A DNA stretch of 64,000 nt from Terriglobia bacterium (GTDB taxonomy: Bacteria > Acidobacteriota > Terriglobia > JAIQFV01). Position numbers and translations under genes: made by a program. This document shows, piece by piece, positions 1 through 64,000 of this stretch. Position 1 is the stretch's first letter, and each line of letters starts with the position of its first letter. Under the pieces are notes generated by a model. It saw only the letters and a list, made by a program, of their open reading frames with translations, was not told the origin of the DNA and searched no databases. The stretch spans positions 1 through 64,000 of the forward strand of contig JAIQFY010000005.1 in NCBI GenBank assembly GCA_020072965.1, read 5' to 3'.

Positions 1-1
1 C

Positions 2-673
2 ACGGACGCCACCATCGTCAAGACCCTCGAGGAGCTGGGAATCGGAAGACCCTCGACCTACGCTCCCATCATTTCCGTTCTGCTGGACCGGTATTACGTC
101 GTTCGAAAGTCGCGCCAGCTCATTCCCACGATCCTGGGAAAGATCATCAACGATCTTCTCACCCGCTCTTTCCCCGAGCTGCTGGATCCGAACTTCAAGG
201 ATGCCTTGCTGGGGCTGGGGGCATATAACTATTACGTGGAAGAGTATGGCGGCATTTACAAGCCTTTGCGCTTTTTGATTCGGCTCCCGGCGGGCGACCG
301 GCGGCGGGGAATTCAGCAGCTCGAGGAGGCGTCACAGGTGGATGGTTTCATCTCCACGGAAGCCAAGTTCTTTCTGGTTTCCATCTACCTCCGGGATTCC
401 CAGAAACGGTATGCGGACGCGGAGCGGATGCTGCATGACCTCACGGAGAAATATCCCAACAATCCTATTTTCCGGTTTGCGCTCGGGCATGCGCAGATCA
501 TGCAGCACCAGTATGATTCGGCGCGCGAGAATTTCAAAAAAGTGGCTGCGCACCGCGAGACCCCGGGCTTAGGGGATCTGGCGATCCAGGTGAAAAAAGA
601 GTTGGAGTCCCTTAACACGAAAGGTTCAAGCCTCGGCAGAGCCATGGGTGAGGTCTCAGCCGATTCGAGGTAA
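2..673 (+). CDS. 5'-partial in-frame chimera: topoisomerase I fragment joined to a TPR protein
   Basis: The frame is open from base 2 to the stop at 673. Roughly the first 65 residues read as the topoisomerase IA core (ELGIGRPSTYAPIIS, then the RQLIPTILGKIINDLL stretch that normally precedes the catalytic-domain end). From about base 200 the homology changes abruptly to a TPR-type protein (DALLGLGAYNYY, then KPLRFLIRLPAGDR, then two helical TPR-like units ending near residue 200). In bacteria these are normally separate proteins: TopA relaxes negatively supercoiled DNA in the cytoplasm, while this TPR family is of unknown function. The join lies around codons AAG-GAT-GCC (197-205). A TTG at 206 could restart the TPR part but has no visible ribosome binding site. 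Either a deletion fused two genes or the assembly is chimeric here. The TPR part is followed 73 bp later by a glycosyltransferase gene. Confidence 0.6.
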   Translation, partial: TDATIVKTLEELGIGRPSTYAPIISVLLDRYYVVRKSRQLIPTILGKIINDLLTRSFPELLDPNFKDALLGLGAYNYYVEEYGGIYKPLRFLIRLPAGDRRRGIQQLEEASQVDGFISTEAKFFLVSIYLRDSQKRYADAERMLHDLTEKYPNNPIFRFALGHAQIMQHQYDSARENFKKVAAHRETPGLGDLAIQVKKELESLNTKGSSLGRAMGEVSADSR

Positions 674-746
674 GGCGTGGGGGTAGAGGGGCGAAGACGG
701 GGAATTTCCACCCTGATGTCATTTGAATGAAAGGGGTGAAGAAGAG

Positions 747-1973
747 ATGTCGCGCAAGCGGATTTTGATTCTGACACTTTCGTTCGGCACCGGCCATGTC
801 GTGGCGTCTGCGGCCATCTCTCAAGCCATCCGTCAGCTCGATGGAGCCGCCGAAGTTCGCACCATCGATTGCATTCAGCTCGGCACCTGGTGGTTTCGCG
901 CGGCTTACGTCTGGCCCTACTGGATGATGATCCGCTTTGCGCCCTCGCTTTGGATCCGTTTGTTCAAGGCCAGGCAATCCCGGATGCATCGACAGACGGT
1001 GCCAGCTTGGCTCTTCCGCCTGGGTTGCTACCGGGTGTTCCGGCAGATACGAGCGTGGAACCCCGATATCCTCGTGGCGACCGAAGTGGGAGCCTGTGAA
1101 ATCGCTTCGCTCGCCAAGCGTCATCAGGGATTAAGCACCCCGCTCTTCGCGGTGGCCACGGACCACGAATCCGAACCTGTGTGGTTGAAAGAGGAAGTCG
1201 ATCAGTATTTTGTTCCGACGCCTCGAGTCGCAGAGCAACTGAGCCGGTGGGGCGTGGATCGGACAAGGATTACGGTGAGTGGTATCCCGGTTCACAGGAA
1301 GTTCTTCACGGGGGCGTCCTCCGAAGTGGTCCGTGAAAAACTCGGATTTCCGAACGATCGACCCCTGGTGCTGATCATGGGAGGCGGCATGGGGCCGTTG
1401 CGAATGGATCAGATCGTCCGTGAGCTTTCGACTTTGCCCCGGGCCCTAACCATCGTGGCGGTCGCGGGACTGAACGCCAAAATCCAAAAGCGGCTGGAAC
1501 AGGTAAGGTCGCAGATGCCGTCGGACAAGTCTCTCACGATTTACGGATGGGTCGAAAATGTGGATGAATTGATGCGTGCGGCCGATGTGCTCGTGACGAA
1601 GCCCGGCGGAATCACTCTGACGGAGGCTTCCTCGCTGGGCGTGCCCATGGTGTGCGTCAATCCCATTCCCGGGCCGGAGCAGACTCATTGCCGTTTGATT
1701 GAGCAGGAAAAACTGGGTGTCGTGGCCCGCAGCATGGATGAAGTTTGTGCGAAAGTAGCAGAGATCATAGATGGCGCCAAGCCCGGGACGAGCTGGCCAC
1801 TTCCAGAATGGTTGAAGCGCGACGCAGCGGAGCAGATTGCGATGAGCGCGCTTGAAGGTGTTTTGCTGTCCCGCACTCAGGAAGGGATCGCTTACCGCAC
1901 GCTGCCTGCAGGCCCGGGCGCTGTTCCCGGCAGAGAGGCGCGCGTGCTGCTACAATCCTTGGAAACGGAGTAA
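747..1973 (+). CDS. MGDG synthase/UgtP-like glycosyltransferase
   Basis: A 408-residue GT-B glycosyltransferase of the monogalactosyldiacylglycerol synthase / processive diacylglycerol glucosyltransferase type, expected to transfer a sugar from a nucleotide-sugar to a membrane lipid at the inner face of the cytoplasmic membrane. The N-terminus carries the family pattern LILTLSFGTGH (nucleotide-binding fold and GxGH turn); the C-terminal donor-binding region shows GGGMGPLR, then TKPGGITLTEASSLGVP and PGPEQTH. I chose ATG 747 (MSRKRILIL) over the in-frame TTG 24 bp upstream because it gives the usual short N-terminus. It is the first gene of a tightly packed operon: the next gene starts 8 bp after its stop. 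A related domain occurs in the gene at 57381, fused there to a methyltransferase. The acceptor and sugar cannot be read from the sequence. Confidence 0.82.
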   Translation: MSRKRILILTLSFGTGHVVASAAISQAIRQLDGAAEVRTIDCIQLGTWWFRAAYVWPYWMMIRFAPSLWIRLFKARQSRMHRQTVPAWLFRLGCYRVFRQIRAWNPDILVATEVGACEIASLAKRHQGLSTPLFAVATDHESEPVWLKEEVDQYFVPTPRVAEQLSRWGVDRTRITVSGIPVHRKFFTGASSEVVREKLGFPNDRPLVLIMGGGMGPLRMDQIVRELSTLPRALTIVAVAGLNAKIQKRLEQVRSQMPSDKSLTIYGWVENVDELMRAADVLVTKPGGITLTEASSLGVPMVCVNPIPGPEQTHCRLIEQEKLGVVARSMDEVCAKVAEIIDGAKPGTSWPLPEWLKRDAAEQIAMSALEGVLLSRTQEGIAYRTLPAGPGAVPGREARVLLQSLETE

Positions 1974-1981
1974 TCCTCTCG

Positions 1982-2713
1982 ATGAAGCCCATTGTGTTTT
2001 GTGATTTCGACGGAACCATCACGCTCCAGGACACCACCGACTTAATCCTGGAATCATTTGCGGATCCCGCCTGGCACGCGGTGGAGGAGCAGTGGCTGGC
2101 CGGGAAAATCGGTTCGCGCGAATGTCTGCGGGAGCAGATGTCGCTGGTCCGGGCCCATGAAAAAGAACTTGGAGAGCTGGTGGATTCCGTTCCGGTGGAC
2201 CCCCATTTCCTCGAGTTTGCCCGGGATTGTGTGGCCCGCGGGTTCCCGTTCTATATCGTCAGCGATGGGTTCGACTGGGTCATTCGTCGTACCCTGGCCC
2301 GACCGGAATGGAACGGCAAAGGGGTCGTCGGAAACTTCCGAATCTTTGCGAGTAAACTCGAGGTTCGTGAACGGTTCATGATTACCACCTTTCCCCACGG
2401 CTCCGTTCACTGTACCCATGGCTGCGCGACCTGCAAGCCACAGCTCTTACAGAACGAAGGTCGAGGCTATTCCCCCGTCATCTTCATCGGCGATGGGACC
2501 TCCGACCAGCAGGCAGCGCCCTGTGCCGACATGGTGTTCGCACGAAAATCAAAATCGCTCGCCACGTTTTGCATGGAACGGAAAATTCCTCATAGCCCCT
2601 TTCATGATTTCGGGGAAGTCCGGCGGGAATTATGGCAGAAACTGGCCGCCCTGGTCGCCGAAGAGACCCGCGCAGCCAACCCCCTCATTCTTTCTTACGA
2701 AACGGAGTCGTGA
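1982..2713 (+). CDS. HAD-IB phosphatase, MtnX-like
   Basis: A 243-residue haloacid-dehalogenase phosphatase. Motif I is at the very N-terminus (FCDFDGTIT, nucleophile and acid Asp pair), the Ser of motif II lies in FYIVSDGFDW, and motif III/IV in FIGDGTSDQQAA. The pattern and length resemble MtnX-like 2-hydroxy-3-keto-5-methylthiopentenyl-1-phosphate phosphatases and phosphoserine-phosphatase-like enzymes. Three Cys/His positions in HCTHGCATC could bind a metal. The gene sits 8 bp after the glycosyltransferase and 3 bp before the aminotransferase, so it is certainly co-transcribed. No other methionine-salvage gene is present, which argues against a true MtnX role; a phosphatase step in lipid or amino-sugar synthesis is an inference from context. 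Confidence 0.75.
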   Translation: MKPIVFCDFDGTITLQDTTDLILESFADPAWHAVEEQWLAGKIGSRECLREQMSLVRAHEKELGELVDSVPVDPHFLEFARDCVARGFPFYIVSDGFDWVIRRTLARPEWNGKGVVGNFRIFASKLEVRERFMITTFPHGSVHCTHGCATCKPQLLQNEGRGYSPVIFIGDGTSDQQAAPCADMVFARKSKSLATFCMERKIPHSPFHDFGEVRRELWQKLAALVAEETRAANPLILSYETES

Positions 2714-2716
2714 TCT

Positions 2717-4120
2717 GTGACAATTGAATCCCCCTCTCAGAATCGCCACGTCGACGAGCGGGAACTCCTGGAACGCGAACGCGAATACTGCTCTTTCGGA
2801 GATACTGTCCATTACCTGGAGCCCCCCAAGGTGTTTGTTCGGAGCGAGGGTTGTTTTCTTTACGATGCCGAAGATACCCCCTATATGGATCTGCAGATGT
2901 GGTATTCCGCGGCAAGTTTCGGGTATGGAAACCCGCGTCTCAACGCAGCCCTCAAACGGCAGCTGGATCAGCTCCCTCAATTGGCCTGTCAATACCTGCA
3001 CGAGGAAAAGGTGGAGCTGGCCGCAAGGATTGCGCAGAGATGCGAGCAGGCCTTCGGGATCAAGGGCCGTGTTCACTTCAACGTGGGGGGATCTCAGGCG
3101 ATTGAGGATTCTCTCAAGATCGTTCGTAATTACACGAAAAAGAATTTGATGTTCGCCTTCATGGGCGGCTACCACGGCCGCACCCTGGGGGCGACTGCCA
3201 TCACCTCCAGCTACCGCTACCGGCGTCGATACGGGCATTTCTCCGAACGGGCCCAGTTCATTCCTTTTCCCTACTGCTACCGGTGTTTCTACGGATTGAA
3301 ACGGGAGAGCTGCGAGCTGTATTGCTTCAACCAGTTTGAAAAACTATTTGAAAGCGAGTACTACGGCGTCTGGGATGCAAAGGCGAAGGAATGCGAGTAC
3401 GGGGCATTTTACATCGAGGCCATGCAGGGGACCGGCGGTTATGCAGTTCCCCCGAAAGAATACTTCCAGCAGCTGGAACGGGTTTGTCGCGAACGGAAGC
3501 TGCTCATTGTTGACGATGAGATTCAGATGGGCTTCTACCGGACCGGGAAGTTCTGGGCGATTGAAAACCTGGGAATCAAGCCTGATATCATTGTCTTTGG
3601 AAAGGCGCTGACCAACGGGTTGAATCCGCTCTCGGGGATTTGGGCGCGGGAAGACCTGATCACGCCGGAGTTGTTCCCCCCAGGGTCAACACATTCCACC
3701 TTCTCCTCCAATACCTTGGGCACGGCGGTGGCGCTCGAGGCCCTGAAGATGATGGAAGAAACAGACTACGAGACGCTGACCCGGGAGAAGGGGGCCCGCC
3801 TCCTGGAAGGTCTTCGTGGCCTTCAGCGGAAGCATAAGGATGTCATCGGCGAGGTCAACGGCATGGGCATGGCGCTGCGCATGGAAATCACGCAGGCGGA
3901 TGGCATCACCCCCGACCGTGCCATGTGCGACAAGATTTTCGCAGAAGGGATACAGGGCCGCCTGGAATTTAACGGCAGGAATTACGGTCTCGTGCTTGAC
4001 GTGGGCGGCTATTATAAGAATGTCTTCACGATCGCGCCGAGCTTCACCATGTCGGAAGAGGAGATCAACCTTGCCCTGGCGCTGTTCGACCAGTTGATCG
4101 ACCGCTGCAAGAAGATGTAA
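2717..4120 (+). CDS. Class III (GABA-type) PLP aminotransferase
   Basis: A 467-residue fold-type I, class III aminotransferase, cytoplasmic. Visible signatures are NVGGSQAIEDSLK (phosphate-binding turn), GGYHGRTLGATAITSS, the PLP Asp in LLIVDDEIQMGFYRTG and the Schiff-base Lys in DIIVFGKALTNG. A Cys-rich insert near residues 191-207 (CYRC, then ESCELYC) is found in several GABA aminotransferase relatives and may bind a metal. Translation starts at GTG 2717, four bases after the previous stop; no ATG upstream is possible without a long overlap. The substrate is not predictable; ornithine, GABA, lysine or a ketosugar-derived amine are all possible. Its place between a HAD phosphatase and a hotdog protein suggests it makes an amine used by the operon's product. 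Confidence 0.82.
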   Translation: MTIESPSQNRHVDERELLEREREYCSFGDTVHYLEPPKVFVRSEGCFLYDAEDTPYMDLQMWYSAASFGYGNPRLNAALKRQLDQLPQLACQYLHEEKVELAARIAQRCEQAFGIKGRVHFNVGGSQAIEDSLKIVRNYTKKNLMFAFMGGYHGRTLGATAITSSYRYRRRYGHFSERAQFIPFPYCYRCFYGLKRESCELYCFNQFEKLFESEYYGVWDAKAKECEYGAFYIEAMQGTGGYAVPPKEYFQQLERVCRERKLLIVDDEIQMGFYRTGKFWAIENLGIKPDIIVFGKALTNGLNPLSGIWAREDLITPELFPPGSTHSTFSSNTLGTAVALEALKMMEETDYETLTREKGARLLEGLRGLQRKHKDVIGEVNGMGMALRMEITQADGITPDRAMCDKIFAEGIQGRLEFNGRNYGLVLDVGGYYKNVFTIAPSFTMSEEEINLALALFDQLIDRCKKM

Positions 4121-4127
4121 ATTCAAT

Positions 4128-4583
4128 ATGCCCCGTCTCACACTCGCCGAAATTCAGCAGCTACTTCCGCACCGGCCTCCTTTCCTTTTCGTCGATGAAG
4201 TTGAGGACTACGAGTTGGGAGTCCGGATCATTGGCCGTAAGAGGTTTTCAGCTGACGATTTTTTCCTGCAGACCGGATCCGAGTTTGTGCCGGAAACTCT
4301 TCTGATTGAAACCGCCGCCCAAGTGGGTGCTCTGTTGATCCTGAAGGATCCGGCTTACAGCGACAAGCTTCCTTACTTTATGTCGGTCGAGGGGATGATG
4401 TTCCATCGCCGCATCCCTGTGGGTGAAACCGTTCGCGTCGTCGGCACGATCGAAAAAATGCGCAGTGCATTCGGCATCCTGAGCGGGCAAGCATGGATCG
4501 GTGAGGAGCATGTCGCGGAAGGGACCATGCGGGTTGCGCTCGCCGATCGCACCCCCGCAGCGGTAGGTCAATCCCGGACATGA
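4128..4583 (+). CDS. FabZ-like hotdog-fold protein without catalytic His
   Basis: A 151-residue single hotdog domain resembling 3-hydroxyacyl-ACP dehydratase FabZ: LLPHRPPFLFVDEV near residues 12-26 and IETAAQVGALLIL near 60-73 match the family. The catalytic Glu of the IExxAQ helix is present (Glu61). The loop that in FabZ reads GHFPGxPxxPG and carries the catalytic His is replaced here by LQTGSEFVPETL, so the His-Glu pair is incomplete. The protein is therefore probably not a standard dehydratase; it may bind or process an acyl-ACP or acyl-CoA in another way. It starts 7 bp after the aminotransferase and overlaps the next gene by the ATGA tetranucleotide, so it belongs to the same operon. 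Confidence 0.7.
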   Translation: MPRLTLAEIQQLLPHRPPFLFVDEVEDYELGVRIIGRKRFSADDFFLQTGSEFVPETLLIETAAQVGALLILKDPAYSDKLPYFMSVEGMMFHRRIPVGETVRVVGTIEKMRSAFGILSGQAWIGEEHVAEGTMRVALADRTPAAVGQSRT

Positions 4584-5200
4584 GACCGATTGCCACGGAT
4601 AGTGAGGCTGACCCGTCAGGCAAGCCGGGCCGGGCATTGTTCTGCGGCCCCTGGTCCCGGGTACTTGCATCCGTCCTCCTGGCAGGGAGTCTCTCGCCGG
4701 TCAGCTGGGCACAATCGTTCCCTGCGGCCCCTCTCCCGCCGTTGGATCCGCCTACCCTTGCGTCCTGCGGCCCCAGCCTGAAGCTGTATGACTCGCCCTT
4801 CTTCAAGATCTGCTACCCGAAACGATGGCACGTCATCCGAGGCTACGGGGTGAACTATGCCTGGTGGGTGTTTTCAAAGCGCAAACGCGGGGAGCAATTT
4901 GACATCCCCTATATCCGCGTCATTATTGCCAAGGGAATCGCAGAACCGCACCTTGCCCAGCAAAACGATTCTACCGTCCTGGGGGAGCGAACCTATATCA
5001 AGACGACCAACGAATTCAGGGAGGTGACCGGCAAGAAACCGAATGGCCGGTATTGGCGTGAAATCGCCGTCGGCCCGGAGTTCGACATCCTTGCCTGGTA
5101 CGAGCAGATCAAGATGAAGAACCTGAAACTGTTCGATCGAGCACTGGATTCATTCTGGGTGCCTCCACCGCCGCGGGTTCGGCCCAAGCCGGAGGAGTAG
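4580..5200 (+). CDS. Exported protein of unknown function
   Basis: A 206-residue protein not recognised as a known family. Residues 20-45 (FCGPWSRVLASVLLAGS, then a VSWAQ end) look like a signal peptide with an Ala-Gln cleavage site, after a rather long charged N-terminus; a later in-frame start is possible. A Pro-rich linker follows, then a globular part (SLKLYDSPFFKICYPKRW) rich in Trp and Tyr, and a Pro-rich tail (VPPPPRVRPKPEE). It overlaps the hotdog gene by ATGA, so it is translationally coupled to the operon and is the last gene of it. A periplasmic partner for the operon's lipid product is a guess only. Confidence 0.6.
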   Translation: MRPIATDSEADPSGKPGRALFCGPWSRVLASVLLAGSLSPVSWAQSFPAAPLPPLDPPTLASCGPSLKLYDSPFFKICYPKRWHVIRGYGVNYAWWVFSKRKRGEQFDIPYIRVIIAKGIAEPHLAQQNDSTVLGERTYIKTTNEFREVTGKKPNGRYWREIAVGPEFDILAWYEQIKMKNLKLFDRALDSFWVPPPPRVRPKPEE

Positions 5201-5430
5201 GTGATCGGGAGTAGGTGGTAGGTAATAGGTGGTTGCGACCGGGGGGCGCAGAAATAAGAAAGCTGGGAACGTGGACCGAACCTCTTCGCCTCATTAATGT
5301 GACCGGGATGATGCACAAACACATAAAAGCCTTTGCATTCCTTACACCTTGCGTCTTGGATCTAATCCCCGACTTCTGAGACCTACCCCCTTTCACCTAT
5401 TACCTATCACCTACTACCTATTCCCTATGC
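5201..5430. repeat. Intergenic 7-nt-period repeat, inverted arms (locus A)
   Basis: No gene is visible here. Just after the stop at 5200 comes a run built on TAGGTGG/TAGGTAA-type 7-nt units (about 5209-5233). Before the next gene the complementary units appear (about 5391-5426, CACCTATTACCTATCACCTA and onward), so the two runs can pair. The middle (5240-5385) is unrepetitive. The same style of degenerate 7-nt repeat occurs at 10.8 and 24.8 kb. Confidence 0.65.
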
Positions 5431-5448
5431 TAGAATTCCTCTCCACTT

Positions 5449-6480
5449 ATGTTCGAATCCATCACCATCCGTGATCTTGTGATCCGGCCCGCCCTCTACC
5501 TGGCGCCGATGTCGGGCGTGACCGACACGGTTTTCCGTCGGCTCATCCGCAGAGTTGGGGGGTGCGGGATGGTCGTATCGGAATTCACTTCCAGCGAGGG
5601 ACTTTCACGCCAGGCCCAAAGGTCTCTATCTCAGCTGGAGTTTAGTCACGAGGAGCACCCAATCGTCGGGCAGATCTTCGGGGCGAATCCGGACCGCCTG
5701 GCGGAAGCCACCGAGATCGTCGACGAGCTGGGCTACGATGTCGTCGACCTCAACCTGGGTTGTCCCGCCAAGAAGGTCATCAAATGTGGCGGTTCCGGTT
5801 TGCTCCGTGAGCTTCCCCTGCTGGATACCATTCTCCGCCGCATGCGGGCGGCCACGAAAAAGCCTCTCACGATCAAGATTCGTGCGGGCTGGGACGAAAA
5901 GGAAATCGTGGCTTGCGACGTGGCGCGCATGGCAGAGGCCAATGGCGTCGAGGCGGTGGTCGTTCATCCCAGGACCCGTTTGCAGGGTTACAGTGGCGAC
6001 GCCAATTGGGACATCATTCGTGACGTGAAACAGGCCGTCAAAATTCCGGTCATCGGCAATGGGGATGTCCGTACCGTCGAGGATGCCGTGCGGCTCAAGC
6101 AGCATACCGGGTGTGACGCCGTAATGATTGGTCGAGGGATCATGTCGAACCCGTGGCTGTTTCGGCAGATCGCGGAGGCCGATTCGGGCCATCCCGTGAC
6201 TGACGTGACCATGAGCGATCGGCATCAGTTGATCAAGGACTATTTTCAATTGCTGGTCGAAGAGCGACCCCGCGGCGCGATTGGCAAGATGAAACAGTTC
6301 GCCTGTCACATCACGACTTCGATCCCGCATGGGAAGGAACTGCGGGAAGCCATTCATCACTCCCAGACCACGCAAGAGATCCTGGGGCGCGTTGACCGTT
6401 TTTTTGAGAAAGATACGGAAATGGTGAACCGCGAGGCGGTCCATTTCGGGGTGGACTCTTCTGGATCCCGGTCGATTTAA
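5449..6480 (+). CDS. dus: tRNA-dihydrouridine synthase, DusB-like
   Basis: A 343-residue FMN-dependent tRNA-dihydrouridine synthase that reduces uridines in the D-loop of tRNAs, using NADPH. Family features are the TIM-barrel start YLAPMSGVTDTVFRRL, the catalytic-loop sequence LNLGCPAKKVIKCGGSG with the proton-donor Cys, the Lys/Arg pair in TIKIRAGWD, VVHPRTRLQGYSG, and GNGDV plus MIGRGIMSNPWLF for FMN phosphate binding. Length and order of motifs fit DusB/NifR3. The ATG follows the repeat locus A directly, and no clear Shine-Dalgarno sequence is seen. It is not in an operon: the next gene is on the other strand. Confidence 0.92.
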   Translation: MFESITIRDLVIRPALYLAPMSGVTDTVFRRLIRRVGGCGMVVSEFTSSEGLSRQAQRSLSQLEFSHEEHPIVGQIFGANPDRLAEATEIVDELGYDVVDLNLGCPAKKVIKCGGSGLLRELPLLDTILRRMRAATKKPLTIKIRAGWDEKEIVACDVARMAEANGVEAVVVHPRTRLQGYSGDANWDIIRDVKQAVKIPVIGNGDVRTVEDAVRLKQHTGCDAVMIGRGIMSNPWLFRQIAEADSGHPVTDVTMSDRHQLIKDYFQLLVEERPRGAIGKMKQFACHITTSIPHGKELREAIHHSQTTQEILGRVDRFFEKDTEMVNREAVHFGVDSSGSRSI

Positions 6481-6618
6481 ACTTCCGGCGAATTTTGGAC
6501 ACGGATTCCACGGACGACAGAAACCCCTTCAGCCTCTCACTGTGAGCCTTCCCCGGTCCGGGCGGAGAGATACAAATCCGGGAGAGGTATCCTGGCTGGG
6601 ATGCCTGCCTTCCCCGCC

Positions 6619-7383
6619 TTACCTTCTTTTGGCTTCGTTCACAAACCGCTTGAAGATTGCCTGGGAAAGGGGATCCCGCTCAAAGTCTTTCTCGGGATGC
6701 CATTGGGTGCCAAGCACGAAGTGTCGATCCGATTCGAGCTCCACCCCTTCAATAATCCCATCCGGAGCACGTGCCGTGATCGCCAGGTCATGCGCGAGGT
6801 CATCAATCGCTTGATGGTGAGAACTATTAACGCGGACGATTTTCTTTTTTCCAGCCAGCTTGAACAGGAGGGAATTGGGTTCCACGGAGATAGGGTGGGC
6901 ACAGAAATTTTCAGGATTTTTCTTTGTCGGCTTCGCCTTCGAGAGCGAATGATCAATGGCATGGGGCCACTGGCTGGGAATGTCCTGAACGAGGGTCCCG
7001 CCGAGAAAAACATTAAGAGACTGGATTCCAAAGCAAATGGCGAGGATTGGGATGCGGCGCCGGAAGGCCTCTTCAAGGAGCAGAAAATCGGTTTCATCCC
7101 GGGCCGGGTGAATTTCGTCGCATCGAGGGTGCTTGCGCGCTCCGTACCGGTGGGGATCAACGTCGCTCCCGCTGCCCGATAAGACGAGGGCGTCGAAGGT
7201 GTCCACTAGATTGTGGATGAAGCTTTTTTCCGGGATCAGTGGAACCAGCGCCGGGGCGCCGCCCGCCGCTTCAATCGCCTCGCTGTAGTTTGTCTGCAGA
7301 TAGAATTTTCGTTGGGCCGGCTCCAGGCGCATCGAAATGCCGACAAGAGGACGCTCATTCGGAAATCTCTTTGATTTGTTCAT
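6619..7383 (-). CDS. Class I glutamine amidotransferase-like gamma-glutamyl hydrolase (peptidase C26)
   Basis: A 254-residue class I glutamine-amidotransferase-like hydrolase similar to PuuD (gamma-glutamyl-GABA hydrolase). The nucleophile Cys lies in PILAICFGIQSLNVFLGG, and the His/Glu of the triad in VLGTQWHPEKDF. DALVLSGSGSDVDPHRYG is the typical oxyanion-region strand. It probably cleaves gamma-glutamyl amides in the cytoplasm. No other Puu pathway gene is nearby, so the exact substrate is open. The 138-bp gap before it (6481-6618) contains nothing recognisable. It is followed upstream on the same strand by the acyltransferase gene, 126 bp away. Confidence 0.82.
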   Translation of the reverse strand: MNKSKRFPNERPLVGISMRLEPAQRKFYLQTNYSEAIEAAGGAPALVPLIPEKSFIHNLVDTFDALVLSGSGSDVDPHRYGARKHPRCDEIHPARDETDFLLLEEAFRRRIPILAICFGIQSLNVFLGGTLVQDIPSQWPHAIDHSLSKAKPTKKNPENFCAHPISVEPNSLLFKLAGKKKIVRVNSSHHQAIDDLAHDLAITARAPDGIIEGVELESDRHFVLGTQWHPEKDFERDPLSQAIFKRFVNEAKRR

Positions 7384-7509
7384 TAGGACGATTTCACCCG
7401 ATCAAGACAATAACACTCCCCCTTTAGAATAATCCCCCGAACCTGTAGCCATCAAGCCATCTCTCGGCGGTAGCTTCCGAAGTGGAAAGGACTCCGGAAG
7501 ACTTCTGAA

Positions 7510-8253
7510 TCACCCTTCAGGTTTGACAAAGTCTTGTCCGATGACATCACGTGTCAGCCTGGCAAGCTCTTCAATATTCTTGGCCGTGTAAGGTGACACA
7601 TCAATTGGATCATGGATGATCATTTCCACACGGCCGGGGTGCAAATGCCAGGAGTTTTTCTTCAGGACGGCCCTCGTCCCGTTGATGGTAATGGGAACGA
7701 TGGGAACGCCGGAGCGGGTGGCCAGGAGAAAGCTCCCGCCCTTGAATTCATGAATATCTCCGTCGATGGAGCGTGTTCCTTCAGGAAAAACAATCAATGA
7801 TGTTCCCGACTTGACCCGCTCGGCGGCCTCGTAAAGACTCTTGAGCCCCGATTTTGAGCTGGAGCGGTCAATCGGGATGTGTCCTGACCGTTTCAAATGC
7901 CAGCCCATGAAGGGAACCGAGAACAGCGACTTCTTGGCCATGATGCGAAAATTCACCGGCAGGTTTGCAAACAGCGTTGGAATATCAATGTAGCTCTGGT
8001 GATTGGCTACATAAAGGTAGGTTTTCGACCGGTTGATCTTTTCAAGCCCTCGAACACGAACACGGGCCAGTACGGACCATAGGAGGAGTTGGGCCCATAT
8101 TCGGGCACACCCATGCTGAAGTCGGCCGGTGGGGTCCAGCAAAGACGCCATTAGCGACAGCGTTCCCATAAGAATGGTATTCAGGTAGATGAGCGGAATG
8201 GTGATGATCAGGGAGCGGACGTAGCTAAGCGCATTGTAGGTCTTCTTGAACAT
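7510..8253 (-). CDS. plsC: 1-acyl-sn-glycerol-3-phosphate acyltransferase
   Basis: A 247-residue lysophosphatidic-acid acyltransferase that acylates the sn-2 position during phospholipid synthesis at the inner membrane. The N-terminus has two hydrophobic segments (residues about 10-40). The catalytic NHQSYID (HX4D) box is near residue 85 and the substrate-binding FPEGTRS box near residue 156; VPIVPITINGT is also family-typical. The start is ATG with the reading frame overlapping, on the opposite strand, the upstream region of the polymerase X gene, so the two genes diverge from a very short region. Confidence 0.88.
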   Translation of the reverse strand: MFKKTYNALSYVRSLIITIPLIYLNTILMGTLSLMASLLDPTGRLQHGCARIWAQLLLWSVLARVRVRGLEKINRSKTYLYVANHQSYIDIPTLFANLPVNFRIMAKKSLFSVPFMGWHLKRSGHIPIDRSSSKSGLKSLYEAAERVKSGTSLIVFPEGTRSIDGDIHEFKGGSFLLATRSGVPIVPITINGTRAVLKKNSWHLHPGRVEMIIHDPIDVSPYTAKNIEELARLTRDVIGQDFVKPEG

Positions 8254-8365
8254 GGGTAAGAACGACGTGGCACGCGGGGCCCATGGAGCGACTGGATTCT
8301 ATCGGAGGTTGTCGAGAAAGGCAATTTGCAGTCGAATGGGAGATTTGGTAGAGTTTAAAAATACC

Positions 8366-10147
8366 ATGATCGACAACAAGGCCATTGCGCGGATTTTTAA
8401 CGAGATTGCCGATCTCCTCGAAATCAAGGGAGATAACCCGTTCCGTATCCGTTCCTACCGGAACGCCGCGACCGTCATCGAGACCTTTGGGGAGAGCTTC
8501 GAGAAACTGGTCCGCGAAGGGACTGTGGATTTGCAGTCCATCTCCGGCATCGGCGAGGCCATCAGCGGAAAAATCAAGGAAATCGTCGAAACGGGTGACT
8601 GTAAGGCCCATCGCGATTTATTAAAAGAGATACCTCCGACGCTGCTTGAGATCATGCAACTGCAGGGAGTCGGTCCCAAGACCACCGCCATGCTCTGGAA
8701 GAAGATGGGAGTGACGACGGTTGAAGGGGTCGAGCAGCTGGCTGCCGCAGGAAAGTTGCGAGATCTGGCGGGCCTGGGTGAAAAGAGTGAACAAAAGATT
8801 CTGCAGTCAATCCAAAACCGCAAGAAAGTTTCGGGCAGGCACCTGCTGGGAGACGCGGAACAGACGGCCCATCAGATTCTCGATTATCTGCATGCTGGGC
8901 CGCCTGAAAAGAAGAAACGAGCGAAAACGGCTCGGCAGAAGACAACCTCTTTTCTCGCGGTCCCGGCGGGCTCTCTCCGCCGTGGACGAGAAACGATCGG
9001 CGATGTCGACATCCTGGTGGCCGGAAAGAACTGCGAGGCTATCATCGACCGGTTCACCCAATTTCCCGAAGTGGAATCGGTGCTGGCGCATGGGGACACC
9101 AAGGGGTCCGTTCAACTGAAAAGCGGATTGCAGATCGATTTGCGCGTTGTCGAGGAGAAGTCTTTCGGCGCGGCGCTGCAATACTTTACCGGATCCAAGG
9201 AGCACAGTGTCGCGTTGCGGTCTCGGGCGCAAAAGATGGGCTATACCATTAACGAGTACGGCTTATTCAAGGTTGACAAGAAGGGGGAGAAGGAAGAATG
9301 GTTGGCGGGGCGCACGGAGGAAGAAATTTATGAGCGGCTGAAGTTACAATTTATTCCTCCGGAACTCCGGGAAAACCGTGGGGAGATCGAGGCAGCCGAG
9401 AAACGGGAGTTGCCTGCATTGATCGAACTGAAAAACGTCCGGGGCGACCTGCACATGCACACCACCGAGACGGATGGCAAAGCCACGCTTCAAGAGATGG
9501 TGGAGGCGGCTCGATCCCGCGGTCTGGAGTATGTCGCCATTACCGATCATACGAAATCGACCCGCGTCGCAAACGGAATGGATGAAAAGAGGCTTGAAAG
9601 TCAGATTCAGACGATTGAAAAACTGAAACGCAAAACGACCGGCATCACTATTCTCAAAGGGACGGAGTGTGACATCCTGGCCGACGGGAAGCTTGACCTT
9701 TCCGATACTGTCCTCGAACAACTCGATCTTGTGGTGGTGTCCATCCACTCCCATTTCAATCAATCGCCCCAGGAAATTACAGACCGGCTGGAACGCGCCT
9801 TTTCCAATCCGCATGTGAAGATTTTTGCCCACCCGACCGGCCGGATGCTGTTTCACCGGCCCCCTTACGCAGTGGATGTAGAGAAGTTGTTTGCCCTCGC
9901 CAAAAAACATAAGGTCTGCCTCGAGTTGAACTCCCAGCCGGAGCGGCTGGATCTCAACGATGTCCACTTGCGTATGGCCCGGGACCAGGGGGTGCCCATC
10001 GTCATTTCCACGGATTCACACGACACGTCCCAACTGGATCATTTGAAATATGGCGTGCTGACTGCCCGGCGTGGCTGGCTGGAACCGCGCCACGTCGCCA
10101 ACACCCTGCCGGTCAAGCAGTTCCTCAAGGCGATCGCTCGGACCTAA
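8366..10147 (+). CDS. polX: DNA polymerase X family protein with C-terminal PHP domain
   Basis: A 593-residue bacterial family X DNA polymerase, used in base-excision repair gap filling, with a PHP metallo-hydrolase module. The helix-hairpin-helix region comes first ([30 protein letters not shown], then [13 protein letters not shown]). The nucleotidyltransferase palm has [17 protein letters not shown] near residues 203-218 with two metal-binding Asp, and the third Asp in LQIDLRVV near 255. The PHP domain begins near residue 360 with [12 protein letters not shown] and continues with TDHTKS, SIHSHF and STDSHD metal ligands, predicting 3'-5' exonuclease or phosphoesterase activity. The frame is open 120 bp further upstream, but ATG 8366 gives the family N-terminus [11 protein letters not shown]. 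Confidence 0.93.
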
Positions 10148-10360
10148 GATCCTGTGTTCTGCATCTCCGTCTTCAGAATCACCCGCAAAGGACGCAAAGT
10201 AGACGAAGACGAGGCAGGCCAAGATTGGATTTCTTTAGGCTGCGAAAATCAGAGCTCAGGCCGCGGTCGTGGTATTTTTGCTCATTGGGCCTTGATTCTT
10301 CCAGCTGACTGTTGATACGACTTCTGTAATCGAATCAGTGGGTAATTGCATCAAAGAAGT

Positions 10361-10789
10361 ATGCGTTCTCATGGTGTGACAGACACTCACTTTCACCATT
10401 GTCGACTCCTCGCGCTCCTGGCCGTCGCTAGTGTTCTGGTTTTCAATGGCCCTAGGGTTTTTCAGGCCCAGGAACCCGCCTCTCAGGAGACCCAGGTACA
10501 GGACGACACCTTTGACCCGGTCCAGGCGTACAATGATATGAAGATCGGGGATTTCTATTTCAAGAAGGGGCGCTACGACGCAGCAATTGCTCGGTACAGG
10601 GATGCGGCTCGACACAGACCAGGGTTTGCGGTTCCCTATTTGAGCATTGCCAAGGCATACGAAAAGAAGCACGAGCCGAAGGGTGCGATTGAGGCGTATG
10701 AGAAATATCTCGAGATATTGCCCAAGGGGAGTGACGCCCCGTACGCGAAAAAGCAGATTGAAAAGTTGAAGCAGGAAAAGGGAAGCTGA
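10361..10789 (+). CDS. Exported TPR protein
   Basis: A 142-residue protein with a signal peptide (hydrophobic LLALLAVASVLVFNG, cleavage likely after FQAQ) and then two tetratricopeptide repeats: DFYFKKGRYDAAIARYRDAAR and YLSIAKAYEKKHEPKGAIEAYEKY. It should be periplasmic or anchored to the outer membrane and act by protein binding, perhaps in envelope assembly. ATG 10361 is preferred over the TTG five codons upstream. The 213-bp gap before it (10148-10360) holds no gene; only an AAGGACGCAAAG-type motif common in bacterial intergenic DNA is seen there. Confidence 0.75.
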   Translation: MRSHGVTDTHFHHCRLLALLAVASVLVFNGPRVFQAQEPASQETQVQDDTFDPVQAYNDMKIGDFYFKKGRYDAAIARYRDAARHRPGFAVPYLSIAKAYEKKHEPKGAIEAYEKYLEILPKGSDAPYAKKQIEKLKQEKGS

Positions 10790-10793
10790 GGCG

Positions 10794-11120
10794 AGGTGTC
10801 AGGTGCCAGGTGTCGGGTGTCAGAAAGGAAGTTCTCAGTTGCCAGTTCTCAGTTGCCAGAGCAAGAAACCAGAATTCGGAAGTCAGAAGTCGGAGGTCAG
10901 ACTCCGGACAAGACAGGATGAGGGGGAAAGGGGCCGGGTGTCGGGGAAGCGAGTTGGAGTCCAAGGTCTGAGGATCCGAAATTCAATGCACCCTTCAATA
11001 TGGACCTTCGAAGTCGCCCCTCGGTATCTTCCTTCTTGGATTTGTCGCTCTTAACTGAGAACTGACAACTGAGAACTGACAACTTCTTTCCTGACACCCG
11101 ACACCTGACACCCGAAACCT
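10794..11120. repeat. 66-bp imperfect inverted repeat of 7-nt units (locus B)
   Basis: The left arm (10794-10859) and the right arm (11055-11120) are each 66 nt and reverse-complementary over most positions without gaps. Both consist of two blocks: GGTGTCA/GGTGTCG-type 7-mers and CAGTTCTCAGTTGCC-type 7-mers, in mirrored order. The 195 bp between them include GAAGTCAGAAGTCGGAGGTC-type units. The ribosome binding site and start of the downstream DUF296 gene follow 19 bp after the right arm. Confidence 0.8.
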
Positions 11121-11139
11121 TTCCATTAAGGCGAAACGA

Positions 11140-11559
11140 ATGAAATTTCAACTGACACAGCACGGATACATTCTCGTCCTCGTCCCGGGTGAAGAGGTGA
11201 TCACCTCGCTCACGCATTTCGCAGAGCAACAGAACATTCGTTCGGGTTCGATCATGGGCATTGGAGCGGTAGAGAACACCACGCTCGCCTACTATGATCT
11301 GGATCAGAAGAAGTATCTTCCGAAGGAATTTCCGGATCGGATGGAACTCGTCTCCCTCCAGGGAAACTATGCTTACCTGAATGGCAAACCATTTGCGCAC
11401 TGCCATATCGTGATTTCGGGGCGTGATTTTGTGGCTTACTCAGGCCATCTCATGAGGGCCACCATCTCGGCGACGGGAGAAATCTATATCAGTGTAACCT
11501 CCAATGAGATTGTGCGAGGCCCTGATGCATATACAGGACTCAATTTGATAAAGCTCTGA
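11140..11559 (+). CDS. PPC/DUF296 domain protein
   Basis: A 139-residue single PPC (plants and prokaryotes conserved, DUF296) domain. The family pattern is clear: GSIMGIGAVENTTLAYYD, then LVSLQGNYA and HCHIVISGRDF, then YSGHL. Bacterial members are small trimeric cytoplasmic proteins of unclear role; plant relatives are joined to AT-hook DNA-binding motifs, but no AT-hook is present here. The His pair in HCH may bind zinc. Its stop overlaps the start of the next gene (TGATG), so the two are translationally coupled. Confidence 0.85.
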   Translation: MKFQLTQHGYILVLVPGEEVITSLTHFAEQQNIRSGSIMGIGAVENTTLAYYDLDQKKYLPKEFPDRMELVSLQGNYAYLNGKPFAHCHIVISGRDFVAYSGHLMRATISATGEIYISVTSNEIVRGPDAYTGLNLIKL

Positions 11560-12383
11560 TGGGGATCAGTGAAATCCTGAAGACGATGAAAAAACAATTT
11601 AGAAGGACCCGACTCTTTCTCCTTTCAGGATTTCTAGCAATGCTCTGCGGGGCGATGGCTGGCTGGCCTCAATCGCCGGCCTTGCAGGGGGATGAGTTTG
11701 CGAACCCTGGACAGAAGATGCTGGAAGAGGCCATCGCCGCCCTGGGAGGCAATGCGTATCTTTCGGTCAGGGATATCACCATTAACGGCCGTGGTTATCA
11801 ACTCTTTCGCGAGTCGACTTCCGGGGCGGCGGTGTTTGTCGATTACATCAAGTATCCTGACCAGGAACGTCTGGAGATTGGGAAGAAGAAGGAAATTATC
11901 CTCGTTTACAACGGCGACCGGGGTTGGGAGATTGACTATCGCGCCGTCCGCGCGATGACCGCCAAAGAAATGGAGGGATATCACAGCACTCAGAAATACA
12001 GTATTGACCGGATCCTCCGGTTCGACCTGAAGGCCAAGAAATACCGGGCCTATTACGAAGGTACCGAGTATGCCCAGGCGACAAAGTATGACGTTATCAC
12101 GCTGGAGGACTCGAACCGGGAGAAAATGAGCCTCCTGCTCGACGCGTCAACTCACCTCCCGGTGGCGCTTCGCTATCGCCTCGTGGACCCCAAAACAAAA
12201 GGCGTCGATAAAATGGAGGTCTGGTACGGCAACTTTCGTTCCCTGCAGGGGATCCAGACGCCCTTCCATCGCGAGCGAATTCGCAACGGAGAGCGGATTT
12301 CTGAGACCTTTGTGAATGATGTGCAATACAACTCGGGATTACAAGATAGCCTTTTCACTGCCCGGGAAGGCAAGTCCAAATAG
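11559..12383 (+). CDS. LolA-like outer-membrane lipoprotein-sorting family protein, exported
   Basis: A 274-residue exported protein. The signal peptide follows a basic start (KKQFRRTRLFLLSGFLAMLCGAM in part) and ends near GWPQS. The mature part has the pattern of LolA-like beta-barrel lipoprotein-sorting proteins: FVDYIKYPDQERLEIG, then VYNGDRGWEI and ITLEDSNREKMSLLLDASTHLPVALRY, and MEVWYGNFRSLQGIQTPFH. It would sit in the periplasm and bind a lipid or lipoprotein acyl chains; this is inferred from fold. ATG 11559 overlaps the previous stop; ATG 11586 (MKKQFRRTR) is an equally good start for a signal peptide. Confidence 0.7.
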   Translation: MGISEILKTMKKQFRRTRLFLLSGFLAMLCGAMAGWPQSPALQGDEFANPGQKMLEEAIAALGGNAYLSVRDITINGRGYQLFRESTSGAAVFVDYIKYPDQERLEIGKKKEIILVYNGDRGWEIDYRAVRAMTAKEMEGYHSTQKYSIDRILRFDLKAKKYRAYYEGTEYAQATKYDVITLEDSNREKMSLLLDASTHLPVALRYRLVDPKTKGVDKMEVWYGNFRSLQGIQTPFHRERIRNGERISETFVNDVQYNSGLQDSLFTAREGKSK

Positions 12384-12428
12384 GGGCGGCTTTCCTCGAT
12401 ACTGGCAAAGGCCACTCTCCGGCGGGGT

Positions 12429-13091
12429 TCAGTACTTCTTCGGCTTCTCCTTGCTTGGAGACTCTTCCATTTGCAATTCGTTTGTGACCTCAAAAATGCC
12501 GGGGACACTGCGCGCCGCGGTATAAGCGAGTTGGCCGTCCATTTCACGGGCAACGATCCCCTTCAGCGTCACCCTGCCATTCTTGACAACTATGTGGATG
12601 GGCGGCACCGCCTGGATGGCATACTGCGTGAAGAGAGGCGAGTCGTAACTGAAAATGGCACGGTACACAGCAATCCGCAGTTTGTCATCATTAGAGGAAA
12701 GCGGGAGGACTTCGATTCGGTTGTCCACCGTCCGCACGCCCTCGATCTTCTTCACCCTCGCTTCCGAGTCTGATTTTGTGGTGGGTTTTACAGCCTCTCC
12801 GCGCAGGACGACTCTTCCGTCCGGCAGAACCTCTCCTTGCAGCCAGTCGAACACGCCGTAGTAGGGGAGCATCAGGAGCTGATGTCGCACCTCGTCGGCC
12901 AGAAGGACCTGTGAATGCGCTGAGAGTTTTTGAGGGGATGGCCCCCGACGTAACTGGGGCGTTTTTTCTTCCTTCTGTTCCTGCGGAGAGAGTGGGAAGA
13001 CTGCCTCGGCGACTCCCATCGTGCAGATGGATAAAGCAAGGAGGCCTGCTGCTAGAAGAGAAGGTAGTTGGATGGGTATTCGTTTCTGCAT
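12429..13091 (-). CDS. Exported BON-domain protein
   Basis: A 220-residue exported protein with two BON (OsmY/nodulation) domains. The start MQKRIPIQLPSLLAAGLLALS forms the signal peptide and is preceded by an AGGAAGTGAGGTG ribosome binding region; the frame is open 90 bp further upstream but lacks such a signal. BON 1 covers about residues 60-135 (GEVLPDGRVVLRGEAV, then VKKIEGVRTVDNRIEVLP) and BON 2 about 136-210 (IHIVVKNGRVTLKGIVA, then ARSVPGIFEVTNELQ). BON domains bind phospholipid or stabilise the envelope under stress. The end is charged (SPSKEKPKKY). It converges with the LolA-like gene. Confidence 0.83.
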   Translation of the reverse strand: MQKRIPIQLPSLLAAGLLALSICTMGVAEAVFPLSPQEQKEEKTPQLRRGPSPQKLSAHSQVLLADEVRHQLLMLPYYGVFDWLQGEVLPDGRVVLRGEAVKPTTKSDSEARVKKIEGVRTVDNRIEVLPLSSNDDKLRIAVYRAIFSYDSPLFTQYAIQAVPPIHIVVKNGRVTLKGIVAREMDGQLAYTAARSVPGIFEVTNELQMEESPSKEKPKKY

Positions 13092-13194
13092 GGTCAACAC
13101 CTCACTTCCTTTACGGGGACGCAAACGAAATGGGCGGCCTTTCGGTGAAGCATGCGTCCGTTCAGGTTGGGGACAAGACAATTCACTTATGCTG

Positions 13195-13785
13195 TCAGCG
13201 AAGTAGATCTTGCTTCACCCTTCGCCGTGAAGTCAAGAGCAGCAGGATCAGAGCACTCAACAGGAACATATAGGCCGGGTAAACCACGATTGAGAATCGC
13301 CATTGGTCAATGGCAAACAAGTTGAGAGTGTTGCCCAGAAGGAACAAGCTCCAAGCCAGCGAATCCTCTCCTCCAGGGTCGGAATAAGCCTTGAATAGGG
13401 TCGGGAGCGCCCCCAGAAAATCAATGCCGAGGTTGATGAGGAGAGCGATCAGCGGTGAACTAAAAGCCCACCACAAGAGCGCCCCCACGCCGGCGCCGAG
13501 CATGCATCCCCGGTCAAAACGGGTCCATCCTCCCACTCCATACCTAAAAGAAAGGATGGCGGTGATTAATGGGCCGAGAACATAACTCAACGCGACCCAG
13601 AGCGTGGGTCTCGCCCCTGAGGCGTAGTAACTCACGGCCAGCAGAGAGCCGACCACGGTCCAGATCCACCAGGTGGCCCGGTTTGGTTTTGTCCTCCCCC
13701 GAAGGGTGCTAAGGATGTAAGGGACGAAGGCGGCGAGTGAAAAGAGTCCCGCCACCCTCCCCGCAAGCACGCTGATGTCGAACAT
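13195..13785 (-). CDS. Multi-pass membrane protein, PQ-loop/SWEET-like
   Basis: A 196-residue integral membrane protein with about six or seven hydrophobic segments. The first segment reads VAGLFSLAAFVPYILSTLRG followed by TKPNRATWWIW, which resembles the PQ-loop arrangement of sugar- or amino-acid-transport SemiSWEETs, and a second related segment occurs at LINLGIDFLGALPTLFKAYSDP. Function is not established. The 207 bp upstream (13786-13992) contain no gene. Confidence 0.55.
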   Translation of the reverse strand: MFDISVLAGRVAGLFSLAAFVPYILSTLRGRTKPNRATWWIWTVVGSLLAVSYYASGARPTLWVALSYVLGPLITAILSFRYGVGGWTRFDRGCMLGAGVGALLWWAFSSPLIALLINLGIDFLGALPTLFKAYSDPGGEDSLAWSLFLLGNTLNLFAIDQWRFSIVVYPAYMFLLSALILLLLTSRRRVKQDLLR

Positions 13786-13992
13786 TCGAACCTGGCCTTG
13801 TGACTGAATTCGGTTTGCGGTCTTCGGAGGGGATTATAACTTGAATACAACAGTTTCCCGCCCCCACCAAAGGATGCGATTCTCCTGCCGCAGCGGGCGT
13901 TGCATCGAACGACGCCCCCGGGTTTTCCATGGATCCTCATTAGATCCGCTTAGGGTTCCGGCTTATCGGGGTACGGCCCTGGGGGGCGGCAC

Positions 13993-14036
13993 AAAAAAAG
14001 CCTCCTCTCATTCGCCTGGGCGAACGGGAGGAGGCT
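13993..14036 (-). terminator. Rho-independent terminator of groESL
   Basis: On the minus strand, 28 bp past the groEL stop, a GC-rich stem AGCCTCCTC/GAGGAGGCT with an inner pairing GTTCGCCC/GGGCGAA-type loop region is followed by seven T residues (the AAAAAAA run at 13993-13999 on the plus strand). This is a classical intrinsic terminator. Confidence 0.9.
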
Positions 14037-14063
14037 CTGTAATTTGGCTCCGAGGGCGCTAAA

Positions 14064-15785
<1,722 letters not shown>

Positions 15786-16103
15786 TTACTTGTTACCCTT
15801 GGCCGACTTCGCGGCGCCCTCGATCACGCCCAGGACTTCGTCCTCGCGCAGAATGAGGAATTCTTCATCTTCGATCTTGATTTCATTGCCGGAGTACTTG
15901 CCAAAGAGAATCCGGTCGCCCGCCTTGACGTCCAGCGGAACCTTCGTGCCATTTTCCAGAGTCTTGCCGTTGCCAACAGCAATAACTTCCCCCTGCTGTG
16001 GCTTCTCTTTCGCCGTGTCCGGAATGATGATTCCGCCCTTAACTACTTCACCCTCCTCGAAGCGCCTGACAATGATTCGGTCATGCAATGGTCGAACTTT
16101 CAT
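15786..16103 (-). CDS. groES: Co-chaperonin GroES
   Basis: A 105-residue heptameric lid of the GroEL cage. [16 protein letters not shown] is the usual start, the mobile loop is [18 protein letters not shown], and [19 protein letters not shown] is typical. ATG 16103 is chosen because AGGAG lies nine bases upstream; the ATG three codons earlier is less well placed. First gene of the groES-groEL operon, driven by the promoter and CIRCE site immediately upstream. Confidence 0.97.
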
Positions 16104-16214
16104 GTGACGCAACTCCTTTCCTCGATGATTTCAACCTATTTTGAATTTGTGGTAATGTGATAGCCGCAACCCATCACAGTAAGTTGTTGTGAATGAAAAA
16201 CTTACCGCCAAGGA

Positions 16215-16241
16215 TTAGCACTCTATTGGAGTGAGCGCTAA
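16215..16241. promoter_or_regulatory. CIRCE operator (HrcA binding site)
   Basis: TTAGCACTC (16215-16223), nine spacer bases, then GAGCGCTAA (16233-16241). It matches the CIRCE consensus TTAGCACTC-N9-GAGTGCTAA with a single change in the second arm. It sits between the promoter and groES, so heat-shock regulation by HrcA is expected. hrcA itself is not in the window. Confidence 0.95.
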
Positions 16242-16242
16242 T

Positions 16243-16270
16243 ATAATAGGCTCTATTTAGAATTTGTCAA
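16243..16270 (-). promoter_or_regulatory. Sigma-70-type promoter of groESL
   Basis: On the minus strand TTGACA (16270-16265), 16 spacer bases, then TATTAT (16248-16243). The CIRCE element begins directly downstream and would cover the transcription start. Confidence 0.75.
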
Positions 16271-16283
16271 GGTGGAGGGTGCT

Positions 16284-16655
16284 TTATTGAGGATTTTTGT
16301 GCGAATTCGTCGGAACGGCCGGGAATTCGATGAATTCGGAGTGCTCCAACTGCTGGAGAAATCGTCCAATCCGGTCATAAACGGGTTCTGCGGTCTTCCC
16401 GAACATATTCATCATTTGCTCCCCTATGGAGCGGACATCCACCCTGCCATCGCAGGAAAGCCACACGAAACTGCCGAATTCGTCGAGTTTGACCCGGATG
16501 AGGGGGCGACGCAGCCGTGGTTGGAGTGTCCGGGCCAGGAATCCCTTGCGGAATTTGGGAATGAGAAGGGTGACCCGGCTATCCTGGCCCAATTCCCATT
16601 CCACCAGGCGACGTGGCTTAAGTTCGTAGAGATTCCTGGGCTCTTTAGGTTTCAT
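16284..16655 (-). CDS. PqqD family protein
   Basis: A 123-residue protein with a PqqD-type winged-helix RiPP-recognition fold: GSFVWLSCDGRVDVRSIGEQM and then VYDRIGRFLQQLEHSEFIEF match the PqqD core at residues 62-112. PqqD proteins present a leader peptide to a radical SAM enzyme during peptide modification, but no precursor peptide or radical SAM gene lies adjacent here; the only radical SAM gene is 40 kb away at 56214. The N-terminus is basic. The gene ends only 13 bp before the -35 box of the groESL promoter. Confidence 0.72.
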   Translation of the reverse strand: MKPKEPRNLYELKPRRLVEWELGQDSRVTLLIPKFRKGFLARTLQPRLRRPLIRVKLDEFGSFVWLSCDGRVDVRSIGEQMMNMFGKTAEPVYDRIGRFLQQLEHSEFIEFPAVPTNSHKNPQ

Positions 16656-16744
16656 TCACGCCAAGTTCAAAATTTAAGCGGGCCCGGAATCCCCGGTTTC
16701 GGGATTCGGACCCGCGAGGTAAACCCGTCACTCGTCCATGTTGT

Positions 16745-18757
16745 TTACATCATCGCGCTGGGAGGCGCCGGCTCATCGGGGCTCCCGGCATTCTTAATCG
16801 GGAAGAGGATCAGGGCAATCGCGATGATTGCGAAAACGAAAAGACTGGTGATGAAACTGGGGTTTGAGACAATCACCCATGTGGAGATATTTTTGAACGC
16901 CATCCAAGCAAAGACCAGGCCGATGAGAGCTTCACCGGCGATCAGCCCCGAAGCAATCAGAACGCCGTTATTTGAAGTCCGTGCATTCTGAGCCTCATTG
17001 AAGCCACGGCGTTTCGCAATCATCTCTACGATACCGCGGATAACACCACCCACAAAAATCGCAAAAGTCGTGCCGAGCGGCAAGTACATCCCCACACACA
17101 CCAGCATGGGGCTGCGCACCTGCACCAGGATGAAGCAGACCGCCATCAACATGCCGACGATGATCAGGGGCCAGGCCATGTTTCCTCCGACAATCCCGCG
17201 CGAGAGCAGCGCCATTAAACTGGCCTGTGGGGCCGGCAGCGCGCTCCCCCCAAAGCCGGTCCCTCCCCGGTTGATGTCGCCCACATGAAGGATGAGCAAG
17301 GGGTAATACATCACCGCTCCAGCCATTACGACTCCGACCAAGTCGCCGACCTGCATCTTCCAGGGAGTGCCGCCCAGAATGTGTCCCACCTTCAGGTCCT
17401 GCAACATCTCTCCGGCCACTGCGGCGGAGACGCAGACCACCCCCGCGACGCCAAGCACAGCCGCCACCCCCGTCTCGCCCTTCATCCCGAGGGCGACCAT
17501 GAGTAAGGCCGCTACCAGCAAGGTGCAGAGCGTCAGTCCACTGATGGGATTGTTGCTGGATCCAATCAGTCCGACCAGATAACCGGACACCGCGGCAAAG
17601 AAAAAACCCGCGATGACCATGACGATCGTGGCCACAAGGGCGGCCATGGTGTTGTCGCTGAAATGTCGATAGATGAAAAAGGTCAGGACAGCGGCGATCA
17701 GGACGATCGTCCCCACCCAGTTCAGGCCGATGTCTTTCTCCAGACGGTTTTCAGAAGCCTTGGCGGTGGCAGCTCGTTTGGCATCGGCGACGGAGCGCGA
17801 TAAGCCGGTGATCAGGCTTTTTCGCATCCGGTACAAGGTAAATCCCGCGCTTACGAGCATTCCGCCGATCGCAATCGGCCTCACAATGCTCTGCCAGATC
17901 GATGTCGAGATCGCGATCCAGTAATCACTCGAACTCATTCCGCTCGAAGACAGCGCGGGTTCGAACTGGGGACCCAGGAAATAGAGCAACAGGGGCACAA
18001 ACAGACCCCAGGCAAGAAGACCACCCGCGAAGTTCCACCCGGCGAGCTTCGGCCCAATGATGTAGCCTACGCCAATGTATGCCGGGCTCACAGCGGGTGT
18101 GGAGAGAACGGCGCCGCCGCTTCCCGTGATCGTAGCCCCACCCTTAAACCGGATGATCGATTTGCTGAAGGCCACGAACTTCACCCAGGCGGAGGCAAAA
18201 GCCGAAAGGGTACCCAGGGCTTGGATGGCCGCCCCCAGAATCATGGCCCCGAAAAGATATACCGCTCCCGTTCCGCCGGCACGCCCGGCCTTGTGAATTT
18301 CAGAGGCGGCCACCGATTCCGGAAACGGCAATTCCACATCTTCCACCATGACGCGACGCAACAGCGTCACGAACATGATGCCAATAATTCCACCGACAAT
18401 CATGATGGCAGTGGCTTCAAAATACCGCAGGGGTGTATCAAACCTGTTCCATACCCCGGCGATCAGGAAGGCAGGGATGGTAAAGATCGCGCCCGCGGCG
18501 ACGGACTCGCCGATGGAGCCCACGGTGCGCGCGATGTTTTCTTCGAGAATAGAGCCTTTCATGAGTTTCAAAAGCGCCATGCCGATCACAGCAGCCGGAT
18601 AAGTCGCCGCAATCGTCATGCCGGCCTTCAAACCGAGGTAGGCATTGGCCGCGCCCAGGATCACGCACATCACCAGTCCGATGAGCAGGGCCCGGGGGGT
18701 GAATTCCCTGAGGTCAGTTTGGGCGGGAACATAGGGTTTGAATTCTACGGATGTCAT
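16745..18757 (-). CDS. OPT family oligopeptide/metal transporter
   Basis: A 670-residue integral inner-membrane protein of the oligopeptide transporter (OPT) family, with about fourteen hydrophobic segments. Characteristic parts are FTPRALLIGLVMCVILGAAN followed by AYLGLKAGMTIAATYPAAV at the start, the GSIGESVAAGAIFTIPAF segment, GSSNNPISGLT and VGDLVGVVMAGAVMYYPL. Substrates in this family are short peptides or metal chelates, taken up with protons. It is transcribed away from an M20 dipeptidase, an appropriate partner for peptide use. Confidence 0.88.
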   Translation of the reverse strand: MTSVEFKPYVPAQTDLREFTPRALLIGLVMCVILGAANAYLGLKAGMTIAATYPAAVIGMALLKLMKGSILEENIARTVGSIGESVAAGAIFTIPAFLIAGVWNRFDTPLRYFEATAIMIVGGIIGIMFVTLLRRVMVEDVELPFPESVAASEIHKAGRAGGTGAVYLFGAMILGAAIQALGTLSAFASAWVKFVAFSKSIIRFKGGATITGSGGAVLSTPAVSPAYIGVGYIIGPKLAGWNFAGGLLAWGLFVPLLLYFLGPQFEPALSSSGMSSSDYWIAISTSIWQSIVRPIAIGGMLVSAGFTLYRMRKSLITGLSRSVADAKRAATAKASENRLEKDIGLNWVGTIVLIAAVLTFFIYRHFSDNTMAALVATIVMVIAGFFFAAVSGYLVGLIGSSNNPISGLTLCTLLVAALLMVALGMKGETGVAAVLGVAGVVCVSAAVAGEMLQDLKVGHILGGTPWKMQVGDLVGVVMAGAVMYYPLLILHVGDINRGGTGFGGSALPAPQASLMALLSRGIVGGNMAWPLIIVGMLMAVCFILVQVRSPMLVCVGMYLPLGTTFAIFVGGVIRGIVEMIAKRRGFNEAQNARTSNNGVLIASGLIAGEALIGLVFAWMAFKNISTWVIVSNPSFITSLFVFAIIAIALILFPIKNAGSPDEPAPPSAMM

Positions 18758-19257
18758 GAGTCCTCCAGGAACAATTTTGGGATTATTCAGGGTGTCTCAA
18801 ACTTCACCCTCCCCGGTGTGAAACAAAACCCTCTATCGATTCGTAAAATGATGAGAGCGGAAGGAAACAAGTCAGTGGAAGATGCATGAAAAAGCCAATC
18901 GATGCCGCTTGATGTGCGCAGAAACCGCAAGAATTGTGAGAGTGGGCGTCCGGAAGTCGCTGGGCCGATTGAAAACCATCCAATAAAATCAGGCATTTGA
19001 CGCGACTTCGAACGTCGGCAAACTATCATCGCGCGCGCACGAGTGTCAAGCGAAAAAGCCCCTTTGCCCTCAAGACTTCGTCGCGGGACGGGACTCTGGT
19101 GGAAAGAATCATGGTGCGTTCGCCGCCGGATTGTACTAAAATAAATCGCACAATTTGGACAAGGCAGAGTCGAGTCCGGCGGAGCGCCCTAATAAAACTT
19201 TTGAACTCTTTTTGCAGAAAACGTAAGGAAGATTTTTTTCCCCTAAGGAGGAAATTA
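18758..19257. other. Divergent intergenic region, OPT transporter / dipeptidase
   Basis: This 500-bp gap separates two divergent genes and should hold both promoters. No open frame here has a family match. A strong AAGGAGG ribosome binding site lies at its right end, eight to nine bases before the dipeptidase ATG. I could not single out convincing promoter boxes. Confidence 0.5.
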
Positions 19258-20649
19258 ATGACCGCACCAGGTCCCAATGTACTTGAGAAGATCGACAGCT
19301 TTATTACCGGTATACGTAATGAGTATGAGGACAAGCTGGCTGGAATCGTCGAAATCCCAACCATCTCCATGGACCCCGATCATCAGGCCGACATGCCGCG
19401 CGGGGCGACCCTGGCGGCGGAGTATTTGAAGGCTGCAGGAGCCGAGAGCGCCGAAGTGGTGCCCACTCAGGGGTTTCCTGTCATTATCGGAAAATTCATT
19501 ACTAATCCGAACAACCCTACCGTCACCATCTACAACCACATGGATGTTCAACCCGCCCAGGAGCCGGAATGGACTCGCGAGCCGTTCAAGTTTGATCGCC
19601 AGAACGGCCGCTACTTCGGTCGCGGAACCACGGACGACAAGGGACCTGCCATGACCGCGTTGTATGGGGCGCGTTATGCGATCGAGAACGGCATCCCCAT
19701 TAACATCAACTTCCTGTGGGAAATGGAAGAAGAGATCGGGAGTCCAAGCTTTGATAGGTTTCTAAAGCAAAACGCGGAAAAACTGGAATGTGATTCGATC
19801 ATCGTCAGCGATACGGAGTGGATTGCGCGCGGTTGCCCTGCCATTCCCTATGGATTGCGAGGCGTTCAAGGCCTGACCGTGCATCTGGAGACGGCGGCGA
19901 CCGACGTCCATTCGGGTACTGCCGGGGGGGCCGCCCGAAACCCACTTGCCGAACTGGCGCTCATAATCCACGAGTGCTTCGATGCGAAAACCGGCAAGGT
20001 GAAGATCCCCGGCTTTTATAAAGATGTCGTTCCTCCCACCAAGAAAGAAATCGACAGCTTCCTGAAGTCGGGCTTCACAGTCAAACATTTCAAACAGGCG
20101 CTGGGGTTGAAAAAGATGCGGACGGAGAATGCACCCGATGTGCTGCGCCGGATCTTCGCCATGCCGACCTTCGAAGTGCATGGGTTGGTGGGCGGCTATA
20201 CCGGCCCGGGAGTGAAGACCATTATTCCCCCGCGCGGCGAACTGAAGATCACGATGCGATTGGTTCCGAAACAGCGGGCGAACAAAATCTTCCAACTAGT
20301 GTCGAAGTTCATCAAGTCAAAGAACAAAGATGTCGTTGTGAAGAAGGAGAATTCGCTCGAGCCCTATCTGGGTCCGTTCAGCGGGCCCCTGGCGGATGCC
20401 GGCCGCGTTGCCATGAAGTATGCCTTCGGGAAGGATCCCGCATTTACTCGCGAGGGCGGCTCGATCGGCGCCGTGGTCACCATGGAGAAATATTTGAAGG
20501 CGCCGATTCTGTTCCTGGGCCTCAGCCTGCCGGAGCACGGGTACCATGCACCCAATGAGAATTTCGATTGGGAACAGGCTTCCGGCGGCATCAAGATGTT
20601 CGCAAAGTATTTTGACGAGGTTTCACGGATGCCCCTGAGGAAGAAGTAG
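19258..20649 (+). CDS. M20 family metallopeptidase (dipeptidase)
   Basis: A 463-residue zinc dipeptidase of the M20/ArgE-DapE-CNDP group, cytoplasmic. Metal and catalytic residues are visible in TIYNHMDVQP (His, Asp), GRGTTDDKGPAM (bridging Asp), WEMEEEIGSPSF (general-base Glu and metal Glu), VSDTEW (Asp) and SLPEHGYHAPNE (His). The dimerisation lid domain spans about residues 215-385. The frame is open well upstream, but ATG 19258 is preceded by AAGGAGG with ideal spacing. Transcribed divergently from the OPT peptide transporter, so import and hydrolysis of peptides are probably linked. Confidence 0.92.
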   Translation: MTAPGPNVLEKIDSFITGIRNEYEDKLAGIVEIPTISMDPDHQADMPRGATLAAEYLKAAGAESAEVVPTQGFPVIIGKFITNPNNPTVTIYNHMDVQPAQEPEWTREPFKFDRQNGRYFGRGTTDDKGPAMTALYGARYAIENGIPININFLWEMEEEIGSPSFDRFLKQNAEKLECDSIIVSDTEWIARGCPAIPYGLRGVQGLTVHLETAATDVHSGTAGGAARNPLAELALIIHECFDAKTGKVKIPGFYKDVVPPTKKEIDSFLKSGFTVKHFKQALGLKKMRTENAPDVLRRIFAMPTFEVHGLVGGYTGPGVKTIIPPRGELKITMRLVPKQRANKIFQLVSKFIKSKNKDVVVKKENSLEPYLGPFSGPLADAGRVAMKYAFGKDPAFTREGGSIGAVVTMEKYLKAPILFLGLSLPEHGYHAPNENFDWEQASGGIKMFAKYFDEVSRMPLRKK

Positions 20650-20667
20650 TCCCCGGCATTCCAGAGA

Positions 20668-20724
20668 AAAAAGGCGCTCCAGGTTCACCGTGTACGTGGC
20701 GGCCAGGAGCGCCTTTTCTTTTTC
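20668..20724 (+). terminator. Rho-independent terminator after the dipeptidase
   Basis: The arms AAAAGGCGCTCC (about 20669-20680) and GGAGCGCCTTTT (20706-20717) pair perfectly around a 25-nt loop and are followed by TTTCTTTTT-like sequence. It is also A-rich on the left side, so it could work for the opposite strand. Confidence 0.85.
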
Positions 20725-21090
20725 CGCGGATATTTTTTGCCACAGATACGCACAGGAAACACAAAGGGAATCTCCCAATCCGGTCAAGCCGGAACCAAGA
20801 CCAGAATTAATTAGGAAGCCGGAAAACCGGGAAGACGGTTGCCGACGGAGAGCCCTCTCCTGCGGGATCTCAAATTCTGTTCCGATTTAAGGTCTTCACC
20901 TTCCTGTATTCCTGGCCTCCTAATGATGAATTGTTTTTTTGCGCTTATCGGCACAAACTCTGTTGATAAGTTACTAAGAGGATTGCCTCAAAGACCTGAG
21001 CTTCCAGTGCTTCTCTGCGCCTTCTGAGATGAGGCTTGAAAGGTTCAAATGCGGGGAGAGGTTGTGAAAAGGCGCTCCCGGGAGGTGGTC
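20725..21090. other. Intergenic region without a gene
   Basis: Between the dipeptidase terminator and the DUF421 gene. Open frames here are short and resemble nothing. A GCCACAGATACGCACAGGAA-type sequence and TCTGCGCCTTCTGAG are the kind of low-complexity intergenic filler seen in many environmental genomes. No promoter or RNA gene was recognised. Confidence 0.5.
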
Positions 21091-21672
21091 TCAGGTATTC
21101 TTGTTCAAGAATTTGAAATGATGATGGGGGCGGGTAGTGGAGGGCATTTCGTCCTTACGGATCACGCTGATGTTTCCATCGATTTCCAGCACCCCCATGT
21201 GGACCTGGCTGGACTGTTCGACCCCGTGTTCACGCAGGGCGGCGCGCAGGTCGGTCTCCGAGATCCCTTCGCGGCGCATGGCCTGCCAGTTGATCTCTCC
21301 ATCGTAAACAAGCAGGGTGGGCGAACCCTCGATCATCCGGCGCCACTTGCGTTTCTTGAATACGAGCCGGGACATTCCTCGATTGATGACCAGCAGCGTC
21401 AGCGCAGCCACCACCCCGGCTGTGAGGGCGTTGTATGGTCCAATCATGGCATTCTGCACCGCATTTGAAATTAGGAGCAAAAGGACTAAATCAAACGGGG
21501 TCATCTGACCGACCTCGCGCTTCCCGGTGAGCCGAATCCCCAGGAGCAAAATAAGATAAACCACGAACGCGCGCAGGATGAGGTCCAGCGCGTCGGCGGG
21601 AGAAATGGCAAAGGTGTCCCGGAGCCGTTCGGCCAGGGTGGAGCTAAGGAGGCCAAGGATGGCTGTAATCAT
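21091..21672 (-). CDS. DUF421 (YetF-like) membrane protein
   Basis: A 193-residue protein with about three N-terminal transmembrane helices (residues 25-90) and a soluble C-terminal DUF421 domain. The family block LTGKREVGQMTPFDLVLLLL and ISNAVQNAMIGP is clear, as are LVYDGEINWQAMRREGISETDLRAALREHGV in the soluble part. The role of YetF-like proteins is not settled. The next gene on this strand begins eight bases away, so the three genes 22737-21091 probably form one transcript. Confidence 0.85.
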   Translation of the reverse strand: MITAILGLLSSTLAERLRDTFAISPADALDLILRAFVVYLILLLGIRLTGKREVGQMTPFDLVLLLLISNAVQNAMIGPYNALTAGVVAALTLLVINRGMSRLVFKKRKWRRMIEGSPTLLVYDGEINWQAMRREGISETDLRAALREHGVEQSSQVHMGVLEIDGNISVIRKDEMPSTTRPHHHFKFLNKNT

Positions 21673-21679
21673 ATTGAAC

Positions 21680-22324
21680 TTACTTGGCGGCCTTCAAGGG
21701 GATCTGAACGGCCGCGATCTCTTTTGAAGGGGCGAAGGATTCGCGGACTTGCGTCTCATAACCTTTCGCCTCCGCCACGATCGAGTAATGATCCGCCGTG
21801 GAAAGCCACAGCTGACTGAGGCCATTCGAGTCCGTCGTTGCAGTGCGCGTTTCGATTTTCTGGGTCCCGGTGATCTTAAGAGAGGCGCCCGGGATTCCAC
21901 GCCCCTGCTCGTCAATCACCAGAAAACCGATCGCAACCTCCTGGGATGCCTCGGCGAGCTTGACGGGTAATTTGAAGTAGAACTCGCGCTTGAGGCGAGT
22001 GTCATAGATGGAGATGCTTTCCTTCTTACCCCAATGATCATGGAAGAGGGCCTGCAATTCGTAGTTAATGTCCGGACTCAGTCCGCCAAAGCGAAATTCT
22101 CCTTTTTCATCGGTGATATCCTGGGAGATCTTATTCGATTGCAGATTGGTCAGGTTTACAATGGCGGTGGAAATAGGTTGATCATCCTGATCGACAACCA
22201 CTCCGAGGGCCAACTTGGAAGGTTTGGCCTTCTTCGAGCCTTGAGCCCCAAGATTAGAAACGCTCAGAAGAAGAATGACTGTGGCGACGAATATTCCCTT
22301 TGGGAGAGGCAATGGGCGGTTCAT
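21680..22324 (-). CDS. Exported protein with two carboxypeptidase-regulatory-like domains
   Basis: A 214-residue exported protein: signal peptide FVATVILLLSVSNLGAQG, then two beta-sandwich carboxypeptidase-regulatory-like (Ig-like) domains: LALGVVVDQDDQPISTAIVN through GEFRFGGLSPDINYELQA, and GFLVIDEQGRGIPGASLKI through SIVAEAKGYETQ. Such domains bind surfaces or ligands and no catalytic site is seen. It overlaps the upstream gene by four bases (ATGA type), indicating translational coupling with a related small protein. Confidence 0.78.
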   Translation of the reverse strand: MNRPLPLPKGIFVATVILLLSVSNLGAQGSKKAKPSKLALGVVVDQDDQPISTAIVNLTNLQSNKISQDITDEKGEFRFGGLSPDINYELQALFHDHWGKKESISIYDTRLKREFYFKLPVKLAEASQEVAIGFLVIDEQGRGIPGASLKITGTQKIETRTATTDSNGLSQLWLSTADHYSIVAEAKGYETQVRESFAPSKEIAAVQIPLKAAK

Positions 22325-22737
22325 GGCTTTCTGGTATTGAGGACAATGGAAATATCCTGGCGTTCATCCTTGGCAATGTCAACGGTTTTAGAAGCGGACT
22401 GAAACCCGCCCAATTCCGCTGTAATGAGGTATTGCATTTTCCCGGCCGGAACGCGAAAAGCAAATTCGCCCCCATCACCCGAGACGGTTTCCCATCTGGG
22501 CTTGGCATCACTCGCCCGCCGGCAACTGACACGCGCTCCCCGCACTGAAAAACCGTCTTCACGAAAAACGCTGCCTTTGATAAGGGCGTAGTCCGCCGAC
22601 TTCGGCTCTTTTTCCTTTCCGGGGTTCTTCTCCTTGGCGCACAGATTAGAGGAGCCCCCCCAAAGCGTGCCTGCCAGGAGAGTAGCAAGTAGGAGGAGCG
22701 TCCTGGACTGCGGGAAATGACGGTTTGTTTTCTTCAT
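22321..22737 (-). CDS. Exported protein with one carboxypeptidase-regulatory-like domain
   Basis: A 138-residue exported protein with a signal peptide (LLLLATLLAGTLWGGSSNLC; the Cys could be a lipobox-like lipidation site, though the context is poor) followed by one Ig-like carboxypeptidase-regulatory domain (YALIKGSVFREDGFSVRGARV through GEFAFRVPAGKMQYLITAEL). It is a likely partner of the two-domain protein whose start it overlaps. No enzymatic function is visible. Confidence 0.75.
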   Translation of the reverse strand: MKKTNRHFPQSRTLLLLATLLAGTLWGGSSNLCAKEKNPGKEKEPKSADYALIKGSVFREDGFSVRGARVSCRRASDAKPRWETVSGDGGEFAFRVPAGKMQYLITAELGGFQSASKTVDIAKDERQDISIVLNTRKP

Positions 22738-22821
22738 GGGCTGATGCGAATCTGAGTCCCCCCCCTGGACCCTCGAGACCGCTCACAACGTGCATTCTGC
22801 CCTCGCGATCCGAGAGCGGGT

Positions 22822-22995
22822 CTACCCTTCCCACTCCTCATCGTCCTCATCTCCCGGCGCGAGTTCAAATTCCACGGGATCGAGTCCCACGACCTCCAGT
22901 TCGATGCCGCAATCCGGGCAGGTCACGATTTCGCCTTTTTCAATCTCCTCGGGGACTTCAATCTCGGCGTCGCATTCAGGGCATGAACCGTACAC
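22822..22995 (-). CDS. LysW-like acidic carrier protein
   Basis: A 57-residue very acidic small protein with two CxxC zinc-binding pairs ([15 protein letters not shown] and [17 protein letters not shown]) and a Glu/Asp-rich tail ([15 protein letters not shown]). This matches LysW/ArgW-type amino-group carrier proteins, which hold an amino acid on the C-terminal Glu of an EDWGE motif while it is converted to lysine or arginine. Here the tail ends EEWEG, so the terminal residue is Gly. GTG 22995 is preferred because GGAGG-type sequence (minus strand GAGGAGGAGCAAGTC) lies just upstream; an in-frame ATG at 23058 would add 21 residues. No lysX, lysZ or argX gene is adjacent. Confidence 0.72.
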
Positions 22996-23098
22996 GACTT
23001 GCTCCTCCTCGATCGCGGGTGGAGTGCAGGGGGCTGCCTTTCCAGGAGTACCATACAAGAGCCCGCGAACTTAAATGAATTCATCGAAAGGCTGTTCA

Positions 23099-23127
23099 CT
23101 CTTAATGGAATTCTTTTCTTGTGTCAA
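23099..23127 (-). promoter_or_regulatory. Possible promoter of the LysW-like gene
   Basis: TTGACA on the minus strand (23127-23122), 17 spacer bases, then TAAGAG (23104-23099). The -35 box is perfect; the -10 box is poor. Confidence 0.3.
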
Positions 23128-23286
23128 GCGCAAATTGGGAAGATGAGCAGAGGGAATTCGGAGTGCATGATTGACGGTGAAAGAGGGGCTCCTTATTTCA
23201 TTGTTATGACGCAAAATGTGTCCTGCAACCACTGAGGATGAGAAATTATCGTGGCGAACGACGGAAACCCGCCAACTGGTTTGCTC

Positions 23287-23603
23287 GGGTAGCCGCCCCG
23301 ATCCATCGCATACGCGTCAACCTAAGGGCGGAGTAACGAGCAGTCCATAATCCCCCCGGCGGAAGCCGGGGGATGATTCAGGTACAGCCTACAGCAGCGA
23401 TCCCATTTTCATTATCTCCCCACCCCCCATCCCGCGAAGCGGGATGGGGGGTGGGGTAGTTTATTTTTAGAGCCTGTGTTTGTAGGCTGAACTTGAACTT
23501 TCCACCAGCTACCGCTGGGGGGATTCGACAGAACCGTCCTCTTCCCCCTTTAAAATCAATCCTCTTTAGGTTGACGCGTATGCGATCCATCGGGGCGGCT
23601 ACC
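23287..23603. repeat. 317-bp nested palindromic element (MITE-like)
   Basis: Outer inverted repeat: 23288-23324 and 23567-23603, 37 nt each, 35 of 37 matching (start GGTAGCCGCCCCGAT; the arms differ as CC versus GG in the GATCCATC box). Inner inverted repeat of about 45 nt: 23349-23393 and about 23479-23525 (AATCCCCCC, then GCGG, then CAGCCTACA). Centre: perfect 18-bp stem 23418-23435 / 23439-23456 with a GAA loop. It contains no coding frame. The design looks like a non-autonomous transposable element or a structured RNA; no target duplication was found. Confidence 0.75.
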
Positions 23604-23650
23604 AAAACTCGAACCCATCAGTCTTGGTGCTCTCGAACGGGGATCCCGCA

Positions 23651-23678
23651 TTGACTTTTTCCATGTTTGGATTAGAAT
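23651..23678 (+). promoter_or_regulatory. Probable promoter of the pheA transcript
   Basis: TTGACT (23651-23656), 16 spacer bases, TAGAAT (23673-23678): each box differs from the sigma-70 consensus at one position. It lies 270 bp before pheA and just before the Phe-rich leader frame. Confidence 0.55.
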
Positions 23679-23698
23679 CGGCGTTACGCTAAGTGGAG

Positions 23699-23749
23699 AT
23701 GATCGTTTTTCATGCACCGGTTGAGTTGCCCTTTTATATTTTTTTTTAA
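23699..23749 (+). CDS. Putative Phe-rich leader peptide of pheA
   Basis: A 16-codon frame reading MIVFHAPVELPFYIFF then TAA. Four of its residues are Phe and one Tyr, and the last five codons are Phe-Tyr-Ile-Phe-Phe. It begins about 20 bp after the promoter and is followed by a hairpin and then pheA, the layout of a ribosome-mediated attenuator such as E. coli pheL. GGAG lies directly against the ATG, which is poor spacing, and the T-rich stretch could be coincidence, so this is a hypothesis. Confidence 0.45.
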   Translation: MIVFHAPVELPFYIFF

Positions 23750-23806
23750 CTTTTCGCCCGCGGCATGGGAGGTGGGCTAGGTTGGTTCGTGTGATGAAGA
23801 CTTCAG

Positions 23807-23848
23807 GCCCGCCAGTCCAGCCCAAGCAGGATTGGCGGGCTTCTTAGT
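23807..23848 (+). terminator. Terminator-like hairpin in the pheA leader
   Basis: GCCCGCCAGTCC (23807-23818) pairs with GGATTGGCGGGC (23829-23840), 12 bp with one G-U pair and a 10-nt loop, followed by TTCTTAGTTT. The sequence GCCCGC at 23756-23761, just past the leader stop, can pair with the GCGGGC of the right arm and offers an alternative fold. Confidence 0.55.
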
Positions 23849-23946
23849 TTGAGGTGCAAGTGAGTGAGATCATCACCTCAAGACGGGATTGAAGGTGATG
23901 GTTTCCGACCATGCGGAACTGTGGGTTTCAGAATTCCAGGGATGCC

Positions 23947-24795
23947 ATGAAGATACGTGTCGCATTTCAGGGGGAGCGCGGGGCATTCAGCGAACAGGCG
24001 GCCCGCCAGCTAATGGGTTCCCGGATTGAAGTCATTCCCTGTGAGAGTTTTGAAAAGACCTTTGGCAGTGTGGTGCGGGGCCGGGCCAAGGTCTGCATTG
24101 TGCCGGTCGAAAACACACTGGCGGGATCGATCCACAAGAATCTGGATTTGTTGTTGAAGCATCGTTTCAAAATCGTGGGAGAGACGAACCTTCGAATCGA
24201 GCATCACCTGGTGGCCCTCAGAGGAACGAGCTGGCGGGAGATTGACCGGATCATTTCTCACCCGGTGGCTTTGGAACAATGCCAGAAATTCCTGCGGCGG
24301 CATCCTCACATCAAGAGCGAGGTGGCGTACGACACCGCGGGGAGCGTGAAAATGATTGTGGAGCACGGGTGGCACAACACCGCGGCCATTGCCGGCCCCT
24401 GGGCAGCCCAAAGGTTTCGTTGCGGGATCCTCCGGAAGAACATTGAGGATCATCATGAGAACTACACCCGCTTCTGGCTCCTCCAGAAGGGGTCCTCGAA
24501 GCGCCGCTCCATTAAGGGATTCCCATGGTCACAGCGGGCAGGAAACAAAACGTCCATAGTGTTTTCCACAAAGAATGTTCCGGGCGCCCTCTTCAAGTGT
24601 CTCAGCGTGTTCGCGCTGCGTGATATCGACCTGACCAGGATCGAATCACGTCCCGTCATCGGCCGCCCTTTTGAGTACTTCTTCTACGTTGATTTTCTGG
24701 GAAGCATCACTGAAGAACGATGCCAGAACGCGTTGCGTCATCTGGGCGAAGTGACGGATTTCTTGCGGGTGCTGGGCTGCTATCCGCGAGGGTGA
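23947..24795 (+). CDS. pheA: Prephenate dehydratase
   Basis: A 282-residue stand-alone prephenate dehydratase (no fused chorismate mutase), converting prephenate to phenylpyruvate for phenylalanine synthesis in the cytoplasm. Catalytic domain: VAFQGERGAFSEQAARQL, CIVPVENTLAGSI, the TRF motif in NYTRFWLL. C-terminal ACT regulatory domain from about residue 200: TSIVFSTKNVPGALFKCL with the GALF motif and RIESRP with the ESRP motif, which together bind phenylalanine for feedback inhibition. ATG 23947 has AGGG six bases upstream; the frame is open 36 bp further. The leader peptide and hairpin upstream suggest attenuation. The aroF gene lies 380 bp downstream on the same strand. Confidence 0.93.
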   Translation: MKIRVAFQGERGAFSEQAARQLMGSRIEVIPCESFEKTFGSVVRGRAKVCIVPVENTLAGSIHKNLDLLLKHRFKIVGETNLRIEHHLVALRGTSWREIDRIISHPVALEQCQKFLRRHPHIKSEVAYDTAGSVKMIVEHGWHNTAAIAGPWAAQRFRCGILRKNIEDHHENYTRFWLLQKGSSKRRSIKGFPWSQRAGNKTSIVFSTKNVPGALFKCLSVFALRDIDLTRIESRPVIGRPFEYFFYVDFLGSITEERCQNALRHLGEVTDFLRVLGCYPRG

Positions 24796-24805
24796 GGGGA
24801 GGAAG

Positions 24806-25160
24806 AGGTTATAGGGGATAGGTGATAGGGGGTAGGGAAGAGAAGTCAGAAGTCAGAAGTCAGAAGTCGGAAGTCAGAGGTCAGAAGCCGGAGGCCGGAA
24901 CTCTGTTGTAGGGGCGCACAGAATTGCGCCCTCGGCTGAAGTCAGAACTCGGAGACCGGAAGTCAGATGACTAAAGTCGAGAAAAAGAGGTGTTAGGCGA
25001 GGACCTCGGAATTTGAATATAGGACTTTGGACTCTGAGGTTCTTAACTTTGAACCTTGAACTTGGAACTTTGAACCTTGGATCTTCGAAGCTCCCCTCCT
25101 GGGTGCAGGTTCTCTTCACTGAGAAATGGCAACTGAGAACTGACAACTGCTCTTCTGGAA
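24806..25160. repeat. Degenerate 7-nt repeats between pheA and aroF (locus C)
   Basis: GATAGGTGATAGGGGGTAGG-type units are followed by five near-perfect AGAAGTC units (24841-24875). Further on comes TTGAACCTTGAACTTGGAAC (about 25050-25085), and finally CTGAGAACTGACAACTG next to aroF. A short hairpin GGGCGCA/TGCGCCC (about 24912-24931) is embedded. No gene is visible. Confidence 0.7.
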
Positions 25161-25175
25161 GGAGCGTAATCCAAA

Positions 25176-26195
25176 ATGATCATCAGCATGAAAGCAGGGG
25201 CGAGCAAGGAACAGATCAACCATGTGATCGAAAAGATCGAGAGTTACGGCTACACGGCCCATCCCATATATGGCGACGAGCGCGTGGTCATTGGCGCCAT
25301 TGGCGATGGCCGCATGAAGGACCATATTCAGTCCCTGGAATCGGCCCCCGGGGTGGACTCGGTGATGCCCATTCTCAAACCCTTCAAGCTGGTGGGCCGC
25401 GAGTTGAAGAAAGAGAGGACGTGCGTGCGCGTGAGTGAAGACGTGGAGATCGACAGTGCCCATTTTGTCGTCATGGCCGGCCCCTGCTCGGTGGAATCCC
25501 GCGAACAGCTCATGACGACTGCTCATGCCGTGAAGTCGGCCGGCGCGAGAATCCTGCGGGGTGGCGCCTTTAAGCCCCGGACTTCTCCCTATGACTTTCA
25601 AGGGTTGGAGGAAGAGGGACTGAAATTGTTGGCCGAAGCCCGGGAAGCGACCGGCCTGAAGGTGGTGACGGAGGTTCTTTCTGATGCCAACGTTTCCCTG
25701 GTGGCCGATTACGCCGATATCCTGCAGGTCGGGGCCCGCAATATGCAGAACTTTGCGTTGCTCAAGAAGCTCGGAAAATGCGACAAGCCCGTCCTTCTCA
25801 AGCGCGGCATGAGTTCCACTATCAAAGAGTTCTTGCTTTCCGCGGAATACATCGTCTCCCAAGGAAATCCCAACGTGATCCTCTGTGAGCGGGGCATCCG
25901 CACTTTCGAGTCCTACACGCGCAACACCCTGGATCTCTCCGCCGTCCCGTTGCTGAACGAGCTCTCGCACCTTCCCGTGATCATCGACCCCTCCCACGCC
26001 ACCGGCAAACGGTCCCTGGTGATCCCGATGGCAAAGGCGTCGGTAGCGGCGGGCGCCGACGGCCTGCTCATTGAAGTCCATCCCAACCCCGAAGAGGCAT
26101 TTTCCGATGGGCCTCAGTCCTTGTTGCCGGAAGAATTTGATGAGCTCATGAGGGTCGTGCGACAATACGTGGCGCTGGAAAATCGCGAGATGTAA
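25176..26195 (+). CDS. aroF: 3-deoxy-7-phosphoheptulonate (DAHP) synthase, type I beta
   Basis: A 339-residue enzyme joining phosphoenolpyruvate and erythrose 4-phosphate, the first step of the shikimate pathway. The N-terminal ferredoxin-like extension (residues 1-70, [20 protein letters not shown]) is the form found in Thermotoga-type synthases and may carry allosteric control. The barrel shows [68 protein letters not shown], and [16 protein letters not shown] with metal and substrate ligands. The initiator is ATG with GGAG eleven bases upstream. With pheA it forms an aromatic amino-acid pair, though the repeat-filled gap makes co-transcription uncertain. Confidence 0.95.
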
Positions 26196-26258
26196 CGGCG
26201 ACGCCGGGGGGGAAAGGGATCTCAACTCCACCGCCCGCCTAGGACACCGACCCTCCCT

Positions 26259-27281
26259 ATGCACCTCGAAAAATACTTCTTTGCCCTCACCATCTTTGCC
26301 GCCCTCGTCCTGACCTTCTTTCTTCTCCAGCCATTTGGCACTTATCTGGTCCTGGCCGGCATCCTGACTTACTACCTGGGCCCGCTCAAACGGTATCTGC
26401 GGCGTTACATGCCGAGCGAGGCCCTCTGCGCTGCGATTCTGGTGGTGCTCGTCATCCTGGTGGTAGTGGCGCCATCGATCTATGTGACCTCGCACCTGGT
26501 CACCCAGGTCAGCAGCGCCTACAATGACTTCAAGGATGCCCGCATCGGGGACCGGCTGGGACGCTTCGTCCAACAGAAGACAGGCAGGGACATTGAGTTT
26601 CACAGGATATTCTTGAACCTCCTTGAAAGCGCAAGGAACTTCCTCCTGGGCGCCGCGCCGAATGTCCTGGGATCACTGACTTCGCTTGTGGTGGGCTTGT
26701 TCATCATGTTTTTTGTCATCTACTATGCCCTGCAGGAATCCGGCGAGCTGGGGCGCAGGCTGAGGCGGTTGATTCCGCTCGAAGCGGGGCTGAAGGACAA
26801 GATGCTCGAGGAGATTCGAGGCGTTCTGGAGGGCGTCCTTTATGGTCAAGTGATTACCGCAGTGGTGGTGGGCGCCCTGGAAGGAATCGGTTTCCTGATC
26901 TTCGGGGTCGGCAACGCCATATTCTGGGCCGTCATGATGATGATTCTCTCATTCATTCCGGTTCTGGGGACGCCCCTCATCTGGGTCCCGGCGGGGATCT
27001 ATTTGATCGTCGAGGGACACCTCTGGCGCGGTCTCGGCCTGTTGGTTTTCTCCACGGTTGTCGTTGTTTACGTGGACAATTTTTTGAAACCCCGGCTGAT
27101 CAGCGATAAATCCAGGATCCACCCCATCATCATTCTGATTGGCGTGCTGGGTGGCTTGGAACTTTTTGGATTCATCGGACTCGTCATCGGCCCCCTCGTG
27201 CTGGCCCTGTTGATTCGCCTGCTCGTCTTTTACGAAGAAGTCTACCTTCCCAAGCAGGCCGGCTCGAAAGCTGATTCTTGA
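26259..27281 (+). CDS. AI-2E family (PerM-like) membrane permease
   Basis: A 340-residue integral membrane protein with about eight transmembrane segments of the AI-2E/PerM/YdiK family. Typical sequence is LQPFGTYLVLAGILTYYLGPLKRYLRR at the start, the cytoplasmic or periplasmic helical region (residues 80-130), GQVITAVVVGALEGIGFLIFG, and the conserved SFIPVLGTPLIWVPAGIYL and VVVYVDNFLKPRLISDKSRIHP blocks. Members export autoinducer-2 or act as Na+/H+ antiporters; which applies here cannot be told. It starts 63 bp after aroF on the same strand. Confidence 0.85.
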   Translation: MHLEKYFFALTIFAALVLTFFLLQPFGTYLVLAGILTYYLGPLKRYLRRYMPSEALCAAILVVLVILVVVAPSIYVTSHLVTQVSSAYNDFKDARIGDRLGRFVQQKTGRDIEFHRIFLNLLESARNFLLGAAPNVLGSLTSLVVGLFIMFFVIYYALQESGELGRRLRRLIPLEAGLKDKMLEEIRGVLEGVLYGQVITAVVVGALEGIGFLIFGVGNAIFWAVMMMILSFIPVLGTPLIWVPAGIYLIVEGHLWRGLGLLVFSTVVVVYVDNFLKPRLISDKSRIHPIIILIGVLGGLELFGFIGLVIGPLVLALLIRLLVFYEEVYLPKQAGSKADS

Positions 27282-27589
27282 ACACTTCCAATTACTTTCT
27301 TGAATTAATGCGTTGAAAGATATAGTATTCATTTGCTTTCTCCCCCCATATTCATCTCGCAGTGCGGTTTTGTGAGTCTTTGATCAGGAAAAAACCTACC
27401 CCCCCTTTAGTCCAACCGGAATGGAACTCAGAAGAGCATTACAAGGTCAAATCCTTTTGTTCAGAAACTCGCTTCGGGTCTCCCTTTTCTTCTCCATGGG
27501 GATTTGTCTTGCCCGGAGTGATTCCTGACAGGGAACCTCTTACATGCTCGAGTCCGATTTGGATTTCAGGACTGAAGTGGAGAAAGAAA
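27282..27589. other. Intergenic leader of the first giant surface protein
   Basis: No gene. TTGAAT (27300-27305) and TATAGT (27321-27326) are weak promoter-like boxes with only 15 bp spacing. An open frame leads into the next gene from 27362 but shows no signal sequence or family match before ATG 27590. Confidence 0.4.
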
Positions 27590-30500
27590 ATGAAGAGGCC
27601 CGGGTTCTCAAACTCATTGTCGCGCCCGTCCCGCCCGCTATTGATTTGGGCATTCTTGCACTTAATCGTGATCTCCGCAGGTCTTTGTACTGTGTTGCCG
27701 ACTTCGGTGCTAGCCGTGTCAAATACCATCGTCCTCAACCAGGTTTACGGTGGAGGGGGAAACTCGGGCGCGACCCTGAAGAATGATTTCATTGAGCTTT
27801 TCAATCGCGGCAGCGCCACCGTTGATGTGACCGGTTGGTCCATTCAATACACCTCCGCCGCGGGGACCACATGGCAGAAGACCGATCTGTCCGGCACCAT
27901 TGCTCCAGGCCAGTATTACCTGGTGCAGGAAGCGCAGGGCTCGGGAGGAACTGCCACCCTGCCCACTCCGGATGTCATAGGAACGCTTGCTTTGAGCGCC
28001 ACGGCAGGCAAAATTGCACTCATCAACAACAACGGCCTGATTGCGAGTGGAACAGCCTGTCCCTCGGGCCCCAACGTGGTTGACTTCGTTGGCTTCGGAT
28101 CAAACGCAAACTGCTTTGAAGGAACCGGACCAAGTCCGGCTCCAAGCAGCACTCATGCGATCTTGAGGTTGAAGGACGGCTGTACAGACACCGATAACAA
28201 CTCAATGGACTTTAATGCGGGGACGCCAAATCCTCGCAATTCTGCCTCTCCGAAGAATTCCTGCGGCACGACAACAAATCCCAGCGGGGTGGGTGGCGCC
28301 AATCCAGGAACCGTCATGGCAGGCGGCTCAACCCTGCTGACCGTCGCGGTCACGCCGGGCTCAAATCCCATCAGCACCGGGATTACTGTCCGTGGAGATT
28401 TGACCCCGATCGGAGGCTCAGCCACTCAGCAGTTCTACGATGACGGAACGCATGGGGATGTGACTGCCGGCGACAATGCCTTCTCTTTTCAAGCCACCGT
28501 GGGGGCGGGCACCTCCAATGGCGCGAAGAGCCTGCGGGTAACCATCTCGGACGCTGAATTACGGACAGCGTCCGTTAGCATTGACCTCACCGCTCAGTCA
28601 TCTTCTCTTATTGCTATCCACGACATCCAGGGAAGCGGCGCCTTCTCGCCCCACCAGGGAGAGTTGGTGACGACCGCCGGCATTGTCACTGCGGTCAAAA
28701 GCAATGCCTTCTTCCTTCAGACTCGGGACTCAGAAATCGATGGCGACCCGAACACCTCCGAGGGAATCGTTGTCTTTACATCGAGTGTGCCGCCCCCGGC
28801 CGCGGCCGTGGGCAACGAGGTTACAGTTACAGGGACGGTCCTGGAATATGTGCCGGCCTCCGACCCCAGCAGTCCATCCCTCACTCAGCTCAGCGAACCT
28901 GTGGCCGTGACACTTGTTTCCACGGGGAATCCATTGCCCGTCCCGGTTACACTGACTGCCGCAGACCTTAGCCCTTCCGGTCCGATCCAACATCTCGGGA
29001 AGTTTGAGGGAATGCGTGTCCATGCGGATTCACTGACGGTTGTTGCTCCCACCCAGGGGTATCTTGATGAGACAAACGCCACCTCCACGTCAAACGGTGT
29101 CTTCTATGCCGTGCTGACAGGGACTCCCCGGCCTTTCCGTGAACCGGGGATTGAGCTGCCTGATCCACTCCCTCCGGGTTCACCCTGCTGCATCCCGCGC
29201 TTCGACGCCAATCCTGAACGCCTGCGTGTCGACAGTGTTGGACTGGTAGGCGGCGCTCCCTTGGAGGTCACCGTAGGAGCGGTCGTGACCAATATCACGG
29301 GGCCGTTGGACTATGCCTTCCGGACTTATACGATTTTGCCTGATCCGGCGACGCCTCCGGGCATTTCGGGGAACATCAGCGCGATCCCTGTTCCCACGCC
29401 AAAGATCGATGAGCTCACCGTCGGCACCTTGAACCTGGAGCGGTTTTATGATTCCATGGACGATCCTTCGACAACTGAGCCTGTCCTGACGACAACGGCG
29501 TTCAACCACCGGCTTAACAAGGCCTCCTTGGCCATCCGGAATGTGATGCGCATGCCTGACATCATTGGCGTCGAAGAAGTGGAGAACCTTGTGACTCTGC
29601 AGTCGCTGGCAGAAAAAATCAATAATGATGCTGCTGCAACGGGAGAGCTCAATCCGAAGTACCAGGCCTACCTTGTCGAAGGCAACGATCCGTCTGGCAT
29701 CGATGTGGGCTTCCTTGCAAATGGTTCTCGCGTGAACGTCATCGAGGTGGTCCAGGTCGGGAAGACGGATACGTATCGGGATCCTGCCACGGGCCAGCAG
29801 GTTCTTCTTAATGATCGGCCCCCCCTGGTCATGCGCGCGACCATCTTGAAAACGGATCCCTCCGTCCCTCCGGTGACGGTCATTGTCAGTCACCTGCGTT
29901 CATTGTCCGGCATCAACGACACGGCGGAGGGTGCCCGTGTTCGTGCGAAGCGCGCCGCACAGGCCGAGTATCTCGCCAACCTGCTTCAATCGCGACAGTC
30001 GGCTGATCCGAGGGAGGCAATCATCTCCATTGGAGATTACAATGCCTTCCAGTTCAACGACGGTTACGTGGATGTGATGGGGACGGTTCTGGGGACGCCG
30101 GCACCGTCTGACCAGGTCATTCTGCCGAGCAGCGACCTCGTTAATCCGGAGTTGTTAAACCTGACCGATCGCGCTCCAGTGGAGCAAAGGTACTCGTTCA
30201 GCCTGGATGGAAACGCGCAGGCGCTCGATCACATTGTGATTTCGGCGAATCTGCTGCCACGATTCACCGGAATCCACATGGCGCGCTGCAATGCAGATTT
30301 TCCCGAATCCTTTCGCAACGATGCGAATCGGCCCGAGCGAATGTCCGATCATGACATGCCGGTCGCTTATTTTAGTTTTCCTTCGGGGGGAGCAGATCTG
30401 TCCGTCGTCAAAAATTATTCATCAGACCCGGTGCAGCCCGGGATTCTATTTGGATACCTCCTTGCAGTGATGAACAACGGCCCTGAGAAGGCCACATTAG

Positions 30501-32542
30501 TGGTGATGAATGATACACTGGCAACCAACACCACCTTCCAGTCCATTACCCCGCCCGCGGGTTGGACTTGTGCTGTCCCCCCGGTGGGAAGCAATGGGAT
30601 CTTGATCTGTACCGATAAGTCGCTGGAGGTCTCGATCCTTGAGACCTTCCTGGTGACAGTGAAAATCAATTGTTCGATCGAGACGGGAACCACCCTAGCC
30701 AGCACGGCAACGATTCAATCTTCCGAAGCTGACTCGAACCTGGGGAATAATTCAACTACTTCAACGGTCACGGTAGTAGATCCCACCACGATCTCTCCTC
30801 CCAGCCAGATGTTCGGAGCGAGCGGCGGGTCGGGAACAGTGAGGGTCAGCATTCCGGGCGACTGTCGATGGACCGCAGTGAGCAATGATCGATGGATCAC
30901 GATTACCTCCTCCGACAGCGGGGCCGGCAGCGCGACTCTCAGTTACCGGGTTGCGCCGAATAATGGCACGAGTTCCCGTGGGGGATCGATGACGGTCGCC
31001 GGACGAACCTTTTCGGTGTCTCAGATGGGCAGTGGCGGCGGAAACACACAGCTCAGTCTCGTCATCCCGGCAGGTGGCGTCAGCTCGGCGGCAACACAGG
31101 TCGAGGGAGGAAACGTTCGTGCAGGGTACGCGACGGTCACCGCCGATCCCTCCAAGAGAGGGGACGGGCGCGGAAACCTTTTTTCCGAGAGCGGTCCTGA
31201 AGGGACGGCGGTTCTCAGCTTGATCCAAAATGGTGTTGTGGTCAGCGAAGTGGGAGTGCCTGCCTCACCGCCCACAACCTCCGCTCTACTCTTCATTGAT
31301 TATCGTTCAACCCTCAAAGTCAAATGGGGTCGGGAGATTGCGCAGTCTTCCCAGGTCAACACCGGACTTGCCGTCGTTAATCAGGAAACTGTCGCCGCCA
31401 ACATTGCCTATCGACTTCGGGGTTCCACGGGGGAGGTTCTAGCGACCGGGCATGGCACTCTGGCGCAAGGCGCTCATCGGGCGTTGTTCATCCATGAATT
31501 GAACCAGATCGCCCCGGATTTCATCTTGCCTCCGGACTTTTCAACGGCTGCGGGGTTTGGGACGGTTGAAATCACGAGCGATCAACCGATATCCATTCTG
31601 GGTTTGCGGCTGACCATGAGCCAGCGTGGAGATACCTTGTTGACGAGTACCCCGATTTCCGATTTGACCCGGCCGGTCAGCGCCGAGGCGCTCTTCTTTC
31701 CTCAGTGGGTGGAGGGGGGCGGGTATACGACGTCAATCATTCTCTTAAACAACTCAGACTCGGTTGAAGCAGGAACGCTGCGGATATTCGACAACCGGGG
31801 CGCAGGCTTGATGGTCCGGCAGTCTGGTAATGATGCCTCTCCGGCTTCAGCATTTAGTTACAGAATCGAGCCACGAGGGTTCTATGTATTTCAGACCGAG
31901 GGATCTCCGTCGACGGTTCTTGCAGGCTGGGCCCAGGTCGAGCCGGACAAAGGCACATCAACGCCGGTCGGCGCCGGAGTATTGAGCTACACCACGGAAG
32001 GCATCCTGCGTTCCGAAACAGGGATTCCATCTGCGATCCCGTCGACTCATGCGCGGATCTATGTCGACCGGTCTGGCGGCCATAATACGGGAATCGCAAT
32101 CGCGGATCCTTCGGGAACAGGCCTTCGCGCCACCCTGAAAGCCTTTCAAGTCGACGGCAACACTGCCACGGGAATCGGGACTTTGGAGCTTGTTGGCCAC
32201 GGGCATGACGCGAAGTTTGCCAATGAGTACATTCCGGCGATTCCGGAGGGGTTCACCGGGGTGTTGGATGTTTCATCGCCTTCACCTTTCGTGGCCCTCA
32301 CCCTGCGTGCCCTTACCAACGCGAAAGGCGATTTTCTAATGACGACATTTCCCATCGTGGACTTGAATCAGACCACTCCCGCTCCGTTAATCTTTCCGCA
32401 GATCGCAGCCGGGGGAGGATATGAGACCCAATGCATCGTGTTCGGGAAAGGGAGTGAAACCCATGCCTTGATCAGCTATTACGGTGATGACGGGGCTCCG
32501 CTGAATGTGGGAAAGACGGCGGATCACAATAAGGAGAGGTAG
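27590..32542 (+). CDS. Giant exported lamin-tail/nuclease/DUF11/BACON protein with shared tail
   Basis: A 1650-residue secreted protein. Signal peptide in residues 1-43 (LIWAFLHLIVISAGLCTVLP, cleavage near VLAVS). Lamin-tail domain about 44-225 (NDFIELFNRGSATVDVTGWS); a beta-domain 226-335; an OB-fold-like nuclease-associated region 336-600; an endonuclease/exonuclease/phosphatase domain about 600-925 with LNLERF, GVEEVEN, VSHLRS, GDYNAF and SDHDMP, giving the metal and catalytic Asp, Asn and His; a DUF11 domain 933-1063; a BACON domain 1064-1147; and a duplicated C-terminal tail 1152-1642 shared with the next two large genes. It is probably an extracellular nuclease displayed at the cell surface. 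ATG 27590 follows GGAG with good spacing. Confidence 0.85.
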   Translation: MKRPGFSNSLSRPSRPLLIWAFLHLIVISAGLCTVLPTSVLAVSNTIVLNQVYGGGGNSGATLKNDFIELFNRGSATVDVTGWSIQYTSAAGTTWQKTDLSGTIAPGQYYLVQEAQGSGGTATLPTPDVIGTLALSATAGKIALINNNGLIASGTACPSGPNVVDFVGFGSNANCFEGTGPSPAPSSTHAILRLKDGCTDTDNNSMDFNAGTPNPRNSASPKNSCGTTTNPSGVGGANPGTVMAGGSTLLTVAVTPGSNPISTGITVRGDLTPIGGSATQQFYDDGTHGDVTAGDNAFSFQATVGAGTSNGAKSLRVTISDAELRTASVSIDLTAQSSSLIAIHDIQGSGAFSPHQGELVTTAGIVTAVKSNAFFLQTRDSEIDGDPNTSEGIVVFTSSVPPPAAAVGNEVTVTGTVLEYVPASDPSSPSLTQLSEPVAVTLVSTGNPLPVPVTLTAADLSPSGPIQHLGKFEGMRVHADSLTVVAPTQGYLDETNATSTSNGVFYAVLTGTPRPFREPGIELPDPLPPGSPCCIPRFDANPERLRVDSVGLVGGAPLEVTVGAVVTNITGPLDYAFRTYTILPDPATPPGISGNISAIPVPTPKIDELTVGTLNLERFYDSMDDPSTTEPVLTTTAFNHRLNKASLAIRNVMRMPDIIGVEEVENLVTLQSLAEKINNDAAATGELNPKYQAYLVEGNDPSGIDVGFLANGSRVNVIEVVQVGKTDTYRDPATGQQVLLNDRPPLVMRATILKTDPSVPPVTVIVSHLRSLSGINDTAEGARVRAKRAAQAEYLANLLQSRQSADPREAIISIGDYNAFQFNDGYVDVMGTVLGTPAPSDQVILPSSDLVNPELLNLTDRAPVEQRYSFSLDGNAQALDHIVISANLLPRFTGIHMARCNADFPESFRNDANRPERMSDHDMPVAYFSFPSGGADLSVVKNYSSDPVQPGILFGYLLAVMNNGPEKATLVVMNDTLATNTTFQSITPPAGWTCAVPPVGSNGILICTDKSLEVSILETFLVTVKINCSIETGTTLASTATIQSSEADSNLGNNSTTSTVTVVDPTTISPPSQMFGASGGSGTVRVSIPGDCRWTAVSNDRWITITSSDSGAGSATLSYRVAPNNGTSSRGGSMTVAGRTFSVSQMGSGGGNTQLSLVIPAGGVSSAATQVEGGNVRAGYATVTADPSKRGDGRGNLFSESGPEGTAVLSLIQNGVVVSEVGVPASPPTTSALLFIDYRSTLKVKWGREIAQSSQVNTGLAVVNQETVAANIAYRLRGSTGEVLATGHGTLAQGAHRALFIHELNQIAPDFILPPDFSTAAGFGTVEITSDQPISILGLRLTMSQRGDTLLTSTPISDLTRPVSAEALFFPQWVEGGGYTTSIILLNNSDSVEAGTLRIFDNRGAGLMVRQSGNDASPASAFSYRIEPRGFYVFQTEGSPSTVLAGWAQVEPDKGTSTPVGAGVLSYTTEGILRSETGIPSAIPSTHARIYVDRSGGHNTGIAIADPSGTGLRATLKAFQVDGNTATGIGTLELVGHGHDAKFANEYIPAIPEGFTGVLDVSSPSPFVALTLRALTNAKGDFLMTTFPIVDLNQTTPAPLIFPQIAAGGGYETQCIVFGKGSETHALISYYGDDGAPLNVGKTADHNKER

Positions 32543-32925
32543 CCGAGGGAAGTAACACCCATTGAACGAGAGTTTTTGGGAAATGTATAGACGAGGGAGG
32601 ATTGAGGGCATCCCAAACATTGGGAGCGCCCTCGACCCTCGTCATACCGCCTACATATTAAAGGTAATAGTTTGCGACGAATTGCGCATGATATGGAAGA
32701 TTCAAGATACAATGACGGCTGAACGAGATTTTCCAGAGGACCGATCGTAGGGATTAGACAGGCCCGTGCAGGGCAGAAATGTTGAAGGGCAATTGGCGTG
32801 AGTGATCCGGCCCGGCCGGGTAGCCCAAGGCCGATGGCGTTATTGGCAATTAGGGGTGTTGAGATCTCCTGCGTCACATGGGACCGGCATTGTATCTGAT
32901 TTCTTACCACTGATCATTGCACACC
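32543..32925. other. Intergenic region without a gene
   Basis: 383 bp between the first giant surface-protein gene and the ion-transporter gene. Open frames are short and lack motifs. No terminator hairpin with a T-run was found. Confidence 0.45.
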
Positions 32926-34134
32926 ATGCTCCCTGCGCTTTTGGTTTTCCTGGGCACCTATCTTGTACTCGCCGTCGGGCGTCTCCCCGGATTTCGCGTC
33001 GATCGCACCGGCGCGGCGATCATCGGCGCCAGCCTGATGATTGCGTTTCGAGTCCTCTCTCTTGATGAAGCCTTCCGGGCGATTAACTATGAAACCATCA
33101 TCCTGCTGTTCGGGATGATGATCGTGGTGGCCAATCTCCGGCTCTCCGGATTTTTCGCGGTGATCAGCGCCTGGGTGGTGGAGCACGCCCATCATCCCCT
33201 GGCGCTGTTGAGTGGAATTGTCCTCGTCTCCGGCGTTTTTTCCGCCTTCTTCGTGAACGATACGATGTGCCTGGTGCTCACTCCGCTGGTGCTCGAAATC
33301 GTCACTCAATTGGACCGCCGGCCGATCCCTTACTTGCTTGCGGTGGCGATGGCGTCGAACATTGGAAGTGTGGCGACCATCACCGGGAATCCGCAAAACA
33401 TGATGATCGGGACTTTTTCTCATATCCCTTATCGCGTATTCGCGGCCACGCTTGCCCCGGTCGCCGGAATCGGGCTGGTCTTGACGGTGTTGTTGATTGC
33501 TCTCGTTTATCGAAGGGAATTCACCCGTGCCCACCCCGTCGACATTCCGAAACCCCGCGTCCGGGTCAACCGAGTTCTTCTGTGGAAATCCGTGATTGCC
33601 GCAGGGGTCATGATCGTCTTGTTCTTTGCAGGATGGCCGGTCGCCAAGGTGGCGGTCGTGACGGGAGCGGCTCTGTTGATCACTCGCCGGGTGAAACCCG
33701 AGAAAGTTTACCGGGAGATCGATTGGCAGCTGTTGGTTTTATTCGGAGGGTTGTTCGTGGTCATTGCCGGCGTGGAGAAGACGTTGCTGAGCCACGACCT
33801 CGCCGGGATCGCGTCAAACTTCAGGCTTGACCGCGTCGGGGTGTTGAGTATCCTCAGTGCGCTGCTCTCCAACGTGGTGAGTAACGTGCCGGCTGTGCTG
33901 GTCTTCAAGCCTTTCATCGCTCGACTGGCGAATGCTCGGCAGGCGTGGATGACGCTGGCCATGTCCTCCACCCTGGCGGGCAACCTCACATTGCTGGGCT
34001 CTATTGCGAATCTCATTGTCGTTGAGCGCGCCCGTCGCGACGTCAGGATTTCATTCCTCGAATACCTCAAGGTGGGTGTGCCACTGACGATTCTGACTGT
34101 GGGGGTCGGCGTCGTTATGATGTCCAGGGTCTGA
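32926..34134 (+). CDS. ArsB/NhaD/SLC13-type ion transporter
   Basis: A 402-residue inner-membrane protein of the ion transporter superfamily (SLC13, ArsB, NhaD related), with about eleven hydrophobic segments. Visible features include INYETIILLFGMMIVVANLRL, the discontinuous-helix signature FFVNDTMCLVLTPLV, SNIGSVATITGNPQNMMIG and its inverted-repeat partner SNVVSNVPAVLVF followed by GNLTLLGSIANLIVVE. Substrate could be arsenite, Na+/H+, or a dicarboxylate; the SxxTxTGNPQN pattern favours the ArsB/anion side. ATG 32926 is chosen over a TTG three codons earlier. It lies between two giant surface-protein genes on the same strand. Confidence 0.82.
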   Translation: MLPALLVFLGTYLVLAVGRLPGFRVDRTGAAIIGASLMIAFRVLSLDEAFRAINYETIILLFGMMIVVANLRLSGFFAVISAWVVEHAHHPLALLSGIVLVSGVFSAFFVNDTMCLVLTPLVLEIVTQLDRRPIPYLLAVAMASNIGSVATITGNPQNMMIGTFSHIPYRVFAATLAPVAGIGLVLTVLLIALVYRREFTRAHPVDIPKPRVRVNRVLLWKSVIAAGVMIVLFFAGWPVAKVAVVTGAALLITRRVKPEKVYREIDWQLLVLFGGLFVVIAGVEKTLLSHDLAGIASNFRLDRVGVLSILSALLSNVVSNVPAVLVFKPFIARLANARQAWMTLAMSSTLAGNLTLLGSIANLIVVERARRDVRISFLEYLKVGVPLTILTVGVGVVMMSRV

Positions 34135-34407
34135 CCAGGGAACCCAATCCTCATCCAATTCTTCGAAGGGCCCCCCTCAATTTCTGCTTGAATCCGAAGA
34201 ACCACAGTCGTAAGATGAGCGAGTTCAATCCCCTATGGTTAAGTCTTCAAGCGTGATACCTGGCTGACGGTCAGGGGAAAATAGTTTTAATCACCCCCTA
34301 TCATTAGATCCACCTCCCAGCAGTGTCTACGTGAGGCACTGCAGTGATTGGCAGTGGGCCCTCGAGACGTTCACCCTGAGGTCTATTTATCGGTGCGGAG
34401 ATTCAAT

Positions 34408-37400
34408 ATGAGCAGATATGGGAGTCATGGCTCTCTTCAACGAGCGATTGTTCCGATCGTCGGGTTCGTGTTCTTGTGTCTGGCTCATCCCATCCACCTC
34501 GTGGGCGGAACTGCCCCGACGGTTGTAACATTAGGCGCCTCCAATATCTCATCTAATTCTGCCTCGCTGGCGAGCACGATCAATCCCAATGGGCTTTATA
34601 CGTTTTACTATTTCGAGTGGGGAACCACGGCCTCCTATGGGCGCTCGACCGAGCCCATTGGCATTGGTTTGGATCAAAGCATGCTTGGGGAGGGCTCTAA
34701 TCTCGACGGGCCGCTTGCGGCCAGCACCACGTATCACTTTCGTGTCGCCGCAACGAATAGCGCAGGAACATCATTTGGTAACGATGCGGTGTTTACGACC
34801 CTCCCCTTACCTTCTCCGGCGCCGACAGTGATCACGCAGGCCGCCAGCAATATCACCTCCAATTCGGCCACATTGAACGGAGTGGTGAATCCCAATGGGC
34901 TGGCCACGAGCTTCTGGTATTCCTATCAAGCCGAGAACGATCCTGGGGTATCATTGTTCCCTATCCCCCTTGGCAGTGGGACCAGTGATATCAGCCTGTC
35001 TTTCAACATCACTGGGCTTCTGCCTTATACGAATTATCATTTTTATTACGTGGCGAGTGGCGGCGGGGTTGTCATTTACGGCGGCGACTTGATATTCACA
35101 ACGCTCCCCGGTTTTTCGCCCCCACTGGCCCAAACGGGTTTTCCAACCAGCGTCACCTCCAATTCAGCCACCGTGACAGGAGCAGTTCATCCCACGGGCT
35201 TAAACACCACGGTTCACTTTAGTTGGGGGACGACGCCCGCATACGGGAATGTGACCGCCACACAATCCATTGGCAGCGGAACCAGTTATGTCCAGGTGAT
35301 GGCAGACCTCCCGGGCCTGCTACCGAATACAACGTACTACTATCAGGTGGTCGCCACAAACAGCCTGGGCACAACCTTTGCGGATGGAAGGCTTTTCAAT
35401 ACCCCGCCACTACTTCTTTCTCCAACAGCCATCACACAACCCGCGGCCTCCATCACATCTTCCTCCGCTGATCTCAATGCCACGGTCAATCCCAACGGAC
35501 TCGATCCCAGTATCATTTTTCAATGGGGGACCAGCCCGGCCTATGGGAACCAGACGCCTGCGATTCCCGTTCCGCCGGTTTTCTCAGACTGGCATGTGGA
35601 TTTTAATGTGACCGGGCTTGTCCCGAACACCCTCTACCATTATCGAGTCGTGATTACAACCAGTGGCGGCACAACGATGGGGAGCGATGCGACGTTTATG
35701 ACGCTAAGCGGGGCGGCTCCCACCGCAATCAACCTTGACCCGTCAAACGTCACATCGAATTCCGCCGTGCTCTTTGGGGCGGTCAATCCCAACGGACTTG
35801 CCGCAACCGCTTATTTCCTCTGGGGGACCAGCGCCGCCTATGGCAACACCACGGCGCCACAGCCCCTGGGCGACGGGACGAATGTCTTGAACGTAACATT
35901 CTTACTTACCGGACTTCTTCCGAATACCACGTACCACTACCAGATCGTGGCAAGCAATAGCTTGGGGACAGTGAATGCCAATAGTGACAGTACATTTACC
36001 ACCTTCGCGCCGGGAAACGCCCCGCCGATCGTGACCACAGGTTTGCCGACTGACATCACAGCGCATTCGGCGAGGTTCACTGCCACCGTTAATCCTAACG
36101 GGTCGGCAACCACGGTGTTTTTCGTTTGGGGAACTGCTTCAATGGAATTCCAAACCTTCCTCCAGCCTGTGGGAAACGGCCTGCGAAATGTCTCTGTTCC
36201 ATTTCTGATGCTGGGGATCGAGCCCAATACCGGCTACCACTATCGAGTCGTGGCGACCAACAGTCTGGGAACGGTGTCCGGGGCCGATGTCTCTTTTGAA
36301 ACGCCATCCTATTTTGCAGCCCCAACAATCTCTAATGTTTATTTGCCAAGCAACATTACGCCCAATTCCGCGACGGTCATTGATTTTATCAATCCCAATT
36401 CATTGCAGACCAGCATCTACTTTCGCTGGGGAACCAGCACCGCTTATGGAAATACCACGACTCCGCAACCGATGGGTAGCGGACAAGTTTTTGTTGAAGT
36501 GACACAAGACCTGACCGGGCTCTTGCCGGATACGACCTATCACTATCAGTTGGTTGCGACGAATAGCATGGGTTCGGTATCGGGAAGAGATATCGTGTTT
36601 ACTACGCCCTCGGTCGACTGTCCGGAAAAGTTCCTCGACCTTGGGAACCTTTCGAATGGAACGTTGAGCTCCAGTTCCTGCCGCTCTGTCGTGAAGGGAG
36701 CCCTGTGGTATGCGGATCGATATTTCTTCACGGTTTTTGCTGGCCAGCCGGTCTCCATTTCAGTGAGCTCTACCGAGATCGACACTTATGTTTCTTTGTT
36801 GAAAGGCGGACTCGTGATTGCATCCAATGACAATGGGGGTGGAGGCACTGATTCACGCATCCCTCCGACCACCGGCCTTCTCACTCTTTCGGAGGCAGGA
36901 ACCTACACGATTGAGGTGACCTCGGCAGCGTCAGGCACGAGCGGCAATTATTCAATCCACCTGGGCCTTCCTACCGGACCTCTCTTCAGCACGGATGTTT
37001 CTCTTCTGGGAGGGGGGGCGGGGAGCGCTGGAACCACCGGCGCGGGAAAGTTGGTGAGAGCCGGCTTTGCCACCGGCACCAGCAGGTCCAACAAAGGTTC
37101 CGGCCTCGAGTCTTCGAGCTCCCCGTATGGGACCGCGATATTCAGTGTGACTCAAAATGGCGTGGTCGTGAGTGAAGCCGGGGTTCCAGCCTCAACGCCC
37201 ACCACCCGGGCGCGCATTTTCGTCGATTTTCAGCCCAATGTTCCTGGTAAAACGGATCAGCGGAATGCGGGGGAGATCAGCATCAACACTGGCTTTGCTA
37301 TTGTCAACCAGGGGAATGGAACGGCGAATATCAAATTCGAATTACGGGATTCCGGAGTCATCGTGGCACAGGGCAACGGCACCCTGCCCCAGAATCAACA

Positions 37401-38433
37401 TCGCGCCCTCTTTCTTAACGAACTCATCGAGATGGCTTTCGATTTCAGATTGCCTGCAACCTTCAACGGGTTTGGCACCTTGGATATCCTCAGCGACCAG
37501 CCTCTTGCAGTATTGGGACTGCGCTTGACCACAAACCAGCGTGGCGAAACGCTAATCACCACGACTCCGATTGCCGATCTTAACCAGCCTCCGGCGCAAT
37601 CGCCCCTGTATTTCCCTCACTTCGCCGATGGGAATGGATACAGGACCATGATCCTGCTCATGAATACCTCGGACGTGGTGGAGAGGGGGCAGCTGCGGAT
37701 AAGAGACAATCAGGGGCAACCCCTGCCTGTGCATGCCGCGGGAAGTAATCTTTCGGAAATTCCTTACTCAATTCAGCCCGGGAGCTCTTACATGTATCTA
37801 ACAGATGGGGCCCCCGGCACGATCGATACGGGTTCCGTCCAGGTTGTCCCCGATCCGGGCACCTCCGCGCCGGTGGGCGCAGCCGTGCTGAGTTACTCCG
37901 TTGCAGGTACCCTGATCACTGAAACCGGCATCCCTTCAGCCACACTCACGAATCATGCGCGCATCTATGTGGACCGTTCCGGGGGGCACAACACCGGATT
38001 GGCCATCGCGGCTCCTGACACCTCACCGATCCGTGTGACGCTGGCCGCGTACCAGGAGAATGGGGTGACGACGATGGGCAGCGGGGAATGCGATCTCGTG
38101 GGCAACGGGCACGATGCAAGATTTGCCAATGAATTCATCCCGGGTCTCCCCGATGGTTTCACCGGGGTCCTTGATATTTCTTCCCCCTCACCCTTTGCGG
38201 CTCTGACCTTGCGCTCACTGACCAACAGTCGAAATGATTTTCTACTGACAACATTCCCGATTGCCGACGCCAACCAACCCGCTCCGAATCCGCTCATCTT
38301 TCCGCAGATCGCAGATGGCGGGGGCTACCAGACTCAGTTCATTTTGCTAAGTACTGGAAGCGGATCGAATGCGACGCTGAACTTTTTTGCTGACGACGGC
38401 ACACCTCTTGCCATTGGGAAGCGCGCGCATTAG
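34408..38433 (+). CDS. Giant exported Fn3-like repeat protein with PPC-type domain and shared tail
   Basis: A 1341-residue secreted protein. Signal peptide in residues 1-34 (RAIVPIVGFVFLCLAHPIHL). Seven Fn3-like repeats of about 95-105 residues fill residues 34-734; each begins PTxxT...NITSNSATL, continues NPNGL...FxWGTS and ends with TTYHYxxVATNSxGT. A pre-peptidase C-terminal-type beta-sandwich covers about 737-853 (DRYFFTVFAGQPVSISVSS). The ~490-residue duplicated tail (858-1336) is shared with the neighbours at 27590 and 38797. No catalytic residues are seen, so an adhesion or scaffold role is likely. ATG 34408 has GGAG seven bases upstream. Confidence 0.83.
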   Translation: MSRYGSHGSLQRAIVPIVGFVFLCLAHPIHLVGGTAPTVVTLGASNISSNSASLASTINPNGLYTFYYFEWGTTASYGRSTEPIGIGLDQSMLGEGSNLDGPLAASTTYHFRVAATNSAGTSFGNDAVFTTLPLPSPAPTVITQAASNITSNSATLNGVVNPNGLATSFWYSYQAENDPGVSLFPIPLGSGTSDISLSFNITGLLPYTNYHFYYVASGGGVVIYGGDLIFTTLPGFSPPLAQTGFPTSVTSNSATVTGAVHPTGLNTTVHFSWGTTPAYGNVTATQSIGSGTSYVQVMADLPGLLPNTTYYYQVVATNSLGTTFADGRLFNTPPLLLSPTAITQPAASITSSSADLNATVNPNGLDPSIIFQWGTSPAYGNQTPAIPVPPVFSDWHVDFNVTGLVPNTLYHYRVVITTSGGTTMGSDATFMTLSGAAPTAINLDPSNVTSNSAVLFGAVNPNGLAATAYFLWGTSAAYGNTTAPQPLGDGTNVLNVTFLLTGLLPNTTYHYQIVASNSLGTVNANSDSTFTTFAPGNAPPIVTTGLPTDITAHSARFTATVNPNGSATTVFFVWGTASMEFQTFLQPVGNGLRNVSVPFLMLGIEPNTGYHYRVVATNSLGTVSGADVSFETPSYFAAPTISNVYLPSNITPNSATVIDFINPNSLQTSIYFRWGTSTAYGNTTTPQPMGSGQVFVEVTQDLTGLLPDTTYHYQLVATNSMGSVSGRDIVFTTPSVDCPEKFLDLGNLSNGTLSSSSCRSVVKGALWYADRYFFTVFAGQPVSISVSSTEIDTYVSLLKGGLVIASNDNGGGGTDSRIPPTTGLLTLSEAGTYTIEVTSAASGTSGNYSIHLGLPTGPLFSTDVSLLGGGAGSAGTTGAGKLVRAGFATGTSRSNKGSGLESSSSPYGTAIFSVTQNGVVVSEAGVPASTPTTRARIFVDFQPNVPGKTDQRNAGEISINTGFAIVNQGNGTANIKFELRDSGVIVAQGNGTLPQNQHRALFLNELIEMAFDFRLPATFNGFGTLDILSDQPLAVLGLRLTTNQRGETLITTTPIADLNQPPAQSPLYFPHFADGNGYRTMILLMNTSDVVERGQLRIRDNQGQPLPVHAAGSNLSEIPYSIQPGSSYMYLTDGAPGTIDTGSVQVVPDPGTSAPVGAAVLSYSVAGTLITETGIPSATLTNHARIYVDRSGGHNTGLAIAAPDTSPIRVTLAAYQENGVTTMGSGECDLVGNGHDARFANEFIPGLPDGFTGVLDISSPSPFAALTLRSLTNSRNDFLLTTFPIADANQPAPNPLIFPQIADGGGYQTQFILLSTGSGSNATLNFFADDGTPLAIGKRAH

Positions 38434-38796
38434 AAGCCCGGCATCCTCGCGCCGGGCTGGGCGTCGGTTCCGGGGCCAACTATGAGGTGGCTTATGCTGT
38501 GCCGCCGATAGCCGCCGGCTTCCCCGTGGGTGTTCTGTGGCTGATACAAGTCTAGTCGCCCTGGTTCGTGCCTATGCATGTTCCCCTGTCTTTCCCGGTG
38601 AATTGAGTACTCTCGCAAGACCGATCAAAGATTATTCGTGACGCGGCCCCTTCCTTGAATGGAAGTGAAGTTAGGTGTAAAATAGTTTTAGGTCGATCAC
38701 CCATAATCGACCTTCGGCATCCATAGCCAGTCCGGAAGGCTGGACAGGCTTTATTCCCTCACCCTAAGAATCAAATTCGAAGACGAGAGAGAAGCT
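38434..38796. other. Intergenic region with two hairpins before the third giant gene
   Basis: AGCCCGGC (38435-38442) pairs with GCCGGGCT (38451-38458) right after the stop, but no T-run follows. At 38691-38712 GGTCGAT and ATCGACC flank CACCCATA, a second 7-bp hairpin, directly after AAAATAGTTTTA (38679-38690). The latter motif recurs at 34278-34289 before the second giant gene. No coding region. Confidence 0.5.
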
Positions 38797-41700
38797 ATGA
38801 AACTATTCATTGCGAGGAGACTTGGTCTTAACAACTTGCTCCGCGGGATGGGAGCCGCAATACTGTTCGCCGCCACCCTTCCGATCCAGATTAATACCCT
38901 GATTGCGGGCAATGTATGCAATTCGGGCCGGGTTGGGGTTGCTCCCACTTATTACACCGGCGCGAGTCCCCGATCCGTGGCAATGGGGGATTTCAGTGGA
39001 GACGGGATGCTCGACCTGGCGGTCGCCAACTATGATGATTCTCACACCTCTCCTGGGAATGTGTCGATCCTGACTGGAATTGGGGATGGACGCTTTGAGT
39101 ACCGACTATATTACATCAATGGTAAACAACCGATCGCCGTCGTCGCCGGGGATTTTAATCGCGACGGAAAATTGGATTTAGCGGTTGCGAACCAATTGTC
39201 GAACGACATCACCATCTTTCTGGGAAATGGAAACGGAACCCTTCAGCAGCCCTTGAGCTATACCGTTGGAACGGGCCCTTCCTCACTGGCCATCGGAGAT
39301 TTTCAAGGGGATGGAAAGATCGATCTGGTGGTAGCCAGCAACGACTCGAGCACTCTGTCGGTCCTTTTGGGGAATGGAAATGGAACTTTCCAGCCGGCAC
39401 TCATTTATTCTATCGGCCCCGGTCCCCGTTTTGTTGCGGTGGGAGACTTCAATGGAGATGGGAAGCCTGATCTGGCTGTAGCCCATTCCATTGAGGGCTA
39501 TTTTGGTTTCCACGAGGTTTCAATATTTTTGGGCAAGGGGGACGGCAGCTTTGGCAGCGCAGTAACATACAGTGCCGCTGAGAATCCGATGTCGATTGCC
39601 ATGGGTGATTTCAACGGAGACGGCAGGGTGGATCTTGCCGTGGGGAGCCAGTCTACCAACGAGATTTCTATTCTGATAGGGAACGGTGACGGCAGCTTCA
39701 AAGCGCCGAGGAACTATGCAGCCGGTGGTTCGCCAGCCTCCATTGCCATCGCAGACTTCAACGCGGACGGGAAGCTGGATATGGCCGTTGCCAATTCCAC
39801 GTATACTACCTTTGGTACACACAATGTCTCGGTGTTATTGGGAAACGGGGATGGATCCTTTCAGTCGGCCACAAATTATGAAGCGGGTGAAAACCCTGCG
39901 GCCGTTGCAGCGGGAGATGTGAATGGGGACGGAAGAGTCGACCTCGTGGTGTCGAATTACAGCGGAGCCAGTGTTTCCGTCCTGATGGGCAACAATGATG
40001 GAACATTTCAAGCCTCGCTGAACTATGCGGCGGGTCCGACTCCCTATTGGATTGCCGCCGGCGATTTCAATGGAGATGGGAGGCCGGATCTTGCGGTCAC
40101 CAACTACACCTCTGACACAGCATCCATCCTATTGGCTGCAGGACACGGCGGATTCAAGCCCCCGACCAGTTACAAAGTCGGATCGTATCCACAGGCGGTC
40201 GTAGCCGCTGATTTCAATAGTGATGGGAAACTGGATTTGGCCGTAGCCAATAGGAGTTCAAACACCTTTTCCATTTTGTCAGGCAATGGCGATGGTACCT
40301 TTCAGCCGGCGGTTAATTATGATACCGGACCGGGGTCCTCTCCACAATTCATTGCGATTGGAGATTTTAACCATGACGGAAAGCCCGATTTGGCGGTGGC
40401 AAGCGCCGTTGGGGGGGAGGTGCTCATTCTCTTTGGAAAGGGTGATGGAAGTTTTCGTTCGCCCGTCCATGTCAGCCTCACCATTCCTGCTGAAGGGGTC
40501 AGCGTAGCTGACTTCAACCGGGACGGCGTTGAGGATTTGGTGACACTCAATGAAAACTCTCACAGTGTGTCGATCCTCCTGGGGAGGGGCGACGGCACGT
40601 TCCAGCCGGGGCGGGCCTTCGGAGTTGGACGCTACCCCAAAGCGGTCACCGTTGGGGATTTCAACGGTGATGGATATCCGGATCTAGCCGTTACAAGCCC
40701 CAATGTCAAGGGGACTGAGTCGATTTTGCTGGGGAAAGGGGATGGGACATTTCAGTCGCCCGTAGATTATGAGGTTGTGGCTTATCCGCAATTCTCAGTC
40801 GTTGGCGATTTGAACGGTGATGGGAAATCGGACATTTTTGTTGTGAGCCTTCTCGGAAGAGAGTCGGTGATGTTTGGTAACGGCGACGGGACGTTTAAGC
40901 CCGCTATCCCATATTTGATTGGATCATCTCCGCAATCGGCGGTCATTGCTGATTTTAACGGAGATGGAATGATGGACGTTGCATTAGCAAACGCGTTCAG
41001 CGCGGATGTCTCGGTCGTAATGAATGGTACATCCCTGACACTGGTCCCGGCGAGTCTCCCGGATGGCGTGTTTGGACAGGCATACAACCAAAGCCTGATG
41101 GGGACCGGCGGCGTACCGCCTTACCACTTCGAGATCTCGGGAGGCGCCTTGCCGATGGGCCTTTCTCTGTCGACCTTCGGCCAGATCTCGGGAACGCCTC
41201 TCGCTTTGGGGCCTTTCTCTCTATCAGTGACGGTGACGGATGCTCTAGGTTGCACACAACGTCAAGGTGTGATCATGAGGACTGTCGCTGCCAATCATAT
41301 TTCCCCACAACGTCAAGGTGTGATCATGAGGACTGTCGCTGCCAATCATATTTCCCTGGCCATCCCCGCCGGCGGCGCTTTCAGCGCCTCGACGGTGGGT
41401 AGTGTCGGCATAGTCCAAACTGGATTCGCTGTTTTGGAACAAACATCTTCACTTGGGTTAGTCTTCGGTACTGCCGTTGTCAGCGTTGTCCAAAACGGAG
41501 TGGTCATCAGTGAGGTGGGAGTCCCCTCAGTTTCTGAAACGCGATCGGCCCGAACCCTTATCGAATACCGTCAGGATGTCTCAGTAAGCGATGGTCATCC
41601 AGAGGCAGGTCCCATCGCCGTAAACACTGGTTTGGCGATTGCGAATCGCGGATATTTTACCGCGACCGTGACATATCAGCTGCGAGACTCAAAGGGAAAT

Positions 41701-42828
41701 ACGATCGCGATCGGACACGGCTCAATCCTTCCCTTGTTGCACCGGGCCTTTTTTATCGATCAACTCGAAGGGTTTGCGTCGGACTTTGTCCTGCCCCCAG
41801 ACTTTTCAACCCAGACGGGATTTGCCAGCCTGGAGATTTCAAGTGATCAGCCACTTGCTCTCTTAACATTAAGGGCAACTACCAATCAACGGGGTGAGAC
41901 CCTGTTGACGACGATGCCCACCGCTGATTTGACCCAATCCCTGCCTCCGAGACCCCTGGTTTTCCCCCACTTCGTCGATGGCGGCGGCTACACGACTTCC
42001 TTGTTTATGCTCAATACATCAGACTCGCCAGAGACCGGGAAATTATTCATTTACGATGAAACGGGAGCACCATTGACGGTACATCGAATGGGGGATCCGG
42101 CCGGCGCTTCGTCGAGCTATAACTACGAAATTCCACCTGGGGGCTTCTACATTTTGAAGACGGATGGCTCACCCGGTTCAGTCCGGGCTGGAGCAGTCCA
42201 TGTGATGCACGATCCTACAGGTGCCTTACCGGCATGTGCTGGCCTCTTCAGCTATTCGTCGGGAGCGGTGCTGGTTACGGAATCCGGAATTCCCTCGACC
42301 ACCATTTATACTTCGGGCCCCACCAGCAACGCACGCATCTATGTCGATCAATCGAATGGCCATAAGACGGGACTCGCCCTCGCAAATTACTTTAGCCAGC
42401 CAGTGCATGTAACGCTCAACGCGTTTCAAAGCGATGGTGTGACCCCGGTGGGAACGGCATCCCTGGATCTCGGCCGGAACTCCCATGCCGCAAAATTCGT
42501 GGACGAACTGATTCCATCGCTTCCGGATGGCTTTACTGGAGTGCTGAACATTTCCGCATCGCCCCCCGTTGCCGCCCTCACTCTGCGCTCGTTCACTAAC
42601 TCCCGGGGGGATACCTTGTTAACGACTTTTCCGGTGGGAGACGATGACGACTTGACCTTGTCTTACCCTCTTATCTTTCCCCAGATCGCGGATGGAGGGG
42701 GATACCGGACCCAGATAATTTTGCTAGCCCGGGGAGGGGGCTTCACCGCAACCCTGAAATTTTATGATGACAATGGCTTGCCGTTGGGTGTAGGAAAAAA
42801 TGGGCGCGACCGAAATGGCGCATTCTAG
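38797..42828 (+). CDS. Giant exported FG-GAP/VCBS beta-propeller protein with shared tail
   Basis: A 1343-residue secreted protein. Signal peptide in residues 1-38 (GAAILFAATLPIQINTLIAG). About fourteen FG-GAP/VCBS repeats span residues 45-745, each carrying a calcium-binding loop of the type GDFNGDGKPDLAVA; together they should form two seven-bladed propellers. A putative Ig domain follows (SLPDGVFGQAYNQSL, residues 748-818). A 17-residue segment is tandemly duplicated near residue 820-853, and then comes the ~490-residue duplicated tail (853-1335) shared with the genes at 27590 and 34408. Function is probably surface adhesion. An AGAGAGAAG sequence precedes the ATG. Confidence 0.85.
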   Translation: MKLFIARRLGLNNLLRGMGAAILFAATLPIQINTLIAGNVCNSGRVGVAPTYYTGASPRSVAMGDFSGDGMLDLAVANYDDSHTSPGNVSILTGIGDGRFEYRLYYINGKQPIAVVAGDFNRDGKLDLAVANQLSNDITIFLGNGNGTLQQPLSYTVGTGPSSLAIGDFQGDGKIDLVVASNDSSTLSVLLGNGNGTFQPALIYSIGPGPRFVAVGDFNGDGKPDLAVAHSIEGYFGFHEVSIFLGKGDGSFGSAVTYSAAENPMSIAMGDFNGDGRVDLAVGSQSTNEISILIGNGDGSFKAPRNYAAGGSPASIAIADFNADGKLDMAVANSTYTTFGTHNVSVLLGNGDGSFQSATNYEAGENPAAVAAGDVNGDGRVDLVVSNYSGASVSVLMGNNDGTFQASLNYAAGPTPYWIAAGDFNGDGRPDLAVTNYTSDTASILLAAGHGGFKPPTSYKVGSYPQAVVAADFNSDGKLDLAVANRSSNTFSILSGNGDGTFQPAVNYDTGPGSSPQFIAIGDFNHDGKPDLAVASAVGGEVLILFGKGDGSFRSPVHVSLTIPAEGVSVADFNRDGVEDLVTLNENSHSVSILLGRGDGTFQPGRAFGVGRYPKAVTVGDFNGDGYPDLAVTSPNVKGTESILLGKGDGTFQSPVDYEVVAYPQFSVVGDLNGDGKSDIFVVSLLGRESVMFGNGDGTFKPAIPYLIGSSPQSAVIADFNGDGMMDVALANAFSADVSVVMNGTSLTLVPASLPDGVFGQAYNQSLMGTGGVPPYHFEISGGALPMGLSLSTFGQISGTPLALGPFSLSVTVTDALGCTQRQGVIMRTVAANHISPQRQGVIMRTVAANHISLAIPAGGAFSASTVGSVGIVQTGFAVLEQTSSLGLVFGTAVVSVVQNGVVISEVGVPSVSETRSARTLIEYRQDVSVSDGHPEAGPIAVNTGLAIANRGYFTATVTYQLRDSKGNTIAIGHGSILPLLHRAFFIDQLEGFASDFVLPPDFSTQTGFASLEISSDQPLALLTLRATTNQRGETLLTTMPTADLTQSLPPRPLVFPHFVDGGGYTTSLFMLNTSDSPETGKLFIYDETGAPLTVHRMGDPAGASSSYNYEIPPGGFYILKTDGSPGSVRAGAVHVMHDPTGALPACAGLFSYSSGAVLVTESGIPSTTIYTSGPTSNARIYVDQSNGHKTGLALANYFSQPVHVTLNAFQSDGVTPVGTASLDLGRNSHAAKFVDELIPSLPDGFTGVLNISASPPVAALTLRSFTNSRGDTLLTTFPVGDDDDLTLSYPLIFPQIADGGGYRTQIILLARGGGFTATLKFYDDNGLPLGVGKNGRDRNGAF
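41255..41356 (+). repeat. 51-bp in-frame tandem duplication
   Basis: Two adjacent 51-bp copies (41255-41305 and 41306-41356) give a repeated 17-residue segment (QRQGVIMRTVAANHIS in both) at the boundary between the Ig-like domain and the tail of the FG-GAP protein. The copies are essentially identical, which points to a very recent slippage or unequal-crossover event. Confidence 0.9.
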
Positions 42829-43058
42829 AGAGTCCACTGGCGAACTCGGGAGCGCAGCATGCTTGTCAATCAGAGAGCTTGCCTGTGCTTTCAATTTCTC
42901 AGAGATTTGTATCTTTAAGGGCCGTACCGTTTGACTTGATAGGAGAGATTGAAGCCATCCTTTTCCGCGGCATTTCCTCTCACTGCTGGTTCTTCTTCGC
43001 TTGAATCCCTTTCCAAACCGCTCGACAACCGCCTCGCTCGAAGTTTATCTTTATCCCC

Positions 43059-45743
43059 ATGCCGATCCGGATCGATCCCGAGAAGAAGAGCATCTCGCTC
43101 AGTGTGAAGGATGTTGCAGCGCTGGTCGCCGGCCCCGGGGCGGTGGATGAAGTGGCCTATGGCGTCGCACGGATGACGCTGGGACGGCTGGCGCATGAGT
43201 CCTACCAGGCCAGCCGGGCGCAGGAAGAAGAATCGTTCCAGAAAGAATTCGCCGTCAGCCACTCCTTCCAGGTCGATGAATTCGAGGTGTCCATCGGGGG
43301 GCGCATCGACGGAGTCTCCCGGCGCGGAGACGTCACCGTCGTGGAAGAAGTAAAGTCGACGTTGCGGACCCGACAGGAACTGCTCCGCTACGATGCCGCC
43401 AGTTTTGAGCGGTATAAACTTCAACTCCAACTCTACCTCTATTTCCTATGGATTGGCGGACTTCGCAGCCTCGAGGGGGTCCTGATCTTTATCAGCCTCG
43501 TGGACGAGGGCCGCTATTCCTTTCAAATCGACTTCGATCCGGAAACCGTTGAGGCCCTCTTACAAGACGCCCTCCAGCGGGTCATCGAGGAGTGGCGCGC
43601 CGGGCAGCGCCGTGCGGCCCTGAAGCGGCAACTGGCCGGGAAGATACAGTTCCCTTTTTCCGAAATGAGGCCCTATCAATCCCGGATGATGGAACACATC
43701 GAAGAAGCCCTGCTGGCGCGCCAGGATTCCATGGTGTGCGCCCCCACCGGGGTAGGGAAGACCGTGGCGGCCTTGATGCCGGTCCTTCGATTTGCTTTAC
43801 TGGAAAATAAGAAGATTTTTTTCGTCACCTCCAAAACGACCCAGCAACAACTGGTCGTGGAAACGGTGCGGCAAATCCTTCAAACGGCAGATGCTTCGCA
43901 GACGGCATCCGGCTTCAATGTCCTTGTTTTGCGCGCCAAAGAAAAGATGTGCGCTAATGACGTCTGCTTTTGCCATCCGGACTTCTGCAATTTTGCCAAG
44001 AACTATTTCACCAACCTCGCCGACTCGAAGCTGGTGGATTACTTTTCCAGCCAGGCCCTGATGCTCCCCGATGAGATCTATGCGAAAGGGAGTCCAGCGG
44101 GTGTCTGCCCCTTCGAGCTTTCGCTGGAGCTGGTCAACCGCGCCGACCTGGTCATCTGCGATTACAACTATGTGTTCGATCCCTGGATTTCATTGCGGCT
44201 GTTTGCGGCGGGCGAGCCCTTCGATCACTGTCTCCTGATCATCGATGAAGCGCACAATCTCTATTCCCGCGGCCGCGAATATTACTCTCCTGAACTGGAA
44301 CGAAACACGGTTCGCGAGTTGATGACCTGGGCGGAGTCCCGATGCAGGCAATTATCCAGTGACGCACAGGGGTCTGTAGGGACGCACAGTCGTGCGCCCA
44401 AGAAGGTTAATCAACAATCTTCTCTCAACTTCTCTGGTCCTGACGAGGCCGATGACCGCGCCCTCTTCGACCGGCTGGCCACCTTTTTCACTTTTTTTGA
44501 AAACTACTTTGAACGGGTGGCGTTTTCGGCCCTCGAGCCGTTTGAAGGCAATCCGCCTGCTGAGCCAAAGTACTTCGCCTCGCTGGATTTGAATTTTCTG
44601 ACGAAACGGTGGTTTGAGCTGGAATCGATGATGCTTGATTACTTCATCTATCGAAAGCGCCGCCACGAGGTCCGACCCGACGACCCCTTCATCGATTTCT
44701 ATTTTCAATTCTCTCGTTTCTTGAGCGTCGCCTCGATTGGCGGCAAGCAGTTCTCAACGATCTATGATGCGACCGAAAACAACGAGCGGTTGAAGATTGT
44801 CTGTAAGGACCCCTCGCGGCAGCTCTCCGAGCGCGCGCGGGGTTTTTACAATGCCACGGCGATGTCGGCGACGCTCGAGCCCATGGAATTCTTCCGCGAC
44901 GTGCTGGGTTTCGAGAAGTCCCGGACCCTCTCCATCAGCCTGCCGTCGCCTTTTCCGCCCGAAAACCGTCTCATCGCCATCGTCCCCGATGTCCTGACCA
45001 CCTACAACCAGCGGTCCCGTTTCTACGAAAAGATTGCTCGCGTTGTCGAGTCAACCGTGCGGGTGCGGCCGGGAAACTATTTTGCCTTCTTTCCGTCGTT
45101 CGAGTTCCTGGTCTCCGTGCAGAGATTTTTGGACCTCCCGGAATTTCGTGTGGTGACGCAACAGCGGGTGATGGACGAAGACGCGAGGGCGGCGGTACTG
45201 AAGGGACTGAGGATAGCGACTACCCCTTTGGTCGGAGATGTTCCTGTGGCTCAGAATGGAAGTCCTGGGGAGGGTGGGACCAACGCCAGGACCCGACCGC
45301 ATCCAGGCCTTAAGGCTTCCCTCCAGCAAGCTCGAGCGACGCTGGTCCTTGCTGTCCAAGGCGGAATTTTCGCGGAAGGGGTGGACTATCCCGGAGAGTC
45401 GTTGATCGGGGCCATCATCGTTGGCCCGGGGCTGCCCCGGGTCTCCTTTGAACAGGAACTCATGCGCCAGTATTACGACGAGGAATTCGCCGACGTTGAG
45501 GGCGGCGAGCGCTCGCGGGGATTCGCCTATGCGTATCTTTATCCCGGGATGAACCGTGTCATTCAGTCGGCCGGCCGTGTGATCCGCAGCGACACCGACC
45601 GCGGGGTCATCGTCCTGCTGGACCGCCGCTTTGCCCAGCATCCGTATATTGATTTGTTGCCGGACCATTGGTACCGCTATTCGCCGGAGGAGTTGATGGT
45701 GACGGACCTCGAGTCCGCCCTGAAGAAGTTTTGGGGAGGATGA
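43059..45743 (+). CDS. XPD/DinG-like Fe-S DNA helicase with PD-(D/E)XK-like N-terminus
   Basis: An 894-residue superfamily 2 helicase. The N-terminal ~190 residues resemble a Cas4/PD-(D/E)XK nuclease (GGRIDGVSRRG, then VVEEVKST and YKLQLQLYLYF). Walker A is VCAPTGVGKTVAAL, the DEAH box LLIIDEAHNLYSRGREYY, and four Cys for a 4Fe-4S cluster lie in CANDVCFCHPDFC and GVCPFEL. C-terminal helicase motifs include NATAMSATLEPMEFF, AVQGGIFAEGVDYPGE and QSAGRVIRSDTDRGVIVLLDRRF. It is likely a repair helicase moving 5' to 3' on single strands. Two low-complexity inserts (about residues 427-457 and 724-760) look like intergenic palindromes that entered the frame. Confidence 0.85.
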   Translation: MPIRIDPEKKSISLSVKDVAALVAGPGAVDEVAYGVARMTLGRLAHESYQASRAQEEESFQKEFAVSHSFQVDEFEVSIGGRIDGVSRRGDVTVVEEVKSTLRTRQELLRYDAASFERYKLQLQLYLYFLWIGGLRSLEGVLIFISLVDEGRYSFQIDFDPETVEALLQDALQRVIEEWRAGQRRAALKRQLAGKIQFPFSEMRPYQSRMMEHIEEALLARQDSMVCAPTGVGKTVAALMPVLRFALLENKKIFFVTSKTTQQQLVVETVRQILQTADASQTASGFNVLVLRAKEKMCANDVCFCHPDFCNFAKNYFTNLADSKLVDYFSSQALMLPDEIYAKGSPAGVCPFELSLELVNRADLVICDYNYVFDPWISLRLFAAGEPFDHCLLIIDEAHNLYSRGREYYSPELERNTVRELMTWAESRCRQLSSDAQGSVGTHSRAPKKVNQQSSLNFSGPDEADDRALFDRLATFFTFFENYFERVAFSALEPFEGNPPAEPKYFASLDLNFLTKRWFELESMMLDYFIYRKRRHEVRPDDPFIDFYFQFSRFLSVASIGGKQFSTIYDATENNERLKIVCKDPSRQLSERARGFYNATAMSATLEPMEFFRDVLGFEKSRTLSISLPSPFPPENRLIAIVPDVLTTYNQRSRFYEKIARVVESTVRVRPGNYFAFFPSFEFLVSVQRFLDLPEFRVVTQQRVMDEDARAAVLKGLRIATTPLVGDVPVAQNGSPGEGGTNARTRPHPGLKASLQQARATLVLAVQGGIFAEGVDYPGESLIGAIIVGPGLPRVSFEQELMRQYYDEEFADVEGGERSRGFAYAYLYPGMNRVIQSAGRVIRSDTDRGVIVLLDRRFAQHPYIDLLPDHWYRYSPEELMVTDLESALKKFWGG

Positions 45744-46382
45744 GGGAAGCTCCGCTCACACACCCCCAGATCCTTGGTCCACAGGTCGGGCCCCAGGATC
45801 GCGGTGTTGATCCCAGGTGGAACCGCGGCAGCAGGGGGAAAGATTATGAGCGTCGAGTCCGTGTGAAGTAAGGCGTTGGCCAGAAGGTTCCAGCCCCGCT
45901 TGCGGAGCGCCAGATCTTTGGCCCACGGCGCTAGCCGTGGGAGGGCGGAGTGCAACCAAGAGAGAAGGGAGGCTCCGGGAGGGAAGATTGTGAGGGTATG
46001 GGACGTGTCAAAAGATCATTGTGAGCTTGGATTCCAGCCCCGCATGCGGGGCGTCGGACCTTTAGCCCACGGCGGCAGCCGTGGGATCAGGGGGTACAAA
46101 AAGGTTGGAGCCCCAGCGGGGCGAAAGAACGCAAGTGTGAATCATATCGACATGACATGCCGGAACGTTCAAGTCGTTGGGGCCTGCGGAATGTGGAATG
46201 GCTTGGGGGAGAAGCCAAGCCCGGGGGGCGGCCTGAGTTGAACCCCCCCCGCCGTGGCTCCCCTGTTTGGATCCAATGCGTCTCCTCCCCCGGTATCTTG
46301 ACTCTGGATTCCGTACGGCGTAATCTCTGCATGTAAGGCTTCTATTGTAAGAGTTGGTTCACCCTCCCCCGTGGAAACTTCC
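45744..46382. other. Repeat-filled gap between helicase and integron
   Basis: 640 bp without a credible gene. The main content is a family of hairpin repeats, listed separately, plus a GC-rich run near 46230-46250. I could not identify a promoter for the integrase fragment. Confidence 0.5.
45887..46130. repeat. Dispersed double-hairpin repeat, two direct copies and a fragment
   Basis: Copy 1 (45887-45945) and copy 2 (46030-46092) both read TTCCAGCCCCGC, then GCGG(A/G)GCG, then TTTGGCCCACGG or TTTAGCCCACGG, and AGCCGTGGGA. Each holds two potential hairpins (CCCCGC/GCGGGG and CCCACGGC/GCCGTGGG). A fragment with GGAGCCCCAGCGGGGCGAAAG follows at 46106-46127. They lie in the same orientation. Confidence 0.8.
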
Positions 46383-47068
46383 ATGAACACACAATTGGTT
46401 TCGAGTCGTGTTGGATTTCCAGAAGAGACTCTCAAGGATTCGGAGGCACTCCGAGCCACCTGCGCCTCTGCGGGGAAACCCAAGTTATTGGACCAGGTTC
46501 GACAGAGGATTCGTTCCCGGCACTTCAGTGGAAGCACTGAGGAGGCCTACGTCCATTGGATCAAGCGCTTCATTTTCTTTCATGGGAAGCGCCATCCCGT
46601 GGAAATGGCCGAGTTGGAGATCAACCAATTCCTGACGTATCTGGCTATCGACCAGAAGGTGAGCGCTTCAACTCAGAATCAAGCGCTCAGCGCGCTCTTG
46701 TTTCTATATCAGCAGGTCTTGGGCAAGAATATCGGGTCGATTGAGGGTCTGGTGAGGGCCCGCAAGCCCAAGCGCCTTCCCGTGGTTCTGACTCGGGAAG
46801 AAGCCAGGGTGGTTCTGGGTCATCTGGCGGGGACGCCTCGATTGATGGCGACGCTCCTTTATGGGAGTGGAATGCAGATTATGGAATGTCTGAAGCTTCG
46901 TGTGAAGGACGTCGACATTCTTTTGCGACTCATTTGCTGGAGGATGGGTACGACATACGGACGGTCCAGGAGCTTCTGGGTCATAAAGATGTTCGGACCA
47001 CCATGATCTACACGCACGTGCTCAACCGGGGGGCTCGTGGGGTTCGCAGTCCTGCCGACGCGCTTTGA
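46383..47068 (+). pseudogene. intI: Broken integron integrase (intI)
   Basis: Tyrosine recombinase of the integron type. The SAM-like DNA-binding half is intact (LLDQVRQRIRSRHFSGSTEE, then RHPVEMAELEINQFLTYLA and [14 protein letters not shown]). After [21 protein letters not shown] the reading frame breaks and rejoins in another frame at [39 protein letters not shown] and [10 protein letters not shown], the true C-terminus with the catalytic Tyr, ending at 47068. Roughly 100-130 residues, including the integron-specific insert and the Lys and HxxR boxes, are deleted. Moreover the box I Arg (normally GLR) is Gln (GMQ). It must be inactive. Unusually it reads in the same direction as the cassettes that follow it. 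Confidence 0.88.
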
Positions 47069-47255
47069 GGCGAACTCGCCCTCCCGCGGGATACGCGGCG
47101 AGGCTGGCGGCTTTTCTCCCGGCAACCAAGGATGAATTGATTCATGCAACCGTATTCTGCTGAGGGGATAGAGGCGAGAGCTCAAGAAAGTCCTTTGATG
47201 GATACCCTGCCGCAGTGGCATGGTTTGTTCCTCTACCCGCACGGCATAATAATTA

Positions 47256-47262
47256 GTTAGGC
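47256..47262 (+). other. First integron insertion junction (attI-side core GTTAGGC)
   Basis: The core GTTAGGC marks the recombination point G|TTAGGC at the start of cassette 1. The R'' box at 48127-48133 (GCCTAAC) is its exact complement, as expected for one cassette. The attI site itself would lie within 47069-47256, but its other binding boxes could not be identified. Confidence 0.65.
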
Positions 47263-47289
47263 ATATTACGATTAGCTTGTACCAATTGT

Positions 47290-48099
47290 TTGCAGTGGCG
47301 GATCAGAGGATATCATTGTGATTTGCGAACGGCAGGTTTTGTCCAGAGGCAAATTCGTCTGGCTATCACTGTCCCTAGCGCTCTTCCTGCTGCCGTCTGG
47401 CTATCACTGTCCCTAGCGCTCTTCCTGCTGCCGTCACAGATGAATTCACAGACAGGGAGCGGAGGCAATCATCAGAAGAGTGGGTTCTCTCTGTCGCAAG
47501 AGATATGGCAAGGTGTCATCTGGGGACATTCTCCCGACAAATGGGACCTGTCCCTTCTTCCCGTCGATGCCAGGAAAGGTGCTCAACAGTATATTGAGAG
47601 ATACAAGAAATTCGAATCACGCCTGAAGGCTCCAGCTGTGTCGAATAGGAAGAACCCCCGCTATGATCCAATCGTGGAGTGCATGTTTCAGGCACAAGCG
47701 GGGATGGAAAGGTCGATCGTGTCTCTGAATCGGCAAGAGATTGGGAACGAAGCAGCAGCATTCGCTCTTTTGGATCCAATTTGTTATGAATGGGAAGGCA
47801 GGAGCGAATGTCCGCTTCAAGAGGCGCATTTTGTTGAGAAGTACCTCCTGACGTTTTCTGAAACCCGGCTTAAACCATACCTTCTCATTTTTCTCATGCA
47901 TCGGTTTAAATCAGCCAGCGAGTGTATTGACATTCTCAGTTCAGAGGAAGCTCGAAGCCACATTGAACTGAAGTACCAGGAGTACTTCACAATGGCAAAG
48001 GGATTGAACGATCCATTCATTACGTATCTCGCGAATGCCATAGATCAGGCTCCTTACGCTTATACAGATTGGTGGTTGAAGGAGTCGAAAGACAGGTGA
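47290..48099 (+). CDS. Cassette 1: exported protein of unknown function, N-terminus disrupted by a duplication
   Basis: A 269-residue frame opening with TTG. Its mature part (GFSLSQEIWQGVIWGHSPDK onward, through ALLDPICYEWEGRSECPL) matches no known family; the sequence is rich in Glu, Tyr and Trp. A 38-bp tandem duplication at 47356-47435 shifts the frame. Without it, GTG 47318 (SD AGAGGA seven bases upstream) would encode a normal signal peptide, ICERQVLSRGKFVWLSLSLA then LFLLPSQM. In the present sequence that start runs out of frame, so expression would need the TTG, which has no good ribosome binding site. The gene ends 28 bp before attC1. Confidence 0.6.
   Translation: MQWRIRGYHCDLRTAGFVQRQIRLAITVPSALPAAVWLSLSLALFLLPSQMNSQTGSGGNHQKSGFSLSQEIWQGVIWGHSPDKWDLSLLPVDARKGAQQYIERYKKFESRLKAPAVSNRKNPRYDPIVECMFQAQAGMERSIVSLNRQEIGNEAAAFALLDPICYEWEGRSECPLQEAHFVEKYLLTFSETRLKPYLLIFLMHRFKSASECIDILSSEEARSHIELKYQEYFTMAKGLNDPFITYLANAIDQAPYAYTDWWLKESKDR
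47356..47435 (+). repeat. 38-bp frameshifting tandem duplication
   Basis: Two perfect adjacent 38-bp copies (47356-47393 and 47394-47431, unit starting CGTCTGGCTATCACTGTCCC) plus four further bases of a third. The unit is not a multiple of three and lies in the signal-peptide coding part of the cassette 1 gene. Confidence 0.93.
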
Positions 48100-48126
48100 A
48101 TTGAAGGCATCCTCATGTCTGGAAAT

Positions 48127-48201
48127 GCCTAACCCGCGCGTGCACCCGGCCGGCGCAAAGAGCAAAAGCGCGCCGGGCGGGTGACGCGCCGGGCGTTCGG
48201 C
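48127..48201 (+). other. attC1
   Basis: R'' GCCTAAC (48127-48133), R' GTTCGGC (48195-48201). The arms CGCGTGCACCCGGCCGGCGC and GCGCCGGGCGGGTGACGCGC pair with the extra unpaired G bases typical of attC bottom strands. The cleavage point is between 48195 and 48196. It ends cassette 1 and opens cassette 2. Confidence 0.9.
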
Positions 48202-48272
48202 GGACAAGCGGTCCAAGAGGAGGACTCCTTCTGGACCGGTATGAAGGTGCTCGATCGATTCTGGAGGTGCAC

Positions 48273-48749
48273 ATGAGACGTCGGGCTTTGGTAGTTCTGG
48301 CACTGGCAGTGTTGGCACTCTGGGCACAGTCTACCGTGGCAGAAGGCGGAAAGACGTTTTCGGAGCAGGACTTTGAGGTCGTGCTCGGCTTCTTCAGTGG
48401 CGGCGGAACTTGGACGTTCCGGCTAGCGCCGCCGACTGCTCCCGAGAAGGAGACGACCTGGAAAGTGTTGGTTCTGCGACCCAGTGGATCCACGAAGACC
48501 TCGTTCCAACTGGGTGCGACGGAGCTCGGGCCTAAGTCGACGATCGCCTCCGCCCAGAAAGTCCTTGATCTATACTCCGCGGACCGAGCGACGATAGTCG
48601 AATTCTTGCGCCGGTATGCCGACCGGATCGACAAGACAGGATTTGAGGCACAGCTGGTTGCTATGCCGCCTGTGAAGCAGGGCGCGCGTGTACCGATCAA
48701 GGCAGCGGTACGACTGACAAAGCAGGGTCTCTTGGATCTTCTCAAATAG
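48273..48749 (+). CDS. Cassette 2: small exported protein
   Basis: A 158-residue protein starting MRRRALVVLALAVLALWAQS, an obvious signal peptide cleaved near VAEGG. The mature part (TFSEQDFEVVLGFFSGGGTW, then DKTGFEAQLVAMPPVKQG) is not a family I recognise. ATG 48273 has GGAGG five bases upstream; a GTG two codons earlier is less likely. It occupies cassette 2 (48196-48892) with the attC2 site 47 bp after the stop. Confidence 0.65.
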   Translation: MRRRALVVLALAVLALWAQSTVAEGGKTFSEQDFEVVLGFFSGGGTWTFRLAPPTAPEKETTWKVLVLRPSGSTKTSFQLGATELGPKSTIASAQKVLDLYSADRATIVEFLRRYADRIDKTGFEAQLVAMPPVKQGARVPIKAAVRLTKQGLLDLLK

Positions 48750-48796
48750 AATGTCTTCGGCTACTGCTGCCTAGCGGCCGGCCTGTTCGTCAAGCC

Positions 48797-48898
48797 GCCG
48801 AACTCCGCGCTGCACCGGACGCGAACCGCGTCACCGTTCTGCCGAAAGTCATACTTCATGGCGTGCGGTTCGCGCCGGTGAGCGCTGATACGTTCGAC
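48797..48898 (+). other. attC2
   Basis: R'' GCCGAAC (48797-48803) is the complement of the core TTCGGC at the start of cassette 2 (48196). R' GTTCGAC is at 48892-48898. The long arms GCGCTGCACCGGACGCGAAC and GTTCGCGCCGGTGAGCGC pair with extrahelical G and A residues. Confidence 0.85.
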
Positions 48899-49027
48899 CA
48901 ACGAGAACCATGAACCGAACACGTGAAGGTGAGACACGCGCGTCGAAATCGGCGTGTCGGCCTAGTAGCTGTGCGCGGCCAGTGCAACGTATCTGAGACT
49001 AGGCTAGATGACCGGGGGGGCGTTTGT

Positions 49028-49687
49028 ATGAAGAGGATCGCGTGCCTAATGGCTGTCTCTTGGGTCCTTGCCATGCCGACACACGCCGCGCAGGCTTCGC
49101 GCCAGGGCATCTCTGAGGACATCCCTGTGGAAGATCTGGTGCGATGGGATACGAGCAGCCGGATCCGCAACCAAGACGGCGACATCTTGACGGTCGTCAG
49201 CGTGAGGAGTGGCAAGTTGGACTTCTCGCGACCAGACGGGCAGACCAGAAACGACTTCCTAAAGTCACTCTATGCGAAGGGGGTCAGGCAGGTCTTTGCG
49301 CCGTTCGTGAGCAAGCTTGAGATCGACGCACAGGGACGACTGCTCCTGAACATCAGCCTCAACGAGGGTGTGGGCCAGGCTCTAAAAGAGACAGAGGATG
49401 GATTCGATCTCGTCAACGCTGTTGGCTCGCAACTCCTCGATCGTCAGGGCCGCCTCCTAGCAACGGTGAGCACCGTCGATCGTGATGCTGCCCTCACGCT
49501 GCCGCAAGGCGAAACGCTCGAGTCCGCATACGCGTCGGGCCTCCGTATCTTCTACTATCGCGCCCGATACTTCGATGAACGGACCCAGCCAACCCCCGTT
49601 ACGGCACCCGGAACACGCCGACCGGCGGACATGGCTGCGGTCCAACTGGTTCGGGATCCGGCCGGAAAGGTCGTACTCAAGCGATAG
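49028..49687 (+). CDS. Cassette 3: exported protein of unknown function
   Basis: A 219-residue protein with a signal peptide (MKRIACLMAVSWVLAMPTHA, cleavage near AAQAS) and no recognised domain. Sequence blocks are VRWDTSSRIRNQDGDILTVV and VRSGKLDFSRPDGQTR, plus a repeated theme LLDRQGRLLATVSTVDRDAAL with LRIFYYRARYF. ATG 49028 was chosen because it begins the signal peptide; an upstream frame extension overlaps attC2. The cassette's own attC (expected R'' GTCGAAC) is not visible downstream; an IS lies 88 bp after the stop. Confidence 0.6.
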   Translation: MKRIACLMAVSWVLAMPTHAAQASRQGISEDIPVEDLVRWDTSSRIRNQDGDILTVVSVRSGKLDFSRPDGQTRNDFLKSLYAKGVRQVFAPFVSKLEIDAQGRLLLNISLNEGVGQALKETEDGFDLVNAVGSQLLDRQGRLLATVSTVDRDAALTLPQGETLESAYASGLRIFYYRARYFDERTQPTPVTAPGTRRPADMAAVQLVRDPAGKVVLKR

Positions 49688-49775
49688 GGTGTCTTCCGCA
49701 TGCTACGCGTACCTCGGGTTCCGGTTCGTGGTGTCCAGGTGCGAGCTGAGCAGCCGGGGAGATCGGTAACAGATT

Positions 49776-51030
49776 GGTCCGGGGACATGGGTGACACTTT
49801 TACCCGTCCTTGAGTTCTTCCCAGGTGGTCCTCGATTCGGAGAGTCCTTTCGTTGAAGCGCCCGAGTCTGAGGGGACCGAAGTATACGTCCCAGAGGTCG
49901 TTGTCGATTTCCTCGAGACCAACGTATTCGCCTCCGAGAGTGTGAGTGACGTTGACCCACTCGCGGTTCCAGTGGATTCCTCCGTTGCGGCTGACGAGGC
50001 GCACCTCGTAGTGGGCCGGGTAGTCGATGGAGGGAAGCTTCGGAGGCATTTTCGGAGGGGAAGAGCCGTACCGGGAGGCAGGCGTCTCCTGGTTGAGGGC
50101 TTCGTGCGGACGTTGCTGGTTGTACTCCTCTCGGAACTGGTTAAAGCGTCGCTGCTGGCTGGAGAGGTTGCCGCAGGGCGGATGAGTCGTCTCGGCTTTG
50201 AGGGTTCGGTGCATCCGTTCGTGTCGTCCATTCTGCTCAGGGTGGGCCGGCTCGATCAGCTCAGGGTAGATGCCCAGACGGATCCACCAGACCGATAGCA
50301 GGGACAGCCGGCCCAGCGCCGTGGTGGCGAAGGGGACGCCGTTGTCGGTGCGGATGATTCTTGGAAGACGTGTTCCTGGAAGAGACGCAGAAACACGGGG
50401 CGGGAGGCCGAGTGCCTGGTCGAGAACAGTCCCTGGCAGCCGAGCAGGAAGCGGCTATAGCCGTCGGCCACGGTCAGGGGATGGCAGTAGAGCCCGTCAC
50501 GGGTACGGAAGTGGCCCTTGAAGTCCGCCGTCCAGATCTCGTTGGGAGCCCGCATGAGGGTGTCGGGTCTGCCGGGGTGGCCCAGGCGGGGTCGTCGGCG
50601 AGACTTTGGGACCAGACCGTGGCGTTTGAGAATGTCGCAAGTGGTGCTGCGGGCAGGCCATTCCCAATGGGGGTGGCTTCGGGAGACAATCTTCAACAGC
50701 TTCTTGGCTCCCCAGCGGGGATGCCGCCGGCGAGCCTCGAGCAGAGCCTCGGTGACCTCGGAAGGAGTCTGATGAGGACAGGCGTGGGGGCGCCGGGACA
50801 AGTCCGGCAGGCCAGTGGGTCCTTCGGTCTCGTACCGATCGATCCACTTGTACCCGGTCTTGCGGCTGATCCTGTACCGGTCACAGAGCTCCGCGACACT
50901 CAACAGCTCACGCTGGTAATCGCCGATAAACCGCACCTTCTCATCCATGGCTGACGTCTCGCTCCACGGCATCGGGGCACCTCCTCAGGCTGCCCCAGTC
51001 TCTCGAAACTGTCACCCATGTCCCCGGACC
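49776..51030 (-). mobile_element. IS481-type insertion sequence with 25-bp terminal inverted repeats
   Basis: Terminal inverted repeats: 49776-49800 (GGTCCGGGGACATGGGTGAC, then ACTTTT) and 51006-51030, matching at 24 of 25 positions. Length is 1255 bp, with one transposase on the minus strand. No direct target duplication is visible at the ends (AGATT left, GTACC right). It sits between the end of cassette 3 and attC4. Confidence 0.9.
49800..50972 (-). pseudogene. IS481-family transposase, frameshifted
   Basis: N-terminal helix-turn-helix (VRFIGDYQRELLSVAELCDR then GYKWIDRYETEGPTGL), then the DDE core beginning IWTADFKGHF and LTVADGYSRFLL. Near 50360 the frame shifts by one: the continuation reads RTDNGVPFATTALGR, then the EPAHPEQNGRHERMHRTL block in a second frame. 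That second frame runs on without a stop through the left terminal repeat, so the C-terminus is also abnormal. Activity is unlikely. Confidence 0.82.
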
Positions 51031-51043
51031 GTACCAAGTCCGC

Positions 51044-51100
51044 GCCTAACCCGCGGTTGCAGCGGACGCCTTCGGCGCCGCTGAGCCGCAAGCGTTAGGT
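51044..51100 (+). other. attC4
   Basis: R'' GCCTAAC (51044-51050) and R' GTTAGGT (51094-51100). Arms TTGCAGCGGACGCC and GGCGCCGCTGAGCCGCAA pair around TTC; a short, classical attC of 57 bp. The matching cassette start (TTAGGC) upstream is not found, so the owner cassette is truncated or was rearranged when the IS inserted. Confidence 0.88.
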
Positions 51101-51113
51101 GGACTTCAATAGA

Positions 51114-51623
51114 ATGAGAGGCATTCCTACACTTTTTTTGGTTGTTGTCTTGTGCGTGCTTCCTCCCACGCTCTCAGCCACAGCTGCCTCTTCCGAGAAG
51201 CCTGCAGATAGGATTTTGGTTGAGAAGTCGGCTCGGAGGCTCAGTCTGCTTCGGGGAGGGACGGTAATTAAGACGTATAAGGTGGCCTTAGGAGGTCAGC
51301 CGGTAGGGCCCAAGGTGTGTCAAGGCGATAAGCGGACACCCGAAGGGAAGTACGTAATCGACGGGCGCAATAAGAATAGTCATTATCATTGGTCCCTACA
51401 TGTCTCTTACCCGAACTCGGAAGATCGCGCCAATGCAAAGAAGAGAGGATGTAACCCTGGTGGCGACATTTATATCCATGGATTGCCGAATGGGTATAAC
51501 TGGGCGGGCATCGTGCATACCGCTTACGACTGGACGCTCGGTTGTATCGCCGTGAGAGATCAAGAAATTGAGGAGATTTGGGGTTTGGTTCCGAATGGTA
51601 CGGCCGTTGAAATTAAACCCTAG
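51114..51623 (+). CDS. Cassette: exported L,D-transpeptidase (YkuD domain)
   Basis: A 169-residue exported protein. Signal peptide MRGIPTLFLVVVLCVLPPTL to SATAAS; YkuD catalytic domain from about residue 35 (RILVEKSARRLSLLRGGTVI) with the active-site pattern DIYIHGLP and DWTLGCIAVRD (His and nucleophile Cys). Such enzymes cross-link peptidoglycan or attach lipoproteins to it, in the periplasm, and resist many beta-lactams. The frame is open to a GTG at 51099 that overlaps attC4; ATG 51114 gives a normal signal peptide. It lies in a cassette starting TTAGGT at 51095, with R'' ACCTAAC at 51632, eight bp after the stop. Confidence 0.85.
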   Translation: MRGIPTLFLVVVLCVLPPTLSATAASSEKPADRILVEKSARRLSLLRGGTVIKTYKVALGGQPVGPKVCQGDKRTPEGKYVIDGRNKNSHYHWSLHVSYPNSEDRANAKKRGCNPGGDIYIHGLPNGYNWAGIVHTAYDWTLGCIAVRDQEIEEIWGLVPNGTAVEIKP

Positions 51624-51631
51624 CCGTCGCC

Positions 51632-51649
51632 ACCTAACCCGCGCGTGCA
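51632..51649 (+). other. attC5, left part, interrupted by a group II intron
   Basis: R'' ACCTAAC (51632-51638) is the exact complement of the R' core of attC4 (GTTAGGT) that opens this cassette. CCGCGCGTGCA follows, and then the intron begins. The right half with R' is not found after the intron. Confidence 0.75.
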
Positions 51650-52385
51650 GTGCGCCGTGAAAAGGCGGCGATCTTCAGTGGGTGCAAATCCCATCCGCCA
51701 ACTGTCGCTCCAGCCGGTAGCAACCGGGGCAGCCGTGGAAGCAATGAAGCGGTTGAAGCCTCCGGTGGAATGAGGTCACCTTGGGTGACCCAGCGAGCAG
51801 GCAGGCCGTAACGTGAGTAAACGCTGAGCAGGCCTCGAAAAGGGTAATGCAGGAGCCGACCTGGCTGCACAACAGGGAAGGCCGACGGGGCGGGGGGAAG
51901 ACGAGCGAAATCCCCTGGACCTCCTGCCGGGGTAGTGGCGACGGCATGCAGGCACAGGGAGATCGATCGCAACACGGGAAACCCCAGCGGAGATCGCCGT
52001 AAGGATCAACCGGCACCTCGGGAGAGGCAGGCCGGGCCGTCTGGGGTGACGGAGAGGCCCGTAGTACACGTGAAACCGCGTCATGGTGGTGGAGGGAAGG
52101 GGCCTCAGTTCGAGGAGCATGTCGAAAGAAGCGAGGGCGCGGAGAGTGGTGTAACCCTAAGAACTCCGGACACGGTCCAGAAGCTTCAGACGGCATGGCA
52201 TGCCCAACCCATGAATCCTCGTCCGAGACCTGGATGCGGGAAATCCGCACGTCCAGTTCGATGAGCGAGATGTGGAAACGGAGCATGGCCGAGCTAGTGA
52301 GGCATCGGCAGACGAAAGGGCCGGACACAGATAGGCTCTGCCTAAACCCCCGCGCCACATCTCGACTCTACCCCGGCATGCGAGG
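51650..52385 (+). mobile_element. Group II intron lacking its reverse-transcriptase ORF (attC-associated type)
   Basis: It starts with GTGCGCCGTGAAAAGGCGG, the group II 5' end (GUGYG), followed by GGGTGCAAATCCCATCCGCC, AGCCGGTAGCAACCGGGGC and GGCCGTAACGTGAGTAAACG, sequences I recognise from attC-associated group IIC introns. Near the 3' end (about 52224-52260) is a domain V-like hairpin CCTGGATGCGG-GAAAT-CCGCACGTCCAG. GAGATGTGG (52267-52275) can pair with CCACATCTC near 52360. There is no open frame for a reverse transcriptase in ~735 bp, so the intron cannot move alone. The 3' boundary is approximate. Confidence 0.72.
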
Positions 52386-52394
52386 AAGAGGTCC

Positions 52395-53462
52395 ATGAGA
52401 CACACGCGCATCATCGTCACTCACTACGGGGGGCCCGATGCACTTCGGGTGGTTGAAGAAGAGTGCCCCGAACCGAAGGATGGTGAAGTGCGGGTGAGAG
52501 TGCTGGCCGCGGGCGTCTCCTTGCCCGACACAATGGCGCGCGAGGGCGTTCATCCCGAAACGCCTCCTGTGCCCTTCACGCCGGGGTGGGATCTGGTCGG
52601 CGTGGTGGATCGGCTCGGAGACGGTATCTCTGGAATCGAACTAGGCCAGATAGTTGCCGCGATGCCGATCAGCGGTGCTTACGCGGAGTTCGTTTGCCTG
52701 CCGCAACGTGACCTGATTCCGGTGCCGTCCGGGCTGGACCCCGCCGAGGCTGTGAGCCTCGTGCTGAACTACATCACGGCGTACCAGATGCTGTATCGTT
52801 CCGCTAAGGTCAAACCGGGCCAGCGCGTGCTGATTCACGGCGCGGCAGGCGGGGTCGGCTCGGCACTCTTGCAGCTTGGCCGCCTCGCCGGGCTGGAGAT
52901 GTACGGAACCTGTTCATTACGAGGGGCGCAAGCCGTTTCCGACCTAGGCGGTATCCCAATTGACTACCAGTATCAGGACTTCGTGAAAGAAATTCACCGC
53001 CTCACGGGCGAGGGCGTGGACGCCGTCTTTGACCCCATCGGTGGTACCCACATGTGGCATTCCCGCAAGGCTCTCCGTCCTGGCGGGAGGGTGGTCGGCT
53101 ACGGCCTTATTTCATCGCTACGTGGGGAGGGATTGGCTTCAGGTCGTCCAGGTCGTCGTCAACGTTTTCGTGGAACCGCTATCTTTGGGTTGTACGTCGT
53201 CGGCGGCTGGCTTCTCCCGGGCCGGAAACGGGTGGTCCCCTACAGCATCCAGTGGCTCAAACGGCGGAAACCGGCATTGTTTCGAAACGATTTGATCGCT
53301 TTGCTGGGCCTCCTTCAACAGAAAAAGATCAAGCCGATCATCGCGCAGCGATTTCCTCTTGCCGAGGCAAGACACGCGCAGGAATTGCTCGGGAAGGGAG
53401 GCGTCATAGGCAAGATCGTGCTGGTGTGCAACGGGTCCTCGCTTGAGTCAGGAGCGGCGTAA
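52395..53462 (+). CDS. Cassette: zinc-independent medium-chain dehydrogenase (quinone oxidoreductase-like)
   Basis: A 355-residue MDR-superfamily oxidoreductase. The GroES-like half has YGGPDALRVVEEECPEPKDGEVRVRV and the VSLPDTMAREGVHPETPPVPFTPG block without the zinc-binding Cys and His, as in NADPH:quinone reductases. The nucleotide-binding motif GQRVLIHGAAGGVGSALLQL is clear, and GVDAVFDPIGGTH fits. It probably reduces quinones or enones with NADPH in the cytoplasm. Its TAA stop lies inside the R'' box of attC6, as is common for cassette genes. Confidence 0.85.
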   Translation: MRHTRIIVTHYGGPDALRVVEEECPEPKDGEVRVRVLAAGVSLPDTMAREGVHPETPPVPFTPGWDLVGVVDRLGDGISGIELGQIVAAMPISGAYAEFVCLPQRDLIPVPSGLDPAEAVSLVLNYITAYQMLYRSAKVKPGQRVLIHGAAGGVGSALLQLGRLAGLEMYGTCSLRGAQAVSDLGGIPIDYQYQDFVKEIHRLTGEGVDAVFDPIGGTHMWHSRKALRPGGRVVGYGLISSLRGEGLASGRPGRRQRFRGTAIFGLYVVGGWLLPGRKRVVPYSIQWLKRRKPALFRNDLIALLGLLQQKKIKPIIAQRFPLAEARHAQELLGKGGVIGKIVLVCNGSSLESGAA

Positions 53463-53523
53463 CCGGGGCATGCCCCCGATCCGCCAAAAAACTGGCGGAT
53501 GGGTGACGCGCCAGACGTTAGGG
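53457..53523 (+). other. attC6
   Basis: R'' GCGTAAC (53457-53463, overlapping the stop of the oxidoreductase), R' GTTAGGG (53517-53523). The arms GCATGCCCCCGATCCGCC and GGCGGATGGGTGACGCGC pair around AAAAAACT. Confidence 0.78.
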
Positions 53524-53618
53524 GCACTCCATCGAATGTTGCACCACGGCTGGCTCTTGGTCCTTGATCTTTGTCATCCTTAATGATACGTTTAATTGTA
53601 CTGTTGGAGGTGAGATTA

Positions 53619-53894
53619 ATGAGCAAACTGCCGCATATCATCCCGATCACTGATCTACGCCAGGATGCCGCGAATGTGCTAAGGCGCGTCCGGGAATCCA
53701 AGGAGCCCATCTTCATTACACAGCGGGGCCGGGCCGCAGCCGTGATCCAGAGTACAGAGGCCTACGAGCGGGGCGAGCATGACCGCGACATGCTCCGCAT
53801 GTTGGCGCGGGGAGACAAGGAAATTGCGGCTGCAGAAGGATATGATCTCGCATCGGTCCTTGTGGAGGCCGACGCACTCCTCAAGGAAGATTGA
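53619..53894 (+). CDS. Cassette: Phd/YefM-type antitoxin
   Basis: A 91-residue antitoxin. Its N-terminus HIIPITDLRQDAANVLRRVR with KEPIFITQRGRAAAVIQS is the Phd/YefM DNA-binding fold; the C-terminal helix (MLARGDKEIAAAEGYDLASV) would wrap the toxin. ATG 53619 has GGAGG eight bases upstream. The toxin gene starts three bases after its stop. It lies in the same cassette (53518-54267) as the toxin. Confidence 0.88.
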   Translation: MSKLPHIIPITDLRQDAANVLRRVRESKEPIFITQRGRAAAVIQSTEAYERGEHDRDMLRMLARGDKEIAAAEGYDLASVLVEADALLKED

Positions 53895-53897
53895 GCG

Positions 53898-54200
53898 GTG
53901 AAGGTTTTATTCACCCCGACAGCAAGGGCCCAGTTTCTTGCGGCGCTGGATGTCATACGCCGGGACAATCCGTCCGCCGCTCGGCGTTTTCGCCGACGGG
54001 CGGAGACTCTCCTGAGGCGGCTAGTGAAGTTCCCCCATTCCGGAAGAGTCATTCCCGAGTTCCCTGATCTGCCACAACGGGAGGTTATCGTGTCACCCTA
54101 TCGTTTCTTTTATCGAACGGTGGGGAGCACGGTTTGGATTGTTGCGGTTTGGCACGGGGCCCAGCTTCCAGATGAGTCAGACAAGGCTGGAGGCCCCTAA
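53898..54200 (+). CDS. Cassette: ParE/RelE-type toxin
   Basis: A 100-residue toxin of the ParE/RelE superfamily: VLFTPTARAQFLAALDVIRR, then LRRLVKFPHSGRVIPEFP, then REVIVSPYRFFYRTVG and WIVAVWHGAQ. It begins with GTG 53898, coupled to the antitoxin. It either inhibits gyrase (ParE) or cleaves mRNA at ribosomes (RelE). The TAA stop falls in the R'' box of attC7. Toxin-antitoxin cassettes are known to stabilise large integron arrays. Confidence 0.87.
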   Translation: MKVLFTPTARAQFLAALDVIRRDNPSAARRFRRRAETLLRRLVKFPHSGRVIPEFPDLPQREVIVSPYRFFYRTVGSTVWIVAVWHGAQLPDESDKAGGP

Positions 54201-54273
54201 CCTGCACTTGCACCCGCCCGGCGCATGACCCAAGAGCGCGCCGGACAGGTGACACGCCAGACGGTCGTTCGGC
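54195..54273 (+). other. attC7
   Basis: R'' CCCTAAC (54195-54201) is the exact complement of the core GTTAGGG opening this cassette. R' GTTCGGC at 54267-54273. Arms TGCACCCGCCCGGCGC and GCGCGCCGGACAGGTGACAC pair with unpaired bases. Confidence 0.88.
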
Positions 54274-54288
54274 AGGAAGGAAATCAAG

Positions 54289-54879
54289 ATGAATGTGAAG
54301 TTGGTCGTCATCGCCGCATTCGTCATCGCGTCTTCTGCTGCCGTGCTTGCGGACGACGAAGCTGGGAACCGCCCCGTCGTCAGGTCGTCGGAAAACGGGA
54401 GCGTGTACGCTAAGAGCGTGCCAGAGGAAAACTATGGGCAGAAGGGGAAGACGAGCGTATTCAGTGTGGGCGCTGATCGCGATACCTTGATTTGTGAGTA
54501 CGAATGGTACGCAAACACAATCTATATCGGAGGAGCCGGCGAGCAGACGCTGATTCGGTTCGGCCCTTGGCAGCGAGGACGCAAACCACAAAAGGACCAT
54601 CTCGCCCTGGGGACATACCGCAACGGGAGGACGGTTAGAGAATATTCCACGGCGGAAATGGAGAGGTTGGGGAGCGGGCTGTCCACGAGCGTTTCCCACT
54701 ACACCATCTTTCGGCGACACCTGGGGTTCCGATGGCTGAAAGGAAACAGTTACGTATACGAAGTTGAAGGAGTAAGCGGAAAGGTCTTCACCATCGAGTT
54801 GGAGACTGGATCACTCACAGAGAAGCCTGCCGAACCATCGGCTGGAGGCGACGTGGGAAGCCGCGCCCCTCAGCCTTGA
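54289..54879 (+). CDS. Cassette 8: exported protein of unknown function
   Basis: A 196-residue protein with the signal peptide MNVKLVVIAAFVIASSAAVL (cleaved near ADDEA). The mature part (GADRDTLICEYEWYANTIYI, FRRHLGFRWLKGNSYVYEVE) is rich in aromatic residues and beta-strands but not a known family to me. An AGGAAGG ribosome binding site is well spaced. The gene starts 15 bp after attC7. Confidence 0.65.
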   Translation: MNVKLVVIAAFVIASSAAVLADDEAGNRPVVRSSENGSVYAKSVPEENYGQKGKTSVFSVGADRDTLICEYEWYANTIYIGGAGEQTLIRFGPWQRGRKPQKDHLALGTYRNGRTVREYSTAEMERLGSGLSTSVSHYTIFRRHLGFRWLKGNSYVYEVEGVSGKVFTIELETGSLTEKPAEPSAGGDVGSRAPQP

Positions 54880-54979
54880 CGTTCGCGGACCTGGCGTGTT
54901 AAATCGCGTCGATCTGAGAGAGTAATACCAGAAAGTCGGTCGTTCTGCGATCAGGGTTTTCCGGAACGAGCCGGTATCC

Positions 54980-55462
54980 TCACCTGGTCGGGGACGGCGC
55001 GGGAGGAAGCGGGGTCCTTGAGTACAGTCCGACCGGGTGGCCGGCTGGATCTACGACTACGGCAATGGCTCCGGTGCCGTCCGGTAGATTGAAGGGGAAT
55101 CCGGGTACGACGGTTCCCCCCAGCGGATTCACCTTCTTGCAGCTGGCCTGAATGTCAGTCACCTGGACATAGACTACGCCGTTGAACGGGCTGATCTTGC
55201 CCTCCGCAACGCGTAGCGTCCCGACAGCGGTGCCACCCGCGATGATCTCGGCCGCCTGATCGGTGCCCTGCACCGGGGCGAATTGCCAGTCGAAGAGCTT
55301 GCCGTAGAATTCCTTCGACTGCGGGAGGTTGGTCGTGGTGATGTCGAACCAGGCGATGCGCCCCGGTCCAACATCCGGAGGGGGAGTCTTGTGGGTCGCT
55401 GCATGGAGCTGTCCGGCCACGAGGGTCAGGGCCATGGTCATCGTCAAGATCGCGTTCCGCAT
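54980..55462 (-). CDS. Cassette 8: exported VOC (glyoxalase-fold) protein
   Basis: A 160-residue protein with a signal peptide (LTMTMALTLVAGQLHAATH) and a VOC fold: GRIAWFDITTTNLPQSKEFYGKLFDWQFAPV, then GGTVVPGFPFNLPDGTGAIAVVVDPAGHPVGLYS. The glyoxalase-type metal residues are partly present (Asp in WFDI, Glu in KEFYG). An exported VOC protein is unusual. It lies on the opposite strand within the cassette that also holds the gene at 54289, converging with it; cassette genes in reverse orientation are uncommon. Confidence 0.75.
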   Translation of the reverse strand: MRNAILTMTMALTLVAGQLHAATHKTPPPDVGPGRIAWFDITTTNLPQSKEFYGKLFDWQFAPVQGTDQAAEIIAGGTAVGTLRVAEGKISPFNGVVYVQVTDIQASCKKVNPLGGTVVPGFPFNLPDGTGAIAVVVDPAGHPVGLYSRTPLPPAPSPTR

Positions 55463-55572
55463 CGCGGTTCTCCTGGATCACATAATGAGGGACGGGTCGC
55501 ATGCTAACACGTAGAGCAATGCTCGGCAAGGCGAGGACACCACACAGCGAGGACACCGCCCAATAACAAGCT

Positions 55573-55675
55573 GCCGAACAAAGCGCTGCAGCAGACGGAT
55601 TGCCGCGCCTTCGTTTGTTGTTGCTGAGTCGTTCAGCGGTTGTGCGGCGCCCGCTGCTGAGCACTGGCGTTACAG
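55573..55675 (+). other. attC8
   Basis: R'' GCCGAAC (55573-55579) complements the core TTCGGC that opens cassette 8 at 54268. R' GTTACAG at 55669-55675. Arms AAGCGCTGCAGCAGACGG and CCCGCTGCTGAGCACTGG pair with extrahelical G and A; the loop region is long (VCR-like). No later attC was found, so the array ends here or decays beyond. Confidence 0.8.
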
Positions 55676-56213
55676 GGAGAAAAACAGATGATTTTGGTAC
55701 GCCAGCCTCCTTGAAATTCTCGCCTTCTTGTCCCCCGGTTTGTTGGTGCTGGTTTGGTGTTAGTTGGTCTTGTGTTTCCATGCGCTATCGTGCATGCCAG
55801 CACAAAAGAGCAACCTGCGGATATCCCTGTAAACATTGTGGATTTCAACTTTATGCATTTAGGCGCGCGAGCGCGCAGAGGGCAATTTATAGACTCACAA
55901 TGTGGCGGATCTTTGATCCTTGAGGGTTCAATTCCCTCCTCCTGCACCGTGGTTGGATTTTAGTATCCCCCAGGCCTGGCGCTCCTTCTTGGATGAGTAC
56001 GGACTCCCACAGGGACTCCCCGATTGGAATCCCTGGTTCGAGACGCTCAACGGAATACCAGGAAAGTTGTTTTGGAATGGAGGGCCATGCGGGAGGCCTC
56101 AAGAGAAATAAGCTACCTCCCTGAATCAAAATTACCCCCTCCGGCTTGGTGCGTGGGTGTAGAATAGCGATTCTCGAAAATCGAACCTCCTCCGATATTA
56201 TGCAGGACAACAC
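55676..56213. other. End of integron array to radical SAM gene
   Basis: No convincing intact gene. An open frame from 55754 starts with a signal-like MVLVGLVFPCAIVHASTKEQ but ends through the tRNA-like 3' sequence and is probably the stub of a lost cassette gene. A GCGCGC-GA-GCGCGC hairpin lies at 55863-55876, just before the tRNA fragment. Confidence 0.4.
55901..55948 (+). tRNA. 3' fragment of a tRNA (Leu-like), possible attachment-site remnant
   Basis: Variable-arm hairpin GGATC-TTT-GATCC (55907-55919), a perfect T-arm GAGGG-TTCAATT-CCCTC (55922-55938), acceptor 3' strand CTCCTGC (55939-55945), discriminator A and CC. The matching 5' acceptor GCAGGAG and the D- and anticodon arms are missing upstream. 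A long variable arm plus CTCCTGCA would fit tRNA-Leu. Confidence 0.5.
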
Positions 56214-57233
56214 ATGAAACCCGGATTGATGATCAGAAACGGCCTCAAGCAGTTAGTACACGGTTTTCAACGGCCGTTCATGATGATGTTTGAGACGACC
56301 TTGCACTGCAATATGGCGTGTGAATATTGCACGGTATGGTCGAATGACCGCAACGAAAAGGTCATGACGAAGGAGCAGGCCTTTCGTCGCATCGATGAGG
56401 CCATCGACCTGGGCATTTTCGCTTTGAGTTTTTCGGGCGGGGAGCCGCTGCTCAATCCGAATACCGCGGACTATATCGTTTACGGAGCCGATCAGGGGTT
56501 GTTCGTCTCCATGCCCACGAACGGATTGGCGCTGAAGAAATATGCCTCGGCGCTCCAAAGGTTGGATCTCCTGGAAGTGTCCATCGACACTCTGGACCCG
56601 AAGAAATTTGCCAAGCGCCGCGGTCTGGACTCGCTTGAGAACATCATTGAACAGCTCGACTTCCTGATTGCCCATCACCGTCCCCGGGACATTCAATTGA
56701 ACGCGGCGGTGAATCTGGAAAATCTCGACGACCTTCCGGCCCTTGCCGCCTTTGCGGACCAACGTGGAATTCACCTCCACACGGAAGCCGTTCACAATGT
56801 CATGCGCTATGGGTTGATGGAGGGGGATGGCGAAATGACTCCCGATGAAATCCGGAAGGTGGAAGTGTTCCTGCACCAATTGAAGAAGGAACACAAATCG
56901 GTTCGCTTTTATTCTTACTATTACAAATTCTACCGCGATGGCGGATTCAGTAAAAAGTTTCCCTGTCGCTCCGCCTCTCATCTGATCAACCTCAAGCCTG
57001 ACGGCACAGTCCAGTTCCCATGCGCGTTCGTGATGAAACATCGCGGCAATGCCGGCATGACACTGCAAGAGATCTTCAAAACCCCCGAGGTTCGTTCTCT
57101 CATCGAGCAGGAGACCCGGGGAATGTGGGATTTTTGCGAGGGCTGCAAGATCGGTTGTCCCTTTGAAGTCTCGTTGTACACGCATCCGCTGCTTGCCATT
57201 CAGGGAACTTCGGATTTTTGGGTGGAGCGTTAG
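56214..57233 (+). CDS. Radical SAM protein with SPASM-like C-terminus
   Basis: A 339-residue radical SAM enzyme. The CX3CX2C cluster motif is at Cys32, Cys36 and Cys39 (TLHCNMACEYCTVW). FALSFSGGEPLLNP is the SAM-binding GGEP motif, and a TIM-barrel follows. Several Cys in the C-terminal part (KKFPCRSASHLINLKPDGTVQ, FPCAF and FCEGCKIGCPFE) look like a SPASM-type auxiliary Fe-S site. The overall pattern is like the HpnH/MoaA-like branch used in peptide or lipid modification; substrate unknown. It starts after AGGACAACAC and is followed 147 bp later by the glycosyltransferase/methyltransferase fusion on the same strand, so the two may act together. Confidence 0.82.
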   Translation: MKPGLMIRNGLKQLVHGFQRPFMMMFETTLHCNMACEYCTVWSNDRNEKVMTKEQAFRRIDEAIDLGIFALSFSGGEPLLNPNTADYIVYGADQGLFVSMPTNGLALKKYASALQRLDLLEVSIDTLDPKKFAKRRGLDSLENIIEQLDFLIAHHRPRDIQLNAAVNLENLDDLPALAAFADQRGIHLHTEAVHNVMRYGLMEGDGEMTPDEIRKVEVFLHQLKKEHKSVRFYSYYYKFYRDGGFSKKFPCRSASHLINLKPDGTVQFPCAFVMKHRGNAGMTLQEIFKTPEVRSLIEQETRGMWDFCEGCKIGCPFEVSLYTHPLLAIQGTSDFWVER

Positions 57234-57380
57234 CAGGGCCGAGCAGCCCTTCATGTTTCCCGGTGGCGACGAGTCACGTCGCCCCAGTCAACTCGCCAGG
57301 TTGGTTCATTCCCTTCGATATTTCCCGATTCTCCTGTAATTTAGCTCGCAATCCCTAATGCACCATGCTGTCGTGAGCTT

Positions 57381-59192
57381 ATGGACCAGAAAACGATTCT
57401 TATTCTGACAATTCAATTTGGCGCCGGGCATCATCGGGTAGCGGAGGCAGTGTCGAAATCCTGCGAGCAGGAGTTTCCCGGATGGGACGCCAGGGTGGTC
57501 GATGTGACCGGATGCATGCCCCGGTGGATTCGCTGGGTTTATGTGGACCTGTATCTCCTGGTGTTGAAGTATGTTCCTTTTCTATGGCGATGGATTGAAG
57601 GAGTCCAGAGAAAACAATCGCACACCTTTCCCCCCGCATTGCTGCACTCAACTGCTGATCGCCTCTACCGGCAAATCAAAGAATGGAACATCGACGCGAT
57701 CATCAGTTCGGAAGTGGGCGTCAATGAGATTGCTTCGATCCTGAAGGGCCGGTACCTTCCCAATACTCCTCTCGTTGCGGTCCTTACTGATTATGATGCC
57801 GACCGGGCCTGGATCCAGAATGAAGTGGACATCTACTGCGCCGGATCGGAGGAGGTTCGCTCCGAACTGCTCGCGCTGGGAGCCCCCGTGGAGAAGGTAA
57901 GAGTGACCGGCATCCCTGTCGACGATCAGTTCTTCTCCCCCTCTCCGCAGATCCTGGACCAACAGGATACGGTAAACAGCCATGCGGGGCTGAGAATCCT
58001 TTTAGCAGGGGGCGGCGAAGGTCTCCTCAGAGTGAGCCATCTCTTGAGGACACTAGATGGGATGGGGAGTCAGGCTGCTGTGACCGTGCTGGTGGGGACG
58101 AACCGGAAGCTGCAGCGCTCTCTAAAGAGGATCAACGCTCTCAAAAACATTCAATTGCACATACAGGGGTGGACCCAGGAGATGCCTCGACTTTTTCATT
58201 CACACGATCTCCTGATTTCAAAGCCCGGGGGAGTAACCGTGACCGAAGCGATGGCCGCCGGGTTGCCACTGCTGGCGACTCTCCCATTGCCCGGATCCGA
58301 GGTCAGGCATTGTGAGCTGGTTGAGAAGTGGGGGGTCGGGCTGGCGGCTCCCACGCTGGATGCGTTTCGGACCCAGGCCGAGCGACTCGTCAGGGATCAA
58401 GCCCTTCGGAAGGCCCTCCACGAAAAGGCGCGCCGGACTTACAGCGACCAGCATGCGCATTCGGTTGCAGAGGTTCTGCGCGAATGTTTCAGATTCCCCC
58501 CTCCACCGTCCGAACAGCTGCAGATCGAATTTGACGAATGGGCGGCGGCGGGCCGCGGTGAGCAGATGGAAGAGCATCATAGTCAAATCGCCCAGGGTAC
58601 AATTGATCGAATGCAATTGAATCTCGGCGAGCGGTTGTTGGATCTCGGATGTGGAACGGGCTGGGCCTCCCGGCGCCTGGCAATGAAGGTTCCGCAGGGG
58701 ATTGTCGTCGGGATTGATATCTCCAGTGGCATGATCCGTCGGGCGATGAATTATCCGGGAAATCCAACCCAATTGAATTTTCTTGTGGCCAGTGCCGAAG
58801 CCCTCCCGGTTCGGGACAATCAGGTGGACAAGGTCTTTTCCTGCGAGGCGCTCTATTATGCCCCGGATCTAAGGCGTGCCCTCCGGGAGGTCTACCGGGT
58901 CCTCAAGACAGGGGGAGTGTTCTTTTGCGTCGTGAACCTGTTCCTGGAAAATCCGTACACCCATATGTGGGTGAAGCTCTTGAAGGTGAAAGCTCATTTA
59001 CTGGGAAGGGCGGAATACGAACAGATTTTTCGTGACGCGGGATTTGAAGAAGCGGAAACCGTGCTGGTTCCTGATTCGACACCGGTGAATGAAGCAAACT
59101 TTAAGCCGGGTTGGGGGTTGAACACGCCGGAGGACCTCAGACGGTACCGGGCGATCGGGGCCTTGCTGATTATGGGCAGAAGACTCCGTTAA
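57381..59192 (+). CDS. Fusion: MGDG-synthase-like glycosyltransferase + SAM methyltransferase
   Basis: A 603-residue protein. Residues 1-375: a GT-B glycosyltransferase of the diacylglycerol type (ILTIQFGAGHHRVAEAVSKS, LLAGGGEGLLR, SKPGGVTVTEAMAAGLPLL, PLPGSEVRHCELV), similar to the gene at 747. Residues 395-603: a class I SAM methyltransferase (LLDLGCGTGWASRRLAMKVP motif I near 418, GIDISSGMIRRAMN, FSCEALYYAPDLRRALREVY). A methylated glycolipid head group would be the natural product, made at the cytoplasmic membrane; this is inference. The two domains are joined in one continuous frame. It follows the radical SAM gene. Confidence 0.85.
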   Translation: MDQKTILILTIQFGAGHHRVAEAVSKSCEQEFPGWDARVVDVTGCMPRWIRWVYVDLYLLVLKYVPFLWRWIEGVQRKQSHTFPPALLHSTADRLYRQIKEWNIDAIISSEVGVNEIASILKGRYLPNTPLVAVLTDYDADRAWIQNEVDIYCAGSEEVRSELLALGAPVEKVRVTGIPVDDQFFSPSPQILDQQDTVNSHAGLRILLAGGGEGLLRVSHLLRTLDGMGSQAAVTVLVGTNRKLQRSLKRINALKNIQLHIQGWTQEMPRLFHSHDLLISKPGGVTVTEAMAAGLPLLATLPLPGSEVRHCELVEKWGVGLAAPTLDAFRTQAERLVRDQALRKALHEKARRTYSDQHAHSVAEVLRECFRFPPPPSEQLQIEFDEWAAAGRGEQMEEHHSQIAQGTIDRMQLNLGERLLDLGCGTGWASRRLAMKVPQGIVVGIDISSGMIRRAMNYPGNPTQLNFLVASAEALPVRDNQVDKVFSCEALYYAPDLRRALREVYRVLKTGGVFFCVVNLFLENPYTHMWVKLLKVKAHLLGRAEYEQIFRDAGFEEAETVLVPDSTPVNEANFKPGWGLNTPEDLRRYRAIGALLIMGRRLR

Positions 59193-59339
59193 GCGGAAGA
59201 AAACGGATTGCACCTCGGCGTCCCTCCGGCTCCTCGAAGGCGGCCCGTGTATCTCGAGGATTTACGGGCCCTGCAAAGTTTGGTATAAAGAGAAGCCAAA
59301 CGGGCACATCCAGAAGGGGATGAACACCAAGGAGAGAGC

Positions 59340-60107
59340 ATGAAGGAAAAGGCAGCTACCGTGAACAAGGAGCTGGAGGTAAAGAAGAAATCCGGATGGA
59401 TGGAGTCGCTTTGGGAGAATGTCAAGTCCTTGGCGATAGTGCTTGCCGCCGTCTTATTGATCCGGGCGGTCGTTGTTGAGGCCACGGTGGTGCCCACGGG
59501 CTCGATGCAGAACACGATCCTGATTGGGGATCATCTTTTCCTGGATAAGGTTCTGTACGGTCCGCAGATCCCTTTTACGGACGTGCATCTTCCGGCGATC
59601 AAAAACTATAAACGGGGTGATGTCATCGCGTTCCGCTACCCCGTGGATCCCAACATTGTTTTCGTCAAGAGACTCATTGGGATGCCCGGCGATACCATCC
59701 AGGTGAAACAAAAACAGCTCTATATAAACGATAAGCTGGTGCAGGAGCCGTGCGTCATTCATCGGGACTCTCAGATTTATCCCGACAGTGAATGGATTCC
59801 CCGTGAAGCCCGAATTCGCGACAACTTTGGCCCGGTGACCGTCCCGCCAGACCATTACTTTGCCATGGGTGATAATCGCGATGAATCGCTGGATGGCCGC
59901 TACTGGGGATTCGTTCCTAAAGAAAACATGGTGGGTGAACCAATCTTCATTTACTGGTCATTCGATGCCCCGACGGATGTCTGGACGGCAACCGATATCT
60001 CGGATCGAATTCGAGGAGATGTAGATATTCTGGTCCACTTCTTCACTCGCACACGATGGTCCCGCATGGGGAGGATTGTCTCCGGAGGATGCGGGGAACG
60101 AAACTAA
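59340..60107 (+). CDS. lepB: Signal peptidase I
   Basis: A 255-residue type I signal peptidase that removes signal peptides at the outer face of the inner membrane. The membrane anchor is VKSLAIVLAAVLLIRAVVVE (residues 29-48). The catalytic Ser is in VPTGSMQNTI (Ser55) and the general-base Lys in VFVKRLIGMPGD (Lys110); the GDNRDESLDGRYWG box is also present. Strong AAGGAG precedes the ATG. It is a fitting housekeeping partner for the many exported proteins of the window. It converges with endonuclease III. Confidence 0.95.
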   Translation: MKEKAATVNKELEVKKKSGWMESLWENVKSLAIVLAAVLLIRAVVVEATVVPTGSMQNTILIGDHLFLDKVLYGPQIPFTDVHLPAIKNYKRGDVIAFRYPVDPNIVFVKRLIGMPGDTIQVKQKQLYINDKLVQEPCVIHRDSQIYPDSEWIPREARIRDNFGPVTVPPDHYFAMGDNRDESLDGRYWGFVPKENMVGEPIFIYWSFDAPTDVWTATDISDRIRGDVDILVHFFTRTRWSRMGRIVSGGCGERN

Positions 60108-60193
60108 GTGAACCGGCCACTTCCTCCTTGCCTCGTTTGTTGAACATTGGGTTGTCCTCGGCTTCCGGTGCCCGCAGATTCAAGTTATCGCGC

Positions 60194-60871
60194 TTAACCC
60201 TCACTTCGACCTGCCGCTTCCCGAACGATGGCCTCCTTTTGTCCCGTCGGACACGCATCCAGAAACGGACAGATCAAACACTGGGGTTTTCTCGCCTGAC
60301 AGATCCTGCGTCCATGCCAGATCAATTGATGTGAAAAAGCGATCCAGCGGTCCTTCGGAATGATCTTCATCAAGTCTTGCTCGATCTTTTTGGGGTTCTT
60401 TTGCCGCGTCAGACCCAGACGCTGCGAGAGTCGTTCCACATGGGTGTCCACGACGACTCCACTGGCGATCCCGTAAGCCGTCCCTAAGACCACATTGGCA
60501 GTCTTCCGGGCCACCCCGGGCAGAATCAACAACTCCTCCATCGTCCTGGGGACTATGCCATGGAATCGGTCAAGAAGAATTTTGGATGCCCCGCGGATAT
60601 TTTTCGCCTTGTTGCGGAAGAATCCAGTCGAGCGGATTTCCTTTTCGAGACGGGACTGAGGAACGCGAGCAAAATCGGCGGGTGTGCGGTACTTTTTGAA
60701 GAGGGTTTCCGTCACGATGTTCACGCGCTCATCGGTGCATTGCGCGGAAAGAATCGTTGCTACGAGCAACTGGAAAGGGTTCCGGTGCAACAAGGCGCAT
60801 TCCGCCGCCGGATAGTGCTGATCGAGCCGTTTGAGAATGATCTGAACTCGTTCCTTCTTTTCCATATTCAT
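60194..60871 (-). CDS. nth: Endonuclease III
   Basis: A 225-residue DNA glycosylase/AP lyase removing oxidised pyrimidines. The helix-hairpin-helix LILPGVARKTANVVL carries the catalytic Lys, VVVDTHVERLSQRL the catalytic Asp, and the C-terminal CQARKPQCLICPFLDAC (CX6CX2CX5C) binds a 4Fe-4S cluster. Starts at ATG 60871 (MNMEKKERV) or two codons later; a longer frame to 60892 overlaps the upstream acyl-CoA dehydrogenase stop by eight bases, which also indicates tight coupling with that gene. Confidence 0.94.
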   Translation of the reverse strand: MNMEKKERVQIILKRLDQHYPAAECALLHRNPFQLLVATILSAQCTDERVNIVTETLFKKYRTPADFARVPQSRLEKEIRSTGFFRNKAKNIRGASKILLDRFHGIVPRTMEELLILPGVARKTANVVLGTAYGIASGVVVDTHVERLSQRLGLTRQKNPKKIEQDLMKIIPKDRWIAFSHQLIWHGRRICQARKPQCLICPFLDACPTGQKEAIVREAAGRSEG

Positions 60872-60884
60872 CCTTCCGGCTCCT

Positions 60885-62063
60885 TCACTCATACGCCGGA
60901 ATCCCTGTGATCCTCTGACCGATGATGAGGGTATGGATGTCGTGGGTTCCTTCGTAGGTGTAAACGGATTCTAGGTTCGCCATGTGACGGAAGATCGGAT
61001 ACTCATCTGCAATTCCCTGCGCACCCAGAATTTCGCGGGCGCGGCGGGCACATTCCAGGGCCATCCAGACATTGTTCCTCTTGGCCATGGAGACGTGGGC
61101 GAAGTCGGCCCGACCCCGGTCCTTCAGTCGTCCCAGTTGAAGCGCCAGTAATTGACCCTTCGTGATTTCCGAGATCATCCACACCAGCTTCTCCTGGACG
61201 AGTTGATGGCTGGCAATGGGTCTGTCAGCAAACTGTTTCCGGCCCAGGGCGTACCGCAGCGCCGTGTCATAGCAATCCATTGCTGCTCCAATGGCCCCCC
61301 AGGCAATTCCATAACGCGCGGCGGAGAGACACGAGAGAGGGGCCTTCAGGCCCCTGGCCTGTGGCAGTCTGTTCTCGGTCGGGATGTGGCAGTCTTGCAA
61401 CAATAAGCCGCTCGTCACACTGGCGCGAAGTGAGAATTTTCCGTGAATGTCGTAGGCGGAAAAACCGGGACGATTTTTTTCCACGAGGAACCCGGCGATT
61501 TCGTCTCCCTCATCTTCGACCTTAGCCCACACCAGAGCCACGTCGGCAATGCTGCCGCTCGTGATCCACAGTTTTTCGCCGTTCAGGACATAACCCTCGC
61601 CCTTCTTTTTTGCTCGGGTGCGCATGCCGGAGGGGTTGGAACCGAAGTCCGGTTCAGTCAGACCGAAGCACCCGATGGCCTGCCCGGATTGCATTCGGGG
61701 AAGCCAGTGTGATTTCTGTTCCTTGCTTCCATAAGTGAAAATCGGAAACATGACCAGCGCACCCTGCACACTGACAAAGCTTCTCAACCCGCTATCGCCG
61801 CGTTCCAGTTCCTGCATGACCAGCCCATACTGCACGTTGGACATCCCGGCGCATCCATAACCTTCCAGGTTGGCCCCGAAAAACCCCAAGTCCCCCATCT
61901 TCGGAACCAGCTCCAACGGGAAGGTGGCATTTCGATTGTGTTCAGTGATGATCGGCATCAGCTCGTTATCCACAAATTCGCGCACCGTCTTGCGGACCAA
62001 CAGCTCATCTTCTGAAAAAAGAGAATCAATCTCCATGTAATCAACCCCTTTGAATGCTGACAT
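60885..62063 (-). CDS. Glutaryl-CoA dehydrogenase-like acyl-CoA dehydrogenase
   Basis: A 392-residue FAD enzyme oxidising and usually decarboxylating glutaryl-CoA to crotonyl-CoA, in lysine and tryptophan breakdown. Hallmarks are GCFGLTEPDFGSNPSGMRT, LNGEKLWITSGSIADVALVW, the Arg in LRASVTSGLLL and the catalytic Glu in YTYEGTHDIHTLIIGQRITG (about residue 369). The length is exactly that of glutaryl-CoA dehydrogenases. GAGGAG lies seven bases before ATG 62063; the 51-bp upstream extension lacks a signal. Coupled with nth downstream. Confidence 0.9.
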   Translation of the reverse strand: MSAFKGVDYMEIDSLFSEDELLVRKTVREFVDNELMPIITEHNRNATFPLELVPKMGDLGFFGANLEGYGCAGMSNVQYGLVMQELERGDSGLRSFVSVQGALVMFPIFTYGSKEQKSHWLPRMQSGQAIGCFGLTEPDFGSNPSGMRTRAKKKGEGYVLNGEKLWITSGSIADVALVWAKVEDEGDEIAGFLVEKNRPGFSAYDIHGKFSLRASVTSGLLLQDCHIPTENRLPQARGLKAPLSCLSAARYGIAWGAIGAAMDCYDTALRYALGRKQFADRPIASHQLVQEKLVWMISEITKGQLLALQLGRLKDRGRADFAHVSMAKRNNVWMALECARRAREILGAQGIADEYPIFRHMANLESVYTYEGTHDIHTLIIGQRITGIPAYE

Positions 62064-62247
62064 CGGTGCGCTCCTCAAATGGTCGTGTATGTTTGCAGCT
62101 CGAAAGTGGTTCAAAGCGACAGCAGAGTGTAGACTCAGCCGACTAAAATATCAACTGAACGGGCCGTCCCGGCGTGTCGGCCGAAGAGGCCGAGCGCCTG
62201 TGCTATAATGCGGCCTTTTCGGGAGGATCAGTCGAGGCAGGGAAGGG

Positions 62248-62799
62248 ATGAAGCTATTGAGGACTGCCATCAAATGGACTGCGGCAAACGCCCTGTGTCT
62301 GTGGGCATTTTTATGCAACGGCACTCTTGTTCTCCCCAGGATCATTGAAATGGATTGGGCACCCGCCTCTCAAGAGCGTGGGTTGCACCCCAATCCCGTG
62401 CGTGTGCAGGGCGTCGTCGATGATCACCGTGTCGTTCAGGGAAAACCATTTGTGCTTCACCTTCATGTGACAGTTGAAAAAGGCTACCACATCAATTCCA
62501 ATCGGCCCCGGGACAAATTCCTGATTCCCACCCAGGTGATTGTGAAGAACACACCAGAGTTCACTTTCATGCCGGCAAAGTTTCCTCCAGCCCTGGACCG
62601 CAAACTGGAATTTTCGGAAGAGAAGGTTCTCGTTTTCGAGGGAGAGGTACAGTTCGAAGTGCCCGCGCGGAGCAATGGAAATGCGTCTCCGGGCCAGAAG
62701 AACATTTCGGGGAGCTTGAGATACCAGGCGTGTGACGAAAATACCTGCTATCCGCCGAAGACAATACCGTTTGACGTTCCGGTAGAGGTCGTTAAATAG
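62248..62799 (+). CDS. Stand-alone exported DsbD N-terminal (alpha) domain
   Basis: A 183-residue exported protein with a signal peptide (residues 5-30, TAANALCLWAFLCNGTLVL) and one DsbD-alpha-type domain: VQGKPFVLHLHVTVEKGYHI, then PPALDRKLEFSEEKVLVFEG and SLRYQACDENTCYPPKTIPF. The two Cys of ACDENTC are the redox pair that in DsbD takes electrons from the membrane domain; here no membrane or thioredoxin domain follows. It may receive electrons from a separate CcdA-like protein not in the window. It starts after GGAAGGG. Confidence 0.83.
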   Translation: MKLLRTAIKWTAANALCLWAFLCNGTLVLPRIIEMDWAPASQERGLHPNPVRVQGVVDDHRVVQGKPFVLHLHVTVEKGYHINSNRPRDKFLIPTQVIVKNTPEFTFMPAKFPPALDRKLEFSEEKVLVFEGEVQFEVPARSNGNASPGQKNISGSLRYQACDENTCYPPKTIPFDVPVEVVK

Positions 62800-62868
62800 A
62801 CCCGAACCAGCCCCTCGGCCCATGCGACAGGGAGGGGGTCCCCTGTCTGGCTCGTCACAGTTCGGGCC
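62800..62868. terminator. Nested hairpins between convergent genes
   Basis: CCCGAAC (62801-62807) and GTTCGGG (62860-62866) enclose GACAGGG (62826-62832) paired with CCCTGTC (62841-62847). No T-run is present, so termination is only possible, in either direction. Confidence 0.35.
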
Positions 62869-62872
62869 GGTC

Positions 62873-64000
62873 CTAAAGTTTTTCAGCCACAGCTTTTGAC
62901 TGCAGGAAAAGTAAGAGGTAGTCTCGTCCTCCCGCCTTGGAATCCGTTCCACTCATGTTGAATCCGCCGAAAGGATGGACATCCACGAGCGCCCCGGTAC
63001 ATTTGCGGTTGATATAAAGGTTGCCAACATGGAATTCAGTCCGGGCCAACTCAATGTGCGAACGATCGCGTGAATAAAGTGACCCGGTCAGGCCGTACTC
63101 CGTGTTGTTGGCGATCTCGAGGGCATGCGTGAAATCCTTGGCACGCACAGCCGCAAGCACGGGCCCGAATATCTCCTCGCAGGAGATTCGCGCCTTCGGA
63201 TCAACCTTTCCGAAAATGGTCGGCTGGATAAAGAACCCATTTCCCGCGTTGTCATCCTTGCTGCCACCGGAGAGGAGCTTTCCTTCCTTCTTCCCGATTT
63301 CGATGTAACTCAGAATGGATTCATAGGCGGATTTGCTGACGACAGGACCCATGTAGTTCTTTTGGTTCCGGGTGGGCCCTACCGTGATTCTTTGGGTACG
63401 TCCGATAATCTTCTCCATCGTCTTGTCATAAACCTTGTCCTCAATCACAACGCGGGAGCAGGCGGAGCATTTTTGGCCCTGGAAGCCAAATGACGAACTC
63501 ACCACCCCTTCAGCCGCCGAGTCGAGATCAGCGGTCGCATCGACCACAATGGTATCCTTGCCCCCCATTTCCGCAACCACCCGTTTAATCCATTTCTGTC
63601 CCGGTGAAGGTTTTGCGGCAAGTTCGTTGATACGCAGGCCCACAGCCTTTGAACCCGTGAATGAAATAAATCGCGTGCGCGGATGCGACACCAGAAAATC
63701 ACCGATCTGTCCGCCGCTTCCCGCGAGGAAATTGAGGACCCCCGGAGGCAACGAAACGCTTTCCATGAGTTCCGCAAACTTGTACGCGATGAGAGGGGAT
63801 TCACTGGAGGGCTTAAGCACCACACAATTTCCCGCGACAATCGCCGCCGAGGCCATCCCCACGGTAATGGCCAGGGGAAAATTCCAGGGCGGAACCACCA
63901 CGCCCACCCCGAGAGGAATATAGAAGGCATCATTGTGCTCGTCCGGGACAGGAGAAGGGGTCAACGGTTGGGGCTGACCGTAGCGGATGGCTTCGCGAGC
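62873..64000 (-). CDS. Delta-1-pyrroline-5-carboxylate dehydrogenase, C-terminal part
   Basis: 375 residues are visible; the frame continues beyond the window end, so the N-terminus is missing. It is an aldehyde dehydrogenase of the PruA/RocA kind, oxidising glutamate semialdehyde to glutamate in proline breakdown. NAD-binding IPLGVGVVVPPWNFPLAITV, KPSSESPLIAYKFAEL and FTGSKAVGLRI; the catalytic Glu in VVAEMGGKDTIVVD and Cys in FGFQGQKCSACSR; EEIFGPVLAAVRAKD and FGGFNMSGTDSKAGG near the end. It converges with the DsbD-like gene. Confidence 0.92.
   Translation of the reverse strand, partial: AREAIRYGQPQPLTPSPVPDEHNDAFYIPLGVGVVVPPWNFPLAITVGMASAAIVAGNCVVLKPSSESPLIAYKFAELMESVSLPPGVLNFLAGSGGQIGDFLVSHPRTRFISFTGSKAVGLRINELAAKPSPGQKWIKRVVAEMGGKDTIVVDATADLDSAAEGVVSSSFGFQGQKCSACSRVVIEDKVYDKTMEKIIGRTQRITVGPTRNQKNYMGPVVSKSAYESILSYIEIGKKEGKLLSGGSKDDNAGNGFFIQPTIFGKVDPKARISCEEIFGPVLAAVRAKDFTHALEIANNTEYGLTGSLYSRDRSHIELARTEFHVGNLYINRKCTGALVDVHPFGGFNMSGTDSKAGGRDYLLLFLQSKAVAEKL

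Follow-up and report, generated by a model that had tools for sequence, protein, structure and literature searches.

A circularly permuted tail on exported proteins of Acidobacteriota, with a possible role as a glycan anchor

Described relatives of the tail

The described proteins that most resemble the tail analysed here belong to the ASRAH superfamily, which De Souza, Iyer and Aravind defined from the Anabaena sensory rhodopsin transducer (ASRT; PMC2739507). This 2009 paper was the only relevant one that we found on ASRAH. The fold is an eight-stranded sandwich; the solo form is a tetramer, and the secreted families have dyads or tetrads (PMC2739507). The domains have a nearly invariant asparagine at the end of strand 2 and a well-conserved tryptophan at the start of strand 1. 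Outside of the ASRT-like family, they are secreted and are predicted, by computational analysis, to bind sugars or peptidoglycan (PMC2739507). There is also work on ASRT as a DNA-binding protein (PMC8660804).

Like the tail, the ASRT family (PF07100; structures 2II7 and, for Thermotoga TM1070, 1NC7) has an eight-stranded beta-sandwich and a four-fold assembly, with a conserved asparagine after strand 2 and an arginine in a late strand. In contrast, ASRT is one intracellular domain that assembles as a tetramer of four chains, whereas the tail has four permuted domains on one secreted chain. The secreted ASRAH tetrads of Chloroflexi amidases and the dyad lipoproteins of actinobacteria (PMC2739507) are closer to the tail in that several ASRAH domains lie on one chain and are joined to other domains. 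Going by their descriptions only, each of these families has one type of head and no reported permutation, whereas the tail has many types of heads and alternating A and B domains that are split at the ends. Finally, the C-terminal domain of type IX secretion (type IX CTD; TIGR04183) is also a common tail on unrelated exported heads, but it has no sequence match to the tails in the window (the whole 64,000-nucleotide stretch of Terriglobia DNA that we analysed). The type IX CTD is about 80 residues long and is specific to Bacteroidota relatives.

One permuted tail on unrelated heads

The window contains three forward-strand genes that were described from the outset as having unrelated heads and a common tail of about 490 residues, and our comparisons bear this out. 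The tails are 55, 47, and 50% identical in pairwise alignments over 469–494 residues (E = 1e-143 to 1e-176), while the heads have no significant similarity to each other. Gene 1 (27590..32542) encodes a signal peptide, a lamin-tail domain, an ExeM/NucH-like nuclease, DUF11, BACON, and the tail (31046..32542, with variable last few codons). Gene 2 (34408..38433) encodes a signal peptide, Fn3-like repeats, a PPC domain, and the tail. Gene 3 (38797..42828) encodes a signal peptide, 14 FG-GAP stretches, a He_PIG Ig-like domain, and the tail (41350..42828). Pfam and NCBIfam scans of the window proteins gave the heads the same names as the preliminary description had, and left the tails without any model. 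A plausible signal peptide follows each of the starts at 27590, 34408, and 38797; two of the longer open reading frames begin upstream of these starts. In the translations of the open reading frames, the tails span residues 1229–1726 (P0001), 880–1361 (P0002), and 852–1343 (P0003). Adjoining the tail genes, at 43059–45743, is a helicase-like open reading frame with a PD-(D/E)XK-like start, which looks ordinary by eye.

The tail had been read as two copies of a unit of about 200 residues. The internal duplication is real (copy 1 against copy 2 gives an hhalign probability of 100%, E = 9e-46), but the unit is an A domain plus a B domain, or about 230 residues, and the copies are permuted rather than laid end to end. 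The order is half-A, B, A, B, half-A. The sub-profiles of B1 and B2 match each other (99.9%, hhalign). By the same method, the first ~87 residues of the tail match only positions 45–111 of the complete A domain (99.0% probability), and the last 45 residues match only positions 1–44 (99.3% probability). As the two ends together supply a whole A domain, the tail consists of two A-B units that are circularly permuted inside A. In gene 2, the N-terminal piece (36979..37200) corresponds to the rear of domain A (positions 45–111 of the model); it is followed by B1 (37201..37608), the complete domain A2 (37609..37944), B2 (37945..38295), and a C-terminal piece (38296..38430) that corresponds to its front (positions 1–44 of the model). 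Genes 1 and 3 have the same order.

The permutation point is much the same in other proteins. Of 94 proteins with domains that end in B-A-B-A, 89 have a last A fragment that breaks off at position 38–48. The tail is nearly always C-terminal: no more than 6 residues follow the last A fragment in 85 of the 94 proteins. Behind the tail, 3 of the proteins have long extra regions (of 355, 737, and 860 residues), which means that its place at the end is not a strict rule. Relatives L105, L107, L108, L110, and L116 have non-permuted A-B or A-B-A-B forms, often near the N-terminus. In one protein (L056:5296–7965, reverse strand), the order of head and tail is reversed, with the tail module right behind the signal peptide and an RCC1 propeller after it.

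An AlphaFold2 model of the whole tail, built from an alignment of 36 tails, has a pLDDT of 92.7 and a pTM of 0.89, with high confidence in both end pieces. In VIA-align, the B domains match TM1070 (1nc7; Z = 14.0, rmsd 2.5 Å, 108 residues) and ASRT (2ii7–9; Z = 10.0–10.5), and the next rows are at 7.6 or below; we did not count the absence of other folds from this list as evidence. When domain A2 is modelled alone (pLDDT 93.1), TM1070 (1nc7) is the top match both in Foldseek (E = 2.9e-4, TM 0.67–0.70) and in VIA-align (Z = 11.3 over 103 residues). Profile-profile comparisons with eleven ASRT-family sequences (TM1070 included) gave E = 9e-5 for B, against 0.067 for the best of 60 column shuffles, and E = 0.0025 for A, against 0.11 for the best shuffle; Fn3 and He_PIG controls scored 0.036 or worse. 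Searching the A and B sequence profiles against PDB chains returned nothing useful. We are confident that the A and B domains have the ASRT/TM1070 (ASRAH) fold. The preliminary description had found no named family for the tail, and this holds for the window tails at the level of sequence, but the fold itself already has a name. Two other candidates were dropped. Birnavirus VP2, which tops the Foldseek list for the whole tail, has a TM of about 0.1 and is a chance beta-sandwich match, and the matches to fuculose-aldolase are weak and far under the cut-off.

More than 20 VIA-align matches to the whole-tail model, many of them among the lower rows, reach from residue ~14 to residue ~486 and align only some 78–102 residues, which fits both ends of the tail packing as one domain. 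It is quite probable that the fourth domain is completed in this way. The tail would then form an independent module of four beta-sandwich domains with eight strands each: a single A domain would supply its back part to the start of the chain and its front part to the end, and the meeting of the two ends would make this fourth domain whole and shut the module, much as the last blade closes a beta-propeller. Most likely, then, the tail is a single-chain pseudo-tetramer that is closed by its own ends, and it would be the one-chain counterpart of the tetramer that is formed by stand-alone ASRT/TM1070 proteins. We infer the ring geometry from the sequence halves, the confidence of the model, and the alignment ranges.

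The residues that are conserved across 36 aligned tails mark them as a related, outlying family and not as plain members of the superfamily. The fold's conserved asparagine at the end of strand 2 is present in 36/36 tails in A2 and in 34/36 in B1, and it is relaxed in B2 (23/36) and in the last A fragment (12/36). The arginine that aligns with ASRT's arginine is present in all 36 tails in both B1 and B2. As in the ASRAH superfamily, the B and A2 models are eight-stranded beta-sandwiches, and the four domains per tail, as counted from the sequence, correspond to the dyads, tetrads, and tetramers of that superfamily. However, the ASRAH tryptophan of strand 1 is replaced by Phe or Tyr (judged by position in the strand), and the pocket residues of ASRT are not kept (H25 is replaced by N, D, T, and others, and C29 by A, I, or V). 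The SHEshChhN signature of PF07100 is absent from the tails, and PF07100 had no match in the Pfam scan of the window or in this genome. Because the strand-1 tryptophan and the ASRT pocket signature are absent, we view the tail as an outlying, permuted relative of ASRAH and not as a member of the ASRT family. DUF5719 (PF18986) does not match the window proteins, but it matches 4 of the 36 tails (best E = 2.7e-7), which are divergent relatives. Several of the non-permuted A-B relatives match as well, in most cases over a portion of the model, and we found no literature on it.

Spread of the tail and its possible role

The tail is re-used throughout this genome (5.9 Mb, 108 contigs), which has 48 tail matches. 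Full-length tails number 24 and lie on 17 contigs; roughly a dozen further copies are partial or divergent. All 24 full-length tails are C-terminal, with 0–21 residues beyond them, and 30 of 33 open reading frames with tails have a hydrophobic N-terminal segment. The heads include propellers (FG-GAP, NHL, and BNR/sortilin), enzymes (S8 subtilase, pro-kumamolisin, reprolysin-like M12 protease, glucose/sorbosone dehydrogenase, and nuclease), and other domains (He_PIG, Fn3, TIG, and InlB-type), and these are extracellular kinds. The earlier suggestion of one module on many interchangeable exported heads is supported.

Related genomes also have tail matches (36 in a sister species, 32 in a sister genus, and 12–33 in members of one other family of the class). 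In an even sample of Acidobacteriota, 33 of 297 genomes have the tail. Across 84,980 species genomes, the only relatives that our scan detected were in Acidobacteriota and on one contig that is binned as Bacteroidetes; our search of plasmids and viral contigs found none. The exceptional contig (L068) is 5.7 kb long, carries a near-full tail, and is possibly a binning error.

We propose that the C-terminal tail grips a glycan and in this way keeps many exported enzymes and propeller proteins on the cell surface or within the extracellular matrix, so that the heads would perform chemistry while the tail anchors them. We give about even odds to the tail being a glycan anchor at the surface or in the matrix, given the fold and the kinds of heads. 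Against this reading stand the replacement of the ASRT pocket residues and of the strand-1 tryptophan, the regions that follow the tail in 3 of the 94 proteins, and the work on ASRT as a DNA-binding protein. As a whole, a self-closing, four-domain tail of the ASRAH fold that grips glycan as a surface or matrix anchor is the best explanation that we have, and we lean slightly towards it. It would provide a fold and a likely job for a very common, unnamed secretome tail of abundant and hard-to-culture soil bacteria, and it would turn the question of what holds exported enzymes of Acidobacteriota into a direct binding experiment. It would also add a natural example of how a homotetramer can become one permuted chain that its own ends close. 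More tentatively, and we would sooner doubt this than assert it, a tetrameric sugar sensor that has become a circularly permuted single chain closing on itself might underlie a principle of surface labelling in Acidobacteriota and might spread between genes as a whole cassette; if so, it would serve dozens of secreted enzymes in each genome as their universal glycan anchor.

Another possibility is that the tail has no specific ligand and acts as a passive spacer or a cap for stability, like other Ig-like repeats of giant bacterial surface proteins. The loss of the ASRT pocket residues would fit such a role, and the heads already contain many Ig-like spacers. However, the tail has a fixed number of units, with two B domains and never a longer array (none of the tails compared by domain order has more than two), and its permutation point is near-constant. 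Also, Gly, Asn, and Arg positions are invariant in tails that are only 31–55% identical, unlike in variable spacer arrays. A passive role seems unlikely.

Alternatively, the tail could be a C-terminal sorting signal for a dedicated secretion or attachment machine, similar to the type IX CTD or to a sortase or exosortase tail. This would account for the near-strict C-terminal place on many unrelated exported heads, and the genome does encode two sortases (G000 C71:43866 and C82:29570). But no substrate motif for these sortases is visible in the tails, whose ends are short, polar, and variable, without LPXTG plus a transmembrane end. The genome has no match to exosortase or to SprA (SprA had no match in control genomes, either), and TIGR04183 matches just 1 of 36 tails (E = 0.007) and no window protein. 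Moreover, 490 structured residues is far above the size of known signals, and the module is also found before other domains (in L056 with RCC1, L057, and L087). A dedicated sorting signal is therefore less likely than a glycan anchor, and we consider it quite unlikely.

Finally, ASRT-fold proteins oligomerise (PMC2739507) and there are 24 full-length tails in one genome, so the tails of different proteins might bind each other to build a shared surface complex, but this is very improbable given that the four domains could already satisfy a tetramer within one chain.

Pairing of heads and tails

Tails do move between heads, though not often. In a comparison with the sister species, 14 of the 24 tail proteins pair with one and the same protein whether heads or tails are compared; most of the others had no ortholog among the loci that we fetched. 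Within the sister species, the heads of two proteins (L138 and L140) are unrelated, but their tails are 92% identical in protein and 89% identical in DNA over 1,429 nt, and the shared block runs from the first residue of the tail to the stop codon. Also, FG-GAP heads require 11 changes on a tree of 68 tails. Together, these stable pairs, the shared tail of L138 and L140, and the FG-GAP changes indicate infrequent transfer.

The idea that the locus in the window grows by head swapping is not supported: the copies are spread across 17 contigs, the tail tree does not place the three window tails closest to one another, and 14 of 24 pairs are preserved. Growth of the locus by tandem duplication was dropped on the same tree, in which the window tails are not sisters. 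Among the genes that we checked for repeats at the junction, only gene 3 has one. This is a 51-nt tandem duplication (41250..41351, forward strand, 96% identical) that ends at the junction of head and tail, and it is possibly a trace of how the two were joined.
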